A stretch of DNA of 64,000 nucleotides. Origin: Enhydrobacter sp. GTDB lineage: Bacteria > Pseudomonadota > Alphaproteobacteria > Reyranellales > Reyranellaceae. Position 1 is the stretch's first letter. Each line of letters starts with the position of its first letter. The translations under genes were made by a program, and so were the position numbers. This document shows positions 1 through 64,000 of the stretch, piece by piece. The stretch is taken from NCBI GenBank assembly GCA_025808875.1, contig CP075528.1, forward strand, positions 62,001 to 126,000, read 5' to 3'. The notes below the pieces were generated by a model. That model did not search any database and was not told the origin of the DNA. It was given only the letters and a program-made list of their open reading frames with translations.

Positions 1-569
1 GCCAGGGGGCGGGTCAGCACCGGTGTCGCCACGGTCGAATCGACCCCGAGGAGGGCGCCTGCCCGGTGCGCGATCTCGGCCGCCGCCGCGATGTCGGTGA
101 GGCACCAGGTCGGGTTGGCCGGGGTCTCGATCCAGACCAGCCGGGTAACGCCTGGCCGTACTGCCGCGGCGATGGCATCGAGGCTGTCGGCGTCGACGAA
201 ATCGACCTGCAGGCCCCATTGCGTGCCGAAGCCCGCCAGCCAGCTCCGCAACGCCCAGTACATGACCTTCGGCACCACGACATGATCGCCGGGCGACAGG
301 GCGAAGAAGCAGGCCGTGGCGGCGCTCATGCCCGACGAGAAGACCAGCGCCCTGGCCCCGCCCTCGAGAGCGGCCAGTGTCGCCTCGACCTGATCGAAGG
401 TCGGGTTGTCCGCCCTTGCGTAGATTCGCCCGGAGCGATACGAGTTGTCCTCGTCGCGAACGTAAGTGCTCGACATGTGGATGGGGGGGACCACGGCTTT
501 GGTTACCGGGTCGATCCAGCCCATGGCCTGCGCGGCGAGCGAGGCGGCTGCGAGGTCTTTCTTCGTCAT
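1..569 (-). CDS. Cys/Met metabolism PLP-dependent enzyme (cystathionine gamma-synthase/lyase family), 3' truncated by window edge
   Basis: About 190 N-terminal residues read leftward from an ATG at 567-569 and run off the left edge without a stop. The protein has the family landmarks: an early PPIHMSSTY segment, the YARADNPTFDQVEATLA block that begins the PLP fold, an F-S-S-G-M-S-A-A-T phosphate-binding turn, and the V-W-I-E-T-P-A-N-P-T strand. The PLP lysine would lie beyond the edge. Members carry out gamma-elimination or gamma-replacement on cystathionine or acyl-homoserine. Nearby metX would make this a plausible partner for methionine synthesis, but the exact reaction (MetB, MetC or MetZ type) cannot be told from the N-terminal half. 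Confidence 0.85.
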   Translation of the reverse strand, partial: MTKKDLAAASLAAQAMGWIDPVTKAVVPPIHMSSTYVRDEDNSYRSGRIYARADNPTFDQVEATLAALEGGARALVFSSGMSAATACFFALSPGDHVVVPKVMYWALRSWLAGFGTQWGLQVDFVDADSLDAIAAAVRPGVTRLVWIETPANPTWCLTDIAAAAEIAHRAGALLGVDSTVATPVLTRPL

Positions 570-722
570 GTCGTCACCGGGTGCCCTTGGCTTGAGCGAG
601 GTCCGCTCCGAAATGGACCGGATTGGCTTTTGCAGTCGGTTGGTAGTGGGAAATCATGCCGACAAGCGCTATGAGATGGGGCAGCTTGTGCGATTGCAAG
701 ACTGCTCCCAGGGGAACTGAAA

Positions 723-1346
723 ATGAACGTCGAAACGGTGGCCCAACAGCCTCCTCTCGCCACCGCCGGCCGCGGTGACCGGGTCGCCCGCACGCGCGAG
801 GCCATCGTCGCCTCGACGCTGAATCTCGCCCAGGAGGGCGAAGTCTCGCCCATCGTGCGCGACATCGCCAAGGCCGCCGGGGTCTCGGCGCGGACCGTCT
901 TCCAGCACTTCGCCGATACCGCGGAGCTCTATGTCGCCGCGCTCAACCGCATGCTCACGCATGTCGGCGCTGCGCCGGAGATCAATCCGCAAGCCCCGCT
1001 CGACCAGCGTCTGGGCGCGGTCATCAGCCATCGCTCGACGAATTTCGAGCAGCTTCGGCCGATGTGGACCTTCGTTTCCAATCTGCAGCGCCGTTCGTCC
1101 GAGGCATCGGACAAGGTCCTCGAGATGTACTCCTCCAACCGCGACCAGCTCGCCAACGGGTTCGGGCCCGAACTTTCGGCAATGCCGGCCGAGCGCGGCA
1201 AGAACGCGCTCAACGCCCTGGCGCTCGTGTTGTCGCCCGAAGGCTGGGTGGTGTTGCGCGAGCGACTCGGCATGACCGTCGATCAGGCGCGCGAGGAGTG
1301 GCGTTTCGTCGCCGACTCCATCTTCAGCGACCAGGCCGACCACTAG
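723..1346 (+). CDS. TetR/AcrR family transcriptional regulator
   Basis: A 207-residue protein with an N-terminal TetR helix-turn-helix (about residues 20-65; core IAKAAGVSARTVFQHF) and a helical ligand-binding region. The ATG follows an AGGGGA ribosome site at a good distance. It is divergent from the PLP enzyme at 1-569, so that gene is its likeliest target (inference). It resembles the second TetR at 37474-38124: both have GVSxRxxFQHF in the DNA-binding domain and a shared RExL...W-R-F-x-A-x-x-I C-terminal pattern. Its stop overlaps the stop of the convergent gene within the four bases CTAG. Confidence 0.9.
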   Translation: MNVETVAQQPPLATAGRGDRVARTREAIVASTLNLAQEGEVSPIVRDIAKAAGVSARTVFQHFADTAELYVAALNRMLTHVGAAPEINPQAPLDQRLGAVISHRSTNFEQLRPMWTFVSNLQRRSSEASDKVLEMYSSNRDQLANGFGPELSAMPAERGKNALNALALVLSPEGWVVLRERLGMTVDQAREEWRFVADSIFSDQADH

Positions 1347-1891
1347 TCGGACGCGGGGCCGAGCGCCCCGGACCGGATGGCGATCTCCTCGACGACCTGG
1401 TCGCGCAGGCCGAGCGCGCGCAGATGCTCCACCGTGTTCCTGACGTAGGCGCGGTTCGATCCCGTCGCGCCGATGCCGTTGCGCACCAGGCCTATCGCCT
1501 TCGACAAGGGCAGCTTGCCGGCGAACTGCCGGTGCTTGCGGTCGGCGAGATAAACCAGGGCCGGCACGGCACGCCCGTCGGCGAGGTGGATCGGGCGCAC
1601 GACCTCTTCGTAGACGCCGTCATGCTCGATCTCGCGGCGCCACAGATAGCGGCGCACCGCGTCGTAGCGATCCGCGGGCAGGCGGTGGGCGAGGCCGCGG
1701 CATGAACCGCCGGCCAGCAGCCCGAGGATCAGGCCCGGCATCTGCGGCGTGCCGCGATAGTGCTCGGAGTAGACGCAGAAGGCGCGATGGAAGCCGTGCA
1801 GGCGGGCTGGCCTCGTCTCGGGCGTGGCGAAACCCGGGCGCCACATCAGCGAGCCGTAGGCGAAGACCCAGCGTGGGTCGGAAGCGCTCAC
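1343..1891 (-). CDS. Gamma-glutamylcyclotransferase (ChaC-like)
   Basis: A 182-residue protein beginning at a GTG whose GTGA overlaps the stop of tyrA. The N-terminus has the FAYGSLMW motif, the glycine-rich substrate loop of the gamma-glutamylcyclotransferase fold. A tryptophan-arginine segment near residue 85 (YLWRREI) precedes a conserved Y-E-E-V-V strand. ChaC-type enzymes release 5-oxoproline from glutathione or gamma-glutamyl peptides in the cytosol. The open frame continues upstream inside tyrA, but similarity starts only at this GTG. It is the last gene of a leftward operon with aromatic amino acid genes, a link probably of position only. Confidence 0.85.
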   Translation of the reverse strand: MSASDPRWVFAYGSLMWRPGFATPETRPARLHGFHRAFCVYSEHYRGTPQMPGLILGLLAGGSCRGLAHRLPADRYDAVRRYLWRREIEHDGVYEEVVRPIHLADGRAVPALVYLADRKHRQFAGKLPLSKAIGLVRNGIGATGSNRAYVRNTVEHLRALGLRDQVVEEIAIRSGALGPASD

Positions 1892-2772
1892 GCCTGGTTG
1901 AGATGGATCAGCGTGCGCCGGATCTCGCGGGTGCGCGCGAAGAGTTCGAACAGCTTGTCGCCCTCGCCCCAACGGATGGCGCGCTGCAGGTAGAACAGGT
2001 CTTCCTGGAAGCGCTGCAGCACCTCGAGCACGGCCTCCCGATTGTTCAGGAACACGTCGCGCCACATCGTCGGATCCGAGGCGGCGATGCGGGTGAAGTC
2101 GCGAAAACCACCGGCGGCGTACTTCAGCACCTCGCTGTTGAGATGGCCGCCAAGATCGTCGGCCGTGCCGACGATGGTGTAGGCGATCAGGTGCGGCAGA
2201 TGAGAGGTGATGGCGAGGATGCGGTCGTGGCTGGCGGGATCGAGCCGGTTGACCTCGCTGCCCAGCGCGCGCCAGAACGCCTCGAGCCTGTCGACGGCGG
2301 CCGGATTGCTTTCGGGCAATGGCGTCAGGATGCACCAGCGGCCCTGGAACAGGTCGAGCAGCGCGGCTTCGGGGCCGGAATTCTCCGTGCCCGCGACGGG
2401 ATGAGCCGGCACGAAATGCACGTTGCCGGGCAGGTGAGGCGCCATGTCTGCGATCACCGTCTGCTTGACCGAGCCGACGTCGGACACGATGCAGCCCGGC
2501 TTGAGCGCCGGGGCGATCGCCTTGGCGGCCTCGCCGCAGGCGCCGACCGGCGTGCAGACGATCACAAGATCGGCGCCCTTGCAGGCGGCCGCGAGGTCGG
2601 TGCCGCAATGATCGACGAGCTTGAGCCGGGTCGCCGTCGCCGCCGTCTCGGTGCGCCGCGTGGCCGCCACGATCGATCCGGCGAGGCCGCGCTTGCGCGC
2701 TTCGAGCGCGATCGAGCCGCCGATCAGGCCGATGCCGATCAGCGCGATCTTGTCGAACAATACCGCACTCAT
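1888..2772 (-). CDS. tyrA: Prephenate/arogenate dehydrogenase
   Basis: A 294-residue cytosolic enzyme for the oxidative decarboxylation step of tyrosine synthesis. The N-terminal Rossmann domain begins with IALIGIGLIGGSIA. The DLVIVCTPV strand, the SDVGSVKQ turn, the H-P-V-A-G-T-E-N-S substrate loop (about residue 122) and the ITSHLPHLIA helix of the all-alpha domain are present. The ATG at 2770-2772 overlaps the hisC stop (ATGA) and the 3' end overlaps the next gene by 4 bp, so the set is translationally coupled. No C-terminal ACT domain is seen. The longer open frame upstream lies inside hisC and is not used. Confidence 0.95.
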   Translation of the reverse strand: MSAVLFDKIALIGIGLIGGSIALEARKRGLAGSIVAATRRTETAATATRLKLVDHCGTDLAAACKGADLVIVCTPVGACGEAAKAIAPALKPGCIVSDVGSVKQTVIADMAPHLPGNVHFVPAHPVAGTENSGPEAALLDLFQGRWCILTPLPESNPAAVDRLEAFWRALGSEVNRLDPASHDRILAITSHLPHLIAYTIVGTADDLGGHLNSEVLKYAAGGFRDFTRIAASDPTMWRDVFLNNREAVLEVLQRFQEDLFYLQRAIRWGEGDKLFELFARTREIRRTLIHLNQA

Positions 2773-3860
2773 TTGTTCGTCGCGACGAAGCGGGCGAGCG
2801 AGTCGCGCACGGCTTTCACCTCGGCCTCGGTGCCGATGGTGATGCGCAGAAACTCCGGCAGCCCGTAACCGCCGATCATGCGCGGGATCAGCCCGTCGTT
2901 CATCATCCAGTCGTTGGCTGCGGCGGCGCGCTCCTTCGAACCGAAGCCCACGGTGACGAAGTTGCCGACACTGGGCAGCGGTTTCAGCCCGAGCTTGCCG
3001 AGCTCGGTCGCGAGCCAGGGCAGCCAGATGTCGTTGTTGGTGCGGCTGGCGTCGGTGTGGGCGATGTCCTCGAGCGCGGCGATGCCGGCCATCTGCGCGG
3101 CCAGGTTGACGTTGAACGGCTGGCGCAGGCGATTGATCGTGTCGACGATCCCGGCCGGGCCGTACATCCAACCGAGGCGCAGTCCACCGAGGCCGTAGAT
3201 CTTGGAGAAGGTCCGGGTCATCACGACGTTGTCGGCTTGGTCGACCAACTCGACGCCCGATTCGTAGTCGTTGCGGCTGACGTACTCGGCGTAGGCCGCG
3301 TCGATCACCAGCAGCACGTCCTTCGGCAGGCTGGCCTGCAGGCGGCGCACGTCGTCCTTGGTGACATAAGTGCCGGTCGGATTGTTCGGATTGGCAAGGC
3401 AGACGATGCGGGTCTTGCTCGTGACCTTGGCAAGCAGGGCGTCGACGTCGGCGCGATAGTCCTTCTCCGGCGCGGCAACGGGCGTGGCGCCGACGCCGAG
3501 CGCGTTGATCGGGTACATCAGGAAGCCGAACTGGCTGTAGAGCAATTCGTCGCCCGGACCGGCATAGGCCCGGACCAGAAGGTTGATCAGCTCGTCAGAG
3601 CCCGTGCCACAGACGATGCGTCCGGCGTCGAGGCCGTAGTGGCGGCCGATCGCGGCCCGCAGCTTGTCCGATGCTCCGTCGGGATAGCGATGGAGCTCGG
3701 CGGCCGCCTTGGCATACGCTGCCATGGCCTTGGGCGATGGGCCGAGAGCACCCTCGTTGGAGGACAGCTTGGCGATTGTCTCCTTGCCCTCGACCGAATC
3801 CTTGCCCGGCACGTAGGGCGCAATGTCCATGATGCCCGGACGCGGCATGAGCGCCGACAT
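2769..3860 (-). CDS. hisC: Histidinol-phosphate/aromatic aminotransferase, class I/II
   Basis: A 363-residue PLP aminotransferase of the HisC type. Visible landmarks are KLSSNEG near the N-terminus, GTGSDELI (cofactor phosphate turn), NPNNPTG, and the Schiff-base lysine in T-F-S-K-I-Y-G-L-G-G-L-R-L-G-W. The family acts on histidinol phosphate or on aromatic keto acids. Its place between a chorismate mutase-type protein and tyrA argues for a role in tyrosine/phenylalanine transamination, perhaps in addition to histidine synthesis (inference). It lies 17 bp after the chorismate mutase gene and overlaps tyrA by 4 bp. Confidence 0.93.
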   Translation of the reverse strand: MSALMPRPGIMDIAPYVPGKDSVEGKETIAKLSSNEGALGPSPKAMAAYAKAAAELHRYPDGASDKLRAAIGRHYGLDAGRIVCGTGSDELINLLVRAYAGPGDELLYSQFGFLMYPINALGVGATPVAAPEKDYRADVDALLAKVTSKTRIVCLANPNNPTGTYVTKDDVRRLQASLPKDVLLVIDAAYAEYVSRNDYESGVELVDQADNVVMTRTFSKIYGLGGLRLGWMYGPAGIVDTINRLRQPFNVNLAAQMAGIAALEDIAHTDASRTNNDIWLPWLATELGKLGLKPLPSVGNFVTVGFGSKERAAAANDWMMNDGLIPRMIGGYGLPEFLRITIGTEAEVKAVRDSLARFVATNK

Positions 3861-3877
3861 GGCTGTCTCCCGTTCGG

Positions 3878-4729
3878 TCAGTGGCGCGGTTCCGCCGGCA
3901 CGGCGTAGGCGCCGATGGCGGCGACACGGCCGGCCGGCAGCTCGAGCGCCGCCTCGAGCCGGCGCAGGCGTTCATCGTCGTCGACGATCACGCCCGGCAG
4001 CTCGACCAGGTAGTGATGCACGCCGGCGACGACATGGTCCAGCGCCGAGGTGAATGCTGGCAGGCCGGCCTTGGCGAGGGCACCGGAGATGCGGTTGCGG
4101 CTGAAGCCATGGGGCGTTTCGACCGAGATCAGCGCGCTGTCGTCGCCGCTCGCCTCGGGCTCGATGCGTGCCAGCACGAAGGCGGTGGCGCCGCGGGCGC
4201 GGGCGTTCGGCATCGGCAGGAAGGGCAGACGGGCCACGACGTTGGGCAGCGTCTGTTCGCCGCTCGCGAGCAGCGGCCACCACGGCGCCGTGTCGGCCTC
4301 GATCGGCGCCGGCACGACACCGATCGTGGTCTCGCTGGCGCGCACCTCGGCCAGCACCTGCGCCGGCGTGTCGTGCGCCGACAAGGGCACCTGGCAACCG
4401 AAATGATCGCGCGCGAGGTCCCAATAGCCCGGCTGGTCGGCCGGACGGCAGATGGCGATCCTGAGGCCCGGCGTCTGCAGCAGGGTGAAGGCCGTCATCA
4501 TCTCGCGCCACATCCGGTAGACCGCGGCGGCCGGGAAGGGACCGTCATGGGCGGCCAGCCGCTGGCGCATGACCAGCGCCTCGCGGCCCGGCCTCAGCGC
4601 CAGCCCGCCCTTCGGCTTGGTGGCCGAGATCCGGTCGACCAGCGAGGCGCGGCGGCGGATGAGGTCGTGCAGTTCGCCGTCGATGACGTCGATGTCCTGC
4701 CGCAGCTTTTCGAGACCGGGTGCGTCCAT
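3878..4729 (-). CDS. Chorismate mutase fused to a prephenate dehydratase-like region (probably inactive) and an ACT-like region
   Basis: A 283-residue protein in three parts. Residues 1-85 are an AroQ-type chorismate mutase helix bundle (LEKLRQDIDVID followed by LIRRRASLVDRI). Residues about 88-200 resemble the periplasmic-binding fold of prephenate dehydratase, including a G-V-V-P-A-P-I segment. The catalytic Thr-Arg-Phe motif reads G-A-T-A-F, so the arginine is missing. Residues about 205-270 look like an ACT domain (V-E-T-P-H-G-F-S-R-N-R-I and Y-L-V-E-L-P-G). It probably supplies prephenate to TyrA, with the rest acting as a sensor or scaffold (inference). First gene of the leftward operon; the ATG at 4727-4729 was chosen because similarity starts there. 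Confidence 0.8.
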   Translation of the reverse strand: MDAPGLEKLRQDIDVIDGELHDLIRRRASLVDRISATKPKGGLALRPGREALVMRQRLAAHDGPFPAAAVYRMWREMMTAFTLLQTPGLRIAICRPADQPGYWDLARDHFGCQVPLSAHDTPAQVLAEVRASETTIGVVPAPIEADTAPWWPLLASGEQTLPNVVARLPFLPMPNARARGATAFVLARIEPEASGDDSALISVETPHGFSRNRISGALAKAGLPAFTSALDHVVAGVHHYLVELPGVIVDDDERLRRLEAALELPAGRVAAIGAYAVPAEPRH

Positions 4730-4807
4730 GACCCCGCTAGAACCCTGTGAGCGCGAGGCGATACTACGTCCGGGCACTCGGCGTAAAGGCAAACTGCGCG
4801 ATGGCGC

Positions 4808-4836
4808 TTGCGTCCTTTGCGCTGCCTCCTTATAGA
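4808..4836 (+). promoter_or_regulatory. Candidate sigma-70 promoter of the metX leader
   Basis: TTGCGT at 4808-4813 and TATAGA at 4831-4836 are separated by exactly 17 bp. The predicted start falls near 4843, right at the 5' edge of the SAM-II aptamer. The spacing and fit to the riboswitch make it credible, although each hexamer is only a partial match. Confidence 0.55.
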
Positions 4837-4843
4837 AGCTTCT

Positions 4844-4898
4844 CCGTGGAATTTGAGCCGACCGGCTTGCGGCCACGTTAAACCCCGCTAAAAGGTCG
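4844..4898 (+). promoter_or_regulatory. SAM-II (SAM-alpha) riboswitch aptamer
   Basis: The sequence shows the SAM-II pattern. Stem P1 is CGTGG (4845-4849) with CCACG (4873-4877). The loop carries ATTTGAGCC and CTTGC, followed by TTAAAC and GCTAAAA. The pseudoknot can form from GCGG (4869-4872) with CCGC (4885-4888) and GACC (4860-4863) with GGTC (4894-4897). SAM-II aptamers are known upstream of metX, metA and similar genes in Alphaproteobacteria and lower expression when S-adenosylmethionine is high. An intrinsic terminator directly follows, so control is probably by transcription termination. Confidence 0.93.
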
Positions 4899-4909
4899 GA
4901 GCGCTTCGA

Positions 4910-4943
4910 AAAAAGCCCCCGCCCTTCCGGTCGGGGGCTTTTT
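4910..4943 (+). terminator. Rho-independent terminator between the SAM-II aptamer and metX
   Basis: A perfect 12-bp inverted repeat (4910-4921 with 4932-4943) with a 10-nt loop ends in a run of five T. It sits 11 bp after the aptamer and just before the metX start, as expected for the expression platform of the riboswitch. The left arm also carries an A run, so the hairpin could work in both directions and may also insulate the divergent operon. Confidence 0.85.
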
Positions 4944-4957
4944 CGTTGGAGTGGCAA

Positions 4958-6118
4958 TTGCTCGACGATCTCACCGAAGCCGAAAGCAAGGCGCTCGCCC
5001 AGTGTCGCCACGCGATCCTGGGTGTCGAGCGACCGCTCCGGCTCGACTGCGGAGTCGAACTGGGTCCTTATCGTGTCGCGTACCAGACCTACGGCACGCT
5101 GAACGCCGACAAGAGCAATGCGGTCCTGATCTGCCATGCGCTGACGGGCGATCAGTTCGTTGCCGACCGCAATCCCGTGACCGGCAAGGAGGGTTGGTGG
5201 GACACCATGGTCGGGCCGGGCAAGGTGCTGGATCCGGCCCGCTACTTCATCATCTGCAGCAACGTGCTGGGCGCCTGTCTGGGCACGACCGGTCCCCTGG
5301 CGCGCGACCCGGCGACGGGCCGGTCGTGGAATCTGCGCTTCCCCGTCGTCACCGTCGCCGACATGGTGCGCGCCCAAGCCGCCCTGATCGATCACCTCGG
5401 CATCCCGGATCTATTCTGCGTGATCGGCGGGTCGATGGGCGGCATGCAGGTGCTGCAATGGGCGGCGAGCTATCCCGAGCGCGTCTTCTCGGCGGTGCCC
5501 ATCGCCTGCGCCGCGCGGCATTCGGCGCAGAACATCGCATTCCACGAGGTCGGCCGCCAGGCGATCATGGCCGATCCGGAATGGAAGGGCGGCGACTATC
5601 GATTGCACGGCACGTCGCCGGTGCGGGGCTTGGCCGTAGCGCGCATGACGGCGCACATCACCTATCTCTCGGAGCAGGCGCTGCAGCGCAAGTTCGGCCG
5701 CGCGCTGCAGGATCGCAACGCGCTCGGCTTCGGTTTCGACGCCGACTTCCAGGTCGAGAGCTACCTCCGCTACCAGGGCTCGACCTTCGTGCAGCGCTTC
5801 GACGCCAATTCCTATCTCTACATCACGCGCGCCATGGACTATTTCGATCTCGCCGGGGCTCATGGTGGCGTCCTGGCCAACGCCTTCAGGGGATCGCCGA
5901 CACGCTTCTGCTCGATCTCCTTCACCAGCGACTGGCTGTTCCCGACGCGCGAGAACCGCGCCATCGTCCACGCACTGAACGCCGCCGCCGCCAACGTTTC
6001 CTTCGTCGAGGTGGAAACCGACAAGGGCCATGATGCCTTCCTGCTCGACGAGCCCGAGATGTTCCGCACGCTGGCGGGCTTCCTCAAGGGCGCTGCTACG
6101 GTGCGAGGCCTGCCATGA
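4958..6118 (+). CDS. metX: Homoserine O-acetyltransferase (or O-succinyltransferase), alpha/beta-hydrolase type
   Basis: A 386-residue cytosolic enzyme that acylates homoserine in the first committed step of methionine synthesis. It has the alpha/beta-hydrolase fold with [20 protein letters not shown] near the start, the nucleophile elbow G-G-S-M-G-G-M (Ser about 145), and a C-terminal E-T-D-K-G-H-D-A-F catalytic His region. No ATG is available between the upstream stop at 4889 and the conserved region. TTG at 4958 has GGAG six bases upstream and is preferred over TTG at 4946, which touches the terminator. The stop overlaps the metW start (ATGA). Regulated by the SAM-II leader. Confidence 0.95.
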
Positions 6119-6741
6119 GCGCCGTCGCCTCCGGCAATCGCGCCATCCGCGTCGACCTGCAGCTTATCGCCGACATGGTCGAGCCGGGTGGCCGCGCGCT
6201 CGACGTCGGCTGCGGCGACGGCGCGCTGCTGGCCTATCTCGTCAACTTCAAGCGCGTCGATGCGCGTGGCATGGAACTCAGCCAGGCCGGGGTCAATGCC
6301 TGCGTCGCCTCGGGCCTCTCGGTGATCCAGGGCGATGCCGACACCGACCTGCGCGACTATCCGGAAAACGCCTTCGACTACGTGATCCTCAGCCAGACCC
6401 TGCAGGCCACGCGCGAGCCGCGCGAAGTGCTCCGGCAGATGCTGCGCGTCGGCAAGCGCGCCATCGTCTCCTTCCCCAACTTCGCGCATTGGCAGGTCCG
6501 CCTGCGCCTGGTGTTCGGCGGGCGCATGCCCGAGACGCCGACCCTGCCGCACAAATGGTACAGTACGCCCAATATCCATCTCTGCAGCATCGACGATTTC
6601 CGCGCGCTCTGCCGCGACATGGGCGTGATGGTCGAGCGTGCCATCGTGCTCAATTCCAGGAGCCGCCCCATCCACATGCCGCCGTTGCTCGCCAACCTGT
6701 TCGGCGAGCAGGCGGTGTTCATGCTGCGCCGCGACGACTGA
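6115..6741 (+). CDS. metW: MetW, methionine biosynthesis methyltransferase-like protein
   Basis: A 208-residue protein with a class I SAM-binding fold: [12 protein letters not shown] at about residues 25-36 and a V-I-L-S-Q-T-L-Q motif. The pattern [23 protein letters not shown] is diagnostic for MetW. MetW is the usual partner of MetX in Alphaproteobacteria and is needed for full homoserine acyltransferase activity. It is translationally coupled to metX by a 4-bp overlap and its 3' end overlaps the convergent GNAT gene by 23 bp. Confidence 0.95.
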
Positions 6742-7186
6742 CGGCGGCGGCACGCCGCTCGTAGTGCACTTCGATTTCGTCCTCGCCGGTCTTCACGAAG
6801 CCGTGGCGTTCGTAGAAGCGGCCGGCGGGACTGCCTTGCAGGACGTCGAGGCGCACCGGCTGGCCCAGTGCGTCGGCTTCCTCCAGCAACACCACGAGGA
6901 TCGCCGCGCCCAGGCCGCGATTGTGATGGCGGCGTGCCAGGTAGAAGGAATCGATGTATGTTTCCGCGGGGCGGCGGCGCAGTCCCACGCAGCCCGCCAG
7001 CGCGCCGTCGATCAGGATGGTGCGCAGGCCGGATTCGTCGAAGCTCTCGCGAAAGACGCGCCGCGCGCGCGACGGCTTGTAACGGAATACGCGCTCGAGG
7101 TGCTCACGCATCACCTCGATGCGGATGGCGAGCAGGGGCTCGAAGTCGGCCTCGACCGGCGTGCCGAACGACCAGGACTCACGCAC
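6719..7186 (-). CDS. GNAT family N-acetyltransferase
   Basis: A 155-residue GNAT protein. The acetyl-CoA pyrophosphate loop is visible as R-R-H-H-N-R-G-L-G-A-A-I (about residues 85-97), and the C-terminal strand and helix read G-S-P-A-G-R-F-Y-E-R-H-G-F. The substrate cannot be inferred. It is the last gene of a leftward set of four and overlaps the preceding YbaK-like gene by 8 bp. The 3' end runs 23 bp into metW on the other strand. Confidence 0.85.
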   Translation of the reverse strand: MRESWSFGTPVEADFEPLLAIRIEVMREHLERVFRYKPSRARRVFRESFDESGLRTILIDGALAGCVGLRRRPAETYIDSFYLARRHHNRGLGAAILVVLLEEADALGQPVRLDVLQGSPAGRFYERHGFVKTGEDEIEVHYERRAAAVSRRGAA

Positions 7187-7667
7187 CGGCAGCGATCTTG
7201 GCGATGCGCGGCCGGGCGACGGCGACCCAGTCCCTGGTGTCGAGTTCCATCGAGCGATCGAGCCGGCCGGCGTTGAAGAACAACGTCTCGTTCCGCAGCA
7301 GATCCTCGTCGACGACGACGCTCAGCGCCGGGTTCAGGGAAAACGGCGGGACGGAACCCATGACGCAGCCGGTCAACTGCCGTGCCGTTTCGGGCGAGGC
7401 GAAGCCGCACTTCCTCGCCTCGAAGAGCGTCGCGACGGCGCCGAAATCGAGTTTGCGGTTGCCCGGGAGGATGGCGAGCACATGGCGCCTGCCCGCGCCG
7501 CCGCCGCGCAGGTCCAGGACCATCGCCTTGGCCGCCTGCTCGGGCCGGTTGCCGCGAATGACGCTGATCCTTTCCGAGCGTCCCTCCGCCTCGTGCTCGA
7601 TCACGCGGAACCTGGCGTTGGCGCTCGCCAGCATCGCCGTCAACCGCTCGAAGACGTCAGCGGCCAC
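7179..7667 (-). CDS. YbaK/aminoacyl-tRNA synthetase-associated domain protein
   Basis: A 162-residue protein with the YbaK/ProX editing-domain pattern: AAKAMVLDLRG, the ILPGNRKLDF strand, a VMGSVPPFSL loop and a D-E-D-L-L-R-N-E-T-L-F-F-N-A-G core. Family members hydrolyse mischarged tRNAs such as Cys-tRNA(Pro) or Ala-tRNA(Pro). The gene overlaps the upstream oxidoreductase gene by 11 bp and the following GNAT gene by 8 bp. The exact editing substrate is unknown. Confidence 0.85.
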   Translation of the reverse strand: MAADVFERLTAMLASANARFRVIEHEAEGRSERISVIRGNRPEQAAKAMVLDLRGGGAGRRHVLAILPGNRKLDFGAVATLFEARKCGFASPETARQLTGCVMGSVPPFSLNPALSVVVDEDLLRNETLFFNAGRLDRSMELDTRDWVAVARPRIAKIAAGA

Positions 7668-8589
7668 GAACGACCTTTTCGGACAACAGCCTCAGCGCCT
7701 CGTCGAGCGACGGCACCTTGCCGTCGGCCGGCGCGATCGCCGCATCGACGGTGCGGCGGTGGCTCTTCTCGATCGTCTCGGTCATCAGCGGCTCGACGCC
7801 GGTCTCCCGCAGGGTCCGGGCCACCAAACCCATCTCCTCCCAGCGCCGCTCGGCATGCACGATGTGGGTTTGCACCAGCATGGCGAGCGCACCGCTGAAG
7901 GTCATCGAATCGATGTCGCCCAGGCAATCCATCACCTCCTTCAGGATGCCTTGCCGCTCGGCGGCAACGAACGATTCGACGGCCAGCGCCTCGATGCCCT
8001 TGACGATCACCGAACGCATCATCTTCACCGCGGAGGCGGAGCCGGGCTTCGGCCCGAGACAGGTCGCGACGAATCCGTTGGCGTTCATCCACGCCACCAT
8101 CGACTCGGCGTCCTCGCCGGACACCAGCATCGGCGCCTTGATGCCCTGCTTGAAGAAGCCGCCCATCACGGCGATGTCGATGTAGCGGCCGCCGCCGGCC
8201 TCGATCGCCGCGCGGTCCTCGTCTGCCATCCGGCCGGTCACGGTGCAAAGATCGAGGAAGTACGCGCCCTTCTTGATCAGCGCCGCCGCCGAGGTCGCCG
8301 CCGCCAGTGCATGCTCGCCCTGCACGGCCGAGATTACCAGGTCGGCCTCGCCGAGTGCCGCGGTGTAGCGGCCGGAAATCGCCACATCGAGCCGCCGTGC
8401 CTCCTTGCCGAGCGCCGTGCCGCGCGCGTCCCTGTCGAGCGCGGTGTCGATGGCGATCAGCCGGCGCGCATCGTTGTCGCCGGGCTTCGCCACGCCACGC
8501 CAGCCACTCTCGGCGGCGAGGCCGCGCGCAATGGCCGAACCGGCCTCGCCGAATCCCAGCAGGGCGATGACACGTGGAGCGATGGACAT
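7657..8589 (-). CDS. NAD(P)-dependent oxidoreductase (6-phosphogluconate dehydrogenase-like NAD-binding domain with DUF1932-like C-terminus)
   Basis: A 310-residue protein beginning with the dinucleotide turn IALLGFGEAGSAIA. A D-L-C-T-V-T segment, the M-G-G-F substrate loop and an all-alpha C-terminal half with S-A-S-A-V-K-M-M-R-S (the usual catalytic lysine) follow. This layout matches beta-hydroxyacid dehydrogenase-type enzymes with a DUF1932-like C-terminal domain; the substrate is not known. The ATG at 8587-8589 starts directly before the Rossmann strand. It lies 13 bp after the methyltransferase gene in the same leftward unit. Confidence 0.85.
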   Translation of the reverse strand: MSIAPRVIALLGFGEAGSAIARGLAAESGWRGVAKPGDNDARRLIAIDTALDRDARGTALGKEARRLDVAISGRYTAALGEADLVISAVQGEHALAAATSAAALIKKGAYFLDLCTVTGRMADEDRAAIEAGGGRYIDIAVMGGFFKQGIKAPMLVSGEDAESMVAWMNANGFVATCLGPKPGSASAVKMMRSVIVKGIEALAVESFVAAERQGILKEVMDCLGDIDSMTFSGALAMLVQTHIVHAERRWEEMGLVARTLRETGVEPLMTETIEKSHRRTVDAAIAPADGKVPSLDEALRLLSEKVVRGR

Positions 8590-8602
8590 CAGGGAACCCG
8601 GA

Positions 8603-9388
8603 TCAGGATGCCGGCGCCTCGCCGTCCCCGCGCTTGCGCGCGGCGCCGGGCAGCTGGTTGCCGTCGCGCGAGCTGGCGATGCGCAGACGCGGCCGCACCA
8701 CGGCAATCTCTGGCGCGCTGCGTTCGGCGATGCCGGCATAGAGCTGCTTGCCCGCCTCGATGACGTTGACGCCGGCGAAGCGGCCGAGCCAGCGCCTTCC
8801 GAAGCGTTCGACCGCCGGTGCCATGCGCAGCATCATCCGCGAGCGCGTCGGCGGCATGTAGAGCGCGCGCATCTGGCACATCGGCGCGAACATGTTGGCG
8901 CGCAGTAGGCCGGCGAGCTGCGACGCCGAGTAGGGATGGCCGTGATAGAAGGGCGAGCGGTCGAGCTGCGACCAGAGGCCGGCACGCGCCGGCGCCACCA
9001 CGACGAGCTTGCCGCCATCGGCCATGACCCGCCAGATCTCGCGCAGGAACGGCCTCACCTGCTCGGTGCACTCGATCGCGTGGACGAGCAACACCCGGTC
9101 GATCGAGCGGTCGGCGAGTGGCAGGTCGACCTCCTCGACGAAGGCCGTCTTGCTCATGCCCTCGCGCGGCCAGCGCGTCACGCCCTGCGGCGCCGGCATG
9201 AAGGCCATGACGCGGTCGGCCTCCTCCATGAAGGGCCGCAGGAAGGGCGTGGCGTAGCCCAGCCCCAGCACGCGCTCGCCGCGCACGTTCGGCCAAACCT
9301 CGCGCAGCCGCGCGCGCAACAGCCGCACAGCCGTCTGACCCAGCGTACTGCGGTAGAATTCGTTGAGGTCGAGGACGTCGGTCCACAT
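8603..9388 (-). CDS. Class I SAM-dependent methyltransferase domain protein
   Basis: A 261-residue protein with a methyltransferase fold: motif I V-L-G-L-G-Y-A-T-P-F-L, a D-R-V-L-L-V-H-A-I-E strand near residue 100 and G-G-K-L-V-V-V-A-P after it. It lies divergently beside gloB, an arrangement I know from other Alphaproteobacteria. The last 25 residues are low complexity and charged. The methylated substrate is unknown. The ATG at 9386-9388 opens a short divergent promoter region shared with gloB. Confidence 0.85.
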   Translation of the reverse strand: MWTDVLDLNEFYRSTLGQTAVRLLRARLREVWPNVRGERVLGLGYATPFLRPFMEEADRVMAFMPAPQGVTRWPREGMSKTAFVEEVDLPLADRSIDRVLLVHAIECTEQVRPFLREIWRVMADGGKLVVVAPARAGLWSQLDRSPFYHGHPYSASQLAGLLRANMFAPMCQMRALYMPPTRSRMMLRMAPAVERFGRRWLGRFAGVNVIEAGKQLYAGIAERSAPEIAVVRPRLRIASSRDGNQLPGAARKRGDGEAPAS

Positions 9389-9445
9389 ATGGCAATGTTA
9401 GCAGAAACCCGCCCCCGGTGTTACGGTCCCCCTGAAGGAAGCCCC

Positions 9446-10222
9446 ATGAGCACCATCCTGGAAATCGTCCGCATCCCCGTTCTCAGCGACAATTACGTTT
9501 GGCTGATGCGTGAGCCGCAGAGCGGTGCGGTCGGCGTAGTCGATCCGGCCGTGGCAGCGCCGGTGCTGGCCGAGGCCGAAAAGCGGCGCTGGAAGATCAC
9601 GCACATCCTGAACACCCACCATCACGGCGACCATGTCGGCGGCAACCGCGAGATCAAGGCGGCTACCGGCTGCATCATCGTCGGCCCGCGGCGCGACAAG
9701 GCGCGCATCCCCGGCATCGACGTCGAGGTCGACGATGGCGAGCGCTACCGCTTCGGCGAGGCCGAGGCGGAGATCTTCTTCATCCCCGGACACACTTCCG
9801 GCCACATCGCCTACGCCTTCCGCGAGCAGCGCGCGCTGTTCTGCGGCGACACCATCTTCGCGCTGGGCTGCGGCAGGATGTTCGAGGGCACGCCGCAGCA
9901 ATTCTGGACCTCGCTGAGCCGCCTGCGCGCGCTGCCCGACGACATGCGCGTCTACTGCGCGCATGAATACACCCAATCCAATGCCCGCTTCGCCGTCACC
10001 ATCGAGACCGACAACAAGCAGCTGATGGCGCGCTCGGCCAGCATCGACGCCGCCCGCGCCCGCGGCGAAGCGACGGTGCCCTCGCTGCTCGGCGAGGAGA
10101 AGCAGACCAACCCCTTCCTGCGCGCCGACCAGCCGGGCGTGCAGAAGGCCGTTGGGATGGCCGGCGCCGACCCGGTTGCGGTGTTCGCCGAGGTGCGCCA
10201 TCGCAAGGACGTGTTCCGGTGA
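9446..10222 (+). CDS. gloB: Hydroxyacylglutathione hydrolase (glyoxalase II)
   Basis: A 258-residue metallo-beta-lactamase-fold enzyme that hydrolyses S-D-lactoylglutathione in methylglyoxal detoxification. The metal-binding motif T-H-H-H-G-D-H-V-G-G is at about residue 56, with F-F-I-P-G-H-T-S-G-H and F-C-G-D-T-I-F further on. The C-terminal substrate domain carries Y-C-A-H-E-Y-T and ends with F-A-E-V-R-H-R-K-D. The ATG follows AAGGAAG at ideal spacing. A longer open frame runs upstream across the divergent gene but is not used. Confidence 0.95.
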   Translation: MSTILEIVRIPVLSDNYVWLMREPQSGAVGVVDPAVAAPVLAEAEKRRWKITHILNTHHHGDHVGGNREIKAATGCIIVGPRRDKARIPGIDVEVDDGERYRFGEAEAEIFFIPGHTSGHIAYAFREQRALFCGDTIFALGCGRMFEGTPQQFWTSLSRLRALPDDMRVYCAHEYTQSNARFAVTIETDNKQLMARSASIDAARARGEATVPSLLGEEKQTNPFLRADQPGVQKAVGMAGADPVAVFAEVRHRKDVFR

Positions 10223-10360
10223 CGAGCCGCGTGTGAGGCGAGCCCCATGCGGTTTGTACAATTTAGTCCAAATTTTCCGGCATTTCGAGTCGTAACACAT
10301 TGACGGAAAACGCGGGTGTTTGCATAGTAAATGTACTACATGAACAAGCCCAGAGTTCGT

Positions 10361-11497
10361 TCAGGCAACCGTTTTCCGGTGCAGGCATGAGATCACGCCG
10401 GCCGCCATCATCGCCGCCAGCGCGCCGAACAACCAGTCCTGCGACAGGTTGAGGAACAGCCAGGGTGCGGTCAGGGGACCCACCGCCGCGCCGAAATCCC
10501 GCCAGGTCGAGTAGGAGGCCTGAGAGCTCAGGTAGGCCGCCGAGGCGCGCTCCATCACCATGACCGGGATCAGGGTGTTGAACAGTCCGCGCGCCAGCAC
10601 GATCACGATGCTGCCGATCAGGTCGATCCGGCAGGAGATGAGAGTGTAGCCCAGGACGAGGGCAGCGCCGGTGGCGACGGCGACAGGCCGCGCGCCGAAG
10701 CGGTCGCTCATCCAGCCTCCCACCGGCCCGCCGCCCGCCTCGACGGCGCAGCGCAATGCCAGCACCAGGCACGTCGCCACGATCGGTTCGACCGACGTCA
10801 CCGAGTCCTTGAGCAGGAAAGCGAGCGTGAGCAGGAAAACGCCGTCGCCCGAGAAGCCGAGCAGGAAACCCCAGATCTCCAGCCGGTGCGGTCGGGGCAG
10901 GCGGAAGCCGCGCTGTCCCGAAGGCTCGCGCGGCAAGGTCGGCAGCACCGCGGCCGCGACTATGGCGAGCGTCGTCAACGCGCCCAGAATCAGGAACACG
11001 TGGCGGGGACCGACCGCCAGGACCAGGAGCGCGCCGCCGACGAAGCAACTCGTCTGGGCGAGCCCGATGATGGCGCGACTCGTTCCCACTCGCTTGCCGG
11101 CATTGGCGCGGTCGGCGATGGCGTAGGCGAGAGAGCCGAGATTGAGCGCTGCGAACGAGATGCCCCACAGGATGCGGGCGGCGATCTGAACTGCCGCGCC
11201 GCCATCGAGGCCATAACAGGTCGTCGATATCACCGACCCGATCGCCGCGCCGATCATGAGCTTGCGCGCGCCGACGCGTTCGCCGAGATGGGCCATCGCC
11301 GAATTGGCGATCAGGCGGGTCCAGCGATTGAGCGACAACAACAGGCCGACCATGGCGAGGCTGAGGCCGAGCTCGACATGGTAGAGCGGCAGGACGGCGT
11401 AGATCAGCGTGTCGCCCAGCAGGCCGACTCCGATCACCGCCCCCGACAGCGCTACGGTGCGGCGCGAGGCGATCGGCGACGGGACGGCCGCGCTCAC
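10361..11497 (-). CDS. MFS transporter
   Basis: A 378-residue hydrophobic protein with about 12 predicted membrane segments, including the intracellular loop pattern H-L-G-E-R-V-G-A-R-K after helix 2 and G-G-W-M-S-D-R-F-G-A-R between helices 8 and 9, both typical of the major facilitator superfamily. The GTG start overlaps the stop of the alpha/beta hydrolase (GTGA), so the two are co-translated. The substrate is unknown; the neighbour suggests export or uptake of an ester-related compound (weak inference). Confidence 0.88.
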   Translation of the reverse strand: MSAAVPSPIASRRTVALSGAVIGVGLLGDTLIYAVLPLYHVELGLSLAMVGLLLSLNRWTRLIANSAMAHLGERVGARKLMIGAAIGSVISTTCYGLDGGAAVQIAARILWGISFAALNLGSLAYAIADRANAGKRVGTSRAIIGLAQTSCFVGGALLVLAVGPRHVFLILGALTTLAIVAAAVLPTLPREPSGQRGFRLPRPHRLEIWGFLLGFSGDGVFLLTLAFLLKDSVTSVEPIVATCLVLALRCAVEAGGGPVGGWMSDRFGARPVAVATGAALVLGYTLISCRIDLIGSIVIVLARGLFNTLIPVMVMERASAAYLSSQASYSTWRDFGAAVGPLTAPWLFLNLSQDWLFGALAAMMAAGVISCLHRKTVA

Positions 11498-12447
11498 AGC
11501 GCGCGCAGCACCAGCGCTTCTCTGAGCGCGGCGGCGGCGAGGCTGGTGCCGCGCCTCGCGCCGTGCAGCAGCATCGGCGAGGAGAGGAAACCGTGCAGCA
11601 TGCCGCCGAACTCCACGAGGTCGGCGAGCGTGCCTTCCTGCTGCAGGCGGAAGGCGTAGGCGCGGCCTTCGTCGCGGAGCGTGTCATAGCCCGCCGTGAT
11701 CACCAGCGCGGGCGGCAGATTGGCGAGCGACGTGGCGCGCAGCGGCGAGATGCGCCAGTCGGCACGCGCGCTCTTGTCGGGCGTGTAGTGGTCGAAGAAC
11801 CATTCCATGGTGGGTGCATCGAGCCCGTAGCCGGTGTGAAAGGCGCGGTAGGAGTCCGAGCGCGCCACCGCATCGGTCACCGGGTAGCAGAGGAGCTGCA
11901 GGCGGAGCTTGGGGCCGTCGTGATCGCGTGCCCAGAGTGCCACCGCGGCCGAGAGATTGCCGCCGGCGCTGTCGCCGCCGATCGCGAGCTTGGTCGCGTC
12001 GATGCCGACCGAGGCGCCGTTGTTCGCCACCCATTGCAGCGCCGCCACGACGTCGTCGAAGGCACCGGGGAAGCGCGCCTCGGGTGCCAGGCGGTAGTCG
12101 ACGGCGAACACGGCGATGCCCGCCTCGAGGGCGAGCTGGGCGGCCAGCACGTCGTGGCTGTCGAGATTGCCGAACACCCAGCCGCCGCCGTGGGCGAACA
12201 CCAGCGCCGGCAGCTTCTCGCCCTCGGGCCGGTCGGACGGACGATAGAGCCGCACCGGGATCTCACCGGCAGGACCGGGAATGGTGCGGTCGACGACCGC
12301 CACGTCCTTCGGTCGCGGCCCCTGCGCGTTGGGACGCAGCGAGAGATAAAGGTCGCGCGCCGCCTTGGGCGTCAGCGTGTTCCAGGCCGGTCGGTTGGCC
12401 GCCGCCATCAGATCGAGGAGTCGTCGGGATTCGGGATCGAGTGCCAT
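11494..12447 (-). CDS. Alpha/beta hydrolase of the hormone-sensitive lipase (HSL) family
   Basis: A 317-residue esterase/lipase. The oxyanion-hole motif HGGGW is near residue 87, the nucleophile elbow G-D-S-A-G-G near residue 160, and the final catalytic histidine in G-G-M-L-H-G-F. YRLAPE also marks HSL-type (family IV) carboxylesterases. The ATG at 12445-12447 is preferred over a GTG two codons earlier. It overlaps the downstream transporter by 4 bp. Natural substrate unknown. Confidence 0.9.
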   Translation of the reverse strand: MALDPESRRLLDLMAAANRPAWNTLTPKAARDLYLSLRPNAQGPRPKDVAVVDRTIPGPAGEIPVRLYRPSDRPEGEKLPALVFAHGGGWVFGNLDSHDVLAAQLALEAGIAVFAVDYRLAPEARFPGAFDDVVAALQWVANNGASVGIDATKLAIGGDSAGGNLSAAVALWARDHDGPKLRLQLLCYPVTDAVARSDSYRAFHTGYGLDAPTMEWFFDHYTPDKSARADWRISPLRATSLANLPPALVITAGYDTLRDEGRAYAFRLQQEGTLADLVEFGGMLHGFLSSPMLLHGARRGTSLAAAALREALVLRAL

Positions 12448-12487
12448 GGGCACACTGTAGCACTCCGCCGTCGGTGACCAACGGGTG

Positions 12488-12559
12488 TGTCATCTCGAGC
12501 GCAGCGAGGGACCTTTCTGAACCGGCAAAGGTCCCTCGGCCTTCGGCCTCGGGATGACA
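12488..12559. repeat. Palindromic intergenic repeat element
   Basis: A 72-bp imperfect inverted repeat. The left arm GTGTCATCTCGAG...GAGGGACCTTT is matched by the right arm AAAGGTCCCTC...CTCGGGATGACAC around a short centre. Elements of this type (a TGTCATCCCGAG...GAGGGACC core) are scattered between genes in many alphaproteobacterial genomes. Only one copy is in this window. Its right end lies just before the DUF2333 gene and could form a strong RNA hairpin in that leader. Confidence 0.8.
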
Positions 12560-12577
12560 CCGTGCTACTGTCCATCC

Positions 12578-13603
12578 ATGACATTCGATCCGGACGAGGG
12601 CGCGGGGCCGTCGGTGCGGCCGCCATGGTGGCGCAGGATTCGCGTTCCGCACTTCGGTCGCGCGGGCGCGCCCGCCCCGTCGCGCGGCAAGGTCGCGACG
12701 GCCTGGAGCTGGGGCTGGAAAGTCGTCGTCGTGCTGCTGCTGCTCTACTATCCAGTGGGCGCGATGGTGGTCGAGAATATCGACGACGATCCCCAATTCG
12801 GCCCGCGCAACGTGGCACCGGGCGAAAGCTACGCCGTGGCGACGATGGCGGACCTCATCACGCGCGAGGTCGACGTCAACACCTGGACGCCGATGCAGCC
12901 GTTCTTCATGCCGGCCGGAATCCTCGACAACATGCCCAACTTCCAGCGCGGCATCGTCGCTGCGCTCGGCCGCTTCTCGACCGAGCTGATGGACCAGATC
13001 GGCCGCACCCGCGGCTCGAGCCAGGTCGATCGCGACCTCGAGCAGGCGCGCGGCTTCCTCAACGAGCAGCCCAATCTCTGGATCTGGCAGCCCAGCGTCT
13101 CGCTGCTGCCGACCACGACCTCGGCGCAGAAATATCGCGCCGGCCGCGACCGGCTGATTGCCTACAACAAACGCCTGGCCTCGGGACAGGCGGTGTTCGA
13201 GCGTCGCGCCGACAATCTGCAGGCCCTGATCGACCGCATCGCCAACGACCACGGCTCCGACTCGGCGGTCATCGACCAGCAGATCGTCGAACGCGCCGGC
13301 GACTTGTTCGACGGCCGCTGCGACGACATCTTCTATTTCAACAAGGGTCGGCTCTACGCCAACTACCTGCTGCTGCGCGAACTCGGGCGCGATTTCGAGG
13401 CGGTGATCCGCGACCGCGGGCTCGGCAACGCCTGGAACGGCATGGTCGAGACCTTCCGTGTCGCCTCGGCACTCGATCCGTGGGTGGTGTGGAACGGCTG
13501 GCCGGATGCGCTGCTGATCCCCAATCACCTCGCGGCGCAGGGCTTCTACCTGCTACGCGCGCGCACCCAGCTACGCGAAATCAGCTCGATCCTGCTGAAA
13601 TAG
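12578..13603 (+). CDS. DUF2333 family protein, single membrane anchor
   Basis: A 341-residue protein with one membrane segment near residues 43-60 (VVVVLLLLYYPVGAMV) preceded by a basic stretch, followed by a large, probably periplasmic, domain with V-N-T-W-T-P-M-Q-P-F-F and a W-I-W-Q-P-S motif. This matches the conserved DUF2333 family of unknown function. The ATG at 12578 was preferred over an in-frame ATG at 12554, because that one lies inside the palindromic repeat. It is 8 bp before the TauE/SafE gene. Confidence 0.82.
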   Translation: MTFDPDEGAGPSVRPPWWRRIRVPHFGRAGAPAPSRGKVATAWSWGWKVVVVLLLLYYPVGAMVVENIDDDPQFGPRNVAPGESYAVATMADLITREVDVNTWTPMQPFFMPAGILDNMPNFQRGIVAALGRFSTELMDQIGRTRGSSQVDRDLEQARGFLNEQPNLWIWQPSVSLLPTTTSAQKYRAGRDRLIAYNKRLASGQAVFERRADNLQALIDRIANDHGSDSAVIDQQIVERAGDLFDGRCDDIFYFNKGRLYANYLLLRELGRDFEAVIRDRGLGNAWNGMVETFRVASALDPWVVWNGWPDALLIPNHLAAQGFYLLRARTQLREISSILLK

Positions 13604-13611
13604 GACGCGAA

Positions 13612-14538
13612 GTGGAGATCTACCTACCCATCGCCGAGCAGTCGATGAACATCTTCGTGCTGCTGGGGCTGGGCGCGGCGGCCGGCCTGCTGGCCGGCAT
13701 GTTCGGCGTCGGCGGCGGCTTCCTGGCGACGCCGCTCCTGATTTTCGTCGGCATCCCGCCCGCCGTCGCCGTCGCCAGCCAGGCCAACCAGGTGGTGTCC
13801 AACTCGATCTCCTCGCTGCAGGTGCAGTGGCGGCGCGGCAACGTCGACCTGCGCATGGGGCTGGTGCTGTTGCTGGGCGGCATGATCGGCTCGTCGGCCG
13901 GCGTCAGCCTCTTCACCTACCTCAAGAAGATCGGCCAGATCGACTTCGTCATCGCCGTGCTCTACGTGGTCATGCTGTCGGCCATCGGCTTGCTGATGAT
14001 GGTCGAGAGCCTGCGCACCTGGCTCAGTCGCCGACGCAACCCCGAGGCGCCGCGCGGCAAGTTGCACCAGCATTATCTGGTGCATCGCCTGCCGCTCAAG
14101 CTGCGCTTCTACAAGTCCAAGCTCTACATCAGTGCGTTGCTGCCGCTGGGACTTGGCTTCCTGATCGGCATCTTGTCGGCGATCCTCGGCGTGGGCGGCG
14201 GCTTCGTGCTCGTGCCGGCCATGATCTACCTGTTGGGGATGCCGACCAGCGTCGTGATCGGCACCTCCAACTTCCAGATCCTGTTCGTCGCCGCCAACGT
14301 CACCTTCCTGCAGGCCGCCACCAACGGCACGGTCGACGTCGTGCTGGCGCTGCTGCTGATCCTGGGTGGCGTGGTTGGCGCGCCCATCGGCGCGCGGGTG
14401 GCGGCCAAGCTGCCGGGCGTGGCGCTGCGCGGGCTGATGGCGGTCCTGATCCTGGGCGTGGCGGTCGAGCTGCTCACCGAATTGCTGCGCACGCCGGCGT
14501 CGCCCTATTCGCTCGGCGAGAGGGAGGTGCTGCCGTGA
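13612..14538 (+). CDS. TauE/SafE family sulfite/organosulfonate exporter-like membrane protein
   Basis: A 308-residue protein with two homologous membrane halves, each opening with the family signature (G-M-F-G-V-G-G-G-F-L near residue 30 and A-I-L-G-V-G-G-G-F-V near residue 195). About eight membrane segments are seen. The GTG at 13612 has AGGA six bases upstream. The stop overlaps the start of the TIGR02186 gene (GTGA). TauE/SafE proteins export sulfite, sulfoacetate or similar anions; the real substrate here is unknown. Confidence 0.9.
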   Translation: MEIYLPIAEQSMNIFVLLGLGAAAGLLAGMFGVGGGFLATPLLIFVGIPPAVAVASQANQVVSNSISSLQVQWRRGNVDLRMGLVLLLGGMIGSSAGVSLFTYLKKIGQIDFVIAVLYVVMLSAIGLLMMVESLRTWLSRRRNPEAPRGKLHQHYLVHRLPLKLRFYKSKLYISALLPLGLGFLIGILSAILGVGGGFVLVPAMIYLLGMPTSVVIGTSNFQILFVAANVTFLQAATNGTVDVVLALLLILGGVVGAPIGARVAAKLPGVALRGLMAVLILGVAVELLTELLRTPASPYSLGEREVLP

Positions 14539-15374
14539 TCCGGGCTGCCGCCGCGCTCTCGGTCGTCCTCGCGGCCGTGTTCGGCGTCGTGCTCGCTACG
14601 GGCGCGGCGCTGGGGCAGGCGCGCGGTCCGATCGCCGAGCCGCCAGGCGCCGTTCTCCCCGGCCTGCCGCCGTCCGTTCCGATCACGCCCGCGACGCCCG
14701 ACCTCATCGTCGATTTCAGCCAGCCCCGGGTCGCCATCACCGAGGCCTTCCAGGGCGCCAGGATTCTGCTGTTCGGCATGTTCGATCCGCCGGGCGAAGT
14801 GGTGGTGGTGGTTCAGGGCCCGGCGGCGCGCGAGACCGTGTTGCGCAAGCAGCGCGTGCTCGGCCTGTGGCTCAACACGGGCCGGCAAGCCTTCGACGAA
14901 GTCCCGGCCTACTATTTCATCGCCGCCAGCCAGCCGCTGCAGCGCCTGCTGGCCCGCGGCGTGGGAGGCGAGATCCTGTCGCTCGAAGACCGTATGTCGA
15001 CGGTGCGCTCGGTCGGCGCGCGGCCGCAGGACGAGATGTCCCGGTTTCGCAGCGGCCTCGTCGAGGTCAAGCGGCGAGAGGGGCTCTATCCCGCCGCCAT
15101 CGGCCAGGTGACCGTACAGGCCAACCGCCTGTTCCGGGTCGAATTGCCGTTTCCGTCTCGGCTGCCCGAAGGCATCTACGAGGTGCGGACCTACCTGCTG
15201 CGCGACGGCAAGATCGTCGCGGCGGTCTCCCGCCCCCTGCCGGTCGGCAAGGTCGGGTTCAGTGCCCAGCTCGCCGGCTGGGCGAGCCACGACGGTGCGC
15301 TCTACGGGCTGGGCGCCATCCTGATGGCGCTGCTGGTCGGGTGGATCGGCGGCGCCGTGATGCGACGACTCTAG
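14535..15374 (+). CDS. TIGR02186 family conserved alphaproteobacterial membrane protein
   Basis: A 279-residue protein with an N-terminal signal sequence, a periplasmic beta-rich domain that includes F-Q-G-A-R-I-L-L-F-G and L-P-E-G-I-Y-E-V-R-T-Y, and a C-terminal membrane helix ending in R-R-L. This matches a conserved family found beside TauE/SafE exporters in Alphaproteobacteria. It starts at a GTG overlapping the exporter stop by 4 bp, so the two probably form one membrane unit (inference). No biochemical function is known to me. Confidence 0.82.
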   Translation: MIRAAAALSVVLAAVFGVVLATGAALGQARGPIAEPPGAVLPGLPPSVPITPATPDLIVDFSQPRVAITEAFQGARILLFGMFDPPGEVVVVVQGPAARETVLRKQRVLGLWLNTGRQAFDEVPAYYFIAASQPLQRLLARGVGGEILSLEDRMSTVRSVGARPQDEMSRFRSGLVEVKRREGLYPAAIGQVTVQANRLFRVELPFPSRLPEGIYEVRTYLLRDGKIVAAVSRPLPVGKVGFSAQLAGWASHDGALYGLGAILMALLVGWIGGAVMRRL

Positions 15375-15393
15375 GAACGGGAGGACATCCACC

Positions 15394-15879
15394 ATGAGCG
15401 AACAAGCTGTGGCGAGCGGCGAACGCGTCTTCCTGGTGGTGGTCGACGAGAGCCCGGAGCTGCGCAATGCCCTGCGCTATGCTTGCCGGCGCGCCAAGCG
15501 CACGGGCGGACGGGTCGCCATGCTTTTCGTGACCGAGCCGCCCGAGGGGCAGCAATGGGGTGCCGTCGTCGACCTGATGCGGCAGGAGGCCCGCCAGCAT
15601 GCGGAAGAAGTGGTGGCGCGCTACGCCGAGGTCGCGTCGTCGCTCACCGGCCATCCGCCAGCCATCTATATCCGCGAGGGCAAGAGCCGGGAGGAGTTGC
15701 TGAAGCTCATCGCCGAGGACCGCTCGATCTCCGTCCTCGTGCTGGGATCGGCCTCGGGCAGCGAGGGGCCGGGGCCCTTGGTGACGGCGCTCACCGGCAA
15801 GTTCGGCGGCCAGCTGCGCGTGCCCCTCACCATCGTCCCGGGCGCCCTCAACGAGGCCGAGATCGACGCCATTTCATGA
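15394..15879 (+). CDS. Universal stress protein (UspA family)
   Basis: A 161-residue protein with the UspA fold: an initial V-F-L-V-V-V-D-E-S strand and a later V-L-V-L-G-S-A-S-G-S segment resembling the G-x2-G-x9-G(S/T) nucleotide motif in loose form. The ATG follows AGGAGG-like sequence after the TIGR02186 gene with a 19-bp gap, so it is probably the last gene of that operon. A weak terminator follows. Confidence 0.85.
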   Translation: MSEQAVASGERVFLVVVDESPELRNALRYACRRAKRTGGRVAMLFVTEPPEGQQWGAVVDLMRQEARQHAEEVVARYAEVASSLTGHPPAIYIREGKSREELLKLIAEDRSISVLVLGSASGSEGPGPLVTALTGKFGGQLRVPLTIVPGALNEAEIDAIS

Positions 15880-15884
15880 CCCGT

Positions 15885-15909
15885 GCACCGACAGGGTGCG
15901 GCGCTTTTT
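15885..15909 (+). terminator. Possible weak terminator after the Usp gene
   Basis: GCACC (15885-15889) can pair with GGTGC (15895-15899); GGCGC and five T follow. The stem is short, so this is only a plausible end of the 12578-15879 transcript. Confidence 0.4.
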
Positions 15910-16007
15910 CAAAGAGATGTGGGGGAACCGCGCTTTGCATCGTGCTCTGCGAATTCGTCTCTGACCCGCCGAATCTGCCGTAAACTGTTCCCACTAAGCT
16001 CATATAA

Positions 16008-16033
16008 CTGTATATTCCATAATATCTATACAG
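16008..16033. promoter_or_regulatory. AT-rich dyad upstream of nfu
   Basis: CTGTATA (16008-16014) and TATACAG (16027-16033) form a perfect 7-bp dyad separated by 12 bp, within the only strongly AT-rich stretch of the 289-bp gap before nfu. It has the look of an operator overlapping a promoter. The cognate regulator is not identifiable from the sequence. Confidence 0.45.
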
Positions 16034-16168
16034 AGCGACACAAAAATCGTCTTGATCGACTCGACGCCGGTTCCTACCTGAATTCCCGCTTCAGGGGACG
16101 GCGACGTCCCGTTCCGAACTTCGAGAGGGCTCGCCCGCTTTGGCGCAGCTCCGACCAAGGAGGCAGGT

Positions 16169-16720
16169 TTGTTCATCCAGACCGAGCAGACGCCCAATCC
16201 ATCGACCCTGAAGTTCCTGCCCGGCCGGGTGGTGATGGAGAGGGGCACGCTGGATTTCGCCGGACCCGACACCGCGCATACCTCGCCGTTGGCCCGGCGC
16301 CTGTTCTCGATCGAGGGTGTCGAACGGGTGTTCTTCGGCGCCGACTTCGTCACCGTGACCAAATCTGCCGATCGCGACTGGCAGGTGCTGAAGCCCTCCA
16401 TTCTGGGCGGCATCATGGAGCACTACACATCCGGCGAGCCCGTCGTGGCCGCTGGCGAAGGCAGTGCCGAAGCCGAGGCGGATGACGACGACGAGGTCGT
16501 CGCGCAGATCAAAGAGTTGCTCGAAACGCGCGTGCGTCCGGCGGTGGCCCAGGACGGCGGCGATATCGTGTTCCAGGACTTCCGTGACGGCGTGGTCTAC
16601 CTGCACATGCAGGGCTCCTGCTCGGGCTGTCCCAGCTCGACCGCCACGCTGAAGATGGGAATCGAGAATCTTCTGAAGCACTACGTGCCGGAAGTCGTGG
16701 AGGTACAGGCCGCCCAGTAG
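16169..16720 (+). CDS. nfu: NifU family Fe-S cluster carrier (Nfu type)
   Basis: A 183-residue protein with an N-terminal Nfu domain (MFIQTEQTPNPSTLKFLPG) and a C-terminal NifU-like domain (about residues 108-175) with the cluster-binding motif C-S-G-C in G-S-C-S-G-C-P-S-S. It passes Fe-S clusters to target proteins; MiaB, 6 kb away, is a typical client class. The start is TTG at 16169 with a full AAGGAGG five bases upstream, and no other start fits the conserved N-terminus. The gene opens the conserved core block. Confidence 0.93.
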   Translation: MFIQTEQTPNPSTLKFLPGRVVMERGTLDFAGPDTAHTSPLARRLFSIEGVERVFFGADFVTVTKSADRDWQVLKPSILGGIMEHYTSGEPVVAAGEGSAEAEADDDDEVVAQIKELLETRVRPAVAQDGGDIVFQDFRDGVVYLHMQGSCSGCPSSTATLKMGIENLLKHYVPEVVEVQAAQ

Positions 16721-16820
16721 GCGGCCTGACGCTCAAGCGTAATGCGTGGGTGTAGCGTCGCGGCCCTCGTGGCCGCGCACGGCGGGACGTTTCGTTCGAG
16801 CAACCAGACCAGGATCGAGT

Positions 16821-17924
16821 TTGCCGATTTCGACTGTCATCGATAGCGGACGTAGATACGCTTTTCCGACCACCCTGACGCTCATGCTCGCGGCCGGCGT
16901 GAGCCTGCACGAGCCGGCCGCACCGGTCGACATCGCCGAGTTCTTTACGCTGAGGGCCGAGGCGTCGCCGTCGCTCGATCCCGAACCGCCGGCGCTGGTG
17001 TTCGTCGCCGACGACATCCTGCCGGTGCCCGAAGCGATATTGCAGGTCAACTCAAGCGTGCAGGGGCATGGCCGATTCGCCGCGCCGGGCAACGCGGCGC
17101 GGCGCGTCAAGCTGCGCGCCATCAATCCCGTCACAGCCGACGAACTCGCGGGCTTCTTCCGCGAGGTTTCCTACACCCTCACCGACGTGCGGCTGGGCGA
17201 AGCGGTTCCGCCCATCAAGGTCGAGCGCGTGCCGGCCGATCTCGTCAACAAGGAAGGCAACGAGCGCAAGACGCTTTTCATCACCGCCCTGCTGCCGGTT
17301 GTGCTCGAGGCCAATCAACGGGTGATCGAGGACCGTGAACACCTGCTCGACCTGCGCTCCAAGCTGGATTCGGGCTACGGCCTCCTGCCGTTCGAGACGA
17401 TCTGGCTCGAGCAACTCGCCGAGCGCTACCAGGTCTCTGCCGACCAGCTCGACGAGCTCCTCAATCGCGTCGACATCGTGCCGCCGTCGATGGCCATCGC
17501 GCAGGCCGGCGTCGAATCGGGCTGGGGCACGTCCTTCGCCGCCCGCATGGGCAACGCGTTGTTCGGGCAGATTCAGTCGATCGGCCATCATGCCGTGAAG
17601 GTGCCATGGAAGCCCGGCCCGGCCATGCCGCAGCCGTTCGAGAGCGTAGGCGAGGCGGCCGCAGCCTACGTGTACAACCTCAATACGCATGCCGCCTATG
17701 CCGGCTTCCGGGCCGAACGCGCAGCGATGCGCGAGCTGGGCAAGTCGCCCGACGGTTACCGCCTGATCGGCACGCTGCTGCGCTACTCGGAACTCGGCCA
17801 GGAATATGTTCGCTTCGTACGGCGGATCATGCGCGAGAACAGCCTGGCGGATTTCGACGACGCGAGGCTCTCGGACGTCGAGGTGCTACATCATCCGACG
17901 TGGCAGATCACCGTCGCTCACTAG
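16821..17924 (+). CDS. Glucosaminidase domain protein (Bax-like peptidoglycan hydrolase)
   Basis: A 367-residue secreted or membrane-anchored protein. An N-terminal hydrophobic stretch (T-L-T-L-M-L-A-A-G-V) suggests export. The C-terminal half carries the glucosaminidase fold: MAIAQAGVESGWGTSFAA (catalytic Glu in V-E-S-G-W-G), A-L-F-G-Q and a Y-S-E-L-G-Q-E-Y motif as in Bax-type proteins. It probably cleaves N-acetylglucosamine bonds in peptidoglycan. TTG at 16821 with AGGA six bases upstream is the best start; the open frame begins earlier without a ribosome site. Its 3' end overlaps the VanX-like gene by 39 bp in opposite direction. Confidence 0.82.
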   Translation: MPISTVIDSGRRYAFPTTLTLMLAAGVSLHEPAAPVDIAEFFTLRAEASPSLDPEPPALVFVADDILPVPEAILQVNSSVQGHGRFAAPGNAARRVKLRAINPVTADELAGFFREVSYTLTDVRLGEAVPPIKVERVPADLVNKEGNERKTLFITALLPVVLEANQRVIEDREHLLDLRSKLDSGYGLLPFETIWLEQLAERYQVSADQLDELLNRVDIVPPSMAIAQAGVESGWGTSFAARMGNALFGQIQSIGHHAVKVPWKPGPAMPQPFESVGEAAAAYVYNLNTHAAYAGFRAERAAMRELGKSPDGYRLIGTLLRYSELGQEYVRFVRRIMRENSLADFDDARLSDVEVLHHPTWQITVAH

Positions 17925-18443
17925 CGGGAAGCGCCGCGCGTCGAACAGCTGATAGTGCCACCATTCGTTGCCGTAGAAATCCCAGCCCGCGGTCGTCATC
18001 AGTCCCATCAGCAGCAGGCGATTGCGCTGAGCCTCGACGGAAACGTCGGTTCGGCCGTGATGGGACAGCGGCGTGAAGGCATCGAAGGCGGTGCCCATGT
18101 CGAGTTCGCGGCCGCTGCCGTCGACCAGCGTGAGATCGACCGCGACGCCGCGCGAATGCGGCGAGCCTCGCCTCGGATCGGCGAGGAAATCGGGGTCGGG
18201 CCGCGCGTTCCACAGCGCCCATTGCGCCTCCACCGGCCGCAGGCCGTCGAAGATCTTCAGGCGATAGCCGAGCGGCCGCGCGTGCGCGACGGCGGCGCGC
18301 AACTTGTCCGCCGCCTCGCGATGCAGCCAGCATTCGGCGTTCCGGTACACCGGTTTGCCCGTTAGATTGGCATCCGTCGCATAGGCCAGCGCCACATCGA
18401 CGTCGAAGTCGGGTGGCCGGATCGCAACCAGATCGAGTACCAT
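17886..18443 (-). CDS. D-alanyl-D-alanine dipeptidase (VanX/DdpX type)
   Basis: A 185-residue zinc dipeptidase. The zinc-binding signature S-P-H-S-R-G-V-A-V-D (SxHxxGxAxD) is at about residue 113 and the second part N-E-W-W-H-Y (ExxWH) at about residue 165. G-L-R-P near residue 75 is the arginine region of the family. It hydrolyses D-Ala-D-Ala in peptidoglycan recycling or peptide use rather than vancomycin resistance, since no vanHA partners are present. ATG at 18441-18443. It overlaps the convergent glucosaminidase gene by 39 bp; both enzymes work on cell-wall material. Confidence 0.9.
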   Translation of the reverse strand: MVLDLVAIRPPDFDVDVALAYATDANLTGKPVYRNAECWLHREAADKLRAAVAHARPLGYRLKIFDGLRPVEAQWALWNARPDPDFLADPRRGSPHSRGVAVDLTLVDGSGRELDMGTAFDAFTPLSHHGRTDVSVEAQRNRLLLMGLMTTAGWDFYGNEWWHYQLFDARRFPLVSDGDLPRRMM

Positions 18444-18485
18444 GACCGCACAATGCCGAGCCGATCGCCGCCGCGCCAGCCGCGC

Positions 18486-19151
18486 ATGAGCCTGGTGCTG
18501 GCGTTCGACTGCGCGATCGCCGGACTGCACGTCGCGGTGGCGCGCGACGGCGTCTGCCTCGCGCGCCACCGCGAAGCGGGGCGGGACCAGGCCGCCACGC
18601 TGCTGCCCGCCGTCGTCACGGCGTTGCACGAGGCCGGCGTGGCGCGCGACACCCTCGCGATGATCGCCGTCACGGTCGGCCCCGGCAGCTTCACCGGCGT
18701 GCGCGTCGGGCTGGCGGCGGCGCGCGGCCTCGCCGCCGGCCTCGGCGTACCGCTGGCGGGTGTCGCCACGACGCGGCTCCTTCTCGCGCAGGCGCCGTCC
18801 ACCGAGCGTTTCGTCATCGCCGCGATCGACAGCCGCCTCGGCGACTGGTTCGTCGCCGCGCAGGACGATCCGCACCGGCCGTTCGTGGCGACGTCGGACG
18901 ACGTGGCGGGCCGCCTCGCCGGGCGCCCCGGCCTGATCGTCGGCCCGCAGGCGGGTGCACTCGCGTCCCGACTCGCCGATGCGCAGGCGCACGAGGTCGA
19001 TTGCGACCCGATGGTGCTCGCCGCGCTGGCCGAGGCCGAGGGCGCCGAGACCTGGCGCGCGCGCAACCGCGCCGACGGCCTGCCGCGGCCGCTCTATCTT
19101 CGCGGTGTGAACATCACGCTGCCCGATGGCGCTCGCCAGACCGTGGAGTGA
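18486..19151 (+). CDS. tsaB: tRNA threonylcarbamoyladenosine biosynthesis protein TsaB
   Basis: A 221-residue protein of the ASKHA fold, the accessory subunit of TsaD in t6A37 modification of ANN-decoding tRNAs. It begins with LVLAFDCAIAGLHVAV and has V-G-P-G-S-F-T-G-V-R-V-G-L-A-A-A-R-G, the hallmark of TsaB. An in-frame ATG at 18453 would add 11 basic residues; the start at 18486 matches the family better. It is followed 7 bp later by rimI, the usual neighbour. Confidence 0.92.
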   Translation: MSLVLAFDCAIAGLHVAVARDGVCLARHREAGRDQAATLLPAVVTALHEAGVARDTLAMIAVTVGPGSFTGVRVGLAAARGLAAGLGVPLAGVATTRLLLAQAPSTERFVIAAIDSRLGDWFVAAQDDPHRPFVATSDDVAGRLAGRPGLIVGPQAGALASRLADAQAHEVDCDPMVLAALAEAEGAETWRARNRADGLPRPLYLRGVNITLPDGARQTVE

Positions 19152-19158
19152 ATCCGCG

Positions 19159-19623
19159 ATGTCCCTGGTGCTGCGGCCGCTGGGTGATCGCGATCTCGAC
19201 CTTGCTGAACGCCTGCATCGACAGGCATTCGAGCCAATGGGCGAGCGCGGCTGGGCGCGCGGCGACTTCGCCGGGCTGCTGGCGACGCCTGGCGTGAGTG
19301 GATTCGTGGCGATGGAGGACGGCGAGGCGACGGGTTTCGTGTTGGCGAGGCTCGCTGCGGACGAGGCGGAACTACTGACGCTCGCCGTCGATCCCCGCTG
19401 GCGCCGCCGCGGCGCCGGACGCGCGTTGCTCGACGCCGTCCTCGCTTGGGTGCGGGCCGCCGGGGTGCGCACGCTCTATCTCGAGGTTGGTGCCGACAAC
19501 CTCGCGGCACAACACCTCTATCGCCGGAGGGGCTTTGCCGATGCGGGTCGGCGGCCTGGCTACTATCGGCGCGGCGATGCGCCGCCCGCCGACGCCGTCG
19601 TGATGCGATTCGCTCTCAGCTGA
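19159..19623 (+). CDS. rimI: Ribosomal protein S18-alanine N-acetyltransferase-type GNAT
   Basis: A 154-residue GNAT protein with L-L-T-L-A-V-D-P-R-W-R-R-R-G-A-G-R-A-L-L (acetyl-CoA loop) and Y-L-E-V-G-A-D-N-L-A-A-Q-H-L-Y-R-R-R-G-F, which follow the RimI pattern. RimI acetylates the N-terminal alanine of ribosomal protein S18. Its place directly after tsaB is standard. The ATG at 19159 follows the tsaB stop by 7 bp. Confidence 0.9.
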   Translation: MSLVLRPLGDRDLDLAERLHRQAFEPMGERGWARGDFAGLLATPGVSGFVAMEDGEATGFVLARLAADEAELLTLAVDPRWRRRGAGRALLDAVLAWVRAAGVRTLYLEVGADNLAAQHLYRRRGFADAGRRPGYYRRGDAPPADAVVMRFALS

Positions 19624-19626
19624 CGC

Positions 19627-19860
19627 TCAACCCCGGCGGATCGTCACGATATGGTCATCGCCCTGCGCTTCAATACCCAAAATGATGTGGCCCTCCTCGC
19701 GCGCCGCTTTCGGCACGTTGCGCAACGGCTCGACGCCGCGCAGGCGAACCTTCAACACATCGCCCGACTGCATGCGCTCGAGCCTGAGCTTGGTGCGCAC
19801 GAACGTCATCGGGCACACTTCCGCGGTGATGTCGATTTCCTGGTGTGGGGCCATGGACAT
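19627..19860 (-). CDS. TusA-like sulfurtransferase family protein
   Basis: A 77-residue protein with I-D-I-T-A-E-V-C-P-M-T-F-V-R-T-K-L, matching the family's Cys-Pro motif in which the cysteine carries persulfide sulfur. TusA-like proteins relay sulfur in tRNA thiolation, cofactor synthesis or sulfur oxidation. A sox cluster lies 25 kb away, but no link is shown. Two in-frame ATGs (19860 and 19854) are possible. It is divergent from fur with about 46 bp between them. Confidence 0.82.
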   Translation of the reverse strand: MSMAPHQEIDITAEVCPMTFVRTKLRLERMQSGDVLKVRLRGVEPLRNVPKAAREEGHIILGIEAQGDDHIVTIRRG

Positions 19861-19906
19861 GTCCCCAACTATACCGCTTTCGCCAGCCGGTGTAGGGTGG
19901 CGCGGC

Positions 19907-20344
19907 ATGCCCGACCAGAAATCCAAACTCGAAATGCTGTGCGCCGAGCGCGGCCTGAAGATGACCGAGCAGCGTCGAGTCATCGCGCGGGTCCTGTCGG
20001 AATCGTCGGATCATCCCGATGTCGAGGCATTGCACAGGCGCGCCACGGCGATCGATTCCAACATCTCGATCGCCACCGTGTATCGCACGGTGCGGCTGTT
20101 CGAGGAGGCGGGCATTCTCGCCAAGCACGATTTCGGCGATGGCCGGGCGCGCTACGAGGAAACACCCGACGAGCACCACGACCATCTGATCGACATGCAG
20201 AGCGGCAAGGTCGTGGAATTCCACAACGCCGAAATCGAGGAACTGCAGCGCAAGATCGCCGAGAAGGCCGGCTATCGCCTGGTCGGCCATCGGCTCGAGT
20301 TGTACGGCATACCGTTGACCGGCAAATCCGATCGCCAAAAATGA
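19907..20344 (+). CDS. fur: Fur family metal-responsive repressor (alphaproteobacterial Fur/Mur type)
   Basis: A 145-residue protein with the Fur winged helix (M-T-E-Q-R-R-V-I-A-R-V-L, then N-I-S-I-A-T-V-Y-R-T-V-R) and the metal region H-H-D-H-L-I-D. The CxxC structural zinc motif of gamma-proteobacterial Fur is absent, as is usual in rhizobial Fur/Mur, which often responds to manganese. It is not Irr-like, lacking the HHHH and haem motifs. The first residues M-P-D-Q-K-S-K-L fit the ATG at 19907; the upstream open frame has no family similarity. Confidence 0.9.
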   Translation: MPDQKSKLEMLCAERGLKMTEQRRVIARVLSESSDHPDVEALHRRATAIDSNISIATVYRTVRLFEEAGILAKHDFGDGRARYEETPDEHHDHLIDMQSGKVVEFHNAEIEELQRKIAEKAGYRLVGHRLELYGIPLTGKSDRQK

Positions 20345-20409
20345 GTGGACGCCACCGGCGCCAACCCGATAATGGGCGAATGATCGGGGCGGCCCCCTGC
20401 GGATGAATC

Positions 20410-21252
20410 ATGCGCATAGACCGCGCTGACAGCGAAGCCGAACTGCTTGGCCCTCCCGTCTCCAATCGGGAGATCGTCAAGGTTGTCGCCGGCGACTTCG
20501 AGGTTCGATTGGCCGCGACGGCGGCCGAGATCGATGCCGCCCAGGCTTTGCGCTATCGCGTGTTCTACGAGGAGATGAAGGCGCAGCCGTCGCCGGAAGT
20601 GGCGGCGCGTCAGCGCGACTTCGACGCCTTCGACGACGTGTGCGACCATCTTCTGGTTCTCGATCGCCGTCGCGGCGAGGGCCCGGAGGGAATCGTCGGC
20701 ACCTATCGCCTGATCCGTCGCGCCGCCGCGGCGCGGATGGGCCGTTTCTATTCGTCCGCCGAGTACGACATCCGGAAGATGATTGACTACCCCGGCGAGG
20801 TACTCGAACTCGGTCGTTCCTGCATTGCCAAGGATGCGCGCAACACCGCGACAATGCAGATGCTGTGGCGCGGCATCGCGCTCTATGCCTACCATTACAA
20901 TATCAAGGTGATGTTCGGCTGCGCCAGTCTGCCGGGCACCGATCCGGCCCAGCACGCCCAGGCATTGAGCTACCTTCATCACCATCATCTCGCGCCGCCC
21001 GAGATCCGCGTGCGCGCCCTCGACCACCGCTACGTCAAGATGGATGTGCTCGAGCGCGGCAGCTACGACGAGCGCAGGGCGATGGCGCGCGTGCCGCCGC
21101 TCATCAAGGGCTACCTGCGGCTCGGCGGCTTCGTCGGCGACGGTGCCGTGATCGACTCCGAGTTCAACACGACGGATGTTTTCATCATCGTCAAGACCGA
21201 GCTGGTGACGGAGAAGTACATCCGCCACTACGAACGCGGAATGCACGAGTAG
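20410..21252 (+). CDS. olsB: Ornithine-acyl-ACP N-acyltransferase OlsB
   Basis: A 280-residue GNAT-like acyltransferase that makes lyso-ornithine lipid from ornithine and 3-hydroxyacyl-ACP. It shows L-R-Y-R-V-F-Y-E-E-M, C-D-H-L-L-V-L-D, E-L-G-R-S-C-I and M-F-G-C-A-S-L-P-G-T-D, the typical OlsB pattern. The next gene, 24 bp away, is the matching OlsA-type acyltransferase, so together they form the ornithine lipid pathway at the inner membrane. No SecA-type signal, as expected. Confidence 0.92.
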   Translation: MRIDRADSEAELLGPPVSNREIVKVVAGDFEVRLAATAAEIDAAQALRYRVFYEEMKAQPSPEVAARQRDFDAFDDVCDHLLVLDRRRGEGPEGIVGTYRLIRRAAAARMGRFYSSAEYDIRKMIDYPGEVLELGRSCIAKDARNTATMQMLWRGIALYAYHYNIKVMFGCASLPGTDPAQHAQALSYLHHHHLAPPEIRVRALDHRYVKMDVLERGSYDERRAMARVPPLIKGYLRLGGFVGDGAVIDSEFNTTDVFIIVKTELVTEKYIRHYERGMHE

Positions 21253-21275
21253 GCTTCGGGCCGTATCTTCGCACG

Positions 21276-22094
21276 ATGTGGATCGGGTCTCCCCTGCGCG
21301 GCGCCTTCCGGCTGCTGAGCTATTTGCTGCTCACCGTGGTCATGGTGCCGGTCTACCTTGCGCTGCTGCCGCTGCGCATCACGCCGATCGTGCGCTGGAT
21401 GCCGGTCGTCTACCACCGGATCGTCTGCGTCATCCTCGGCATCCGGGTGCGCGTGAACGGCAAGCCGTCGGTGGTCACGCCGACGCTGTTCGTCTGCAAC
21501 CACGTCTCCTATCTCGACATCGAGGTGATGGGCGGGCTGGTGCCGGGCAGCTTCGTCGCCAAGGCGGAGGTCGCGACCTGGCCGTTCTTCTCGACACTCG
21601 CCAAGGCGCAGCGCACGATCTTCGTCGAGCGTAGCTCGGGCCGCGCCAGCGCCAGCCGGGACGAGATGATGCGGCGACTCGATACCGGCGACAACCTGCT
21701 GCTCTTCCCCGAGGGGACCAGCAGCGACGGTACGCGCGTGCTGCCGTTCCGCAGCGCGCTGTTCGGCGTCGCCCAGCTCAGGCGCGACGGCAAGCCGATC
21801 GTCGTGCAGTCGGTGTCGATCGCCTACACGCGCCTCGACGGCATCCCGCTCGGCCGCTACTGGCGGCCGCTGTTCGCCTGGTTCGGCGACCTCGATCTGG
21901 TGCCGCACCTTTGGCAGATGGTGTGCCTGGGCGAGACCGAGGCGGTCATCACGTTCTTCCCACCCGTCGACATCGACCAGCTCGGCGACCGCAAGAAGCT
22001 CGCCGAGTATTGTTTCCGGCAGGTGTCGTCGGGTGTGCAGGCCGCCAATTCCGGGCGGCCGGAATTGCTGCCCCCACCGGCGAGGGCAGCCTGA
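21276..22094 (+). CDS. olsA: 1-acyl-sn-glycerol-3-phosphate acyltransferase family, probable OlsA
   Basis: A 272-residue membrane-associated acyltransferase with an N-terminal hydrophobic segment (residues 12-33), the catalytic N-H-V-S-Y-L-D motif (NHxxxxD) near residue 71, T-I-F-V-E-R-S and F-P-E-G-T-S near residue 148. OlsA adds the second acyl chain to lyso-ornithine lipid. Linkage to olsB is the main reason for preferring OlsA over PlsC. The stop is one base before the next GTG start. Confidence 0.9.
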   Translation: MWIGSPLRGAFRLLSYLLLTVVMVPVYLALLPLRITPIVRWMPVVYHRIVCVILGIRVRVNGKPSVVTPTLFVCNHVSYLDIEVMGGLVPGSFVAKAEVATWPFFSTLAKAQRTIFVERSSGRASASRDEMMRRLDTGDNLLLFPEGTSSDGTRVLPFRSALFGVAQLRRDGKPIVVQSVSIAYTRLDGIPLGRYWRPLFAWFGDLDLVPHLWQMVCLGETEAVITFFPPVDIDQLGDRKKLAEYCFRQVSSGVQAANSGRPELLPPPARAA

Positions 22095-22095
22095 C

Positions 22096-22863
22096 GTGAT
22101 CCGCGCCTCCGTCGCACGCCACGTCGGCTGGGTCGAGTTCGACCGGCCGCCGGTCAACGCCTTCACGCGCGAGATGGTCGACCGCACGCACGACGCCATC
22201 GCCGCGTGCCTTGCCGATCCGGATGTGCGTGTCCTGGTGCTGGCCAGCGCCGTGACGGGCTATTTCAGCGCCGGCGCCGACCTTCACGCCTTCCGCGGCA
22301 TGAAGGGCGACGGCATGCGTGCCTGGGCGCTGCGCTGCCACGACATCGTCCGCCTGCTGCGCCATTCGCCCAAGCCGTTGCTGGCGGCGATCCACGGCAC
22401 GGCCGTCGGCGGCGGGCTGGAGATGACGCTGCACTGCGACCAGCGCTTCGCCGCCGCCGATGCCCAGCTCGGCCAGCCCGAGATCAAGCTCGGCTTCATT
22501 CCGCCGATCGCCACGACACAGGCTCTGGCACGGCTGATCGGCCGGCCGCGGGCAATCCGCTATCTCTATGACGGCGGCCTCGTTCCGGCGGCCGAGGCGT
22601 TGCAATGGGGCCTGGTCGACGAGTTGGTGGAGCCTGCCGGCCTGCGTGCGCGGGTCCAGGCCTACGGCGAGGAACTCGCCGCCAAGTCGCCTGAGGCGCT
22701 CGCCGCCATCCGGCGTACGGTGACCTTGGGGGGTGGCATGACCTTCGAGGAAGGGCTGGCCTACGAGCTGGAGGCGGTGGCTGGCCTGGCCGACGGCGCG
22801 GACTTCGCCGAGGGCGTAGAGGCCTTCCTGGCCAAGCGGCCGCCGGTCTGGCGCCGGTCGTGA
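22096..22863 (+). CDS. Enoyl-CoA hydratase/isomerase family protein
   Basis: A 255-residue crotonase-fold protein. The oxyanion-hole segment S-A-G-A-D-L-H is near residue 57 and I-H-G-T-A-V-G-G-G-L-E-M-T-L near residue 97. The first catalytic Glu position holds a family-like sequence but I cannot assign the substrate. It starts at GTG 22096, one base after the olsA stop, so it is likely co-transcribed with olsBA. A role in acyl-CoA metabolism is likely; the exact step is unknown. Confidence 0.88.
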   Translation: MIRASVARHVGWVEFDRPPVNAFTREMVDRTHDAIAACLADPDVRVLVLASAVTGYFSAGADLHAFRGMKGDGMRAWALRCHDIVRLLRHSPKPLLAAIHGTAVGGGLEMTLHCDQRFAAADAQLGQPEIKLGFIPPIATTQALARLIGRPRAIRYLYDGGLVPAAEALQWGLVDELVEPAGLRARVQAYGEELAAKSPEALAAIRRTVTLGGGMTFEEGLAYELEAVAGLADGADFAEGVEAFLAKRPPVWRRS

Positions 22864-22902
22864 GACGGTGATAAAACCGCGCCGTTCCAGCAACGAGGAT
22901 AG

Positions 22903-24320
22903 ATGAGCAATGCCCCGATGACCGGGCAGCGCAAGCGCGTGTTCATCCGCACCTACGGGTGCCAGATGAACGTCTACGACTCCGACCGCATGACCGACGT
23001 CCTGCGGCCCCTCGGCTATGCGCTGGCGGATCGCCCGGAGCAGGCCGATCTCGTCGTGCTGAACACCTGCCACATCCGCGAGCATGCCTCGGAGAAGGTC
23101 TATTCCGAGCTCGGTCGCCTGCGCAACGAGAAGCAGGCGCGCCGCGCCGCGGGCCGCGACCTCACCATCGCCGTGGCCGGCTGCGTCGCCCAGGCCGAAG
23201 GCGAGGAGATCGTGAAGCGCCAGCCCGCCGTCGACATCGTCGTCGGCCCGCAGGCCTATCATCGCCTGCCCCAGCTCTTGGCCGAGGCCGAGCGCAAGGC
23301 GGCGCTGCGCCGCGCCGGCAAGCGTTTGCCGGGCGCCGGCGTGCTCGACACCGAGTTTCCCGCCGAGAGCAAGTTCGACCATCTCCCGGCGCCGGCCGGA
23401 ATCCGGGCCGGCTCGGCGTTCCTGTCGATCCAGGAGGGTTGCGACAAGTTCTGCACCTTCTGTGTCGTGCCCTACACGCGCGGCGCCGAGTATTCGCGGC
23501 CGGCGGCGGCGGTGCTGACGGAGGCGCGCCATCTCGTGGCCGCCGGCGCTCTCGAGATCACGCTGCTCGGCCAGAACGTCAACGCCTACCACGGAGAGGC
23601 GCCGCCGGGTTCCGTCGGTGGATCGATCTGGTCGCTGGCGCGTTTGATTCGCGAGTTGGCCGACATCGATGGCTTGATGCGCATCCGCTACACCACCTCC
23701 CACCCGCGCGACATGGACGGCGAGCTGATCGCCGCCCACGGCGAGGTGCCGCAGCTCATGCCCTATCTGCACCTGCCAGTGCAGTCGGGCTCGGACCGCA
23801 TTCTCGAGGCGATGAATCGCGGGCATGGCCGCGACCTCTTCCGCCGCCTCGTCGACCGCCTGCGCGCAGTCCGCCCTGATCTCGCCCTGTCGTCTGACTT
23901 CATTGTCGGCTTTCCCGGCGAGAGCGATGCCGATTTCGACGACACGATGCGCCTGGTCGAGGAGGTCGGTTTTGCCGCGGCCTTCTCGTTCAAGTACAGC
24001 CGCCGCCCCGGCACTCCGGGCGCGGCGCTGCCGGACCAGCTGCCCGAGATCGTGAAGTCGGCGCGGCTGGCGGCATTGCAGGCGTTGCTCGGGCGCCAAG
24101 CCCGGGCGTTCAACGACTCCAAGGTCGGGCAAACGGTGCCGGTCCTGTTCGCCGAAGCCGGACGCAAGCCCGGCCAGGTGGTCGGCAAGACACCTTGGCT
24201 GCAATCGGTCTATGCCGACGGCACGCCTCGGTTTATCGGCCGCATCGTCGAGACGCGGCTGGTCGAGGGCCACGCCAACAGCCTGGCGGGCGAGATCGTG
24301 TCTGCACTCGAGGCGGCGGC

Positions 24321-24324
<4 letters not shown>
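22903..24324 (+). CDS. miaB: tRNA-2-methylthio-N6-dimethylallyladenosine synthase MiaB
   Basis: A 473-residue radical-SAM methylthiotransferase. The N-terminal domain has Y-G-C-Q-M-N (first cluster Cys), then N-T-C-H-I-R-E and V-A-G-C-V-A-Q. The radical-SAM motif is C-D-K-F-C-T-F-C (CxxxCxxC) near residue 183, and a C-terminal TRAM domain follows. It modifies A37 of tRNAs reading UNN codons and needs two Fe-S clusters, consistent with nfu upstream. The stop overlaps the phoH start (GTGA). Confidence 0.97.
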
Positions 24325-25310
<986 letters not shown>

Positions 25311-25739
25311 CGTCGTCGTGCTCGACAGCAGATGGCTCGAGGCCGTGCCCGATGTCGAGCGCATCGTGCGCAAGGCGGCGCGAACGGCCGCTGGCCGCGG
25401 CAAGGTGTCGTTGACCGTGGCCCTGGCCGACGACCGGCGCGTGCAGCTCCTGAACGCCCGCGACCGCCGGAAAAACAAGCCGACCAACGTGCTGTCCTAT
25501 CCGTCGGGCGAACGCGTCTTCCTGGGCGACATCGTGCTGGCGCGCCAAACCGTGCTGCGCGAGGCGCGCCAGCAGAAGAAGACGCCGCGGGCGCATGTCA
25601 GCCATCTCGTGGTGCACGGCACCTTGCATCTGCTGGGCTATGATCATGAGGAGAATGGGGAAGCCGAGCGCATGGAGGCGCTGGAGCGGCGCATCCTCGC
25701 GAGGATGGGGATCGCCGACCCCTACTAGGGAGGAAAGCA

Positions 25740-26675
25740 ATGCGTGTGGGATTCATTGGCCTTGGCATGATGGGCTCGGGCATCTCGGCCAACCTGAAGA
25801 AGGCCGGCCACGAGATGGTGGTACACGACGCGCGCCGGCAGGCGGCCGAGAAGATCTGCGCGGCGGGCGCCGAATGGGCCGACACGCCACGCCAGGTGGC
25901 CGCGGCGACGGAGATCGTCTTCACATCGCTGCCCGGGCCGCCGCAGTTCGAAGCCGTTGTGAAAGGGCAGGATGGCGTGCTCGCCGGCATGCAACGTGGT
26001 CAACCGCTGTTCGACCTCTCGACGAACTCGCCCAACCTGGTGCGTGCGTTGGCGCCGCAGTTCGCCGAGCGCAGCGCGTTCCTGCTCGACAGTCCGGTGA
26101 GCGGTGGGCCGGCGGGTGCCGCCTCGGGCAAGATGGCGATCTGGGTCGGCGGCGACGAAGCGGTGTTCAAGCGCTACCGCCCCGTGCTCGACGGCGCCGG
26201 CGACCAGGTCGCCTATATCGGTCCGATCGGCGCTGCGTCGGTCGCCAAGCTGGTGCATAATCTCAGCGGCTACATGATTCAGACGGCGCTTGCCGAAGCC
26301 TTCACCATGGGCGTGAAGGCCGGGGTCGATCCGTTGACCTTGTGGAAGGCCGTGCGCAACGGCGTCACCGGCCGTCGCCGCACCTTCGACGGGCTCGCCG
26401 AGCACTTCCTGCCCGACATCTACGATCCGGCGCGCTTTGCGCTCAAGCTCGCGCACAAGGACGTGTCGCTCGCCACCCAGGTCGGGCGCGAGCTGGGCGT
26501 ACCGATGCGGCTGGCCAACCTCACGCTCGAGGAGATGACCGAGGCGCTGGCCCGCGGCTGGGAAACCCGCGATTCACGCTCGTCCATGATCCTGCAGAAG
26601 GAGCGGGCAGGGGTGACGATCAAGGAGGATCCCGCCGACATCACCGCCGTCCTGCGCGAGGGCGGTAACGCCTGA
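25740..26675 (+). CDS. NAD(P)-dependent beta-hydroxyacid dehydrogenase (3-hydroxyisobutyrate dehydrogenase-like)
   Basis: A 311-residue enzyme. It has the N-terminal dinucleotide motif V-G-F-I-G-L-G-M-M-G-S, the substrate loop D-S-P-V-S-G-G-P-A-G-A near residue 118, and the catalytic lysine in A-S-V-A-K-L-V-H-N near residue 169. Members oxidise 3-hydroxyisobutyrate, tartronate semialdehyde or related acids. It has a good ribosome site (GGAGG) 11 bp after ybeY but is not part of the usual ybeY-corC-lnt block, so it looks like an insertion. Substrate unknown. Confidence 0.9.
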   Translation: MRVGFIGLGMMGSGISANLKKAGHEMVVHDARRQAAEKICAAGAEWADTPRQVAAATEIVFTSLPGPPQFEAVVKGQDGVLAGMQRGQPLFDLSTNSPNLVRALAPQFAERSAFLLDSPVSGGPAGAASGKMAIWVGGDEAVFKRYRPVLDGAGDQVAYIGPIGAASVAKLVHNLSGYMIQTALAEAFTMGVKAGVDPLTLWKAVRNGVTGRRRTFDGLAEHFLPDIYDPARFALKLAHKDVSLATQVGRELGVPMRLANLTLEEMTEALARGWETRDSRSSMILQKERAGVTIKEDPADITAVLREGGNA

Positions 26676-26681
26676 CGGCGC

Positions 26682-27536
26682 TCAGAGCATCTCCAGCGCC
26701 TGCTTGCGCCGGGGCGGCGGAAAGGCCCGGTCGAGCTCGGCCAGGGTTTCGGCCGACAGCTCGACCCGCAGCGCCTCGAAGTTTTCTGTCACGCGCGCGC
26801 GGGTCGCCGATTTGGGGATGGTCACGACCCCCGGCTGGGCGAACAGCCAGGCAAGCGCCAGCTGGGCCGGCGTGCAGCCGACGTCGGCGGCAATTTTCCT
26901 CAGCGCCGGCTTGCCCAGCAGGGCGCCCTGGTCGAGCGGCGAATAGGCCATCAGCGGGATCGATCGGTCGCGCATCCAGGGCAGCAGGTCGAACTCGGGG
27001 CCGCGCCGGCTCAGGCAATAGAGCACTTGGTTAGACCCGTTCAGCCCCCTGTCGAGGCGGGCGGCATCCTCCATGTCGCCGACGTCGAAGTTGCTGACGC
27101 CGAAATCGCCGATCTTTCCAGCCTCGCGCAACCGGTGGAACGCCTCGAAGGCTTCCTCGAGCCGGGCCCCGCCGCGCCAATGCAGGAGGTAGAGGTCGAT
27201 TCGCTCGACGCGCATGCGCCGGAGGCTGCGTTCGCAGGCCGCGACCGTACCGCCGCGGGTGGCGTTGTGCGGATAGACCTTGCTGACAATGAAGGGTCGT
27301 ACCGCGCGGCCGGCGATCGCCTCGCCGACGATCTCCTCGGCGCCGCCCTCGCCATACATCTCGGCCGTGTCGATCATCGCGTAGCCGAGATCCAGGCCAT
27401 GGCGGATGGCGTCGAGTTCCTGCGCCCGCTTGCGGCTGATCTCACCCATGCGCCAGGTCCCCAAACCGAGGAGGGGCATGACTGCCCCTGAGGGCAATTT
27501 ATGGGAACACATCGGGAACATGGGCGATTGCATCAC
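26682..27536 (-). CDS. Aldo/keto reductase
   Basis: A 284-residue NADPH-dependent oxidoreductase with the tetrad region A-M-I-D-T-A-E-M-Y-G (Asp and Tyr), F-I-V-S-K-V-Y-P (Lys) and Y-L-L-H-W-R-G (His). The late I-P-K-S-A-T-x-x-R motif for NADPH binding is also present. It is on the opposite strand from its neighbours, interrupting the core block. The start may be one of the first four methionines; the 5' end lies only 26 bp from the corC start on the other strand. Confidence 0.9.
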   Translation of the reverse strand: MMQSPMFPMCSHKLPSGAVMPLLGLGTWRMGEISRKRAQELDAIRHGLDLGYAMIDTAEMYGEGGAEEIVGEAIAGRAVRPFIVSKVYPHNATRGGTVAACERSLRRMRVERIDLYLLHWRGGARLEEAFEAFHRLREAGKIGDFGVSNFDVGDMEDAARLDRGLNGSNQVLYCLSRRGPEFDLLPWMRDRSIPLMAYSPLDQGALLGKPALRKIAADVGCTPAQLALAWLFAQPGVVTIPKSATRARVTENFEALRVELSAETLAELDRAFPPPRRKQALEML

Positions 27537-27562
27537 GGGGCCGTTAGCCTATCCTAGCAGTC

Positions 27563-28513
27563 ATGCTGGATTCCACATCGCGAGGTACGCAGCCGGGCTC
27601 CGAAGGCCCGGCGACCCAGGGTGAACCGCACCAACCAGCCCGGCCGGACGCCGGCGACGTTCCCTCAACGGGCGGCCTGTTGCGTGCCCTGTTGCGGCGG
27701 TTGCGGCGGCGGGACAAGAACGAGGCGGTACGCGAAGCGATCGAAGAGCTGATCGAGGGGACGCCCGAGAGCGACACGCCGATCAGCGACGACCAGCGCA
27801 TCCTGCTCGCCAATATCCTGAAGCTGCGCGACAAGACGGTGCGCGATGTCATGGTGCCGAGGGTGGACATCGTCGGCATCGCCGCCAACACCTCCCTCGA
27901 CGACGTCGTGCGGCTCATCCAGACCGAGGCCCATTCGCGCTATCCCGTCTACCGCGAATCGCTCGACGACGTGATCGGCATGATCCACATCAAGGACGTG
28001 CTGGCCTACTGGGGCACGTCGAAGAAGTTCAACCTGCGCGACATATTACGCCGCGTCGTGTTCGTGGCGCCGACCCTGCCGGTGCTCGACATGCTGCTCG
28101 ACATGCGTCGTCAGCGCACGCACATGGCGCTGGTGGTCGACGAGTTCGGCGGCACCGACGGCCTGCTTACCATCGAGGATCTGGTCGAGGAGATCGTGGG
28201 CGAGATCGAGGACGAGCACGATGTCGCCCAGCCTCCAACCCTGGCGCGCCGGCCCGACGGCACGATCGATGTCAACGGCCGCACACCCGTCGAACTGCTG
28301 GAGCAGGAAATCGGCCGTGTGCTGTCGGAAGACGAGCGGCGTGAGGTCGATACGGTGGGCGGCCTGATCTTCTCGCTGCTGGGCCGTATCCCCGAGCGCG
28401 GCGAGGTCGTGAGCCATCCGTCGGGCGTGGAGTTCGAGGTGCTCGACGTCGACCCGCGCCGTATTCGCCGCCTGCGCGTAAGACCCGCGACGGTCTCGCC
28501 GGTCGCGACCTGA
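27563..28513 (+). CDS. corC: Hemolysin-family protein with CBS pair and CorC domain (CorC/YbeX type)
   Basis: A 316-residue cytosolic protein lacking membrane segments. The CBS pair begins with [11 protein letters not shown] and includes S-R-Y-P-V-Y and [13 protein letters not shown]. The C-terminal CorC_HlyC domain (about residues 215-300) follows. It is linked to magnesium/cobalt efflux and, by genome context, to Lnt and YbeY. It lies 15 bp before lnt, in standard order. Confidence 0.93.
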
Positions 28514-28528
28514 TCGTCGGTCGGGCCG

Positions 28529-30022
28529 ATGAAGCTCCAAGGAGGATGGGCCTTGGGTGCGGGCGCCCTTGCCGGCGCACTCGCGGCCCTGGCGATGCCG
28601 CCCCTCTTCTGGCTGCCGTTGGCTGTGCTGGGCATCGTCGGCTTCGTCTGGCTCTGGGACTCCGCGCCGACTTGGCAGGCGGCACTGATGCGCGGCTGGG
28701 CCTGGGGGCTCGGCCACTTCGTCGTCGGCTCCTACTGGATCGTCGAGGCCTTCTTCGTGCCGCCGGCGGATTTTGCCGCGCTCGGGCCGCCCATGGTGCT
28801 CGGCCTTGCCGTCATCCTCGGCTTCTTTCCTGCGATTGCGGCCGCCGGCGCGCGCGCCTTGATCGTGCGTTGGCCGGGTCTCGCGGGACGCTACCGGCGC
28901 TTGTTGCTGCTGGCGATCTGCTGGGCGGTGGCCGAATGGCTGCGCGGGCATGTCTTCACGGGCTATCCGTGGAACCCACTGGCCCATGTATGGGCGTTCG
29001 CCACACCTTTGCTACAGGGTGCGTCGCTGTTCGGCGTGTACGGTCTCGGCGCCTTCACCTTCCTGCTGCTGGCGGCGCCTGCGGCTGGATGGCGGGCCTC
29101 GGTCGGAGCGCTGGCCTTCGCCAGTCTGGCCGGTTTCGCCGGCCAGATGGCGATGATCGATGCCAACGTTGCAGCCGATGGCCCGCTGCTGCGCATCGTC
29201 CAACCCAACATCCAGCAAGCGGAAAAATGGCGGCCGGAATCCCGAAACAGGCAGCTCACTCTGCTGGTCGAACTCAGTCGTGGCCCCGGTTTCGAAGGGG
29301 TTGCCGCCGTCATCTGGCCGGAGACCGCCGTGCCGTTTGGCGTCTCGCCCCGATCCTCCGTCCTGCCCATGCTGGCGACCGCCGCGCCGCCGGGAGGCTA
29401 TCTGCTGACCGGCGTGCCGCGCACGGCGGGGCCGCCGTCGGAGGCGGTATGGAATTCGCTGATCGCGGTCGACACCGCAGGCCGCATTGTCGCGTACTAC
29501 GACAAGGTCCATCTCGTTCCATTCGGGGAGTACATCCCCTTCCACAAGGAACTGCCGCCGATCAGCGGCATGATCGGTCGCGGCTCGTTCGAGGCCGGCG
29601 AGGATTTCGCGCTGGTCGTCCTGCCGGGGCTGCCGCCCTTTTCGCCGCTGATCTGCTACGAGGCGATCTTTCCCGCAGCCGTCACCAAGGCCGGCACACG
29701 ACCGGACTGGCTGCTGAACGTGACCAACGACGCCTGGTTCGGCGTGTCGAGTGGTCCCTACCAGCATCTGGCCAGTGCACGCCTGCGGGCGATCGAAGAA
29801 GGGTTGCCGATGGTGCGCGCGGCCAATACCGGCGTGTCAGCGATGATCGACGGCTATGGCCGGGTGTTGGCCTCGCTTGCCATGGAGGTCGAGGGTGTCA
29901 TCGACCACCGCCTCCCCGCCGCGCGGGCCGCCACGCCCTACAGCCGCTGGGGCGACGGCATGCTGCTGGCGGTCCTTGTGGTTTTTGCATTGGCGATGGT
30001 CGCCGGAAGGCCACGCGCCTGA
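28529..30022 (+). CDS. lnt: Apolipoprotein N-acyltransferase Lnt
   Basis: A 497-residue inner-membrane enzyme that N-acylates the diacylglyceryl cysteine of lipoproteins. Several N-terminal membrane segments (residues 5-200) precede a nitrilase-like periplasmic domain with the catalytic triad landmarks: W-P-E-T-A-V-P (Glu), [12 protein letters not shown] (Lys) and P-L-I-C-Y-E-A (Cys). The [12 protein letters not shown] segment is also typical. A C-terminal membrane helix closes the protein. Confidence 0.96.
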
Positions 30023-30028
30023 TCTTTT

Positions 30029-30049
30029 TCGTTTGTGTTCTGCAAACGA
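30029..30049 (+). terminator. Possible terminator hairpin after lnt
   Basis: TCGTTTG (30029-30035) pairs with CAAACGA (30043-30049) around a 7-nt loop, seven bases after the lnt stop, with TTTC following. The T tract is short, so it may be a partial terminator or simply a stable 3' end. Confidence 0.4.
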
Positions 30050-30119
30050 TTTCAAGGGCATGAGGTTCAGCTTGCATTCACTGGAGGAGCGGCTAATGTC
30101 CTATGCAAGTCTGGCGTGT

Positions 30120-30138
30120 AGATATGCATTTTTGCAGA
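30120..30138 (+). promoter_or_regulatory. Copy 1 of a 19-bp repeated motif, upstream of the XRE regulator gene
   Basis: The sequence AGATATGCATTTTTGCAGA here is identical to 36924-36942 and differs by one base from 37389-37407. It contains TGCA-TTTT-TGCA, a symmetrical arrangement typical of operator sites. It lies about 100 bp before the XRE start, which suggests autoregulation by that protein (inference). Confidence 0.6.
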
Positions 30139-30237
30139 GCTGCGGAAGTCACGCCGACACAATCTGAAGATGTCGGACATCTGACCTGCTCAACGGCGAC
30201 GTAGTAAGAAAACCAAGACCGAAAAGGATCCCACAAC

Positions 30238-30696
30238 ATGGCAAGATCTCATCCCGTCGATGTCCACGTCGGAGCCAGGATGCGTCAGCGGCGCACGCTT
30301 CTCGGGATGAGCCAGGAAAAGCTTGGCACTGCGGTCGGCCTCACCTTTCAGCAGATTCAGAAATACGAGCGCGGTTCGAACCGCATCGGGTCGAGCCGGT
30401 TGTTCGAGTTCGCCAAGGTGCTCGACGTGCCGGTCTCCTATTTCTTCGACGAGATGCCGTCGAATGTGCTGGCTGGGCGGCCGATGTCGGGGCGCGGCCG
30501 CAAGGGTGGCTTCGGAGAGGCCGCCACGCCGTTCGAGCAGGAGAAGGATCCGCTGATCAAGCGAGAGACGCTGGAGCTCGTCCGCGCCTACTACAAGATC
30601 CGCGAAGGTCGCGTGCGCAAGCGCATCTTTGAGATGGTAAAGGCGGTCGGTGCCGCCAGCCATGCCGAGGTCCTGGGCGGCCGCAAGGGTCGATGA
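30238..30696 (+). CDS. XRE family helix-turn-helix regulator
   Basis: A 152-residue protein with an N-terminal Cro/C1-type domain (residues 9-65: R-M-R-Q-R-R-T-L-L-G-M-S-Q-E-K-L and F-Q-Q-I-Q-K-Y-E-R-G) and a helical C-terminal tail. A regulator of this type regularly stands between lnt and metK in Alphaproteobacteria, resembling the PraR/PhrR group. The 19-bp motif at 30120 lies in its leader. ATG with AAGGA upstream. A hairpin (30708-30724) lies 11 bp after the stop. Confidence 0.9.
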   Translation: MARSHPVDVHVGARMRQRRTLLGMSQEKLGTAVGLTFQQIQKYERGSNRIGSSRLFEFAKVLDVPVSYFFDEMPSNVLAGRPMSGRGRKGGFGEAATPFEQEKDPLIKRETLELVRAYYKIREGRVRKRIFEMVKAVGAASHAEVLGGRKGR

Positions 30697-30707
30697 AGGT
30701 TCCGGCC

Positions 30708-30724
30708 AGCGTCCTCAGGACGCT
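30708..30724 (+). terminator. Possible hairpin after the XRE gene
   Basis: AGCGTCC (30708-30714) and GGACGCT (30718-30724) form a 7-bp stem with a 3-nt loop. Only short T runs follow, so termination is uncertain. Confidence 0.35.
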
Positions 30725-30782
30725 TGATTTCCATCGCCTTTTGGAGTTTTTAGCCGACGCGATACCGATATCCCGGTATTGC

Positions 30783-30832
30783 CGCGGATGGATTTGGACG
30801 ACTTGCCACCGCGAAAACAAAGGCTAAGCCGG
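30783..30832 (+). promoter_or_regulatory. Candidate reduced SAM-II-like riboswitch in the metK leader
   Basis: CGCGG (30783-30787) pairs with CCGCG (30809-30813), enclosing an ATTTG (30792-30796) and a CTTGCC. AAAAC and GGCTAA (30822-30827) follow. This is the order seen in the metX SAM-II aptamer (stem, ATTTG, CTTGC, stem, AAAC, GCTAA). GCC (30805-30807) can pair with GGC (30822-30824) as the pseudoknot, in place of GCGG/CCGC at metX. The run of A after GCTA is shorter than the consensus, so I treat this as a candidate only. Confidence 0.42.
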
Positions 30833-30889
30833 ACGTTGGTGGCCCTGCCGCCCTGCCCGGAGGTCCAGTGACATCTGTGGAGGGGTGCA

Positions 30890-32176
30890 GTGGCGCTCAA
30901 AGACTACATTTTTACGTCTGAGTCGGTTTCCGAAGGTCATCCGGACAAGGTCTGCGACCAGATCTCGGATGCGATCCTGGATGCGTTCATTGCGAACGAC
31001 ATCAAGCTCGGCATCGAGGACCAGAGCCTGGTCAACACGCGGCTGGGCTGCGAGACGCTCGCCACGACGAACAAGATCGTCATCGCCGGCGAGTGCCGCG
31101 GCCAGGATCCGTTCATGCGCAAGTATCGCGGCCAGACGGTGATGAACCGCGAGCTGATCGCCAATGTGGCGCGCGACGTGGTGCGCGACATCGGCTACGA
31201 GCAGGATGGCTTCTCCTACGACGGCGCCGACATCGAGGTGCTGCTGCACGGGCAGTCGCCCGACATCGCGATGGGCGTCAACGCCAAGAAAAAGGGCGGC
31301 AATCTCGGCGAGCAGGAAGGCGCGGGCGACCAGGGCCTGATGTTCGGCTTCGCCTGCCGCGACTCGGAGGAGTATGAGAAGAACTCCTTCATGCCGGCGC
31401 CGATCTACTTCAGCCACAGGATCCTCGAAGTGCTGAGTCAGGCGCGTCGCTCGGGCGAGCTGCCCGACCTGCTGCCCGACGCCAAGAGCCAGGTGACCGT
31501 GCGCTACGCCAACGGCAAGGCGGTCGGTGCCACCAAGGTCGTCGTCTCGACCCAGCACAAGGAGGCCACGGCCAAGGGCAGGAAATACAACTCCGGCATG
31601 GTCAAGGAGATGATCGCCGGCCACGTCGTGAAGTCGCTACCGCAGGGCTGGATGCCGAAGAAGGCCGCGGACTTCTTCGTCAATCCGACCGGCAACTTCG
31701 TCGTCGGCGGTCCCGACGGCGATTGCGGCCTGACCGGCCGCAAGATCATCGTGGACACCTACGGCGGCTACGCCCCGCATGGCGGCGGCGCCTTCTCGGG
31801 CAAGGACCCGACGAAAGTCGATCGCTCGGCGGCCTATGCCGCGCGCTACCTCGCCAAGAACGTCGTGGCGGCGGGCCTCGCCGACCGTTGCCTCATCCAA
31901 GTCGCCTACGCCATCGGCGTCGCCGATCCGATGTCGCTCTATGTCAACACCGAGGGCACGGGAAAGGTCGACGAGCGCAAGCTCGAGAAGGTGCTTTCCG
32001 ACATCTTCCCACTGCGGCCGACCAACATCCGTCGCGGCCTGCAGCTCAACAAGCCGATCTACAAGCGTACGGCGGCCTACGGCCATTTCGGCCGCAAGCC
32101 TGATCGCGACGGCGGGTTCTCTTGGGAGCGCCTCGATCTGGTGCCCGAACTGAAGCGCGCCTTCGGTGCTCGCTGA
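30890..32176 (+). CDS. metK: S-adenosylmethionine synthetase
   Basis: A 428-residue enzyme making SAM from ATP and methionine. It begins with [23 protein letters not shown], and has [10 protein letters not shown] (ATP region) and [16 protein letters not shown] (P-loop-like). It is longer than the roughly 385-residue E. coli enzyme, as some alphaproteobacterial MetK are, with extra residues near [14 protein letters not shown]. The start is GTG 30890, with GGAGGGG upstream. The usual neighbour trmB is not downstream. Confidence 0.97.
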
Positions 32177-32261
32177 GAGTCTTCCTCTAAACGATTGAAT
32201 CTAAGGGAAATTCTGATAGTCTGCTGCGGTCGGCAACAACGCCGTCCAAAGCAGACGACGG

Positions 32262-34403
32262 ATGGCCCCTCTCGAAGACAGCGGGCTCGGCCCGGGCCGG
32301 CCGACCCGCTTACCTCCGATCGATTCCTTGATGCGGGCGCTGCTATACATCGCCCAGCAGATCGGTCATCCCGTGAGCGAGGCCGACGTACGTCGGCTCG
32401 CCGCCACGCCAGACCGTCTCCTTGACGAAGCTGCCTTTGTCGCGGCGGTCGGCCGTCTCGGTCTGGACGCCGCCGCCGTCGATCTCGTCCGGCTCGATCG
32501 GCTTCCGACGCCGTTCGCCGTCTGGGGCACGGGCCGTCCCGCCCACGTCGTGGTCGCCCGCGCGCCGTCCGGCTGGACGGTGCTCGACGTCGTCGAAGGG
32601 CGGGTTTCCGTACTGAGTGAGGACGAGATCAAAGCGCTCGGCTCGCGCGCCCTCACGGCGCGCGAGCCGGTCGTCGAACGCGGCCCGGCGACGTGGTACG
32701 CGCCGCTATGGGCGCGTCTCAGGCCGGTAATGCTGAAGCTCGCCGGCCTGTCGTTCCTCATCAACCTGCTCGGCCTCGCGACGCCGCTGTTCATGATGCT
32801 GGTCGTAAATCGGCTGGTTGGTGACGGCGGGCTCCCGGGTTTCGGCACGCTGATGGCCGCATTGTGCGGTGGCATGCTCGCCGCCTATGCGCTCGACTTT
32901 GGCCTGCGGGTCGGCCGCGGCTGGCTGTCGGCGCGCACCGGCGCCGAGCTCGACATGGTGATGAGCGGCGAGGTGGTGCACCACCTCGTGCAGCTGCCGT
33001 ACCGCCACTTCCAGAACACACCGTCGGGCATTATCGCCGAGCGCCTGCGCCAGCTCGATGTGTTGCGCGGCTTCTTTGCCGGCCAAGTGCCGGTCCTCGC
33101 CATCGACCTCGCCTTCGTCTTCCTCTTCCTCACCGCCGCCTTCGCGCTGAGCGCGACGCTGGGTATGATCGTCGCTTTGGCATTGCCACTGCTGATCGCC
33201 GTTTCCCTCGCCGGCCATCGCGCGCAGCGCCGCCTCGCCGACGACAGTTTCCTGGCCCTGGCCGCCAAGGCCTCGACCCTCGGCGAGACCGTCAACAACG
33301 CCGTCACCATCAAGGCGCTGGGGCTCGAGACCGAGGTCGAACGCCGCTGGCGCGCGCGCGTGGACCAGTCGGCCCGGACCAGCTTCCGCGCCGGCCATCT
33401 CGCCAATGTCGCGGCGAGCGCGTCGGGTGCCATGCAGCTCATCGTCTCGCTCGCCGTGATCGTGGTCGGCGTATCGGAGATCGACGAGGGCAAGCTGGCG
33501 GTCGGCGGGTTGGTCGCCGTCAACATGCTGGCGATGCGCACGCTCACGCCGATGCGCCAGCTCGTCGGCGCCTGGCATCAGCTGCAGGCCGTGCGCGCGG
33601 CTTTCCAGCGGGTCGACGAGTTGATGGCGGAGGAGGTGGAGAGCGCGCCCGGGGCCCTCGCGCCGATGCCGCCGCTGGCCGGGCACGTACGTTTCGAACG
33701 GGTCGGCTATCGGCCGGACGGGCGTTCGCCGCCGATCGTCGACGGCATCGATCTCGAGATCGCGGCCGGTGAGGTGCTCGGCATCGTCGGCCCGTCGGGT
33801 TCCGGCAAGACGACCGTCGCCCATCTGCTTCAGGGGTTGGTGCCGCCGTCGGCGGGCCGAGTCCTGTTCGACGGCACGGACATCCGGCACATACCGCCGG
33901 CCCAGTTGCGCGCTCAGCTCGGTATCGTGCCGCAGGAGCTGCAGCTGTTCACCGGGTCGGTGCGCGACAACATCGCCATCGGCGTGACCGAGAAGGATCC
34001 CGGGCGCGTCGTCGCAGTGGCCAAGTTTGTCGGCGCGCACGGCTTCATCGAGCGCCTGCCGGAGGGTTATAATACCCAAGTGGGCGAACGCGGCGGCCGC
34101 CTGTCGACCGGGCAGCGCCAATTGATCTGCATCGCCCGCGCGCTGATCCGCAACCCGCGCATCCTCATCCTCGACGAGGCGACCAGCGCGCTCGATCCCG
34201 GTACGGAGGAACGGCTCCTGCGGCAGCTCAAGGCCAATGCCCGCGGCCGCACCGTCGTCATGATCACCCATCGACTGGCACCGTTGTCGATCGCCGATCG
34301 TATCGCCTTGGTGATGGATGGGCGCGTCGAACGCGTCGGGCCACCCGCCGAGGTGATGGCCTATGCGCGCATCCGCATGTCCGAGGCCAGCCGCCTCAAG
34401 TGA
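32262..34403 (+). CDS. Type I secretion-type ABC exporter (peptidase C39-like domain, membrane domain, ATPase)
   Basis: A 713-residue protein in three parts. Residues 20-130 form a C39-like domain without the catalytic Gln/Cys, as in HlyB-type exporters. Residues 145-420 form an ABC membrane domain with about six helices. Residues 470-705 form the ATPase: Walker A G-P-S-G-S-G-K-T-T, signature L-S-T-G-Q-R-Q (last residue not the usual Q-x-x form but in place) and Walker B I-L-I-L-D-E-A-T-S-A-L-D. It would export a protein or peptide with a membrane fusion protein, but none is adjacent, nor is a recognisable substrate. Confidence 0.9.
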   Translation: MAPLEDSGLGPGRPTRLPPIDSLMRALLYIAQQIGHPVSEADVRRLAATPDRLLDEAAFVAAVGRLGLDAAAVDLVRLDRLPTPFAVWGTGRPAHVVVARAPSGWTVLDVVEGRVSVLSEDEIKALGSRALTAREPVVERGPATWYAPLWARLRPVMLKLAGLSFLINLLGLATPLFMMLVVNRLVGDGGLPGFGTLMAALCGGMLAAYALDFGLRVGRGWLSARTGAELDMVMSGEVVHHLVQLPYRHFQNTPSGIIAERLRQLDVLRGFFAGQVPVLAIDLAFVFLFLTAAFALSATLGMIVALALPLLIAVSLAGHRAQRRLADDSFLALAAKASTLGETVNNAVTIKALGLETEVERRWRARVDQSARTSFRAGHLANVAASASGAMQLIVSLAVIVVGVSEIDEGKLAVGGLVAVNMLAMRTLTPMRQLVGAWHQLQAVRAAFQRVDELMAEEVESAPGALAPMPPLAGHVRFERVGYRPDGRSPPIVDGIDLEIAAGEVLGIVGPSGSGKTTVAHLLQGLVPPSAGRVLFDGTDIRHIPPAQLRAQLGIVPQELQLFTGSVRDNIAIGVTEKDPGRVVAVAKFVGAHGFIERLPEGYNTQVGERGGRLSTGQRQLICIARALIRNPRILILDEATSALDPGTEERLLRQLKANARGRTVVMITHRLAPLSIADRIALVMDGRVERVGPPAEVMAYARIRMSEASRLK

Positions 34404-34860
34404 CGTCGTCGAAATCGCGGTCGCTCAACCGCGCCAGCCGTTCGGACGCGAGTCGGGCGCAATCGATCAAAAGCGACTTTCGCCGTGCCGCGACGATCGG
34501 CCGGCGCGGCGGCGCTCGGACGATCTCGCCGCCATAGGCGTCGGCGACGATGAGGCCGAGCTCTTGCGGGATGAGGACTTGAGGAAACGCGACCGGCACC
34601 GCGACATAGAGCAAGTCGCACCAGCTGAGGTAGTCCGGCCATTTCGTGTCGACCTGCCAGTCGTCGACCGACGACTTGACTTCGACGATCGTCAAGTCGC
34701 CGCCACGGCTCACCGCGAAGATGTCGGCCCGTCGGCCGTCGGGCAGCGGCATTTCGAGCAGGACGGAATGGCCGGCCTGGCGCATCAGCCGACAGGCGCC
34801 GCGGCAGACGGCCAAAGTCGTTTCCGGCCGCGGCGGCCGGGCGGGGGCCAGAGGCTCCAT
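34396..34860 (-). CDS. MmcB-like DNA repair protein family
   Basis: A 154-residue protein with a PD-(D/E)xK nuclease-like core: D-G-R-R-A-D-I-F-A-V followed by L-T-I-V-E-V-K-S-S-V-D-D-W-Q, then D-K/K-W-P-D-Y and C-D-L-L-Y-V-A-V. This fits the alphaproteobacterial MmcB-like family linked to mitomycin C tolerance. The D...ExK residues needed for catalysis are visible. The ATG at 34858-34860 gives the family N-terminus. It overlaps the 3' end of the ABC exporter by 8 bp in the opposite direction. Confidence 0.8.
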   Translation of the reverse strand: MEPLAPARPPRPETTLAVCRGACRLMRQAGHSVLLEMPLPDGRRADIFAVSRGGDLTIVEVKSSVDDWQVDTKWPDYLSWCDLLYVAVPVAFPQVLIPQELGLIVADAYGGEIVRAPPRRPIVAARRKSLLIDCARLASERLARLSDRDFDDVT

Positions 34861-34871
34861 CGCGGCGGGTC

Positions 34872-36074
34872 CTAGGGTTTGGCGGGAGTGAGGCGCGGGG
34901 CGATGTCGTCGGCGGTGCGCTCGTAGGACGGCACGAACGCCTGAGCAAGGGCTGCGGCACGCTCGCGATCGGACACGGAAATCCGCTCGCTCGCCTTTTG
35001 GCGCACGGTACCCGCTTCGAGATAACCGTTGCGCTCGGCGAGCATCAGCCACTTGTAACCTTCGACCGGATCCTGCACTCCCGTTACGCCGCCCAGCAGC
35101 AGCATGCCGAGTCCGTGTTGGGCTGCCGGCAAGCCCTGAAGGGCGGCGCGGCCGTACCAGAGCTGCGCCTGCATCGGGTCGCGCTCGATACCCGCCCCCC
35201 CGAGATAGGCGGTGCCGAGCTTGAACTGGGCGGATGGCACGCCGGCGTGGGCCGCGAGCCGATACCAGCTGACGGCGGCCTGCAGGAGATTCGCGTTGGC
35301 GTCCTTGTCGCGCGACAGCGGCGTTCGTGCGGCTATGTCGCCGAGCGCCAGTGCGGCTTCCGGCACGCCGCTCTCGTATGCCCGGACGAGAAGTTCCTGG
35401 GCCTTGGCGAGATCGCGCTTGATGCCGACGCCGTCGGCCAAGGCCAGCGCATAACGCAGTGCCGCCAGCGCGTGTCCTTGTTCGGCGGCGCGGCGGTAGA
35501 GGTCCGTTGCCCGAATCGAGTCGGCAGCGGCGGCGCCTTGGCTTTCCTCCATGGCACGACCGAGCGCGTACTGGGCAGTGGGATCACCGTCGGTCGCGGC
35601 CTTCTCGAGCCAGGCCCGAGCCTGGACGAGATCGCGCGGTACGCCTTGGCCGCGCAGGTAGAGGATGCCGATATTGACCTGGGCGCGGCGATGGCCGGCA
35701 TTGGCCGCCAGCTCGAAGAGTTCGGCTGCGCGCTGGTCGTTGCGCGGTATGCCGGCAAGCCCCTGGGCGAAGACGAGGCCGAGCCTGTGTGTGCCTTCGC
35801 TCGAGCCGGCATCCACCGAACTCTGCAAACGTCGCAACCCCTCCTGCCGATCGCCACGGTCGAGCAGTACGACGGCCAACCACGCCTCGGCGTCGGGATT
35901 GCCTGGCGCCAGGCTGCGGAAGGCGGCTTCGGCGGCGGCGATGTCGCCCGTCCGATAGGCGCTAACGCCGAGGCGCAGCGATGCGGCAACGTCGTTTGCG
36001 TCGTCCGACTGTGCGTGCGCGAGCGAGCTTGCAGCCAGAAGGGCCGCAGTCAGCGCCGCGCGGAGACGGGTCAT
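34872..36074 (-). CDS. SEL1/TPR repeat protein, exported
   Basis: A 400-residue protein with a cleavable-looking signal peptide (L-T-A-A-L-L-A-A-S-S-L-A-H-A-Q, cleavage after AHA). About eight SEL1-like repeats of roughly 36 residues follow, such as A-Q-V-N-I-G-I-L-Y-L-R-G-Q-G-V and A-Q-F-K-L-G-T-A-Y-L-G-G-A-G-I. Such alpha-solenoids act as scaffolds, often in the periplasm. The ATG overlaps the stop of the smaller SEL1 protein upstream (ATGA), so the pair is co-translated. Partner unknown. Confidence 0.85.
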   Translation of the reverse strand: MTRLRAALTAALLAASSLAHAQSDDANDVAASLRLGVSAYRTGDIAAAEAAFRSLAPGNPDAEAWLAVVLLDRGDRQEGLRRLQSSVDAGSSEGTHRLGLVFAQGLAGIPRNDQRAAELFELAANAGHRRAQVNIGILYLRGQGVPRDLVQARAWLEKAATDGDPTAQYALGRAMEESQGAAAADSIRATDLYRRAAEQGHALAALRYALALADGVGIKRDLAKAQELLVRAYESGVPEAALALGDIAARTPLSRDKDANANLLQAAVSWYRLAAHAGVPSAQFKLGTAYLGGAGIERDPMQAQLWYGRAALQGLPAAQHGLGMLLLGGVTGVQDPVEGYKWLMLAERNGYLEAGTVRQKASERISVSDRERAAALAQAFVPSYERTADDIAPRLTPAKP

Positions 36075-36562
36075 TTCGTCTTGAAGCGGTAGGCGACAGC
36101 CGCCGCCTTTGCCTTCTCGACCTCGTCGGGCTTCAGTTCTCTGGCCACCTGCTCGGCGAGTTGCGCGGCGTTCTGTACGTTCCAGCGGTCAGCTATGGCG
36201 AGCCACTTGTAGGATTCGGTCAGGCTCTTCGGAACGCCCTTGCCCTCGGCGTAGATGCCCGCGAGCGGGATCATCGCCGGCGTGTAGCCGCGCTCGGATG
36301 CATCGAGAAGCAACGGCGCGGCCTTGCCGAGATCGAACAGCTTGGATTGGGGATTGCCGTAGACATAGAGGCCAAGGAGGAACTGGGCGCGAGGGTCGCG
36401 TTCCTTGGCGAGCGGCTGCAACTCCTTTTCGGCAGTCGCGGCATCGTTTGCCTGCAATGCCTTGACGCCTTCCTCGAGGCCTGCGCTGGCCGGCAACGTG
36501 GACGACAAGAGCAGCGCGAGCGCGAGGGAGATGGCAACGGGACCACGGCGAAAGAACGACAC
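36071..36562 (-). CDS. Small exported SEL1-repeat protein
   Basis: A 163-residue protein with a signal peptide (residues 1-27, ending L-P-A-S-A) and two to three SEL1-type repeats (A-Q-F-L-L-G-L-Y-V-Y and A-M-I-P-L-A-G-I-Y-A-E-G-K-G-V). First gene of a leftward pair with the 400-residue SEL1 protein. Both are probably periplasmic scaffold proteins. Confidence 0.8.
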   Translation of the reverse strand: MSFFRRGPVAISLALALLLSSTLPASAGLEEGVKALQANDAATAEKELQPLAKERDPRAQFLLGLYVYGNPQSKLFDLGKAAPLLLDASERGYTPAMIPLAGIYAEGKGVPKSLTESYKWLAIADRWNVQNAAQLAEQVARELKPDEVEKAKAAAVAYRFKTK

Positions 36563-36923
36563 TGATGAACTCCCGTTCGTGAAGGAAGAGCCGAAAGGCG
36601 CGCACCGTCTAGCATGGAAAATGGGGCGTTCCCAAGGAGGCCGCCGAGTGCCACCCCTCGTGCGCGGTGAGGCTGGCGCCGCCTTTCAAAGGTGAGGCTG
36701 GTGCCGCCTTCCAAAGGAGTACAGCGGGCGAAGGATCCTCGACGGTGGAATTTGCACTTTCCGATACCGGTCCATAGCGAAGAGTGGGCTGGTAAACCGT
36801 TGTAAAAGAACGATAAATTACTCCGAATGACACGATTGGACGACCAGTTGGATACCCATTTTTGACTATCTAGTTTCAAAGAGGACCGGTAATTCCTAGG
36901 AATCACAAGATTTCTTCTAAATG
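36563..36923. other. Gene-free region before the RNA/TetR unit
   Basis: No supported coding sequence. It holds the promoter side of the leftward SEL1 pair, a 25-bp tandem repeat (36666-36715), and from about 36790 an AT-rich stretch leading into the repeated 19-bp motif at 36924. Confidence 0.6.
36666..36715 (+). repeat. 25-bp tandem repeat, two copies
   Basis: Two adjacent 25-bp units starting GGTGAGGCTGG and ending CAAA (36666-36690 and 36691-36715) differ at two positions. They lie in the gene-free region upstream of the SEL1 genes. No role is apparent. Confidence 0.8.
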
Positions 36924-36942
36924 AGATATGCATTTTTGCAGA
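36924..36942 (+). promoter_or_regulatory. Copy 2 of the 19-bp repeated motif, before the putative RNA gene
   Basis: Identical to the motif at 30120-30138. Here a TGCTAAGGT element (possible extended -10, TAAGGT at 36966-36971) follows 42 bp after the motif start. Copy 3 has the same layout at nearly the same distance. Confidence 0.65.
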
Positions 36943-36977
36943 TAACGAACGGCGAGGCTCTTTGCTAAGGTCGCCAC

Positions 36978-37208
36978 ATTGAGACGTCGTTCGTAATCGC
37001 AATTCATAGCTGGAAGGTTTTTGCAGCGAGATTGGCCAGCTTCCACTCGAGCAGGCCCTAAACCCACCAAGTTCGCCCTAGCCCGCCAGCGGCCCCCCAA
37101 GCCGCACTTCGAAGCCCCCTTCCCACACACCCTAAGGCTTCGATACACCCCACACCCAGGCGGGCTCCTAAGGAAGGCCGGTCGTTCCCCAAGCGACCGG
37201 CCTTTCGT
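36978..37208 (+). ncRNA. Candidate structured small RNA (tetR-less copy of the TetR 3' unit)
   Basis: Between a motif-bearing promoter and a terminator lies about 230 bp without a convincing ORF. Its 3' half can fold as a three-way junction. An outer stem pairs AGCCCGCC (37080-37087) with GGCGGGCT (37159-37166). Hairpin 1 is GCGGC/GCCGC (37089-37105, loop CCCCCAA). Hairpin 2 is CGAAGCC/GGCTTCG (37110-37142) with a C-rich loop. The terminator stem at 37174-37204 presents TTCCCC. C-rich loops of this sort pair with Shine-Dalgarno sequences in known alphaproteobacterial sRNAs. The same fold occurs at 38106-38236. Just before the fold, one frame reads E-Q-A-L-N-P-P-S-S-P-stop, close to the TetR end Q-Q-A-L-T-V-P-T-Q-P, so the unit may be a tetR copy whose body was deleted. 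Confidence 0.6.
37174..37204 (+). terminator. Rho-independent-type hairpin ending the candidate RNA
   Basis: AAGGCCGGTCG (37174-37184) pairs perfectly with CGACCGGCCTT (37194-37204) around TTCCCCAAG. The T tract is short (CTTTCG). An almost identical hairpin follows the TetR gene at 38206-38236. Confidence 0.75.
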
Positions 37209-37388
37209 ATTCCAGCTCCTTTGCATTCTTGGCCGGCCCGTCATCCACAGGCGGGTGTTTGACCGTGGAAATCACTCGCGTTACGGAAACGTCGGCATCA
37301 TGTCGCGTTCTCGGTGCAGTTTTAGATCTCCCAAAAATGCCTATCTCGAAAGAAAAATGTAGGAGAAATCAGAGGGTGAAGGGATCTG

Positions 37389-37407
37389 AGATATGCAATT
37401 TTGCAGA
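37389..37407 (+). promoter_or_regulatory. Copy 3 of the 19-bp repeated motif, upstream of the TetR gene
   Basis: Differs from copies 1 and 2 by one base (T to A in the centre). A TGCTAAAGT element (TAAAGT at 37430-37435) follows 41 bp after the motif start, as in copy 2, and the surrounding 60 bp are clearly related. It lies 67 bp before the TetR start codon. Confidence 0.65.
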
Positions 37408-37473
37408 TTACGACGGAAACCTCGCATGCTAAAGTAGCGTCATTAAAGAAATTCTTATTCTATTGGTTTTAAT

Positions 37474-38124
37474 ATGAAAATCGTCGGATTCCCGATTGAT
37501 GTGTCGCGGTCGCAGGATGGCCGCATCGTGCGCGGCCTGCGGACCCGTCAAGCTTTGATCCAGGCCACGCTGGACCTGATCCAGGCAGGCGATGTCGAGC
37601 CGACATCGGCCGCCATCGCCACGATCGCGGGTGTGTCCAGCCGGGCGCTCTTCCAACATTTCACCAATCTCGCCGATCTCTACGCCGCGGCCTTCGACCT
37701 GGCGGTCAGCCGTGCGTTCGACCGCAGCCGGCCGGTCGACTCCGAAGCGCCGCTGGCCAACCGCATCGAATTGCTGGTGTCGGATCGGTCCGAGCTCTTC
37801 GAGGAATGGCTGCCGGTATGGCACTTCGCCGAGCGCGTGCGCTCGGTTGCTCCGGCGGTCGGGCTCGGCGTATCGCAACTTCGCAAGCTCCTGCGCGAAC
37901 GCCTCGCCGGCTGGTTCGCCGCCGAGCTCGGCAATCTCGATCCGTCGGCACGCGATCTCGTGCTCGATTCGCTCGATGTCGCCTTCGGCCTCGACAGCTG
38001 GATGAACATGCGCGAGCAACTTCGCCTCTCGCCGGTGCACGCCTCGCGGACCTGGCGCTTCACCGCCGAAGCGATCGTGCAGCAAGCACTCACGGTTCCC
38101 ACACAGCCCGTGGCGGTGGCCTGA
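37474..38124 (+). CDS. TetR/AcrR family transcriptional regulator, paralogue of 723-1346
   Basis: A 216-residue regulator. The helix-turn-helix (about residues 20-62) includes I-A-T-I-A-G-V-S-S-R-A-L-F-Q-H-F, and the C-terminal region carries M-N-M-R-E-Q-L-R-L-S...T-W-R-F-T-A-E-A-I. It is preceded by the 19-bp motif and followed by a structured 3' region. The last codons and the TGA stop lie inside the predicted RNA junction (the stop is in the loop of hairpin 1), so the mRNA may also act as an RNA regulator or be processed to one. The target genes are not evident. Confidence 0.88.
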   Translation: MKIVGFPIDVSRSQDGRIVRGLRTRQALIQATLDLIQAGDVEPTSAAIATIAGVSSRALFQHFTNLADLYAAAFDLAVSRAFDRSRPVDSEAPLANRIELLVSDRSELFEEWLPVWHFAERVRSVAPAVGLGVSQLRKLLRERLAGWFAAELGNLDPSARDLVLDSLDVAFGLDSWMNMREQLRLSPVHASRTWRFTAEAIVQQALTVPTQPVAVA

Positions 38125-38236
38125 CCGGCCACCTGCGTCGAAGCCCCTTCCCACAACCCCACGGCTTCGTCGCATTCCTTCCCACCCCAGCCACGGGCGA
38201 AACAGAAAGGCCGGTCGTTCCCCACGACCGGCCTTT
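38106..38236 (+). ncRNA. Candidate structured RNA at the 3' end of the TetR mRNA
   Basis: Same architecture as 37080-37204. An outer stem pairs GCCCGTGGC (38106-38114) with GCCACGGGC (38190-38198). Hairpin 1 is GGTGGCC/GGCCACC (38115-38133). Hairpin 2 is CGAAGCC/GGCTTCG (38139-38169) with a C-rich loop, followed by the terminator at 38206-38236. Outer stem and hairpin 1 differ in sequence from the other copy but keep pairing, which argues for selection on RNA structure. It overlaps the end of the TetR reading frame. Confidence 0.6.
38206..38236 (+). terminator. Rho-independent-type hairpin after TetR
   Basis: AAAGGCCGGTCG (38206-38217) pairs with CGACCGGCCTTT (38225-38236) around TTCCCCA. 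Its sequence is nearly the same as the hairpin at 37174-37204. The T tract is short. Confidence 0.78.
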
Positions 38237-38250
38237 CCAATTCGACAAAG

Positions 38251-38277
38251 AAAAAGGCGGCGGGTCGACCCGCCGCC
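38251..38277 (-). terminator. Terminator of the cytochrome c' gene
   Basis: A 22-bp perfect palindrome (38256-38277, arms GGCGGCGGGTC/GACCCGCCGCC) is followed, reading leftward, by five T (38255-38251). It lies 24 bp beyond the cytochrome c' stop and separates it from the convergent TetR transcript. Confidence 0.88.
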
Positions 38278-38301
38278 TGTCTGCCTTGAGGGCGATGCGG
38301 T

Positions 38302-38760
38302 TCAGTTGGCCTTGGCGCGGAACGTGTTGTGGCAGGCGCCGCACTGCTTGCCGACCTCGGCATAGGCCGCGGTCACGGCCGCGAGGTCGCCAGAGCCAGC
38401 CGCGACGGCAAGCTTGTCGTAGGCCGCGTCGGCCGCCTTGCTGGCGGCGTCGAAGCCGGCCCGGTTGGTCCAGATCACCGGCAGGGCCTTGGTCTCGCCC
38501 TTGTCGGAGCCGGCAGGGAACATCTTCACGAACGCCAACTCGAGTTCCTTGAGCTTGGCGGCGTGCTGCACCACGGGGGCCACGTTGCCCTTGGCGTCGA
38601 TGATGCCCTTGATGGCGCGCATCTGCGCGCCTGCCTGCTTGCGATTGTCCTGCCGTTGCTTGATGGCATCCCCTTGAGCCAGCGCCATCGTCGTTCCTCC
38701 GACGATGCCACCGGCGGCGAGGGCGCCGATCACCGCGATTGCCCAAAATTTCTTCCTCAT
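38302..38760 (-). CDS. Cytochrome c' (c-556 type)
   Basis: A 152-residue exported haem protein. The signal peptide (residues 1-26, ending A-L-A-Q) precedes a four-helix bundle with many lysines, and the single haem site C-G-A-C-H sits near the C-terminus (K-Q-C-G-A-C-H-N-T-F-R), as usual for cytochrome c'. The ATG at 38758-38760 has AGGGGA upstream; an in-frame extension has no similarity. It is divergent from a b561-type cytochrome gene and its probable redox partner (inference). A role in NO binding or electron transfer is usual for the family. Confidence 0.92.
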   Translation of the reverse strand: MRKKFWAIAVIGALAAGGIVGGTTMALAQGDAIKQRQDNRKQAGAQMRAIKGIIDAKGNVAPVVQHAAKLKELELAFVKMFPAGSDKGETKALPVIWTNRAGFDAASKAADAAYDKLAVAAGSGDLAAVTAAYAEVGKQCGACHNTFRAKAN

Positions 38761-38926
38761 CAGCCATCCCCTGTTGAGTTCACGTGGACCGAAGGGCGCG
38801 GCCCCCGGTCCGGCATTTGTCGCAGAGCTTGCGGCCGAAGCGAACAGGCCGCATGCGAAATCCATCATCACGACTGCGTGTGGTGGCGCGGGTTGTCAGT
38901 CAATCCCGGGCGGACGATAAAGCGAC

Positions 38927-39613
38927 ATGGCCGACGACAAGCCGCGAACGATTCGCGTTTGGGATCTTCCCGTCAGATTGTTCCACTGGGCGCTCGTGGT
39001 TCTTCTTGCCACCTCATATTTCAGCGGACGCGCCGGCGGCGACTGGATGGATCTGCATTTCTGGTCGGGTTACGCCATCCTCACCCTGTTGTTGTTTCGC
39101 ATTGCCTGGGGTTTCGTCGGCAGCACCACCGCGCGCTTCGCCCACTTCATCAAGGGCCCCGCGGCCGCCTTGCACCATCTGCGCGAACTACTGCGCGGCC
39201 CTGCGCGCGAGGTGGGGCACAATCCGCTCGGCGGGCTGATGGTCGTCGCCCTGTTGCTGGCTGTCCTGTTGCAGGCGGGCAGCGGCCTGTTCTCGGCCGA
39301 CACGGACATGGGCACGGTCAACGGGCCGCTCGCGTTGAAGGTCGCCGATGCCTGGGTCGACCGGCTGACGTCGTTCCACCAATTCTGGGTCGATGTGATC
39401 CTGGTCCTGGTGGCGCTCCATGTGCTCGCTGCGGCGATCTATCTCGTCTGGAAGAAGCAGAACCTGATCGGCGCCATGTTCACCGGTCGCAAGCCGCGTC
39501 ACCACGCCGTGGCGCCCGACGCGCCCGAGCCGGTTCTTTGGTTCGCCCCGGGCAGGCTCGCCCTCTCGCTGCTGATTGTAGCGGCAGCGATCGTCTATTT
39601 CGTCGTGCGCTGA
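38927..39613 (+). CDS. Cytochrome b561 family membrane protein
   Basis: A 228-residue membrane protein with about five hydrophobic segments. Typical haem-binding positions are visible: R-L-F-H-W-A-L-V in the first helix, L-H-F-W-S-G-Y in the second, and S-F-H-Q-F-W-V-D and L-H-V-L-A in the later helices. It is likely a quinol- or cytochrome-linked electron carrier with the divergent cytochrome c' at 38302-38760. The two start codons are about 165 bp apart. Confidence 0.9.
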   Translation: MADDKPRTIRVWDLPVRLFHWALVVLLATSYFSGRAGGDWMDLHFWSGYAILTLLLFRIAWGFVGSTTARFAHFIKGPAAALHHLRELLRGPAREVGHNPLGGLMVVALLLAVLLQAGSGLFSADTDMGTVNGPLALKVADAWVDRLTSFHQFWVDVILVLVALHVLAAAIYLVWKKQNLIGAMFTGRKPRHHAVAPDAPEPVLWFAPGRLALSLLIVAAAIVYFVVR

Positions 39614-39692
39614 CGGACGAGGGCCGGTCTTGCTGGCAGGGTAGGGCGCCTCTAGGGTGGGGCGACACTCTCGTGAACCTGGATTTTGCACC

Positions 39693-40541
39693 ATGAAATT
39701 TACCGGTACCGACTCGTATGTGGCCAGCGACGACCTGCGCGTGGCGGTGAATGCCTCGATCGCGCTGCAGCGGCCGCTGCTCATCAAGGGCGAGCCGGGC
39801 ACCGGCAAGACTGTACTGGCGCACGAGGTTGCCAAGGCGTTGAAGGCGCCGATCATCGAATGGCACATCAAGTCGACGACCAAGGCCCAGCAGGGCCTCT
39901 ATGAGTATGACGCGGTGTCCCGACTGCGCGATTCACAGCTGGGCGACGGCCGCGTCAAGGACATCGCCAACTACATCAAGCGCGGCAAGCTGTGGGACGC
40001 CTTCACGCATTCCGAGCGGCCGGTGCTGCTGATCGACGAGATCGACAAGGCCGACATCGAGTTCCCCAACGACCTGCTGCTTGAGCTCGATCGCATGGAA
40101 TTCTACGTCTACGAGACGCAGGAGGTCGTGAAGGCCTCGCAGCGGCCGATCGTCATGATCACCTCGAACAACGAGAAGGAGCTGCCGGACGCGTTCCTGC
40201 GCCGCTGCTTCTTCCACTACATCCGTTTCCCCGATCGCGAGATCATGACGCAGATCGTCGACGTCCATTTCCCCGACCTGCAGCGCAATCTGCTGCGTGA
40301 GGCGTTGAACATCTTCTACGATATCCGCGAAGTGCCCGGCCTCAAGAAGAAGCCCTCGACCTCGGAGCTGCTGGATTGGCTGAAGCTCCTGATGGTCGAG
40401 GACATGCCGCCCGACGCGCTGCGCTCCAAGGATTCCAAGCAGCTGATCCCGCCTCTGCACGGCGCTCTCCTGAAGAACGAGCAAGACGTGCACCTGTTCG
40501 AGCGGCTCGCCTTCATGGCGCGCAGGGAACAGCGCCAGTAA
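39693..40541 (+). CDS. MoxR-type AAA ATPase
   Basis: A 282-residue AAA+ ATPase with Walker A G-E-P-G-T-G-K-T near residue 32, Walker B V-L-L-I-D-E-I-D-K-A-D and sensor 1 I-V-M-I-T-S-N-N-E-K-E-L-P. R-R-C-F-F-H-Y-I-R-F-P is the arginine-finger region. MoxR ATPases work with VWA proteins as chaperones in enzyme maturation or metal insertion. The next gene, 15 bp on, is a VWA partner of the CoxE type. An upstream in-frame start exists but the ATG at 39693 matches the family. Confidence 0.93.
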   Translation: MKFTGTDSYVASDDLRVAVNASIALQRPLLIKGEPGTGKTVLAHEVAKALKAPIIEWHIKSTTKAQQGLYEYDAVSRLRDSQLGDGRVKDIANYIKRGKLWDAFTHSERPVLLIDEIDKADIEFPNDLLLELDRMEFYVYETQEVVKASQRPIVMITSNNEKELPDAFLRRCFFHYIRFPDREIMTQIVDVHFPDLQRNLLREALNIFYDIREVPGLKKKPSTSELLDWLKLLMVEDMPPDALRSKDSKQLIPPLHGALLKNEQDVHLFERLAFMARREQRQ

Positions 40542-40556
40542 GGGGAGACCCTTGGG

Positions 40557-41738
40557 ATGTTCACCAACTTCTTCCTCGAGCTACGCCAGGCCAAGGTGCC
40601 GGTCTCCATCAAGGAGTACCTCGCCCTGATGGAGGCGATGGACAAGCACGTCGCCGACTACAGCGTCGACGACTTCTACTATCTGTCGCGCTCGATCCTG
40701 GTGAAGGACGAGCGCAACCTCGACAAGTTCGACAAGGTCTTCGGGCACGTCTTCAAGGGCCTCGAATCGATCGGCGCCGAGGGCGTCGCCGCCGAGATCC
40801 CCGAAGAGTGGCTTCGCAAGCTCGCCGAGAAGCTTCTGACCGAGGAGGAGAAGAAGCAGATCGAGGCGATGGGCGGCTGGGAGAAGTTGATGGAGACGCT
40901 GAAGAAGCGTCTCGAGGAGCAGCAGAAGCGCCACCAGGGGGGCAGCAAGTGGATCGGCACGGCCGGCACCTCGCCGTTCGGCGCCTACGGCTTTAACCCC
41001 GAGGGCGTGCGCATCGGCCAGGACAAGAACCGCGAGGGCCGCGCCGTCAAGGTGTGGGATAAGCGGGAGTACAAGAACCTCGACGACACGGTCGAGATCG
41101 GCACGCGCAACATCAAGATTGCGCTGCGCCGCCTGCGCAAGTTCGCGCGCGAGGGCGCCGAGGTCGAGCTCGACATGCCCGACACGATCCGCTCGACGGC
41201 GCGCAATGCAGGTTACCTCGACATCAAGATGATCCCGGAGCGGCGCAACAAGGTGAAGCTGCTGCTGCTGTTCGACATCGGCGGCTCGATGGACGCGCAC
41301 ATCCGCGTCTGCGAGGAGCTGTTCTCGGCGGCGCGCTCGGAGTTCAAGCACCTCGAGTTCTTCTACTTCCACAACTGCCTCTACGAGAAGCTGTGGAAGG
41401 ACAACCGCCGGCGCCACGTCGACACCTATCCGACGGCGCAGCTCATGAACACCTTTCCGCCCGACTACAAGATCATCTTTGTCGGCGATGCCTCGATGAG
41501 CCCATACGAGATCGCCTACCCCGGCGGCTCGGTCGAGCACTGGAACGAGGAGGCGGGCCAGGTCTGGATCCAGCGCATGGCTGATACCTACAGATCGATG
41601 GTGTGGCTCAATCCCGTTCCGGAGCGGCACTGGAGCTACACACCCTCGATCCAGTTGCTGCAGCAGCTCACCTCCAGCCGCATGTTCCCCTTGACCCTGG
41701 GCGGTTTGGACAGCGCAATGAGGGAGCTCAACAAATAG
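40557..41738 (+). CDS. VWA domain protein (CoxE-like), MoxR partner
   Basis: A 393-residue protein with a helical N-terminal half and a C-terminal VWA domain starting at L-L-L-F-D-I-G-G-S-M-D near residue 240. The metal-ion-dependent adhesion site normally reads D-x-S-x-S; here the first serine is glycine (D-I-G-G-S), so metal binding may be altered. It is coupled in position with the MoxR ATPase (15 bp) and the ThDP enzyme (11 bp downstream), forming a four-gene operon. Such pairs usually activate a neighbouring enzyme; the ThDP enzyme and redoxin are candidates (inference). Confidence 0.88.
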   Translation: MFTNFFLELRQAKVPVSIKEYLALMEAMDKHVADYSVDDFYYLSRSILVKDERNLDKFDKVFGHVFKGLESIGAEGVAAEIPEEWLRKLAEKLLTEEEKKQIEAMGGWEKLMETLKKRLEEQQKRHQGGSKWIGTAGTSPFGAYGFNPEGVRIGQDKNREGRAVKVWDKREYKNLDDTVEIGTRNIKIALRRLRKFAREGAEVELDMPDTIRSTARNAGYLDIKMIPERRNKVKLLLLFDIGGSMDAHIRVCEELFSAARSEFKHLEFFYFHNCLYEKLWKDNRRRHVDTYPTAQLMNTFPPDYKIIFVGDASMSPYEIAYPGGSVEHWNEEAGQVWIQRMADTYRSMVWLNPVPERHWSYTPSIQLLQQLTSSRMFPLTLGGLDSAMRELNK

Positions 41739-41749
41739 GAGGGAACCAG

Positions 41750-43375
41750 ATGAAGACCGGGCCGGCGATCGCCGAGATACTCAAGAAGGAAGGGGTCGAA
41801 TACCTCTTCGCCTACCCGGTGAACCATCTGATCGAGGCCTGCGCGGCCATCGACATCCGCCCCATCATCGTCCGCCAGGAACGCATCGGCCTGCACATGG
41901 CCGATGCCATGTCGCGCCTCACCAAGGGCCGCAAGATGGGCGTGTTCTGCATGCAGAGCGGCCCCGGCTCGGAGAACGCCTATGGCGGCGTGGCGCAGGC
42001 CTTCGGCGAGTCGGTTCCGCTCTTGGTGATCCCGCAGGGCTATCCGCGCCGGATCGCGCACGTGCCGCCCAACTTCAACTCGACGCTCGCCATGGCGCAC
42101 GTTGCCAAGCATTGCGAGCCGGTCACCAACGGCCGGGAGATCGCCAACATCATGCGGCGAGCCTTCAGCCTGCTGCGCAACGGTCGCGGCTCGCCGGTGA
42201 TCGTCGAGCTGCCGAACGATGCCTACGCCGAGGACGCGCCCGATCCTCTGGTCTACGAACCGGTGGTCGTCGCCAAGTATGCGCCCGACGCCGCGGCGGT
42301 CGCCGAGGCGGCCAAGGTGCTGCTGGCCGCCAAGCGGCCGGTGATCTACGCCGGTCAGGGCGTGCACTGGGCCGAGGCCTATGCGGAACTGAAGGAGCTC
42401 GCCGAGCTGCTGGCGATCCCGGTCTGTACCAGCCTCGAGGGCAAAAGCTGCTTCGACGAGACCCATCCGCTGTCGCTCGGCTCGGGCGGGCGCGCCTACC
42501 CGAAGGCGGTGCGCCACTTCCTCGACCAGTCCGACGTCATCCTGGGAATCGGCTGCTCCTTCACCGAGACCAATTTCGGCATCTCCATGCCGGGCGGCAA
42601 GACGATCATCCATGCCACGCTCGATCCCGCGCACCTCAACAAGGACATCAAGATCAAGTACGGCCTGGTGGGCGATGCCCGGCTGACGCTGCGCGCGCTG
42701 CTCGATGCCTGCAAGGGAACTGCCAGACGCGACGACGGCCCGGTCGCCGCGGAGATCAAGCAGATCTCCGACGAGTGGCTCAAGGAGTGGATGCCCAAGC
42801 TCACCAACAACGAGGCGCCGCTCAATCCCTATCGTGTGCTGTGGGATCTGCAGCGCACCGTCGACGTCGCCAACACCATCATCACCCACGACGCCGGCAG
42901 TCCGCGCGACCAGCTCTCGCCGTTCTGGAAGACGACGGCGCCGCACACCTATATCGGCTGGGGCAAGACGACCCAGCTCGGCTACGGCCTCGGCCTCGCC
43001 ATGGGCGCCAAGCTCGCCTGCCCGGACAAGCTCTGCATCAACGTCTGGGGCGACGCCGCCATCGGCTTCACCGGCATGGATTTCGAGACGGCGGTGCGCG
43101 AGCGCATCCCCATCATGTCGGTCCTGCTCAACAACTTCTCGATGGCGATCGAGCTGCACATCATGAAGGTGTCGACCGAGAAGTATCGCTCGACCGACAT
43201 CTCGGGCGACTACGCGGCGATGGCGCGCGCCTTCGGAGGCTACGGCGAACGCGTGACCAAACCCGAGGATATCGTGCCGGCGATCAAGCGCGGCATCGAG
43301 CAGACGAAGAAGGGCGTGCCGGTCCTGCTCGAGTTCATCACCTCCAAGGAAACGACGATCTCGGTGCCGAAGTGA
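41750..43375 (+). CDS. Thiamine diphosphate-dependent enzyme, acetolactate synthase-like
   Basis: A 541-residue enzyme with the three-domain ThDP fold. The N-terminal PYR domain has the catalytic Glu region V-R-Q-E-R-I-G-L-H-M-A-D-A, the central domain follows, and the PP domain carries G-D-A-A-I-G-F-T-G-M-D-F-E-T-A-V with N-N-F-S-M-A-I-E as the ThDP motif. It is close to acetolactate synthase-type decarboxylases but the acid substrate is not known. ATG with AGGAGG-like site 11 bp after the VWA gene. The stop overlaps the GTG of the next gene (GTGA), so it is translationally coupled to the selenoprotein. Confidence 0.92.
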   Translation: MKTGPAIAEILKKEGVEYLFAYPVNHLIEACAAIDIRPIIVRQERIGLHMADAMSRLTKGRKMGVFCMQSGPGSENAYGGVAQAFGESVPLLVIPQGYPRRIAHVPPNFNSTLAMAHVAKHCEPVTNGREIANIMRRAFSLLRNGRGSPVIVELPNDAYAEDAPDPLVYEPVVVAKYAPDAAAVAEAAKVLLAAKRPVIYAGQGVHWAEAYAELKELAELLAIPVCTSLEGKSCFDETHPLSLGSGGRAYPKAVRHFLDQSDVILGIGCSFTETNFGISMPGGKTIIHATLDPAHLNKDIKIKYGLVGDARLTLRALLDACKGTARRDDGPVAAEIKQISDEWLKEWMPKLTNNEAPLNPYRVLWDLQRTVDVANTIITHDAGSPRDQLSPFWKTTAPHTYIGWGKTTQLGYGLGLAMGAKLACPDKLCINVWGDAAIGFTGMDFETAVRERIPIMSVLLNNFSMAIELHIMKVSTEKYRSTDISGDYAAMARAFGGYGERVTKPEDIVPAIKRGIEQTKKGVPVLLEFITSKETTISVPK

Positions 43376-44430
43376 CCACGATCCTCACCCCGACCGACGA
43401 GTTCGACGTCGAGACCAGCAACGGGCTCTGGATGCCGGCCACCGACGCCGAGCGCGTCACCGGCTGGACCTTGAAGCCCGAGGGCATGTGCCGCGCGGAG
43501 GCGTGCGTGGCGCTGCCTGCCGACGCCGTGCGCGGCATGGAGGTGAACGTCGAGGCATTCTGGAGGAGGCTCGGCGGTCCCGTCGTCGCCGACGACGGGC
43601 GTGCCGTCTTCGCGCTCGGCGCGCCGGCCGAGGAACGCAACGCCCAGCTCGAAGGCCTGGTCGCGCCCGACTTCACTCTGCCCGACATCGATGGCAAGCC
43701 GCGGCGGCTGTCGGAGCTTCGCGGCAAGAAGGTCTTCCTCGCGACCTGGGCCAGTTGGTGAGGCTGCCGGTTCGACTTGCCCGTGTGGCAGCAACTCTAC
43801 GCCGAACTCGAGGACAGAAACTTCATGGTGGTCGCGGTCGCGGAGGAAAGCCGGGGCGCCGAACACGCGCGGCCCTGGATCGAGGCGGCCAAGTCGGACT
43901 ACTGGCAGCTGATCGACGCCGAGCACCGCCTCGAGGACCTCTACAACCTGGTCAACGTCCCGCAGGCCATCTGGATCGATGAGCAGGGCAGGATCGCGCG
44001 CCCGCCCGAGACCGCGGGCTCGACCGACCACTTCCGCCGCATGGATCTGAAGACACGTACCATGTCGCCCGAGGATCAGGCGGCGCGGCTCGCCGCCCGC
44101 CAAGCCTATCTCGACGCCGTGCGTGCTTGGGTGACAAGCGGCAGGCACGCCCTGCCGGCCGACGCGGCGCGCGCCGCGCTGTCCAAAGTCACGCCCGAGA
44201 TCGCCGAGGCGCGTGCACGTTTCCGCCTCGGTGTCTGGCTGCGGGCCCGCGGTCGTATCGCGGACGGTGATCGCCAGTTGGCCGAGGCAAGTCGCCTGCA
44301 CCCGGACGCATGGAGCCTGTGGAGACAGGCGGCGGACCTCGACGAGGTCGGCAAGGCGTCGGGCCCGGATTTCTGGAAGAGGGTGCAGGCGCTGGGCGAT
44401 CGCCCATACTATCCGCCGGCCAGGCTGTAG
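43372..44430 (+). CDS. Redoxin/TlpA-like protein with in-frame UGA, probable selenoprotein (Sec at residue 130)
   Basis: Read through the UGA at 43759-43761, one frame runs from GTG 43372 to a TAG at 44430 and gives 352 residues. Residues 1-95 are a distinct N-terminal domain. Residues 95-240 are thioredoxin-like (V-A-P-D-F-T-L-P-D-I-D-G-K-P, then F-L-A-T-W-A-S-W-[UGA]-G-C-R-F-D-L-P-V-W-Q). The rest is a helical TPR-like tail. The UGA stands at the active-site cysteine of this fold, and the downstream part keeps the fold in the same frame. A hairpin (GCTGCC/GGCAGC) starts two bases after UGA. WAxxUGC-type ResA-like proteins are known selenoprotein families. A simple nonsense mutation is the alternative. 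Coupled to the ThDP enzyme by a 4-bp overlap. Confidence 0.85.
43763..43792 (+). promoter_or_regulatory. Candidate bacterial SECIS stem-loop
   Basis: GCTGCC (43763-43768) pairs with GGCAGC (43787-43792) around an 18-nt loop that can gain a short inner pairing (GG with CC). It starts one base after the UGA codon, as bacterial SECIS elements do within the coding sequence. It is also constrained by coding, so the structure alone is not proof. Confidence 0.55.
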
Positions 44431-44437
44431 GGAGACG

Positions 44438-44605
44438 ATGCGCCTGAACTATCTCGGGACGGTTCGTGCCAACAAGGCCGACGGCAAGATGGTGGAGATC
44501 GCAGGCTGGCCGGCATGGCGGGGCCGAGCCAGGAGGATCTGTCGCAGCCTGCAGCCGAGATTCAACGCCGACGAGACGTCGAATCTGCTCGGCAGCAATG
44601 TATGA
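44438..44605 (+). CDS. Small hypothetical ORF after the selenoprotein gene
   Basis: A 55-residue ORF (beginning M-R-L-N-Y-L-G-T-V-R, basic C-terminal half) follows the selenoprotein stop by 7 bp with a GGGAG just upstream, at short spacing. I do not recognise it. It may be a real small protein of this operon or chance; codon use is not decisive. Confidence 0.35.
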   Translation: MRLNYLGTVRANKADGKMVEIAGWPAWRGRARRICRSLQPRFNADETSNLLGSNV

Positions 44606-44790
44606 CGTGTGGTCGAGGCGCGTCTCGGCTGAAGCGCCACAGAACCGTCACGGCAAATTCGCCACGGCAAATTCGCATGACCATGCGTCCGGCGCAGGCC
44701 ATCACACCTGCGTGAGAGCGGTTCGATCACTGGGCGGTCCGACCCTCACGCGATAGGCTCGGCGCCTCCCACATACACAGGGGTCCCGCC
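44606..44790. other. Gap before the molybdenum hydroxylase/sox operon
   Basis: No coding sequence supported. It contains a 14-bp perfect tandem repeat (44649-44676) and should hold the promoter of the downstream operon, although I see no convincing sigma-70 match. Confidence 0.5.
44649..44676 (+). repeat. 14-bp perfect tandem repeat
   Basis: CACGGCAAATTCGC occurs twice in direct succession (44649-44662 and 44663-44676), 115 bp before the first gene of the operon. It could be a duplicated binding site or slippage product. Confidence 0.8.
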
Positions 44791-45240
44791 ATGTCCGTCC
44801 TCAACGTCAACGGAAAGTCGGTGCAGGCCAACGTCGATCCGCGCACGCCGCTGCTCTGGGTGCTGCGCGACACGCTCGGACTGACCGGCACGAAATATGG
44901 CTGCGGCATCGCCCAGTGCGGCTCCTGCACCGTGCACATCGACGGCGTCGCCACGCGCTCCTGCCAAGTGCCGCTAAACGCGGTCGGCAACCGCAAGGTG
45001 ACAACGATCGAGGGTCTCGCGGCAGACGGCAAGCTGAACAAGATCCAGCAGGCTTGGGTCGACAACGACGTGCCCCAGTGTGGCTATTGCCAGACCGGCA
45101 TGGTCATGGCGGCGACGGCGCTGCTCGCCGCCAAGCCGTCGCCGACCGACGCCGACATCGATGCGGCGATGACCAACATCTGCCGTTGCGGCACCTATCA
45201 GCAGGTGCGCGAGGCGATCCACGCCGCGGCCAAGGCCTGA
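44791..45240 (+). CDS. (2Fe-2S)-binding subunit of a molybdenum hydroxylase (isoquinoline 1-oxidoreductase alpha-like)
   Basis: A 149-residue protein carrying two 2Fe-2S clusters. The plant-ferredoxin site is C-G-I-A-Q-C-G-S-C (near residue 38), and the C-terminal cluster uses C-G-Y-C-Q-T-G and [10 protein letters not shown]. It passes electrons from the molybdenum centre of the large subunit that follows 13 bp later. First gene of a tightly coupled operon that ends with soxA. Confidence 0.94.
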
Positions 45241-45253
45241 GGGAGGACGCGCC

Positions 45254-47416
45254 ATGACGATCCATTCTCCGCTGGGACGCCGCAGGTTCCTGGTCAGCGC
45301 CTCCGCCGTCGCCGGCGGCTATTCGCTCGGCTTCTCCTTTCCCTTCGAGGCGGCCCATGCGGCCGAGGTGAAGGAACTCAACGCCTGGGTCGTGGTCCAT
45401 CCCGACGACAAGGTGGTGGTGCGCATCGCCCGCTCGGAGATGGGACAGGGCACCCTTACCGGACTCGTGCAGCTCGTCGCCGAAGAGCTTGAGTGCGACT
45501 GGGGCAAGGTGAGCTGGGAATATCCCACGCCGGCCCAGAACGTCGCGCGCAATCGCGTATGGCGCAATTTCTCGACCGGCGGCAGCCGCGGCATCCGCGA
45601 GAGCAACCAGTATGTGCGCGAGGGCGGCGCCATCGCCCGCGAGATGCTGATCGCGGCGGCGGCGGCGCAATGGAGTGTGCCGGCCGGCGAATGCAGCGCC
45701 GCCGACAGCACGATCACGCACCGTCCGTCCGGCCGCACGGTGAGGTTCGGCGCGGTCGCCGCGGCAGCGGCCCGGCTCGAACCGCCCAGGGAGGTGAAGC
45801 TCAAGGACCCGAAGGACTGGAAGGTCGCCGGCAAGCCGGTGAAGCGCCTCGACACGCTCGACAAGGTTACTGGCAAGCAGCTCTACGGCATCGATGTCAG
45901 CCTGCCCGGCATGCTGATCGCTGCCATCCAGGCGAGTCCGGTGATCGGAGGCAGGCTCGTGAGCTTCGACGGCGCCCGCGTAGAAAAGATGCCGGGCGTG
46001 AAGAAGGTCGTCTCGGTCGACGGTAATGCCGTCGCCGTGGTCGCCGACACCTACTGGCAGGCGCGTACGGCGCTCGCTGCGCTGCCGGTGCGCTGGGACT
46101 TCGGCAAGCTCGCCGACGTGCAGCAGGACGACATCATGGCGATGCTCAAGGAGGGACTGACGGCCGAGCAGGCGTTCGTCGGCAACAAGGCGGGCGACGC
46201 CAAGGCGGCGCTCGCGGGCGCCGCGAAGAAGGTCGAGGCGACCTACAGCTTCCCCTACCAGCACCACACCACCATGGAGCCGATGAACGCCACCGCGCTC
46301 TACACCTCCGATAATTGCGAGGTGTGGTGCGGCACGCAGAATGGCGAGGCGGCGCTGGCCGCCGCGTCGGAGGCCTCCGGTCATCCGGTGGCGAAGTGCG
46401 ACGTGCACAAGATGCTGCTGGGCGGCGGCTTCGGCCGTCGCGGCCGTTCGGACTATGTGCGGCAGGCGGTGCTCATCGCCAAGCAGATGCCCGGCACGCC
46501 GATCAAGATGATCTGGTCGCGCGAGGAAGACATGACGCACTGCCAGTATCACCCGACGACGATGTGCAGGCTGGTCGGCGGTCTCGACGCCCAAGGCAAC
46601 CTGGTCGGCTTGCACATGCGAATCTCCGGCCAGTCGATCCTGGCCTCGCTGCTGCCCCAGAATCTACGCGACGGCATGGACCCGGTCGTTTTCCAGGGCG
46701 TCATGGCCTCGGGTGTCGAGGCCGCCTACGGCTACGAGGTACCGAACCTGCTGATCGATCATGCGATGCGCAATCCGCACGTCACGGCGGGCTTCTGGCG
46801 CGGCGTGAACACCAACCAGAACGCGGTCTATATGGAATGTTTCATGGACGAGTTGGCCGAGGCGGCCGGCAAGGACCCGCTCGAGTTCCGCCTGAAGATG
46901 CTGAAGCCCAAATGGGCGGCCGTGCTGAAGGCGGCCTGCGACAAGGCCGGCTACGGCCAGCCGCTGCCGGCGGGCCATTACCACGGCATCGCGCAGGTGA
47001 TGGGCTACGGCTCTTATGTCGCGGGCGTCGCCGAGGTTTCGGTGAGCGCCGACGGTGTGCTCAAGATCCACAAGATCACCGCGGCTACCAACTGCGGCCA
47101 CGTCGTCAACCCTGCGCAGGTCGAGCGCCAGGTCGCCGGCTCCTTCGCCTATGGCCTGTCGGCGGCGCTCTACGGCGAGATCACCGTCAAGGACGGCGCT
47201 GTCGAGCAGACCAACTTCGACAGCTACAACCTGATGCGCATCGACGAGATGCCGAAGGTCGAGACAGTGCTGGTGCCGACGGGCGATTTCTGGGGCGGCG
47301 TCGGCGAGCCGACCATCGCCGTTGCGGCGCCGGCGGTGCTGAACGCCATCGCCAAGGCGACGGGCAAGCGCATTCGCGACCTGCCGCTGATGCATCACGA
47401 GCTGAAGGGCGCATGA
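45254..47416 (+). CDS. Molybdopterin-dependent hydroxylase large subunit (isoquinoline 1-oxidoreductase beta-like), Tat-exported
   Basis: A 720-residue protein with a twin-arginine signal (L-G-R-R-R-F-L-V-S-A) showing periplasmic export. The xanthine dehydrogenase-type fold includes E-M-G-Q-G-T-L-T, G-G-S-R-G-I-R, Q-N-G-E, G-G-G-F-G-R-R-G (molybdopterin cytosine dinucleotide region), G-F-W-R-G-V and a late G-V-G-E-P-T, where the glutamate is the usual base. Substrates of the family are N-heterocycles or aldehydes; here the coupling to cytochrome and sox genes hints at another reductant. The stop overlaps the cytochrome start by 4 bp. Confidence 0.92.
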   Translation: MTIHSPLGRRRFLVSASAVAGGYSLGFSFPFEAAHAAEVKELNAWVVVHPDDKVVVRIARSEMGQGTLTGLVQLVAEELECDWGKVSWEYPTPAQNVARNRVWRNFSTGGSRGIRESNQYVREGGAIAREMLIAAAAAQWSVPAGECSAADSTITHRPSGRTVRFGAVAAAAARLEPPREVKLKDPKDWKVAGKPVKRLDTLDKVTGKQLYGIDVSLPGMLIAAIQASPVIGGRLVSFDGARVEKMPGVKKVVSVDGNAVAVVADTYWQARTALAALPVRWDFGKLADVQQDDIMAMLKEGLTAEQAFVGNKAGDAKAALAGAAKKVEATYSFPYQHHTTMEPMNATALYTSDNCEVWCGTQNGEAALAAASEASGHPVAKCDVHKMLLGGGFGRRGRSDYVRQAVLIAKQMPGTPIKMIWSREEDMTHCQYHPTTMCRLVGGLDAQGNLVGLHMRISGQSILASLLPQNLRDGMDPVVFQGVMASGVEAAYGYEVPNLLIDHAMRNPHVTAGFWRGVNTNQNAVYMECFMDELAEAAGKDPLEFRLKMLKPKWAAVLKAACDKAGYGQPLPAGHYHGIAQVMGYGSYVAGVAEVSVSADGVLKIHKITAATNCGHVVNPAQVERQVAGSFAYGLSAALYGEITVKDGAVEQTNFDSYNLMRIDEMPKVETVLVPTGDFWGGVGEPTIAVAAPAVLNAIAKATGKRIRDLPLMHHELKGA

Positions 47417-47709
47417 GCATGCGCCGCTGGCTCTGGCCGGCGGCGGTCTGCCTGGCATTGCAGGCCGGGACGGCGCGAGCGGCCGATGCACCGCCCGGCG
47501 CGAGCGCTTGCACCGGCTGCCACGCCGCATCGAAGATCGTCGATACCGCCGTGCCGCGGATCGACGGTCGTCCGCCGGTCGAACTCGCGACGGCGATGCG
47601 TGAGTTCAAGTCGGGTGCGCGGCACGCCACCGTGATGGGCCGCATCGCCAAGGGGTTCAGCGACGCCGAGATCGACGCCATCGCCGCCTGGTTCGGAGCG
47701 CGGCCGTGA
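47413..47709 (+). CDS. Small c-type cytochrome
   Basis: A 98-residue exported monohaem cytochrome. The signal peptide ends A-R-A-A-D, and the haem site C-T-G-C-H is near residue 38; a methionine in T-V-M-G-R-I is the possible sixth ligand. It is coupled to both neighbours (ATGA upstream, GTGA downstream), so it is the probable electron acceptor for the molybdenum hydroxylase or the FccB-like flavoprotein. Confidence 0.88.
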   Translation: MSMRRWLWPAAVCLALQAGTARAADAPPGASACTGCHAASKIVDTAVPRIDGRPPVELATAMREFKSGARHATVMGRIAKGFSDAEIDAIAAWFGARP

Positions 47710-48974
47710 CGCGCCGGCGCTCGATCCTCAAGCTCGCGGCCGCGGCGGCGCTCGCGCCGGTCACCGCCCCCTCGATCGTCTCCGCTCGGAGCGCGGCGCG
47801 GATCGTCGTCGTCGGTGGCGGCTTCGCCGGCGCGACCTGCGCGCGCGCGTTGCGCAGGCTCGCGTCCGGCCTTTCGGTGACCCTCGCCGAGCCCAACCCG
47901 ACCTTCGCCGCCTGCCCGTTCAGCAACGCGGTGATCGGCGGCCTGCGCGAGCTCTCGGCACAGCAGTTCGGCTACGACGGCGTGCGGCGCGACGGCGTGG
48001 TCGTGGCGCAGACCGCCGCGGTGTCGATCGACGGTGAGGCGAAGTCGGTCACGCTCGCCGACGGCAATCGCCTGGCCTTCGACCGCCTCGTGCTGGCGCC
48101 GGGCATCGACATCGATTGGCAGGGCCTGCCGGGCTACGGCGAGGACGCCGCCGAGAGGATGCCGCATGCCTGGCAGGCGGGATCGCAGACGCTGCTGCTG
48201 CGCCGCCAGCTCGAGGCGATGGAGGATGGTGGTCTTGTCGTGATGTCGGCGCCCGCCAATCCCTTCCGCTGTCCACCGGGTCCCTACGAGCGCGCCAGCC
48301 TGATCGCGCACTATCTCAAGACGAGGAAGCCCAAGTCCAAGCTGCTGATTCTCGACGCCAAGGACGCCTTTTCCAAGCAGCGCCTCTTCCAGAACGCCTG
48401 GGCGCAACTCTATCCCGGCCTGATCGAATGGGTGCCGCTCGGCGAGGGCGGCAAGGTGACGTCGGTCGATGCCGCGACCAACACGCTCGTCACCGACTTC
48501 GCCCGCCACAAGGCCGACGTCGCCAACGTGATTCCGCCGCAGAGGGCCGGCGCCATCACGCGCCAGGCCGGCGCTGCCGACCGCAGCGGCTGGTGCCCGG
48601 TGGAGCCGGTCTCGTTCGAATCGCGTTTGCGGCCCGGCATCCACGTGCTGGGCGATGCCGCCATCATGGGGGCGATGCCCAAGTCGGCCTTTTCCGCCAA
48701 CGCCCAGGCGAAGGTGTGTGCCGCTGCCATCGTCGCCCGTCTCGCCGGCAAGGAGCCGATCGAGCCGCGGCTGATCAACACTTGCTACAGTCTGGTGGCG
48801 CCCGACTACGGCATCACCGTGGCCGGCGTCTACAAGCCCACCAACGGCCAACTCGCCGACATTCCCGGGGCCGGCGGCGTGAGTCCGCTCGACGCCGACG
48901 CGGGCTTTCGCGCCCAGGAGGCGCTCTACGCCGAGGGCTGGTTCCGCACGCTCACTGCCGAGGTCTTCGGCTGA
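47706..48974 (+). CDS. soxF: Sulfide dehydrogenase flavoprotein subunit (FccB/SoxF)
   Basis: A 422-residue flavoprotein with a signal sequence at the N-terminus (R-R-R-S-I-L-K-L), consistent with Tat export. The FAD motif is I-V-V-V-G-G-G-F-A-G-A-T near residue 33, F-A-A-C-P-F-S-N holds a redox cysteine, and L-G-D-A-A-I-M-G is the second FAD contact. Flavocytochrome c proteins oxidise sulfide to sulfur in the periplasm; the preceding small cytochrome may serve as its haem subunit. GTG start overlaps the cytochrome stop; its own stop overlaps the soxX ATG (TGATG). Confidence 0.9.
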   Translation: MTRRRSILKLAAAAALAPVTAPSIVSARSAARIVVVGGGFAGATCARALRRLASGLSVTLAEPNPTFAACPFSNAVIGGLRELSAQQFGYDGVRRDGVVVAQTAAVSIDGEAKSVTLADGNRLAFDRLVLAPGIDIDWQGLPGYGEDAAERMPHAWQAGSQTLLLRRQLEAMEDGGLVVMSAPANPFRCPPGPYERASLIAHYLKTRKPKSKLLILDAKDAFSKQRLFQNAWAQLYPGLIEWVPLGEGGKVTSVDAATNTLVTDFARHKADVANVIPPQRAGAITRQAGAADRSGWCPVEPVSFESRLRPGIHVLGDAAIMGAMPKSAFSANAQAKVCAAAIVARLAGKEPIEPRLINTCYSLVAPDYGITVAGVYKPTNGQLADIPGAGGVSPLDADAGFRAQEALYAEGWFRTLTAEVFG

Positions 48975-49384
48975 TGAAGCAGGCAGCCTTGGCCGCGATC
49001 GCGGCGTTGATGGCGGGCGAGGGCGCCGCCCAGTCCTTGCCGGCGTCGCTCACCGGCGTCGCGGGCGACGCTGTGCGCGGTCGGGCGATCGTCGCCAATC
49101 GAACCGTCGGGCTCTGTCTGCTCTGCCATACCGCGCCGATCGCCGAGGAGCGGTTCCAGGGCAACCTGGCGCCGGATCTGGCCGGCACCGGCGCGCGGTG
49201 GTCGGAGGGCGAGCTTCGGCTGCGCCTGATGGATGCGTCGAGACTCAATCCCGACACCATCATGCCGCCCTATTATCGAACGGAAAATCTGCGACGGGTG
49301 GCGCGGAGCGCGGCGGGCAAGCCTATCCTGACCGCCGAGCAGATCGAGGACGTCGTGGCCTATCTGGTCACGTTGAAGGAGTGA
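48974..49384 (+). CDS. soxX: Sulfur oxidation c-type cytochrome SoxX
   Basis: A 136-residue monohaem cytochrome with a signal peptide, haem site C-L-L-C-H near residue 50 and the methionine ligand region D-T-I-M-P-P-Y-Y near residue 96, the SoxX pattern. SoxX pairs with SoxA to attach thiosulfate to SoxY. The ATG overlaps the preceding TGA by one base; soxY follows after 4 bp. Confidence 0.93.
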   Translation: MKQAALAAIAALMAGEGAAQSLPASLTGVAGDAVRGRAIVANRTVGLCLLCHTAPIAEERFQGNLAPDLAGTGARWSEGELRLRLMDASRLNPDTIMPPYYRTENLRRVARSAAGKPILTAEQIEDVVAYLVTLKE

Positions 49385-49388
49385 AGGC

Positions 49389-49829
49389 ATGACGCGAAGA
49401 CGGATATTCCTGGCAGGGGCGGCGGTCACGCTGCTACCGCTGTCCGCCCGCGCGACGCCCGAGACGATGGCTGCGGCCATCAAGGATGTGGTCGGCGCAG
49501 CGCCGTTGCGCGCCGGCAAGGTCAGGATCGACGTGCCGCCGCTGGTCGAGAACGGCAACACGGTGCCGCTCACCGTCACGGTCGACGGCCCGATGAGCGA
49601 GGCCGATCACGTCACCGCCATTCATGTCTTCAACGAGAAGAACCCGCAGCCTCACGTCTTCAATGCCGTGCTCGGTCCGCGCAACGGCACGGCGACGGTC
49701 GGCACACGCATCAAGCTTGGCGATTCGCAGAAGATCGTCGCCATTGCGCGGACCTCGACGGGCGAATTCTGGAGCGCCGAGGCCGACGTGATCGTCACCC
49801 TCGCGGCCTGCCTCGAGGAGACGACCTGA
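49389..49829 (+). CDS. soxY: Thiosulfate oxidation carrier protein SoxY
   Basis: A 146-residue protein with a Tat-type signal (R-R-R-I-F-L-A-G) and the SoxY immunoglobulin-like fold: I-D-V-P-P-L-V-E-N-G-N-T-V-P is diagnostic. The C-terminal swinging arm should end in Gly-Gly-Cys-Gly-Gly; here it reads V-T-L-A-A-C-L-E-E-T-T. The cysteine that carries the sulfur substrate is kept but the flanking glycines are replaced. Coupled to soxZ (TGATG). Confidence 0.9.
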   Translation: MTRRRIFLAGAAVTLLPLSARATPETMAAAIKDVVGAAPLRAGKVRIDVPPLVENGNTVPLTVTVDGPMSEADHVTAIHVFNEKNPQPHVFNAVLGPRNGTATVGTRIKLGDSQKIVAIARTSTGEFWSAEADVIVTLAACLEETT

Positions 49830-50149
49830 TGGCCAATGTCCTGATCAGCGCACCCAAGGCGGCGCGGAAGGGCGAGGTAATCGAACTCAAGGCCCTGATC
49901 CAGCATCCGATGGAGACCGGCTTCCGGCCGGGTCCCAATGGGGAAATCATTCCGCGCAACATCATCGAGCGCTTCACCGCGACCTGGAACGGCCGCGAGA
50001 TCTTCCGCATGGACCTCTCGCCGGCCATCTCCGCCAATCCCTTCGTCGCCTTCTGCGCCGTCGCCGACGAAAGCGGCACGATCGGGTTTCGCTGGACCGG
50101 CGACCGGGACTTTCTCGTCGAGGAGACAGTCGCCATCGAGGTGACATGA
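49829..50149 (+). CDS. soxZ: Thiosulfate oxidation carrier complex protein SoxZ
   Basis: A 106-residue protein without signal peptide, as usual, since it is exported with SoxY. K-G-E-V-I-E-L-K-A-L-I-Q-H-P-M-E-T-G-F is the SoxZ signature. It forms the SoxYZ carrier. Its stop overlaps the soxA ATG by 4 bp. Confidence 0.93.
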   Translation: MANVLISAPKAARKGEVIELKALIQHPMETGFRPGPNGEIIPRNIIERFTATWNGREIFRMDLSPAISANPFVAFCAVADESGTIGFRWTGDRDFLVEETVAIEVT

Positions 50150-50913
50150 GGCGCTGGACGCTCGCCGCCGCCGCCTGCGTGTCGGTGAGCTCCCTGGTGC
50201 TGGCGCAACCGGCCCCCGACGGCCAGAGGTCGAGCTACCACGACATGGGCCGGGCCCTGCAGCAAATGCAGGACGACGAGTTTGCCAATCCCGGCATGCT
50301 CTACGTCCGCAGCGGGGAGCAGCTCTGGGCGAGAGCCGTCGGCGCAGCCAACAAGGCCTGCGCCGATTGCCACGCCGCCGGCAGCATGGTGGGTGTGGCA
50401 GCCCGCCATCCCGCCATTCCACCGGGCCGCGACCGGCCGGCCGACCTCGAAGGCCGGATCAACCAATGTCGCACGGAACGACAGCAGGCCGAGCGGCTGG
50501 CCCCCGAGAGCGAGCCCTTGCTCGCGCTCGCGGCCTATGTCGCGCGTCAGTCGCGGGGCCTGCCGATCGCGCCACCGGCCGACCCGCGTCTGGTTCCCTT
50601 CCGGCGGGAGGGCAAGGCGCTGTTCGAGACCCGACAGGGGCAGTTGAACCTGTCCTGCGCCAACTGCCATGACGACAACGCCGGCAAGAAGCTCGCCGCC
50701 GCGACGATTCCGCAAGGTCATCCCGATGGCTATCCGATCTACCGCCTGGAATGGCAGGCGCTGGGCTCGCTCAAGCGGCGACTGCGCAACTGCCTGATCG
50801 GCATGCGGGCCGAACCTTACGATCACGATTCGACCGAGTATGTCTCCCTGCAGCTCCATCTCATGGATCGGGCGCGCGGTATGAGATTCGATGCGCCCGG
50901 CGTGAGGCCCTGA
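50146..50913 (+). CDS. soxA: Sulfur oxidation c-type cytochrome SoxA, dihaem
   Basis: A 255-residue exported cytochrome with two haem sites, C-A-D-C-H (near residue 75) and C-A-N-C-H (near residue 175). R-N-C-L-I-G-M-R near residue 212 contains the cysteine that ligates the active-site haem as persulfide. With SoxX it joins thiosulfate to the SoxY arm. It is the last gene of the coupled operon. No soxB or soxCD follows in the window. Confidence 0.93.
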   Translation: MRRWTLAAAACVSVSSLVLAQPAPDGQRSSYHDMGRALQQMQDDEFANPGMLYVRSGEQLWARAVGAANKACADCHAAGSMVGVAARHPAIPPGRDRPADLEGRINQCRTERQQAERLAPESEPLLALAAYVARQSRGLPIAPPADPRLVPFRREGKALFETRQGQLNLSCANCHDDNAGKKLAAATIPQGHPDGYPIYRLEWQALGSLKRRLRNCLIGMRAEPYDHDSTEYVSLQLHLMDRARGMRFDAPGVRP

Positions 50914-51032
50914 GGCCGGTCGAAAAACTTCCTGCCGGGACGCGGGCGCGCAGACTCTTATGCTCCACTCGCCGCCAAGTTCGACCGCCGCTTTCGTTGC
51001 CGCTGCCGAGAGGGTGATCCTACAGTCGGCCG

Positions 51033-51305
51033 ATGCCCGGACCGGCCAGCAGCTTCGTTGCACGCACCGCCCGCCTGCTGCTCGGCGCCAGCGAGGAACC
51101 GGCACTTTGGGCGATCTCGGTGCGCGGCCGGGTCGTCGGTTCGCTGGCCGTCGATCGCGGCCAGTGGCGGCTCTCCTGGTTCGCCGACGCCGATCCGCGG
51201 CTGACGGGCTTCGTCGGTCCGGTCGGCGGCGACATCGAAGCGCTGTCGATGGCGCTCGCCATCCGGCTCGGGGCACCGGTCGACATCGAATCCCTCGCCG
51301 TCTGA
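51033..51305 (+). CDS. Small hypothetical protein
   Basis: A 90-residue ORF of unrecognised family, rich in Ala, Gly and Arg, with three Trp and no signal peptide or membrane segment. It has a codon usage like its neighbours and lies between soxA and the Lrp regulator, 65 bp before the latter. No clear ribosome site. May be a real small protein; function unknown. Confidence 0.45.
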   Translation: MPGPASSFVARTARLLLGASEEPALWAISVRGRVVGSLAVDRGQWRLSWFADADPRLTGFVGPVGGDIEALSMALAIRLGAPVDIESLAV

Positions 51306-51370
51306 GGCCAGTTGAGATTTCCGCCGCAGCGGCCGACAGTGGCCGGCCGAACCCCCGGGGTGCCGACGAC

Positions 51371-51862
51371 ATGGATGCGATCGACCGCAAAATCGTGACC
51401 CTGCTGCAGGACGATGCCAGCCTGTCGCTGGCCCAGATCGCCCATCGGGTCGGCCTGTCGCAAAGCCCGTGCTGGAAGCGCATCCAGCGGCTCGAGAAGT
51501 CGGGAATCATCCTGAGGCGGGTGGCCCTGGTTTCGCCTGAGGCCGTCGGCATGAGCCTCACCGTCTTCGTGTCGATCGAAACGGGCGATCATTCGACGGC
51601 ATGGCTGTCGAAATTCGCCCAGACGGTGACGGCAATGCCCGAGGTGATGGAGTTCCATCGCATGGCCGGCGACATCGACTACATGCTGCGCGTGGCGGTC
51701 CCGAACATGCAGGCCTACGACGCCTTCTACAAACGCCTGATCGACACCATGCCGCTCAAGAACGTCACGTCGCGCTTCGCCATGGAACGCATCAAGTCGA
51801 CCACCGCCTACCCGCTGGCGGCGGATGCCCGCAATCCTCGGGAGCCCCGGAAGAAACGCTGA
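51371..51862 (+). CDS. Lrp/AsnC family regulator
   Basis: A 163-residue regulator. The N-terminal winged helix begins with M-D-A-I-D-R-K-I-V-T-L-L-Q-D-D and has I-A-H-R-V-G-L-S-Q-S-P-C-W-K-R-I-Q-R-L-E. The C-terminal RAM domain shows M-A-G-D-I-D-Y-M-L-R-V-A-V. Such proteins sense amino acids. Neighbouring targets are not evident; the downstream class II aldolase is the nearest. The ATG at 51371 is the family start; an upstream extension is not used. Confidence 0.92.
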   Translation: MDAIDRKIVTLLQDDASLSLAQIAHRVGLSQSPCWKRIQRLEKSGIILRRVALVSPEAVGMSLTVFVSIETGDHSTAWLSKFAQTVTAMPEVMEFHRMAGDIDYMLRVAVPNMQAYDAFYKRLIDTMPLKNVTSRFAMERIKSTTAYPLAADARNPREPRKKR

Positions 51863-51935
51863 CCGGGGTTGCGTGGACGCCGGTGGAGGCGCGGAGTAGC
51901 GTAGCGCCAGCCGCCGCAACCTCCGGAGCCCCGCC

Positions 51936-52733
51936 ATGAGCGTGCATGTCCTCAAGACGCCGACCGTCTCCAGCCTGCGTTCCAAGGTGTCGCCGGAGGA
52001 GTGGCAGGCGCGCGTCGATCTTGCCGCCTGCTATCGGCTGATGGACGTCTACGGCATGACCGACCTGATCGCCAACCACATCTCGATGCGGGTGCCGGGC
52101 GAACCGGACCACTTCCTGATCAATGCCTATGGGTTGCTCTATGAAGAAATCACGGCATCGAGCCTGGTCAAGATCGACCACGAGGGCAACATCCTCGCCA
52201 AGCCCGACTTCGGACCGGGCCTCGACTACGGAGTCAACCGCGCGGGCTTCGTGATCCATAGCGCGATCCATATGGCGAAGCCCAAGGTCGCTTGCGTGAT
52301 CCACACCCACACCTGGGCCGGCATGGCCGTCTCGACCATGGAATGCGGCCTGCTGCCGAACACTCAGACCTCGATGCGCTTCGCCCACATCGGCTATCAC
52401 GACTATGACGGCGTGGTGGTCGACACCGCGATGCGCGAGGCGCTGGTCAAGGATCTCGGCGACAACAACGCCCTGATCCTGCGCAATCACGGCCTGCTCA
52501 CGACCGGCGCGACCGTTCCCGAGGCCTTCAACGCCATGCACCGACTGGAGCTTTCCTGCAAGACGCAGATCGCGGCGATGTCGTGCAACACGCCGCTCAT
52601 CAAGGTGCCGGACGACGTCGTCGAGGCGACCTACATGAACTACCAGCCGCACATCCGCCGCCCGTTCGGCGTGCTCGACTGGCCGGCGCTCCTGCGCAAG
52701 CTCGACCGGATCGATCCGAGCTACCGCGACTAA
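51936..52733 (+). CDS. Class II aldolase/adducin family protein
   Basis: A 265-residue protein with the class II aldolase fold. Zinc-binding histidines are visible in V-I-H-T-H-T-W-A-G (HxH near residue 123) and the C-terminal R-N-H-G-L-L histidine. G-A-x-V-P-E-A-F follows. Members cleave or epimerise sugar phosphates or decarboxylate related acids; the substrate is unknown. It follows the Lrp gene by 73 bp. Confidence 0.88.
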   Translation: MSVHVLKTPTVSSLRSKVSPEEWQARVDLAACYRLMDVYGMTDLIANHISMRVPGEPDHFLINAYGLLYEEITASSLVKIDHEGNILAKPDFGPGLDYGVNRAGFVIHSAIHMAKPKVACVIHTHTWAGMAVSTMECGLLPNTQTSMRFAHIGYHDYDGVVVDTAMREALVKDLGDNNALILRNHGLLTTGATVPEAFNAMHRLELSCKTQIAAMSCNTPLIKVPDDVVEATYMNYQPHIRRPFGVLDWPALLRKLDRIDPSYRD

Positions 52734-53118
52734 GGGCAACCGCCGGGAGGTTTCGGAGGATTCGCGGCAATTCCGGCAATTTTGGCAGGCGTCGGCGGAC
52801 CACCCCTCGAAGCCCAGGTGAGACGTTCGGGTGAATACCCAACCGGATCAATGGCTTGTCGTGTCTCACCGGGTGAGACATCGGTGAGACATCGGCCTGT
52901 GGATGAGTGGACACCGAGGACTGCAGGGGACTGCGAGGATTCGAGGACGAATCGCGTCCGATGCCGATGCCATCGACATCGGAGCGGTCCTCAGGGGTGT
53001 GGACGCTTCGAGGACGACCGCCCTGCGGTCACGGCACTTCGGGGAAACTGATGGCGACGCACCTCCGGGGCGAATCGCCGGTCGGGTGTCGTCGCGATGA
53101 GGGCGCCGATCTCCGTCG
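52734..53118. other. Gene-free region with GGTGAGACA repeats
   Basis: No supported gene in 385 bp between two convergent genes. It contains four copies of GGTGAGAC or its inverse, described separately; otherwise ordinary GC-rich sequence. Confidence 0.6.
52817..52891. repeat. Cluster of GGTGAGAC half-sites including a 19-bp palindrome
   Basis: TGTCTCACC (52862-52870) and GGTGAGACA (52872-52880) form a perfect 9-bp dyad with a single central G. A third copy, GGTGAGACA, follows at 52883-52891, and GGTGAGAC is at 52817-52824. The layout resembles an operator, but it sits between convergent genes where no promoter is expected. Confidence 0.7.
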
Positions 53119-53559
53119 TCATGCCGCCCCCCTCGGGTCGGTGCGCTGGACGACCCGCACGAGCAGCGCCGTCGACCAGCCGAACATCAGCATGCCCGCG
53201 GCCGATTCGAGGGCGCCAACCATGCGATGCGCCGGCGACAGCGCGATCTCGCTGGCGCCGACGGTGGTGAAACTCGCCAGCGAAAAGTAGAGCGCGTCGC
53301 CGAAGCTGCCAAGTTCGTCCCACTCGAAATGGTAGAGCAGCGCCCACAGGGTGACCTGCAGCATGTGGCCGGCCATCAGCACCAGAACGGCGACCACGCT
53401 GTGGGCCAGCATATAGAAGGTCGGCCGCATGGTGCGGCTGGGATGCGGCAGGATCTCCATCATGCGGCTGAGCGTGAGCTGCGCCAGCACCTGGACGATG
53501 CCGGTGCCGCCGACCAGCAGCACCCCGCGCAGGACGCGCAGCATGGTTTCGACGTCCAT
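53119..53559 (-). CDS. Ion channel family protein (two-transmembrane K+ channel-like)
   Basis: A 146-residue membrane protein with three to four hydrophobic segments. Y-F-S-L-A-S-F-T-T-V-G-A-S-E-I marks the pore loop of an Ion_trans_2-type channel, but the selectivity filter is T-V-G-A-S-E instead of T-V-G-Y-G-D, so K+ selectivity is doubtful. The ATG at 53557-53559 is one base after the acyl-CoA dehydrogenase stop in the same leftward unit. Confidence 0.8.
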   Translation of the reverse strand: MDVETMLRVLRGVLLVGGTGIVQVLAQLTLSRMMEILPHPSRTMRPTFYMLAHSVVAVLVLMAGHMLQVTLWALLYHFEWDELGSFGDALYFSLASFTTVGASEIALSPAHRMVGALESAAGMLMFGWSTALLVRVVQRTDPRGAA

Positions 53560-53560
53560 G

Positions 53561-54727
53561 TCACGCCGCTTTCGGTTTGCCGAGGAGATGATCCGAGATG
53601 ATGCGCTGCTGGATCTCCGATGTGCCTTCGAAGATCTTGGTGAGCCGCGCGTCACGCCAGTAGCGCTCGACGGCGTGCAAAGTGGTGTAGCCCGCACCGC
53701 CGAAGATCTGCAGCGCCTCCGACGTGACGCGCTCGGCCATCTCGGAGGCGTGGAACTTCACCATCGCCGCTTCCTTGTCGCAGCGGCGCCTGCCGTCGAT
53801 CTCGTCGCACACGAAATACATGAGCTGGCGCGACGCCTCGATCTCGGTCGCCATGCGGGCCAGCCTGAAGCGCGTGTTCTGAAATTCGCCGATCGCCTGG
53901 CCGAACTGCCGGCGCTCCTGGGCATAGGCGGTGGCGTCCTCCAGCGCGCCGCGTGCCAGGCCGATGGCGCGCGCGGCGGTGTGGGCTCGCGCCCGTTCGA
54001 GTCCTGCCGAGATGTAGTAGAACGCCTTTCCCTCCTCGCCGATCAGCGCCTCGGCCGGCAGGCGGCAATCGTCGAAGGCGAGCTCCCAAGTCTTCCAGCC
54101 GAAATAGCCGATCTTGGGGATCGGCGCGCCGCGCACGCCGTCGGGCAGCGTGCCGCGCTGCTTTTCGATCAGGAAGGAGGAGAGGCCGACGTGCTTTCGC
54201 CTGGGGTCGGGCGGATCGGAGGTACGCGCGACCAGCATGATGTAGTCGGCGCCGTCGGCGAAAGTGCACCAATACTTGTTGCCGTTGATAATCCAGGAAT
54301 CGCCGTCGCGGCGCGCGCGGCAGGCGATGTTGCCGAGGTCCGAGCCGACGTCGGGCTCGGACATGGCCGCCGCGCCCAGGAATTCGCCGCGGGCGGCGCG
54401 CGGCAGATAGACGGCGCGCTGCGCGTCGGTCATGCCGCGACCGGCGCTCAATCCGTTGCCGCGGGCGATGATGGAGGCGACGCTCATCCAGGCGCGGGCC
54501 AACTCCTCGGTGATGAGGCAATACTCGAAGACGCCCAGCCCGAGGCCGCCGTACTGCTCGGGGATGACGATGCCGAAATAGCCCATGTCGGCCAACTTGC
54601 GGATCAGCTCCGGCGGGATGTCACCCTTTTCCGGATCGAGCCTGTTGGCGACCGGCAACACCTCCTTCAGGGCGAAGGCGCGCGCCGTTTCCTGGATCAT
54701 GCGGCGCTCGTCGGTCATGTAGCCCAT
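53561..54727 (-). CDS. Acyl-CoA dehydrogenase
   Basis: A 388-residue FAD enzyme with the family fold. M-S-E-P-D-V-G-S-D-L (residues about 128-137) and W-I-I-N-G-N-K-Y-W-C-T form the FAD/substrate pocket, and L-Q-I-F-G-G-A-G-Y and F-E-G-T-S-E-I-Q are C-terminal signatures. G-A-G-Y-T at the catalytic loop is followed by E-R-Y-W-R-D-A-R. The ATG at 54725-54727 follows GGAGGGG; the very long open frame further upstream is a shadow. Substrate class unknown. Confidence 0.93.
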   Translation of the reverse strand: MGYMTDERRMIQETARAFALKEVLPVANRLDPEKGDIPPELIRKLADMGYFGIVIPEQYGGLGLGVFEYCLITEELARAWMSVASIIARGNGLSAGRGMTDAQRAVYLPRAARGEFLGAAAMSEPDVGSDLGNIACRARRDGDSWIINGNKYWCTFADGADYIMLVARTSDPPDPRRKHVGLSSFLIEKQRGTLPDGVRGAPIPKIGYFGWKTWELAFDDCRLPAEALIGEEGKAFYYISAGLERARAHTAARAIGLARGALEDATAYAQERRQFGQAIGEFQNTRFRLARMATEIEASRQLMYFVCDEIDGRRRCDKEAAMVKFHASEMAERVTSEALQIFGGAGYTTLHAVERYWRDARLTKIFEGTSEIQQRIISDHLLGKPKAA

Positions 54728-54766
54728 GGTCTTTCCCCTCCCGTTGCCCCAGCATGCTAGCCGGGA

Positions 54767-55603
54767 ATGCAGTACGACTTCGACAGCGCGACGATCCACT
54801 ACGACATCCGCGGTGAAGGCCGGCCGATCGTCCTCATCCATGGCTGGACCATGGATCACAAGGTCGAGCAGGCCGATCTCGAGCCGATCTTCGAGGGACG
54901 AAACGGCTGGCGGCGAATCTACTTCGACCTGCCCGGCATGGGCCGCTCGGCAGCCAAGGCCTCGTTGCGCGCGCAGGACGACATGCTCGAGGCGGTGCTC
55001 GCCTTCATCGATCATGTCGTGCCCGACGGCCGGTTCGTGCTCGCCGGCACCTCCGGCGGCGCCTACCTCGCGCGCGCCGTCGCGGTGAAGCGGCGCGCCC
55101 GGGTGGCCGGCCTGCTGCTGCGCATGCCCGCCGTCATCGCCGATACGACCAAGCGCACCCTGCCGCCGCAACAACCCCTGGTCCGCAACTCCGCCTTGAT
55201 GGCCTCGCTGGACCCGGACGAACGCCTGCGGCTGGCCGACGCGCTGGTCCAGTCGCCGTCCTATCTCGAGGCCTTCGGACGGCGCCGGCGAACGCTGGTC
55301 GAGCCGGCCATCGAGGCAGCCTCGCCGCTGGTTGTCGAGATGCGCGCCGATCCGGCGCGCTATGGATTTTCCTTCGACCTGCCGGCAATGGAAAAGACCT
55401 TCTCGGAGCCGACCCTTATCATCACCGGGCGGCAGGATCCTGTCGTCGGCTATCGCGACGCCTGGGACATCCTGGAAAGCTACCCGCGCGCGAGCTTCGT
55501 CGTGCTCGACCGGGCGGATCATGGCTGGCCGATCGAACGGCCGGACCTGCTGGCCGCCCTCGTGGACGACTGGCTGGCGCGCATCGTGCTTGGCGAGAGT
55601 TAG
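54767..55603 (+). CDS. Alpha/beta fold hydrolase
   Basis: A 278-residue hydrolase with I-V-L-I-H-G-W-T-M-D (oxyanion hole), the nucleophile elbow A-G-T-S-G-G-A-Y near residue 92, and late A-D-H-G-W-P-I carrying the catalytic histidine. The usual Gly before the nucleophile is preserved. It is the first of two rightward genes next to the acyl-CoA dehydrogenase. Substrate unknown. Confidence 0.87.
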   Translation: MQYDFDSATIHYDIRGEGRPIVLIHGWTMDHKVEQADLEPIFEGRNGWRRIYFDLPGMGRSAAKASLRAQDDMLEAVLAFIDHVVPDGRFVLAGTSGGAYLARAVAVKRRARVAGLLLRMPAVIADTTKRTLPPQQPLVRNSALMASLDPDERLRLADALVQSPSYLEAFGRRRRTLVEPAIEAASPLVVEMRADPARYGFSFDLPAMEKTFSEPTLIITGRQDPVVGYRDAWDILESYPRASFVVLDRADHGWPIERPDLLAALVDDWLARIVLGES

Positions 55604-55618
55604 CGTTAGGAGACGTCG

Positions 55619-56605
55619 ATGTTCAGCGTGTTTCGTCGTGGTGCGTTGTTTGCGGTACTCGCTGCACCCCTTGCCCTGCTGCCGGGCCAGGGGGGTGCGC
55701 AGGATTGGCCCAACCGGCCGGTCACTCTCTACATGGGATTTCCGGCGGGGTCGGGCGTCGACGTCGTGGCGCGCTTGCTGCAACCCTCGCTTGAGAAGAG
55801 CCTCGGCCAACGGCTGGTCATCGACTACAAGTCGGGCGCTGGCGGAAATCTCGCCTCCGAGACCGTCGCCAAGGCAAAGCCCGACGGCTACACTTTCCTG
55901 CTCGGCACGGCGGCGACCCATGGCGTCAATGCCGCGCTCTACAAGAAGCTGCCGTTCGACGTCGAGGCCGACTTCACGCCGGTCGGCAACATCGTCGACG
56001 TGCCCAACGTTCTGGCGATCAACCCGGCGGTGATCGACGCCAAGGACGTGAAGGACTTCATCGCCAAGGTGAAGGCCGAGCCCGGCAAGTACAGCTTCGC
56101 TTCGACCGGCAACGGCACCGGCACGCACCTGGCATTTGCCGCTTTCAACGCGCAGGCCGGTCTGAACATGGTGCATGTGCCCTACAAGGGCGGTCCGGAC
56201 GCGACCAACTCGCTGCTCAAGGGCGAGACCTGCTGCAGCTTCCCGCTCCTGCAGGCCATGCTCCAGCACGCCAGGGCCGGCCGCGTGCGATTGCTCGGCG
56301 TGACGACGGCCAGGAGAGTCGCCGTCGTGCCCGACCTGCCGACCATCGCCGAGCAGGGTCTGCCGGGCTACGAGAGCTTCATCTGGTTCGGCATCTTCGC
56401 GCCCAAGGGGCTCGATCCCGCGATCGTCGCCAGGATGAATGCCGCCCTGAAGACCGCGATCGAGGATCCGGAGGTCAACAAGAAACTGGTCGAGCTCGGC
56501 AACACGCCGCGCTACGAGACGGCGCAGCAATTCGTCGCGACCGTGAAGGCCGACCGTGCCAAGTGGGCCGAGGTGGTGAAAGCGGCTGGCGCGACCATCG
56601 ACTAG
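55619..56605 (+). CDS. Tripartite tricarboxylate transporter-type substrate-binding protein (Bug/TctC family)
   Basis: A 328-residue periplasmic binding protein with a signal peptide ending near residue 27 (G-G-A-Q-D). Family landmarks are W-P-N-R-P-V-T-L, then F-P-A-G-S-G-V-D-V-V-A-R, H-V-P-Y-K-G-G-P and L-P-G-Y-E-S-F-I-W-F-G-I. Bug proteins bind carboxylic acids for TctAB import, or act without them. No membrane subunits are adjacent, so it is an orphan binding protein. The stop overlaps the convergent GMC gene by 4 bp. Confidence 0.92.
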   Translation: MFSVFRRGALFAVLAAPLALLPGQGGAQDWPNRPVTLYMGFPAGSGVDVVARLLQPSLEKSLGQRLVIDYKSGAGGNLASETVAKAKPDGYTFLLGTAATHGVNAALYKKLPFDVEADFTPVGNIVDVPNVLAINPAVIDAKDVKDFIAKVKAEPGKYSFASTGNGTGTHLAFAAFNAQAGLNMVHVPYKGGPDATNSLLKGETCCSFPLLQAMLQHARAGRVRLLGVTTARRVAVVPDLPTIAEQGLPGYESFIWFGIFAPKGLDPAIVARMNAALKTAIEDPEVNKKLVELGNTPRYETAQQFVATVKADRAKWAEVVKAAGATID

Positions 56606-58197
56606 GCCGCTGCCTCCTCGCGGATCATCGCCGCGCCCTTCTCGCCGATCATGATGGTCGGCGCGTTCGTGTTGCCGGTGGTGAGCGTTGGCATCACCGA
56701 GGCGTCGATCACGCGCAGGCCCTGCACGCCGTGCACGCGCAGGCGCGAATCGACGACGGCACGCGGATCCTCGCCCATCCGGCAAGTGCCGACCGGATGA
56801 TAGAGCGTGCTGCCGGTTCTGCGGGCGTAGGCGAGTAGGTCGGCGTCGCTCTCGATGCCGGCACCGGGCTGCAGTTCGCCCCTGCTGAATCGCGTGAGAG
56901 AAGGCTGGGCGAAGATCCTGCGTACCAGTCGGATGCCCGAGAGCAACGCCAGTTCGTCGGTCCGGGTCGAGAGGTAGTTGGGCCTGATATGCGGTCGCGC
57001 GAAGGGATCGGCGGAGGCAGCCATGATGGTGCCGCGGCTGTCGGGCTTGACCACGCAGATCACGCAACTCATGCCCGGCTCGGTGTCGAGTGCGCCCGGT
57101 CGCGTGATGCTGGCGCTGCCTGGCGTGAAGAGGAGCTGCAGGTCGGGCGAGGCCAGTCCCTCGCGGCTGTCGCAGAAGACCTGCGCCGTGGTGACGCCGA
57201 AGGTGAGGGCGCCGCGCCCGGTCAGGAAGAAGCGTGCGATCTCGGGCAGCACGCGCGGGAAGCGGGCCACTTCGTTGACCGTGGGCGTGCCATGCACGCG
57301 ATGGATCACCCGGATCACGTAGTGGTCGATCAAATTGGCGCCGACGCCCGGCAGGTCATGCACCATGGGAATGCCGAGGGATTGCAGGTGCGCCGCCGGG
57401 CCGATGCCCGAGATCTGGAGGATGTGCGGCGAGTTCACGGCGCCGCCGCAGACGATGACCTCGCGGTTGGCACGCACGGTGGTCAGGTTGCCGCCGCGCT
57501 GGAACTCCACGCCGGTGCAGTGTCTGCCCTCGAAGGTGAGGCGCCCGCCCTGTGCGTCGGTTTCGATGCGCAAGTTCGCCCGCCGTCGGGCCTCGCGCAG
57601 GAACGTCTGGGCGGTCGAGCCGCGAAAACGGCCGCGGCGCGTCATCTGGGAGTAGCCGACGCCGTCGCGCTGCTTGCCATTGAGATCGGGATTGAAGCGG
57701 AAGCCCGCCTCCTGTGCGGCCCTGACGAAGTGATGCGTGAGCGGCAGGATGGTGCGGTAGTCTTCGACCTTGAGCGGGCCGCCCCGTCCACGCAATTCGG
57801 GGTCGCCGCCTTGAACGTAGTGCTCGCTTTTCTTGAAGTAGGGCAGCACGTCGTCCCAGCTCCAGCCTCGTGCGCCCATCTGCGCCCAGCCGTCGAAGTC
57901 GGCCGGCGCGCCGCGCACATAGAGCATGCCATTGATCGACGACGAGCCGCCAAGCGTCCGCCCGCGTGGCCACTCCATGCGCCGGTCGTGCGTGCCGGAC
58001 TCGGGCTCCGTCGTGAAGTTCCAGTTGACCAGCGGATTGCGGATCAGCGAGCGCATGCCGGCCGGAACGTGGATCATCGGATGCCAGTCGCTCGGGCCGG
58101 CCTCGAGCAGGATCACCGAGGCGCCGGTTTCCGACAGACGAGACGCCACCACGCATCCGGCCGAGCCCGCACCGACGACAACGTAATCCGCTTGCAT
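56602..58197 (-). CDS. GMC family oxidoreductase (choline dehydrogenase-like)
   Basis: A 531-residue FAD alcohol oxidoreductase. The N-terminus has [16 protein letters not shown] (FAD turn), [15 protein letters not shown] (GMC signature 1, near residue 80) and [11 protein letters not shown] (signature 2). The C-terminal catalytic His sits in [11 protein letters not shown]. The ATG at 58195-58197 has GGGAG upstream. Substrate is an alcohol or polyol, unknown. Confidence 0.93.
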
Positions 58198-58246
58198 GCG
58201 TTTCTCCCGTGTGGCCACTGATACCACGAAAGCGAGGGAGCGACGC

Positions 58247-59893
58247 ATGCGCGGCCGGCAAGTGTTCTTTGAAACGCTGATCAATCACGGCGTCGACCGC
58301 ATCTTCGGCAACCCAGGCACGACCGAGAGCCCGCTGCTCGATTCGCTGCTCGACCATCCGTCGATCCAGTACATCATCCACCTGCACGAGGGCGTGGCGA
58401 CCGGCGCCGCCAACTTCTATGCCCAGGCGAGCGGCAAGACGGCGTTCGTGAACCTTCATGTGGCGCCTGGCCTCGGCAACGCGATTGGCGCTATCTACAG
58501 CGCCTGGAAGAACCACTCGCCAATGGTGGTGACCGCGGGCCAGCAGGACACGCGGCTGCGGCTGCGCGACCCGGTGCTGGGCCACGATCTCGCGGCCATG
58601 GCCGCACCCGTCACAAAGTGGAGCGTGCAGGTCGAGAGCGCCGACGAACTCGGTCCCATTCTGCAGCGCGCGTTCAAGATCGCCAACGAAGCGCCAGCCG
58701 GACCGGTGTTCGTCGCGCTACCGATCAATGTCATGGAGCAGGAAACGACGATTCCGCCCGGCCGCCCGGCCACGTCCTACCTTGCGAGCCGCCCCGACCC
58801 GGCGGGTATCGCGGCCATGGCGAAGCTGCTGGCCGCCGCGAAGAGTCCGGCCATCGTCGCCGGCGATGACGTGGCGCGTGCCGGCGCCAACGGCACCTTG
58901 GTAAAGCTCGCCGAAAAGGCGGGGGCGGCCGTGTGGTTCGAGGGCCTGCGTGGGCGCAATTCATTTCCCACCGACCACGCCGCCTATCGCGGCACTCTCG
59001 CCTTCGACGCGCCGGGCGTGGCCAAGCAGTTCTCCGGCAACGATCTGGTGCTGATGGTGGGTGGCCCATTCTTCGAGGAAGTCTGGTACGCGCCCGGTGC
59101 GCCGTTCCCGGCAGGATGCAAGACGCTGCAGATCGAAGCCGCGCCGGCGCCGCTGGCCTACAACTTTGCGCTCGATGTCGGCGTACTGGCGGAAACGGGC
59201 GCGGCGCTCGATGCGCTCCTGGCGGCGCTGCCGCCCCTCGATGGCGCGGCCGGACGCAATGCGGCGCTGGCGGCCCAGAGGGAAGTTGACGACGCGGCGC
59301 AGAAGGCTCGGGTCGAGAAGGCCTGGTCGCGCACGCCGACCTCGATGGCTCGCTGCATGGCGGAGGTGAGGGCGGGCACGCCCAGGGGCGCCATCATGGT
59401 CGACGAGACCATCACGGCGAACCTCGACCTCTTTAAAACCTTCACCTTCTCGGAGCCAGACGACTATTTCTCCGGTCGTGGCGGCGGCATCGGCCAGGGG
59501 CTGGCGGGCGCCATCGGCGTCTCCGTGGCACGGCCCGATGCGCCCATCCTCTGCATGTCGGGCGACGGCTCGTCCATGTACTCGATCCAGGCGCTCTGGA
59601 CGGCGGCGCATCATGGTCTGCCGATCGTGTTCGTCATCCTCGCCAACCGCGAGTATCGCGTGCTCAAGCACAATATCGACGCCTACCGCGCTCGCTTCGA
59701 CGTGAGGTCGAACAAGCCCTACATGCACATGGATCTTAGCGGCCCGACGATGGGCTTCGTCGACATGGCCAAGGGCATGGGCGTCGCCGGCACCTATGTG
59801 GCCAAGGCCGACGACATCAAGGGCGCCGTCGCGGCCGCCTTCGCATCGGGCAAGCCGCATCTGATCGAAATCGAGATCGAGGGGAAGCGGTAG
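58247..59893 (+). CDS. Thiamine diphosphate-dependent decarboxylase-like enzyme (benzoylformate decarboxylase type)
   Basis: A 548-residue ThDP enzyme. The N-terminal domain has F-G-N-P-G-T-T-E-S-P and the catalytic glutamate in H-L-H-E-G-V-A-T-G; the PP domain has M-S-G-D-G-S-S-M-Y-S-I-Q-A-L and V-I-L-A-N-R-E-Y as the ThDP-binding motif. The overall pattern is nearest to benzoylformate decarboxylase-like enzymes. It starts 49 bp from the divergent GMC gene and stops one base before the convergent aldolase. A role in aromatic or keto-acid catabolism is likely. Confidence 0.9.
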   Translation: MRGRQVFFETLINHGVDRIFGNPGTTESPLLDSLLDHPSIQYIIHLHEGVATGAANFYAQASGKTAFVNLHVAPGLGNAIGAIYSAWKNHSPMVVTAGQQDTRLRLRDPVLGHDLAAMAAPVTKWSVQVESADELGPILQRAFKIANEAPAGPVFVALPINVMEQETTIPPGRPATSYLASRPDPAGIAAMAKLLAAAKSPAIVAGDDVARAGANGTLVKLAEKAGAAVWFEGLRGRNSFPTDHAAYRGTLAFDAPGVAKQFSGNDLVLMVGGPFFEEVWYAPGAPFPAGCKTLQIEAAPAPLAYNFALDVGVLAETGAALDALLAALPPLDGAAGRNAALAAQREVDDAAQKARVEKAWSRTPTSMARCMAEVRAGTPRGAIMVDETITANLDLFKTFTFSEPDDYFSGRGGGIGQGLAGAIGVSVARPDAPILCMSGDGSSMYSIQALWTAAHHGLPIVFVILANREYRVLKHNIDAYRARFDVRSNKPYMHMDLSGPTMGFVDMAKGMGVAGTYVAKADDIKGAVAAAFASGKPHLIEIEIEGKR

Positions 59894-60700
59894 CTACCTC
59901 CTCCTCGCCGGCTTTGCCTTCGCCATCGCGCGTACCTTGTCATGATGAGCGCGCGCGGCGCCGGTGAGCATGGGCAGGTCGTTCCCCGCGAGCAGGAACT
60001 TCATGCCTTTGCCGATATAGAGCCCCAGCAGTTCCTCGCTGTAGGCGCCGCCCATGCCGGGGAACTTGCCGTGCTTCCGGCAGGCGGCGACGACGCGATC
60101 TACCGCGGACTGGATTTTCTCGTGGCCGGTTTCGCCGGGGATGCCGAGCTCGACCGACAGATCGGACGAGCCGATCAGCAGACTGTCGATGCCGGGCACC
60201 GCCGCGATGGCGTCGGCGTTCCGCACCGCCTTGGGCGTCTCGATCATCACCGTGATTAGGACGTTGTCGTTCGCCCGCTTGATGAACTCGCCCATCTTCA
60301 TCGGCTGGTAGTCGAACTGCGCCTGGCCGCCGCCGACCGAGCGGTGGCCGAGTGGCGGGTAGCGAAGCCTGTCGGCGATCTCGCGCGCCTCGTCGGCGGT
60401 GTCGACATGGGGGATCACGATTCCGAGCGCGCCGCCGTCGAGCAGCCGCGTCGCCATGGCGAGCTCACCGTGGGGAACGCGCACGATCGGCGCGATACCG
60501 GAATCCTGAGCCGCTACACAAATCTCCGCCGCCGTCTCGATCGACATGATCCCGTGCTCGAGATCGAGGAACAGCCAGTCGAAGCCGGCCGCCTTCATCA
60601 CCTTGATGATGTCGACATTGCGCACCAGCCGGATGCCGATGCCCACGGCAAGCTGGTTCTTCCTCAATCGCGCCTTGGCGGCGTTGATGGCATGGGCCAT
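59894..60700 (-). CDS. HpcH/HpaI family aldolase
   Basis: A 268-residue class II pyruvate aldolase-type protein. D-W-L-F-L-D-L-E-H-G near residue 40 and Q-F-D-Y-Q fit, followed by M-I-E-T-P-K-A-V metal ligands and G-S-S-D-L-S-V-E-L-G-I-P-G. It would cleave 4-hydroxy-2-oxoacids, as in aromatic or heptanedioate degradation. ATG 60698-60700 with GAGGGGG site. It directly adjoins the ThDP enzyme on the other strand. Confidence 0.9.
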   Translation of the reverse strand: MAHAINAAKARLRKNQLAVGIGIRLVRNVDIIKVMKAAGFDWLFLDLEHGIMSIETAAEICVAAQDSGIAPIVRVPHGELAMATRLLDGGALGIVIPHVDTADEAREIADRLRYPPLGHRSVGGGQAQFDYQPMKMGEFIKRANDNVLITVMIETPKAVRNADAIAAVPGIDSLLIGSSDLSVELGIPGETGHEKIQSAVDRVVAACRKHGKFPGMGGAYSEELLGLYIGKGMKFLLAGNDLPMLTGAARAHHDKVRAMAKAKPARRR

Positions 60701-60740
60701 GGTTTCCCCCTCGATACGTCTTTGCGGTAGGCTAGTCGTC

Positions 60741-61133
60741 ATGACATTCCGTGTCGAACGGATCGACCATGTCGTGCTGCGGGTGCAGGACCTGCCGGCC
60801 ATGGTGGCTTTTTACGAGCGCGCGCTGGGGTTCAAGGTCGAGCGCCGCGTCGAGCGCATCGGCCTGGTCCAGATGCGGGCTGGCGCCTCGATGTTGGATC
60901 TGGTGCCGGGTGAGCGACCCGCCAGGGGCGCCAACATGGACCATTTGTGCTTCCGCATAGAGCCCTTCGATCGCGCCGCCATTGTCGAACGGCTGTCTGT
61001 GCACGGCATTGCGGTGGGCGAAACGGCGGACCGCTACGGCGCGGAAGGCAGCGGGCCCTCGGTCTACTTCCACGATCCCGAAGGCAACCAGATCGAGCTC
61101 AAGGGGCCGAGCCGCGACGGGCCGGCGCATTAG
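60741..61133 (+). CDS. VOC family (glyoxalase/bleomycin resistance-type) protein
   Basis: A 130-residue protein of the vicinal oxygen chelate fold. I-D-H-V-V-L-R-V starts the first beta-alpha-beta module with the metal histidine, F-Y-E-R-A-L-G-F follows, and the second module ends V-Y-F-H-D-P-E-G-N-Q-I-E-L-K with the metal glutamate. The family covers glyoxalase I, dioxygenases and binding proteins; the reaction is not known. It is divergent from the aldolase by 40 bp. Confidence 0.9.
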   Translation: MTFRVERIDHVVLRVQDLPAMVAFYERALGFKVERRVERIGLVQMRAGASMLDLVPGERPARGANMDHLCFRIEPFDRAAIVERLSVHGIAVGETADRYGAEGSGPSVYFHDPEGNQIELKGPSRDGPAH

Positions 61134-61214
61134 GGCTTGGCCGTTGCGCTCCATATGCTAGCCTGCCGGCAATCAATCGATAAATTTGACTCGCGTGAAC
61201 TGGGAGGAAGTCTG

Positions 61215-62816
61215 ATGCGGAAAGCTGCACTCGTTGCTGTGACTGTTGCCGCGTTCGCGACCGGCGTGCCGGTCGCGTTTGCCCAGAAGCAGGGCGGCAT
61301 TCTCAAGGTGACGCACCGGGACAATCCGCCGAGTGCCTCGATCCACGAGGAGGCGACGATCTCGACCGTCATTGCCTTCATGCCGGTCTTCAACAATCTC
61401 GTGATGTTCGACCCGAAGGAGAAGTTCAACTCCCCGGACAAGATCGTGCCCGACCTGGCCGAAAGCTGGTCGTGGAACGCCGACAAAACGAAGCTCACCT
61501 TCAAGCTGCGCTCGGGGGTGAAGTGGCACGACGGCAAGCCGTTCTCGGCCAGCGACGTGAAGTGCACGTTCGATGCTTTGACCGGGCAAGGCGATGAGAA
61601 GGTCAAGGACCTGATCCGCAAGAATCCGCGCAAGGTTTGGTACGACAATCTCAAGGAGATAACCGTCGGCTCTCCAACCGAGGTGACGTTCACGCTCGGT
61701 CGGCCACAGCCGTCGTTCCTGTCGATGCTGGCCTCGGGCTACACTCCGGTATACGCCTGCCATGTCGACGGTCGCACCCTGCGGTCCAAGCCGATCGGCA
61801 CGGGCCCGTTCAAGGTCGTTGACTTCAAGCGCAACGAATCGATCAAGCTCGAGCGCAACCCCGACTACTGGAAGAAGGGGCAGCCCTATCTCGACGGCAT
61901 CGAGTACAAGATCGTTCCCAACCGCAGCACGCGCGTGCTCGGGTTCGTCGCCGGCGAATTCGACATGACGTTCGATTCGGATATCACCTTCCCGCTGCTC
62001 AAGGACGTCAAGGATCAGGCGCCCCACGCGGTGTGCGAGGCGCGGCCGACCAACGTCCGCTCCAACCTGATCGTCAATCGCGACAGGGAGCCGTTCGACA
62101 ACCCCAAGATCCGCGAGGCGCTGGTGCTGGCGATCGACCGCAAGCCGTTCAGCGACATCCTGACCCAGGGCAACGACCTGATCGGTGCGGCCATGCTGCC
62201 GGCACCTGCCGGCGTCTGGGGCATGAAGGCCGAGGAATTGGCCAAGCTGCCGGGCTTCGGGCCGGACACGGCGAAGAACATCGCCGACGCCCAGAACATC
62301 ATGAAGAGCCTGGGGTACGGGCCCGACAAGCCGCTCAAGGTCAAGGTGGCGACCCGCAACATCGCCATCTATCGCGACCCGGCCGTCATCCTGATCGACC
62401 AGCTCAAGAAGATCTACATCGACGGCGAGCTCGATCCGATCGACACCACCGTCTGGTTCACCCGCGTCCAGCAGAAGAACTACCAGATCGGCCTCAACCT
62501 GACCGGCGCGGGTGTCGACGACCCGGACGTGATGTTCTTCGAGAACTTCCACAGCAAGTCGTCGCGCAACTACACCGGCTACAACAATCCCGAGATCGAC
62601 AAGCTGATCGTCGAGCAGTCGAGCATCGAGGACAAGGCCGCGCGCATGAAGCTGGTGGCCCAGATCGAGGAGATCCTGACCAAGGACGCCGCGCGGCCCA
62701 CCATCCTGCACAACGTCTCCAACACGTGCTGGCAGCCGTTCGTGAAGGGAGTCGTGCTGCAGCACAACAGCATCTACAACAGCTGGCGGTTCGAGAACAT
62801 CTGGCTGGAGAAGTAG
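61215..62816 (+). CDS. ABC transporter substrate-binding protein, peptide/opine type (family 5)
   Basis: A 533-residue extracellular solute-binding protein. The signal peptide (residues 1-24) ends near F-A-Q-K-Q-G-G. V-P-D-L-A-E-S-W-S-W and L-T-F-K-L-R-S-G-V-K-W-H-D-G-K-P-F are the SBP_bac_5 signature, and N-P-D-Y-W-K-K-G-Q-P-Y-L-D-G-I follows. ATG 61215 has GGGAGGAAG upstream. It supplies the permeases coded next. Substrate may be peptides or other compounds; family does not decide. Confidence 0.94.
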   Translation: MRKAALVAVTVAAFATGVPVAFAQKQGGILKVTHRDNPPSASIHEEATISTVIAFMPVFNNLVMFDPKEKFNSPDKIVPDLAESWSWNADKTKLTFKLRSGVKWHDGKPFSASDVKCTFDALTGQGDEKVKDLIRKNPRKVWYDNLKEITVGSPTEVTFTLGRPQPSFLSMLASGYTPVYACHVDGRTLRSKPIGTGPFKVVDFKRNESIKLERNPDYWKKGQPYLDGIEYKIVPNRSTRVLGFVAGEFDMTFDSDITFPLLKDVKDQAPHAVCEARPTNVRSNLIVNRDREPFDNPKIREALVLAIDRKPFSDILTQGNDLIGAAMLPAPAGVWGMKAEELAKLPGFGPDTAKNIADAQNIMKSLGYGPDKPLKVKVATRNIAIYRDPAVILIDQLKKIYIDGELDPIDTTVWFTRVQQKNYQIGLNLTGAGVDDPDVMFFENFHSKSSRNYTGYNNPEIDKLIVEQSSIEDKAARMKLVAQIEEILTKDAARPTILHNVSNTCWQPFVKGVVLQHNSIYNSWRFENIWLEK

Positions 62817-62843
62817 CCGCAACACCGGCCTGGGACGGCGTCG

Positions 62844-63791
62844 ATGGGAGCTTACCTGACGAGGCGCGTGCTGCTGATGGCGCTGACATTGCTCGGCATG
62901 TCGGTGCTCATCTTCGTCATGCTGCGCCTCGTCCCGGGCGACATCGCCGACATCCTGGTGGACTCGGCCGGCATCGTCGATGCCGACGAGAAAGCGAAGA
63001 TCGTCAAGGAGCTCGGCCTCGACCGGCCGTTGGTGGAACAGTACCTCTACTGGCTGGGAGGGCTGTTCCAGGGCGATCTCGGCTTCGCCTATGTCTCCGA
63101 GCGGCCGGCGCTCGAGGAGATCGCTCCGCGCATCCCGGTCAGCGCGAAGCTCGCCCTGCTGGCGCTGATCTATTCGGTGATCCTCGGCGTGCCGCTCGGC
63201 GTCATCAGCGCGGTGCGCCAGAACACCGGCCTCGACTACATCCTGCGCGTGTTCAGTCTCAGCGGCCTGTCGCTGCCGTCGTTCTGGCTGGCGCTGCTCA
63301 TCCTCATGGCCTCGGTCCAGTGGTTCGGCGTCATCCCGATCTACACCAACGAACCTCGAAGCATGATCGACGAGATTTTGCTGCTCAGCGTGCCAGCGGC
63401 CGCCGTCGGGTTCCGAAGCTCGGCGCTGATCATGCGATTGACGCGCTCGTCCATGCTCGAGGTGCTGCGGCAGGACTATATCCGCACCGCCCGTTCCAAG
63501 GGCGCCTCGCAGACCTCGGTGAACTACGAACACGCCCTGCAGAACGCCCTGCTCCCGGTCGTCACCATCATCGGCATCGAGGCGGCGTTCCTGATTGGCG
63601 GCCTGATCGTCACCGAGACCGTGTTCAACATCCCCGGCGTCGCCCGCTTCCTGGTCGAGGCGATCCTGTGGCGCGACTACCCGATCGTGCAGAACATCGT
63701 GATGCTGATCGCCTTCATTACGGTGGTCGTCAACTTTCTGGTGGACATGGCGTATATGCTGCTCGACCCCCGCATCAAGTACGCCGACTGA
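62844..63791 (+). CDS. ABC transporter permease, DppB/OppB type
   Basis: A 315-residue inner-membrane protein with six predicted membrane segments. The binding-protein-dependent transport motif E-A-A-F-L-I-G-G-L-I-V-T-E-T-V-F-N-I-P-G is present (A-L-Q-N-A-L-L-P-V before it). Start T-R-R-V-L-L-M-A-L. Follows the binding protein by 27 bp and partners the next permease. Confidence 0.95.
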   Translation: MGAYLTRRVLLMALTLLGMSVLIFVMLRLVPGDIADILVDSAGIVDADEKAKIVKELGLDRPLVEQYLYWLGGLFQGDLGFAYVSERPALEEIAPRIPVSAKLALLALIYSVILGVPLGVISAVRQNTGLDYILRVFSLSGLSLPSFWLALLILMASVQWFGVIPIYTNEPRSMIDEILLLSVPAAAVGFRSSALIMRLTRSSMLEVLRQDYIRTARSKGASQTSVNYEHALQNALLPVVTIIGIEAAFLIGGLIVTETVFNIPGVARFLVEAILWRDYPIVQNIVMLIAFITVVVNFLVDMAYMLLDPRIKYAD

Positions 63792-63797
63792 GGGATC

Positions 63798-64000
63798 ATG
63801 GCCATCATCGACCATGACGCCGCACTCGCCCGCGCCGGGGCCAACGTCACCGGCTTCTGGAGCCAGGCGGCCTTTCTCGCCCGTCGCTATCCGTTGGGCG
63901 CCGTCGGCGGGCTGATCGTCATCCTCTTCGTCCTGACGGCGACCTTCGCCAACGTCATCGCGCCGGTCGATCCGCTGAGCACCAACTCGCGCGCCTCCCT
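63798..64000 (+). CDS. ABC transporter permease, DppC/OppC type, 3' truncated by window edge
   Basis: The frame opens at ATG 63798, 6 bp after the DppB-type stop, with GGGA upstream, and is open to the right edge (67 residues). It has a cytosolic N-terminus (F-W-S-Q-A-A-F-L-A-R-R-Y-P-L-G), a first membrane helix (A-V-G-G-L-I-V-I-L-F-V-L) and I-A-P-V-D-P, the usual start of DppC-type permeases. Too short for a substrate call. Confidence 0.85.
   Translation, partial: MAIIDHDAALARAGANVTGFWSQAAFLARRYPLGAVGGLIVILFVLTATFANVIAPVDPLSTNSRAS

Follow-up and report, generated by a model that had tools for sequence, protein, structure and literature searches.

Two Paralogous Three-Way-Junction RNAs in Reyranella, One Stand-Alone and One Embedded in the 3′ End of a tetR Gene, and a Three-Site Operator Shared with an XRE Regulator Gene

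The window, that is, the whole stretch of 64,000 nucleotides that was analysed, contains two paralogous three-way-junction RNAs with near-identical terminators, sRNA1 (37080-37206) and sRNA2 (38106-38237), the former standing alone and the latter overlapping the end of a tetR gene. Both folds, their covariation, their paralogy, a three-site regulon and the embedding in coding sequence were computed directly. The two RNAs represent an RNA family that had not been described before and is probably trans-acting, and their arrangement is new as well; a full-text literature search returned no small-RNA report for Reyranella. The reading that we lean towards is a pair of C-rich base-pairing RNAs controlled by an XRE-family regulator, one of them made on its own and the other forming the 3′ end of the tetR mRNA.

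Architecture of the Two RNAs

Both units comprise an outer stem enclosing two hairpins, followed by a terminator hairpin. The preliminary description had proposed two related units with a shared fold and a near-identical terminator, and both the sequence and the folds were recovered as it gave them, with minor corrections. The elements are as follows:

37080-37206, + strand: sRNA1 core, comprising outer stem, hairpin 1, hairpin 2 (loop CCCUUCCCACACACCC) and terminator hairpin (loop UUCCCC)
37080-37087 and 37159-37166, + strand: sRNA1 outer stem, AGCCCGCC/GGCGGGCT, enclosing hairpins 1 and 2
37089-37105, + strand: sRNA1 hairpin 1, from the fold
37109-37143, + strand: sRNA1 hairpin 2, from the fold
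37172-37206, + strand: sRNA1 terminator hairpin, from the fold, with loop UUCCCC
38106-38237, + strand: sRNA2, with the sRNA1-type fold and the 5′ outer stem within the last tetR codons
38106-38114 and 38190-38198, + strand: sRNA2 outer stem, GCCCGTGGC/GCCACGGGC, from the fold
38115-38133, + strand: sRNA2 hairpin 1, whose loop holds the tetR stop codon TGA (38122-38124)
38134-38174, + strand: sRNA2 hairpin 2, from the fold
38205-38237, + strand: sRNA2 terminator, from the fold
36963-36971, + strand: putative −10 region of sRNA1, TGCTAAGGT, from aligned promoters and the fixed spacing to the operator
36978-37079, + strand: putative 5′ leader of sRNA1, about 100 nt here, missing in several lineages

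The fold z-scores are −10.76 for sRNA1 and −10.79 for sRNA2, and 0 of 200 dinucleotide shuffles folded equally well for either RNA, both folds displaying long unpaired stretches that are C-rich and G-free. sRNA1 has no gene ahead of it on its own strand and a conserved promoter of its own, whose aligned homologues read TTTGTTAAGTT at −10. A covariance model, R1, built from 26 sequences, scores the sRNA1 core at 138 bits, and sRNA1 and sRNA2 are the only copies of the RNA in their own genome (5.19 Mb, single contig). Simple promoter and terminator scans flag neither unit, the promoter departing from the sigma-70 consensus and the T tails being short, and the labels "promoter" and "terminator" therefore rest on conservation.

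The distance from the operator to the sRNA1 core is about 145 bp in most loci and about 66 bp in loci of the L114-L122 type, L125 and L082/L085, the core of these short-leader lineages lying almost directly after the −10 region. The leader is apparently dispensable, and because it has been lost in several lineages in which the core is kept, the three-way junction together with the terminator is regarded as the selected unit. A small open reading frame in the leader was considered and dropped, the leader itself being missing in several lineages.

Distribution and Covariation of the RNA Family

A blastn comparison with 100 relatives places sRNA1 in nearly every genome of the genus at 84-95% identity, unpaired loops included, with sRNA2 about 1 kb 3′ of it in many of these relatives. 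A covariance-model search in related genomes, the check suggested in the preliminary description, detects the family in 58 of 65 Reyranella genomes and in the sister genus G154, which carries two copies, and the model is usable for annotating the family in Reyranella. With the same model, the family was not found in ten other genomes from the same family or order and nothing convincing emerged from 289 class-wide genomes, the two weak matches beyond the family, which score 38 and 30 bits (E = 4.5e-4 and 5e-3), being taken as chance. sRNA1 is kept in all 52 named loci except L128, which is cut by an insertion sequence (IS) and reaches a contig end, and a recognisable sRNA2 is present in 32 of the 52.

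In the joint alignment of both RNAs, 96.9% of the cells pair and changes on both sides occur in 11 of 33 pairs, a level of covariation unmatched by any shuffle, with slid controls only 21-47% paired; the covariation between the two copies that had been claimed from the window is thus upheld. Compensatory changes in further homologues, whose absence had been named at that time as a refutation, are found within each RNA as well, in 10 of 36 pairs for sRNA1 (53 sequences) and in 10 of 41 pairs for sRNA2 (30 distinct sequences), in both cases above all shuffles and slid controls. Examples include (i) the outer stem, where AGCCCGCC/GGCGGGCT becomes AGTCCGCC/GGCGGACT in L082 and L085, and (ii) the change from GAAGCC/GGCTTC to GAAGTC/GACTTC in L109 and L112. 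The hairpin 2 loop CCUUCCCACA and the terminator loop UUCCCC are near-constant among homologues, more so than several of the stems.

Several loci display variations on this arrangement. Extra stand-alone copies of sRNA1 are found in six or seven genomes (L069, L070, L071, L072, L073, L074, L220), sitting away from tetR and in several cases preceded by their own operator, which reads GATATGCAAACTTGCA in L072-L074; the copy in L070 lies just 3′ of a tRNA-like 3′ end, without an operator. Hairpin 1 of sRNA2 contains a long additional hairpin directly after the tetR stop codon in L006 and L018 (also in L103 and L104), so that in L006 and L018 the stem is lengthened, not disrupted. In L221 (genome G046) and L128, tetR is interrupted at about codon 14 by an apparent transposase gene end, and in G046, sRNA1 is, in addition, lost together with the 3′ half of sRNA2, and the XRE operator is altered (AGATATGCATTTTTGTA).

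Embedding of sRNA2 in the tetR Gene

The gene that ends within sRNA2 comprises the following elements:

37474-38124, + strand: tetR, 216 aa, with a TetR_N domain (Pfam PF00440 at gathering score)
37427-37435, + strand: putative −10 region of tetR-sRNA2, TGCTAAAGT, from aligned promoters

TetR orthologues are 66-93% identical in the 52 named loci, and 29 of 43 loci have the operator 86 bp from the tetR ATG. In sRNA2, the tetR codons G-CCC-GTG-GC form the 5′ outer stem and the hairpin 1 loop contains the stop codon, so the second copy does take in the last codons and stop of tetR, as had been noticed earlier, and the synonymous sites of these codons are constrained. Codons 212-216 show the highest synonymous conservation in the gene, codons 213-216 display zero synonymous alternatives among 22 orthologues, and, of all windows of five codons with fourfold or higher degeneracy, the last one in tetR is the most conserved, with 0.98 codon identity versus a per-codon median of 0.52. 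Covariation and synonymous constraint on the stem codons together bear out the proposal that the family occurs both as a stand-alone RNA and as a tetR 3′-end RNA.

Lineages devoid of sRNA2 mostly carry different tetR C-terminal codons, and their TetR proteins diverge fast while the neighbouring genes do not, a relation that goes beyond the preliminary description. The median TetR identity to the window protein is 90.7% with sRNA2 versus 75.7% without it (p = 3e-8, a value overstated because the loci are not independent, the contrast with the neighbour genes being still clear). The ABC, cytochrome c′, cytochrome b561 and Sel1 neighbours show no significant identity difference between the two groups, and XRE identity differs slightly (97.3 vs 94.6%). 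The sRNA2-less rows fall at several separate positions in the TetR tree, which suggests that sRNA2 has been lost repeatedly, the number of losses being uncertain because of the long branches. The locus would provide an example of an sRNA evolving in a coding end, with stop codon, last codons and RNA stem constraining one another, and a natural loss series for comparison. The tetR 5′ UTR (37442-37473, + strand; AATTCTTATTCTATTGGTTTCAATATG in homologues) is near-invariant in the main locus group and contains no Shine-Dalgarno sequence, a hint of separate translational control of tetR.

A Three-Site Operator

The shared palindrome is present at three places, the third of them upstream of a gene for an XRE-family regulator:

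36924-36940, + strand: operator 1, AGATATGCATTTTTGCA (19-bp motif 36924-36942), upstream of sRNA1
37389-37405, + strand: operator 2, AGATATGCAATTTTGCA (19-bp motif 37389-37407), upstream of tetR
30120-30136, + strand: operator 3, AGATATGCATTTTTGCA, downstream of the putative XRE −10 (TAATGT, 30094-30099)
30238-30696, + strand: XRE-family regulator, 152 aa, candidate operator-binding protein (HTH_3, PF01381; lnt-XRE-metK synteny)

The 19-bp motif shared by the two RNA units had been reported previously, and its two copies differ by one base; the accompanying TGCTAAxGT, placed about 42 bp on, has to be corrected, TGCTAA[GA]GT starting 38-39 bp after the motif start. That the motif marks a three-site regulon including the XRE gene is a new finding. 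At 0 mismatches, AGATATGCAnTTTTGCA occurs in the 5.19-Mb genome only at 30120, 36924 and 37389, all within the window, the third site preceding the XRE gene between lnt and metK. Across 61 genomes of the genus, AGATATGCAnTTTTGCA with at most one mismatch gives 158 matches, with exactly three sites in 43 of the 61, and the reversed-pattern control gives 0 matches in the same 61. A circuit with only three candidate binding sites per genome is small enough for complete testing.

At sRNA1 and tetR, the operator is located just 5′ of a weak −35, about 38 bp before the −10, a placement that would be activator-like; at the XRE gene, it lies 3′ of the conserved pair CTTGCAT...TAATGT, which would be repressor-like. 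The XRE gene is assigned, by its HTH_3 domain and lnt-XRE-metK synteny, as the PraR/PhrR/CdxA ortholog. In R. leguminosarum, PraR acts as a repressor at its own promoter, the motif being TTGCAA by MEME (PMC4149787); the PraR SELEX consensus is CAAC-N5-GTTG (PMC5527310), and lnt-metK is the conserved neighbourhood of the family (PMC10688885). Within Reyranella, the palindrome is conserved in the XRE promoter. Many operators read TTTTGCAAGTTAC, which contains TTGCAA, and CAAC-N5-GTTG has no match in the operator consensus. A second XRE gene (G000:C1:780566-781015), 90% identical to that at 30238, has a promoter without the operator.

The operator is probably bound by the XRE protein, which is favoured because its HTH residues 15-60 are almost invariant across the genus, whereas the TetR recognition helix (S55-H62) varies between lineages (SSRALFQHF, PGPVLFQHF, PKATLASYF) under constant operators. 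An alternative, which we consider unlikely, is that TetR itself is the binder, autoregulating and controlling both sRNA1 and the XRE gene. It draws on the co-occurrence of the operator with the tetR-sRNA locus: in other genera of the family, an XRE gene 78-83% identical is present and both sRNA and operator are absent, and the sister genus G154 displays operators at tetR and both RNA copies and none at XRE. This reading has to accommodate not only the changing recognition helix but also the divergence of TetR down to 66% identity while the operators are kept. Counting against the XRE protein are the mismatch of the operator with the PraR SELEX consensus, its absence from the XRE promoter of G154 and its absence from XRE promoters outside Reyranella despite a near-identical recognition helix; upstream of class-wide XRE orthologs it is absent bar one TGCAAATTTGCA in L153. 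A third factor appears less likely still. Genomes without tetR and sRNA (G009, G056 and G046), used as a binder test, are mostly assembly gaps, and G046 is not decisive because tetR carries an IS near codon 14 and sRNA1 is lost.

Proposed Mechanism and Alternative Explanations

From sequence, we infer the expression of the RNAs, the operator binder, the direction of control (activation or repression) and the targets. sRNA1 would be made from its own promoter, and sRNA2 would correspond to the 3′-terminal part of the tetR mRNA, acting either after processing has set it free or within the message. A single regulator, most likely the XRE protein, would control both RNA promoters via the palindrome AGATATGCAnTTTTGCA, activating sRNA1 and tetR by binding just 5′ of their −35 and repressing its own promoter by binding 3′ of its −10. 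The unpaired C-rich segments, including (i) CCUUCCCACA in hairpin 2, (ii) CCCCACACCC in the junction and (iii) UUCCCC in the terminator loop, would pair with G-rich ribosome-binding regions. A base-pairing riboregulator is the best guess because of the constant C-rich unpaired stretches, the stand-alone promoter, the loops shared by the two paralogs and the resemblance to alpha-r14/NfeR1. The anti-Shine-Dalgarno character ascribed to the loops earlier is at most a candidate one: the loops are C-rich and conserved, their sequence is CCUUCCCACA/UUCCCC instead of CCUCC, and a search of three genomes with the loop complement TGTGGGAAGG revealed no conserved start-region target. The matches to TGTGGGAAGG fall in coding sequence, presumed 23S rRNA and sRNA genes, with one Shine-Dalgarno-like match in G000 (L244) that is not conserved.

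Together with the long unpaired stretches of both RNAs, which are C-rich and devoid of G, the lack of a conserved mRNA target in this search would also fit loops that bind a protein, such as Rho, an RNA chaperone or a small RNA-binding protein, with the RNAs acting as decoys; no specific protein for these loops is known, however, and the conserved loop motif would also suit G-rich mRNA leaders well, which makes decoys improbable. It is quite unlikely that the folds are only strong terminators conferring 3′ end protection, with no function in trans. Such a role would be consistent with the GC-rich hairpin that ends both folds and with the position of sRNA2 at an mRNA 3′ end, where structures of this kind can protect against exonucleases, but a three-way junction with constant loops is more than termination requires, and sRNA1 combines the absence of a preceding same-strand gene with its own conserved promoter and 84-95% identity extending into the unpaired loops. 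The location of sRNA1 directly 5′ of tetR in syntenic loci raises the prospect of a cis-acting leader or attenuator of tetR, which is very improbable given that the operator and promoter of tetR come after the sRNA1 terminator and that the extra sRNA1 copies of six or seven genomes lie away from tetR. The stand-alone promoter, these extra copies and the constant loops were the grounds for rejecting both the terminator-only and the cis-leader readings.

The base-pairing pair can be extended, tentatively, to a three-promoter circuit in which a switch of the PraR/CdxA-type XRE kind would repress itself and activate both RNAs, one being fused to the mRNA of another transcription factor, so that RNA and protein fates are coupled. 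Each tetR mRNA would then yield both a regulator protein and an RNA copy, and loss of the RNA half would relieve the TetR protein half of constraint. In alphaproteobacteria, surface attachment and symbiosis are under the control of PraR/CdxA regulators, and the locus would link a regulator of this type to a small-RNA pair.

Comparison with Known Systems

No Rfam 15 family scores above gathering at the RNA locus, and in the whole window only SAM_alpha at 4836 does so. The best Rfam match of both copies is alpha-r14 (RF02344); membership was rejected, as the copies score 26.2 and 24.5 bits and the gathering score is 58.8. The alpha-r14/NfeR1 RNAs, which are anti-Shine-Dalgarno RNAs of rhizobia, resemble sRNA1 and sRNA2 in being alphaproteobacterial, about 125 nt long and composed of several hairpins with C-rich loops, the C-rich motif being present also in the terminator-hairpin loop and the loops being kept while the stems vary (PMC10746234). 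Nevertheless, NfeR1 comprises three serial hairpins, each with CCUCCUCCC, whereas the Reyranella RNAs display an outer stem enclosing two hairpins and the loops CCUUCCCACA/UUCCCC, CCUCCUCCC being absent from both. sRNA1 and sRNA2 are thus not alpha-r14 members, as score, topology and motif differ, and may, by analogy, work like the alpha-r14 RNA.

UTR-derived sRNAs are established in alphaproteobacteria, e.g., UdsC of Rhodobacter (PMC9779115, PMC8625941). Like these, sRNA2 includes the end of an mRNA together with the terminator, forming a conserved structured RNA over the stop codon and the mRNA 3′ end, and it fits the description of a candidate 3′ UTR-derived sRNA apart from processing. Compared to such RNAs, sRNA2 possesses an adjacent stand-alone paralog with the same promoter, and its 5′ stem is built from the last codons, with the stop codon in a hairpin loop.

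As in the PraR/PhrR/CdxA family (PMC10688885), the XRE gene, which is preceded by operator 3, is flanked by lnt and metK. On the other hand, the operator is unlike the PraR SELEX consensus, and the excerpts of this literature covered here describe neither an sRNA partner of these regulators nor an RNA arm of the PraR/CdxA switch. Controller (C) proteins of restriction-modification systems are small XRE proteins able to both activate and repress transcription. The closest solved structures to the XRE protein by sequence are two of them, C.BclI and the Csp231I C protein, although the sequence similarity is weak and the gene context different.

Putative Riboswitches Elsewhere in the Window

Two further structured elements are present on the + strand of the window: (i) a SAM-II-like riboswitch at 30778-30837, flanked by the XRE gene and metK, scoring 32.4 bits and thus under the gathering score of 44, also matched in L086 and L123, with the strongly conserved sequence GGATTTGGACGACTTGCCACCGC...GGCTAAGCCGG, and likely a divergent SAM-II riboswitch of metK; and (ii) a SAM_alpha riboswitch aptamer at 4836-4911, which scores 50.7 bits, above the gathering score.
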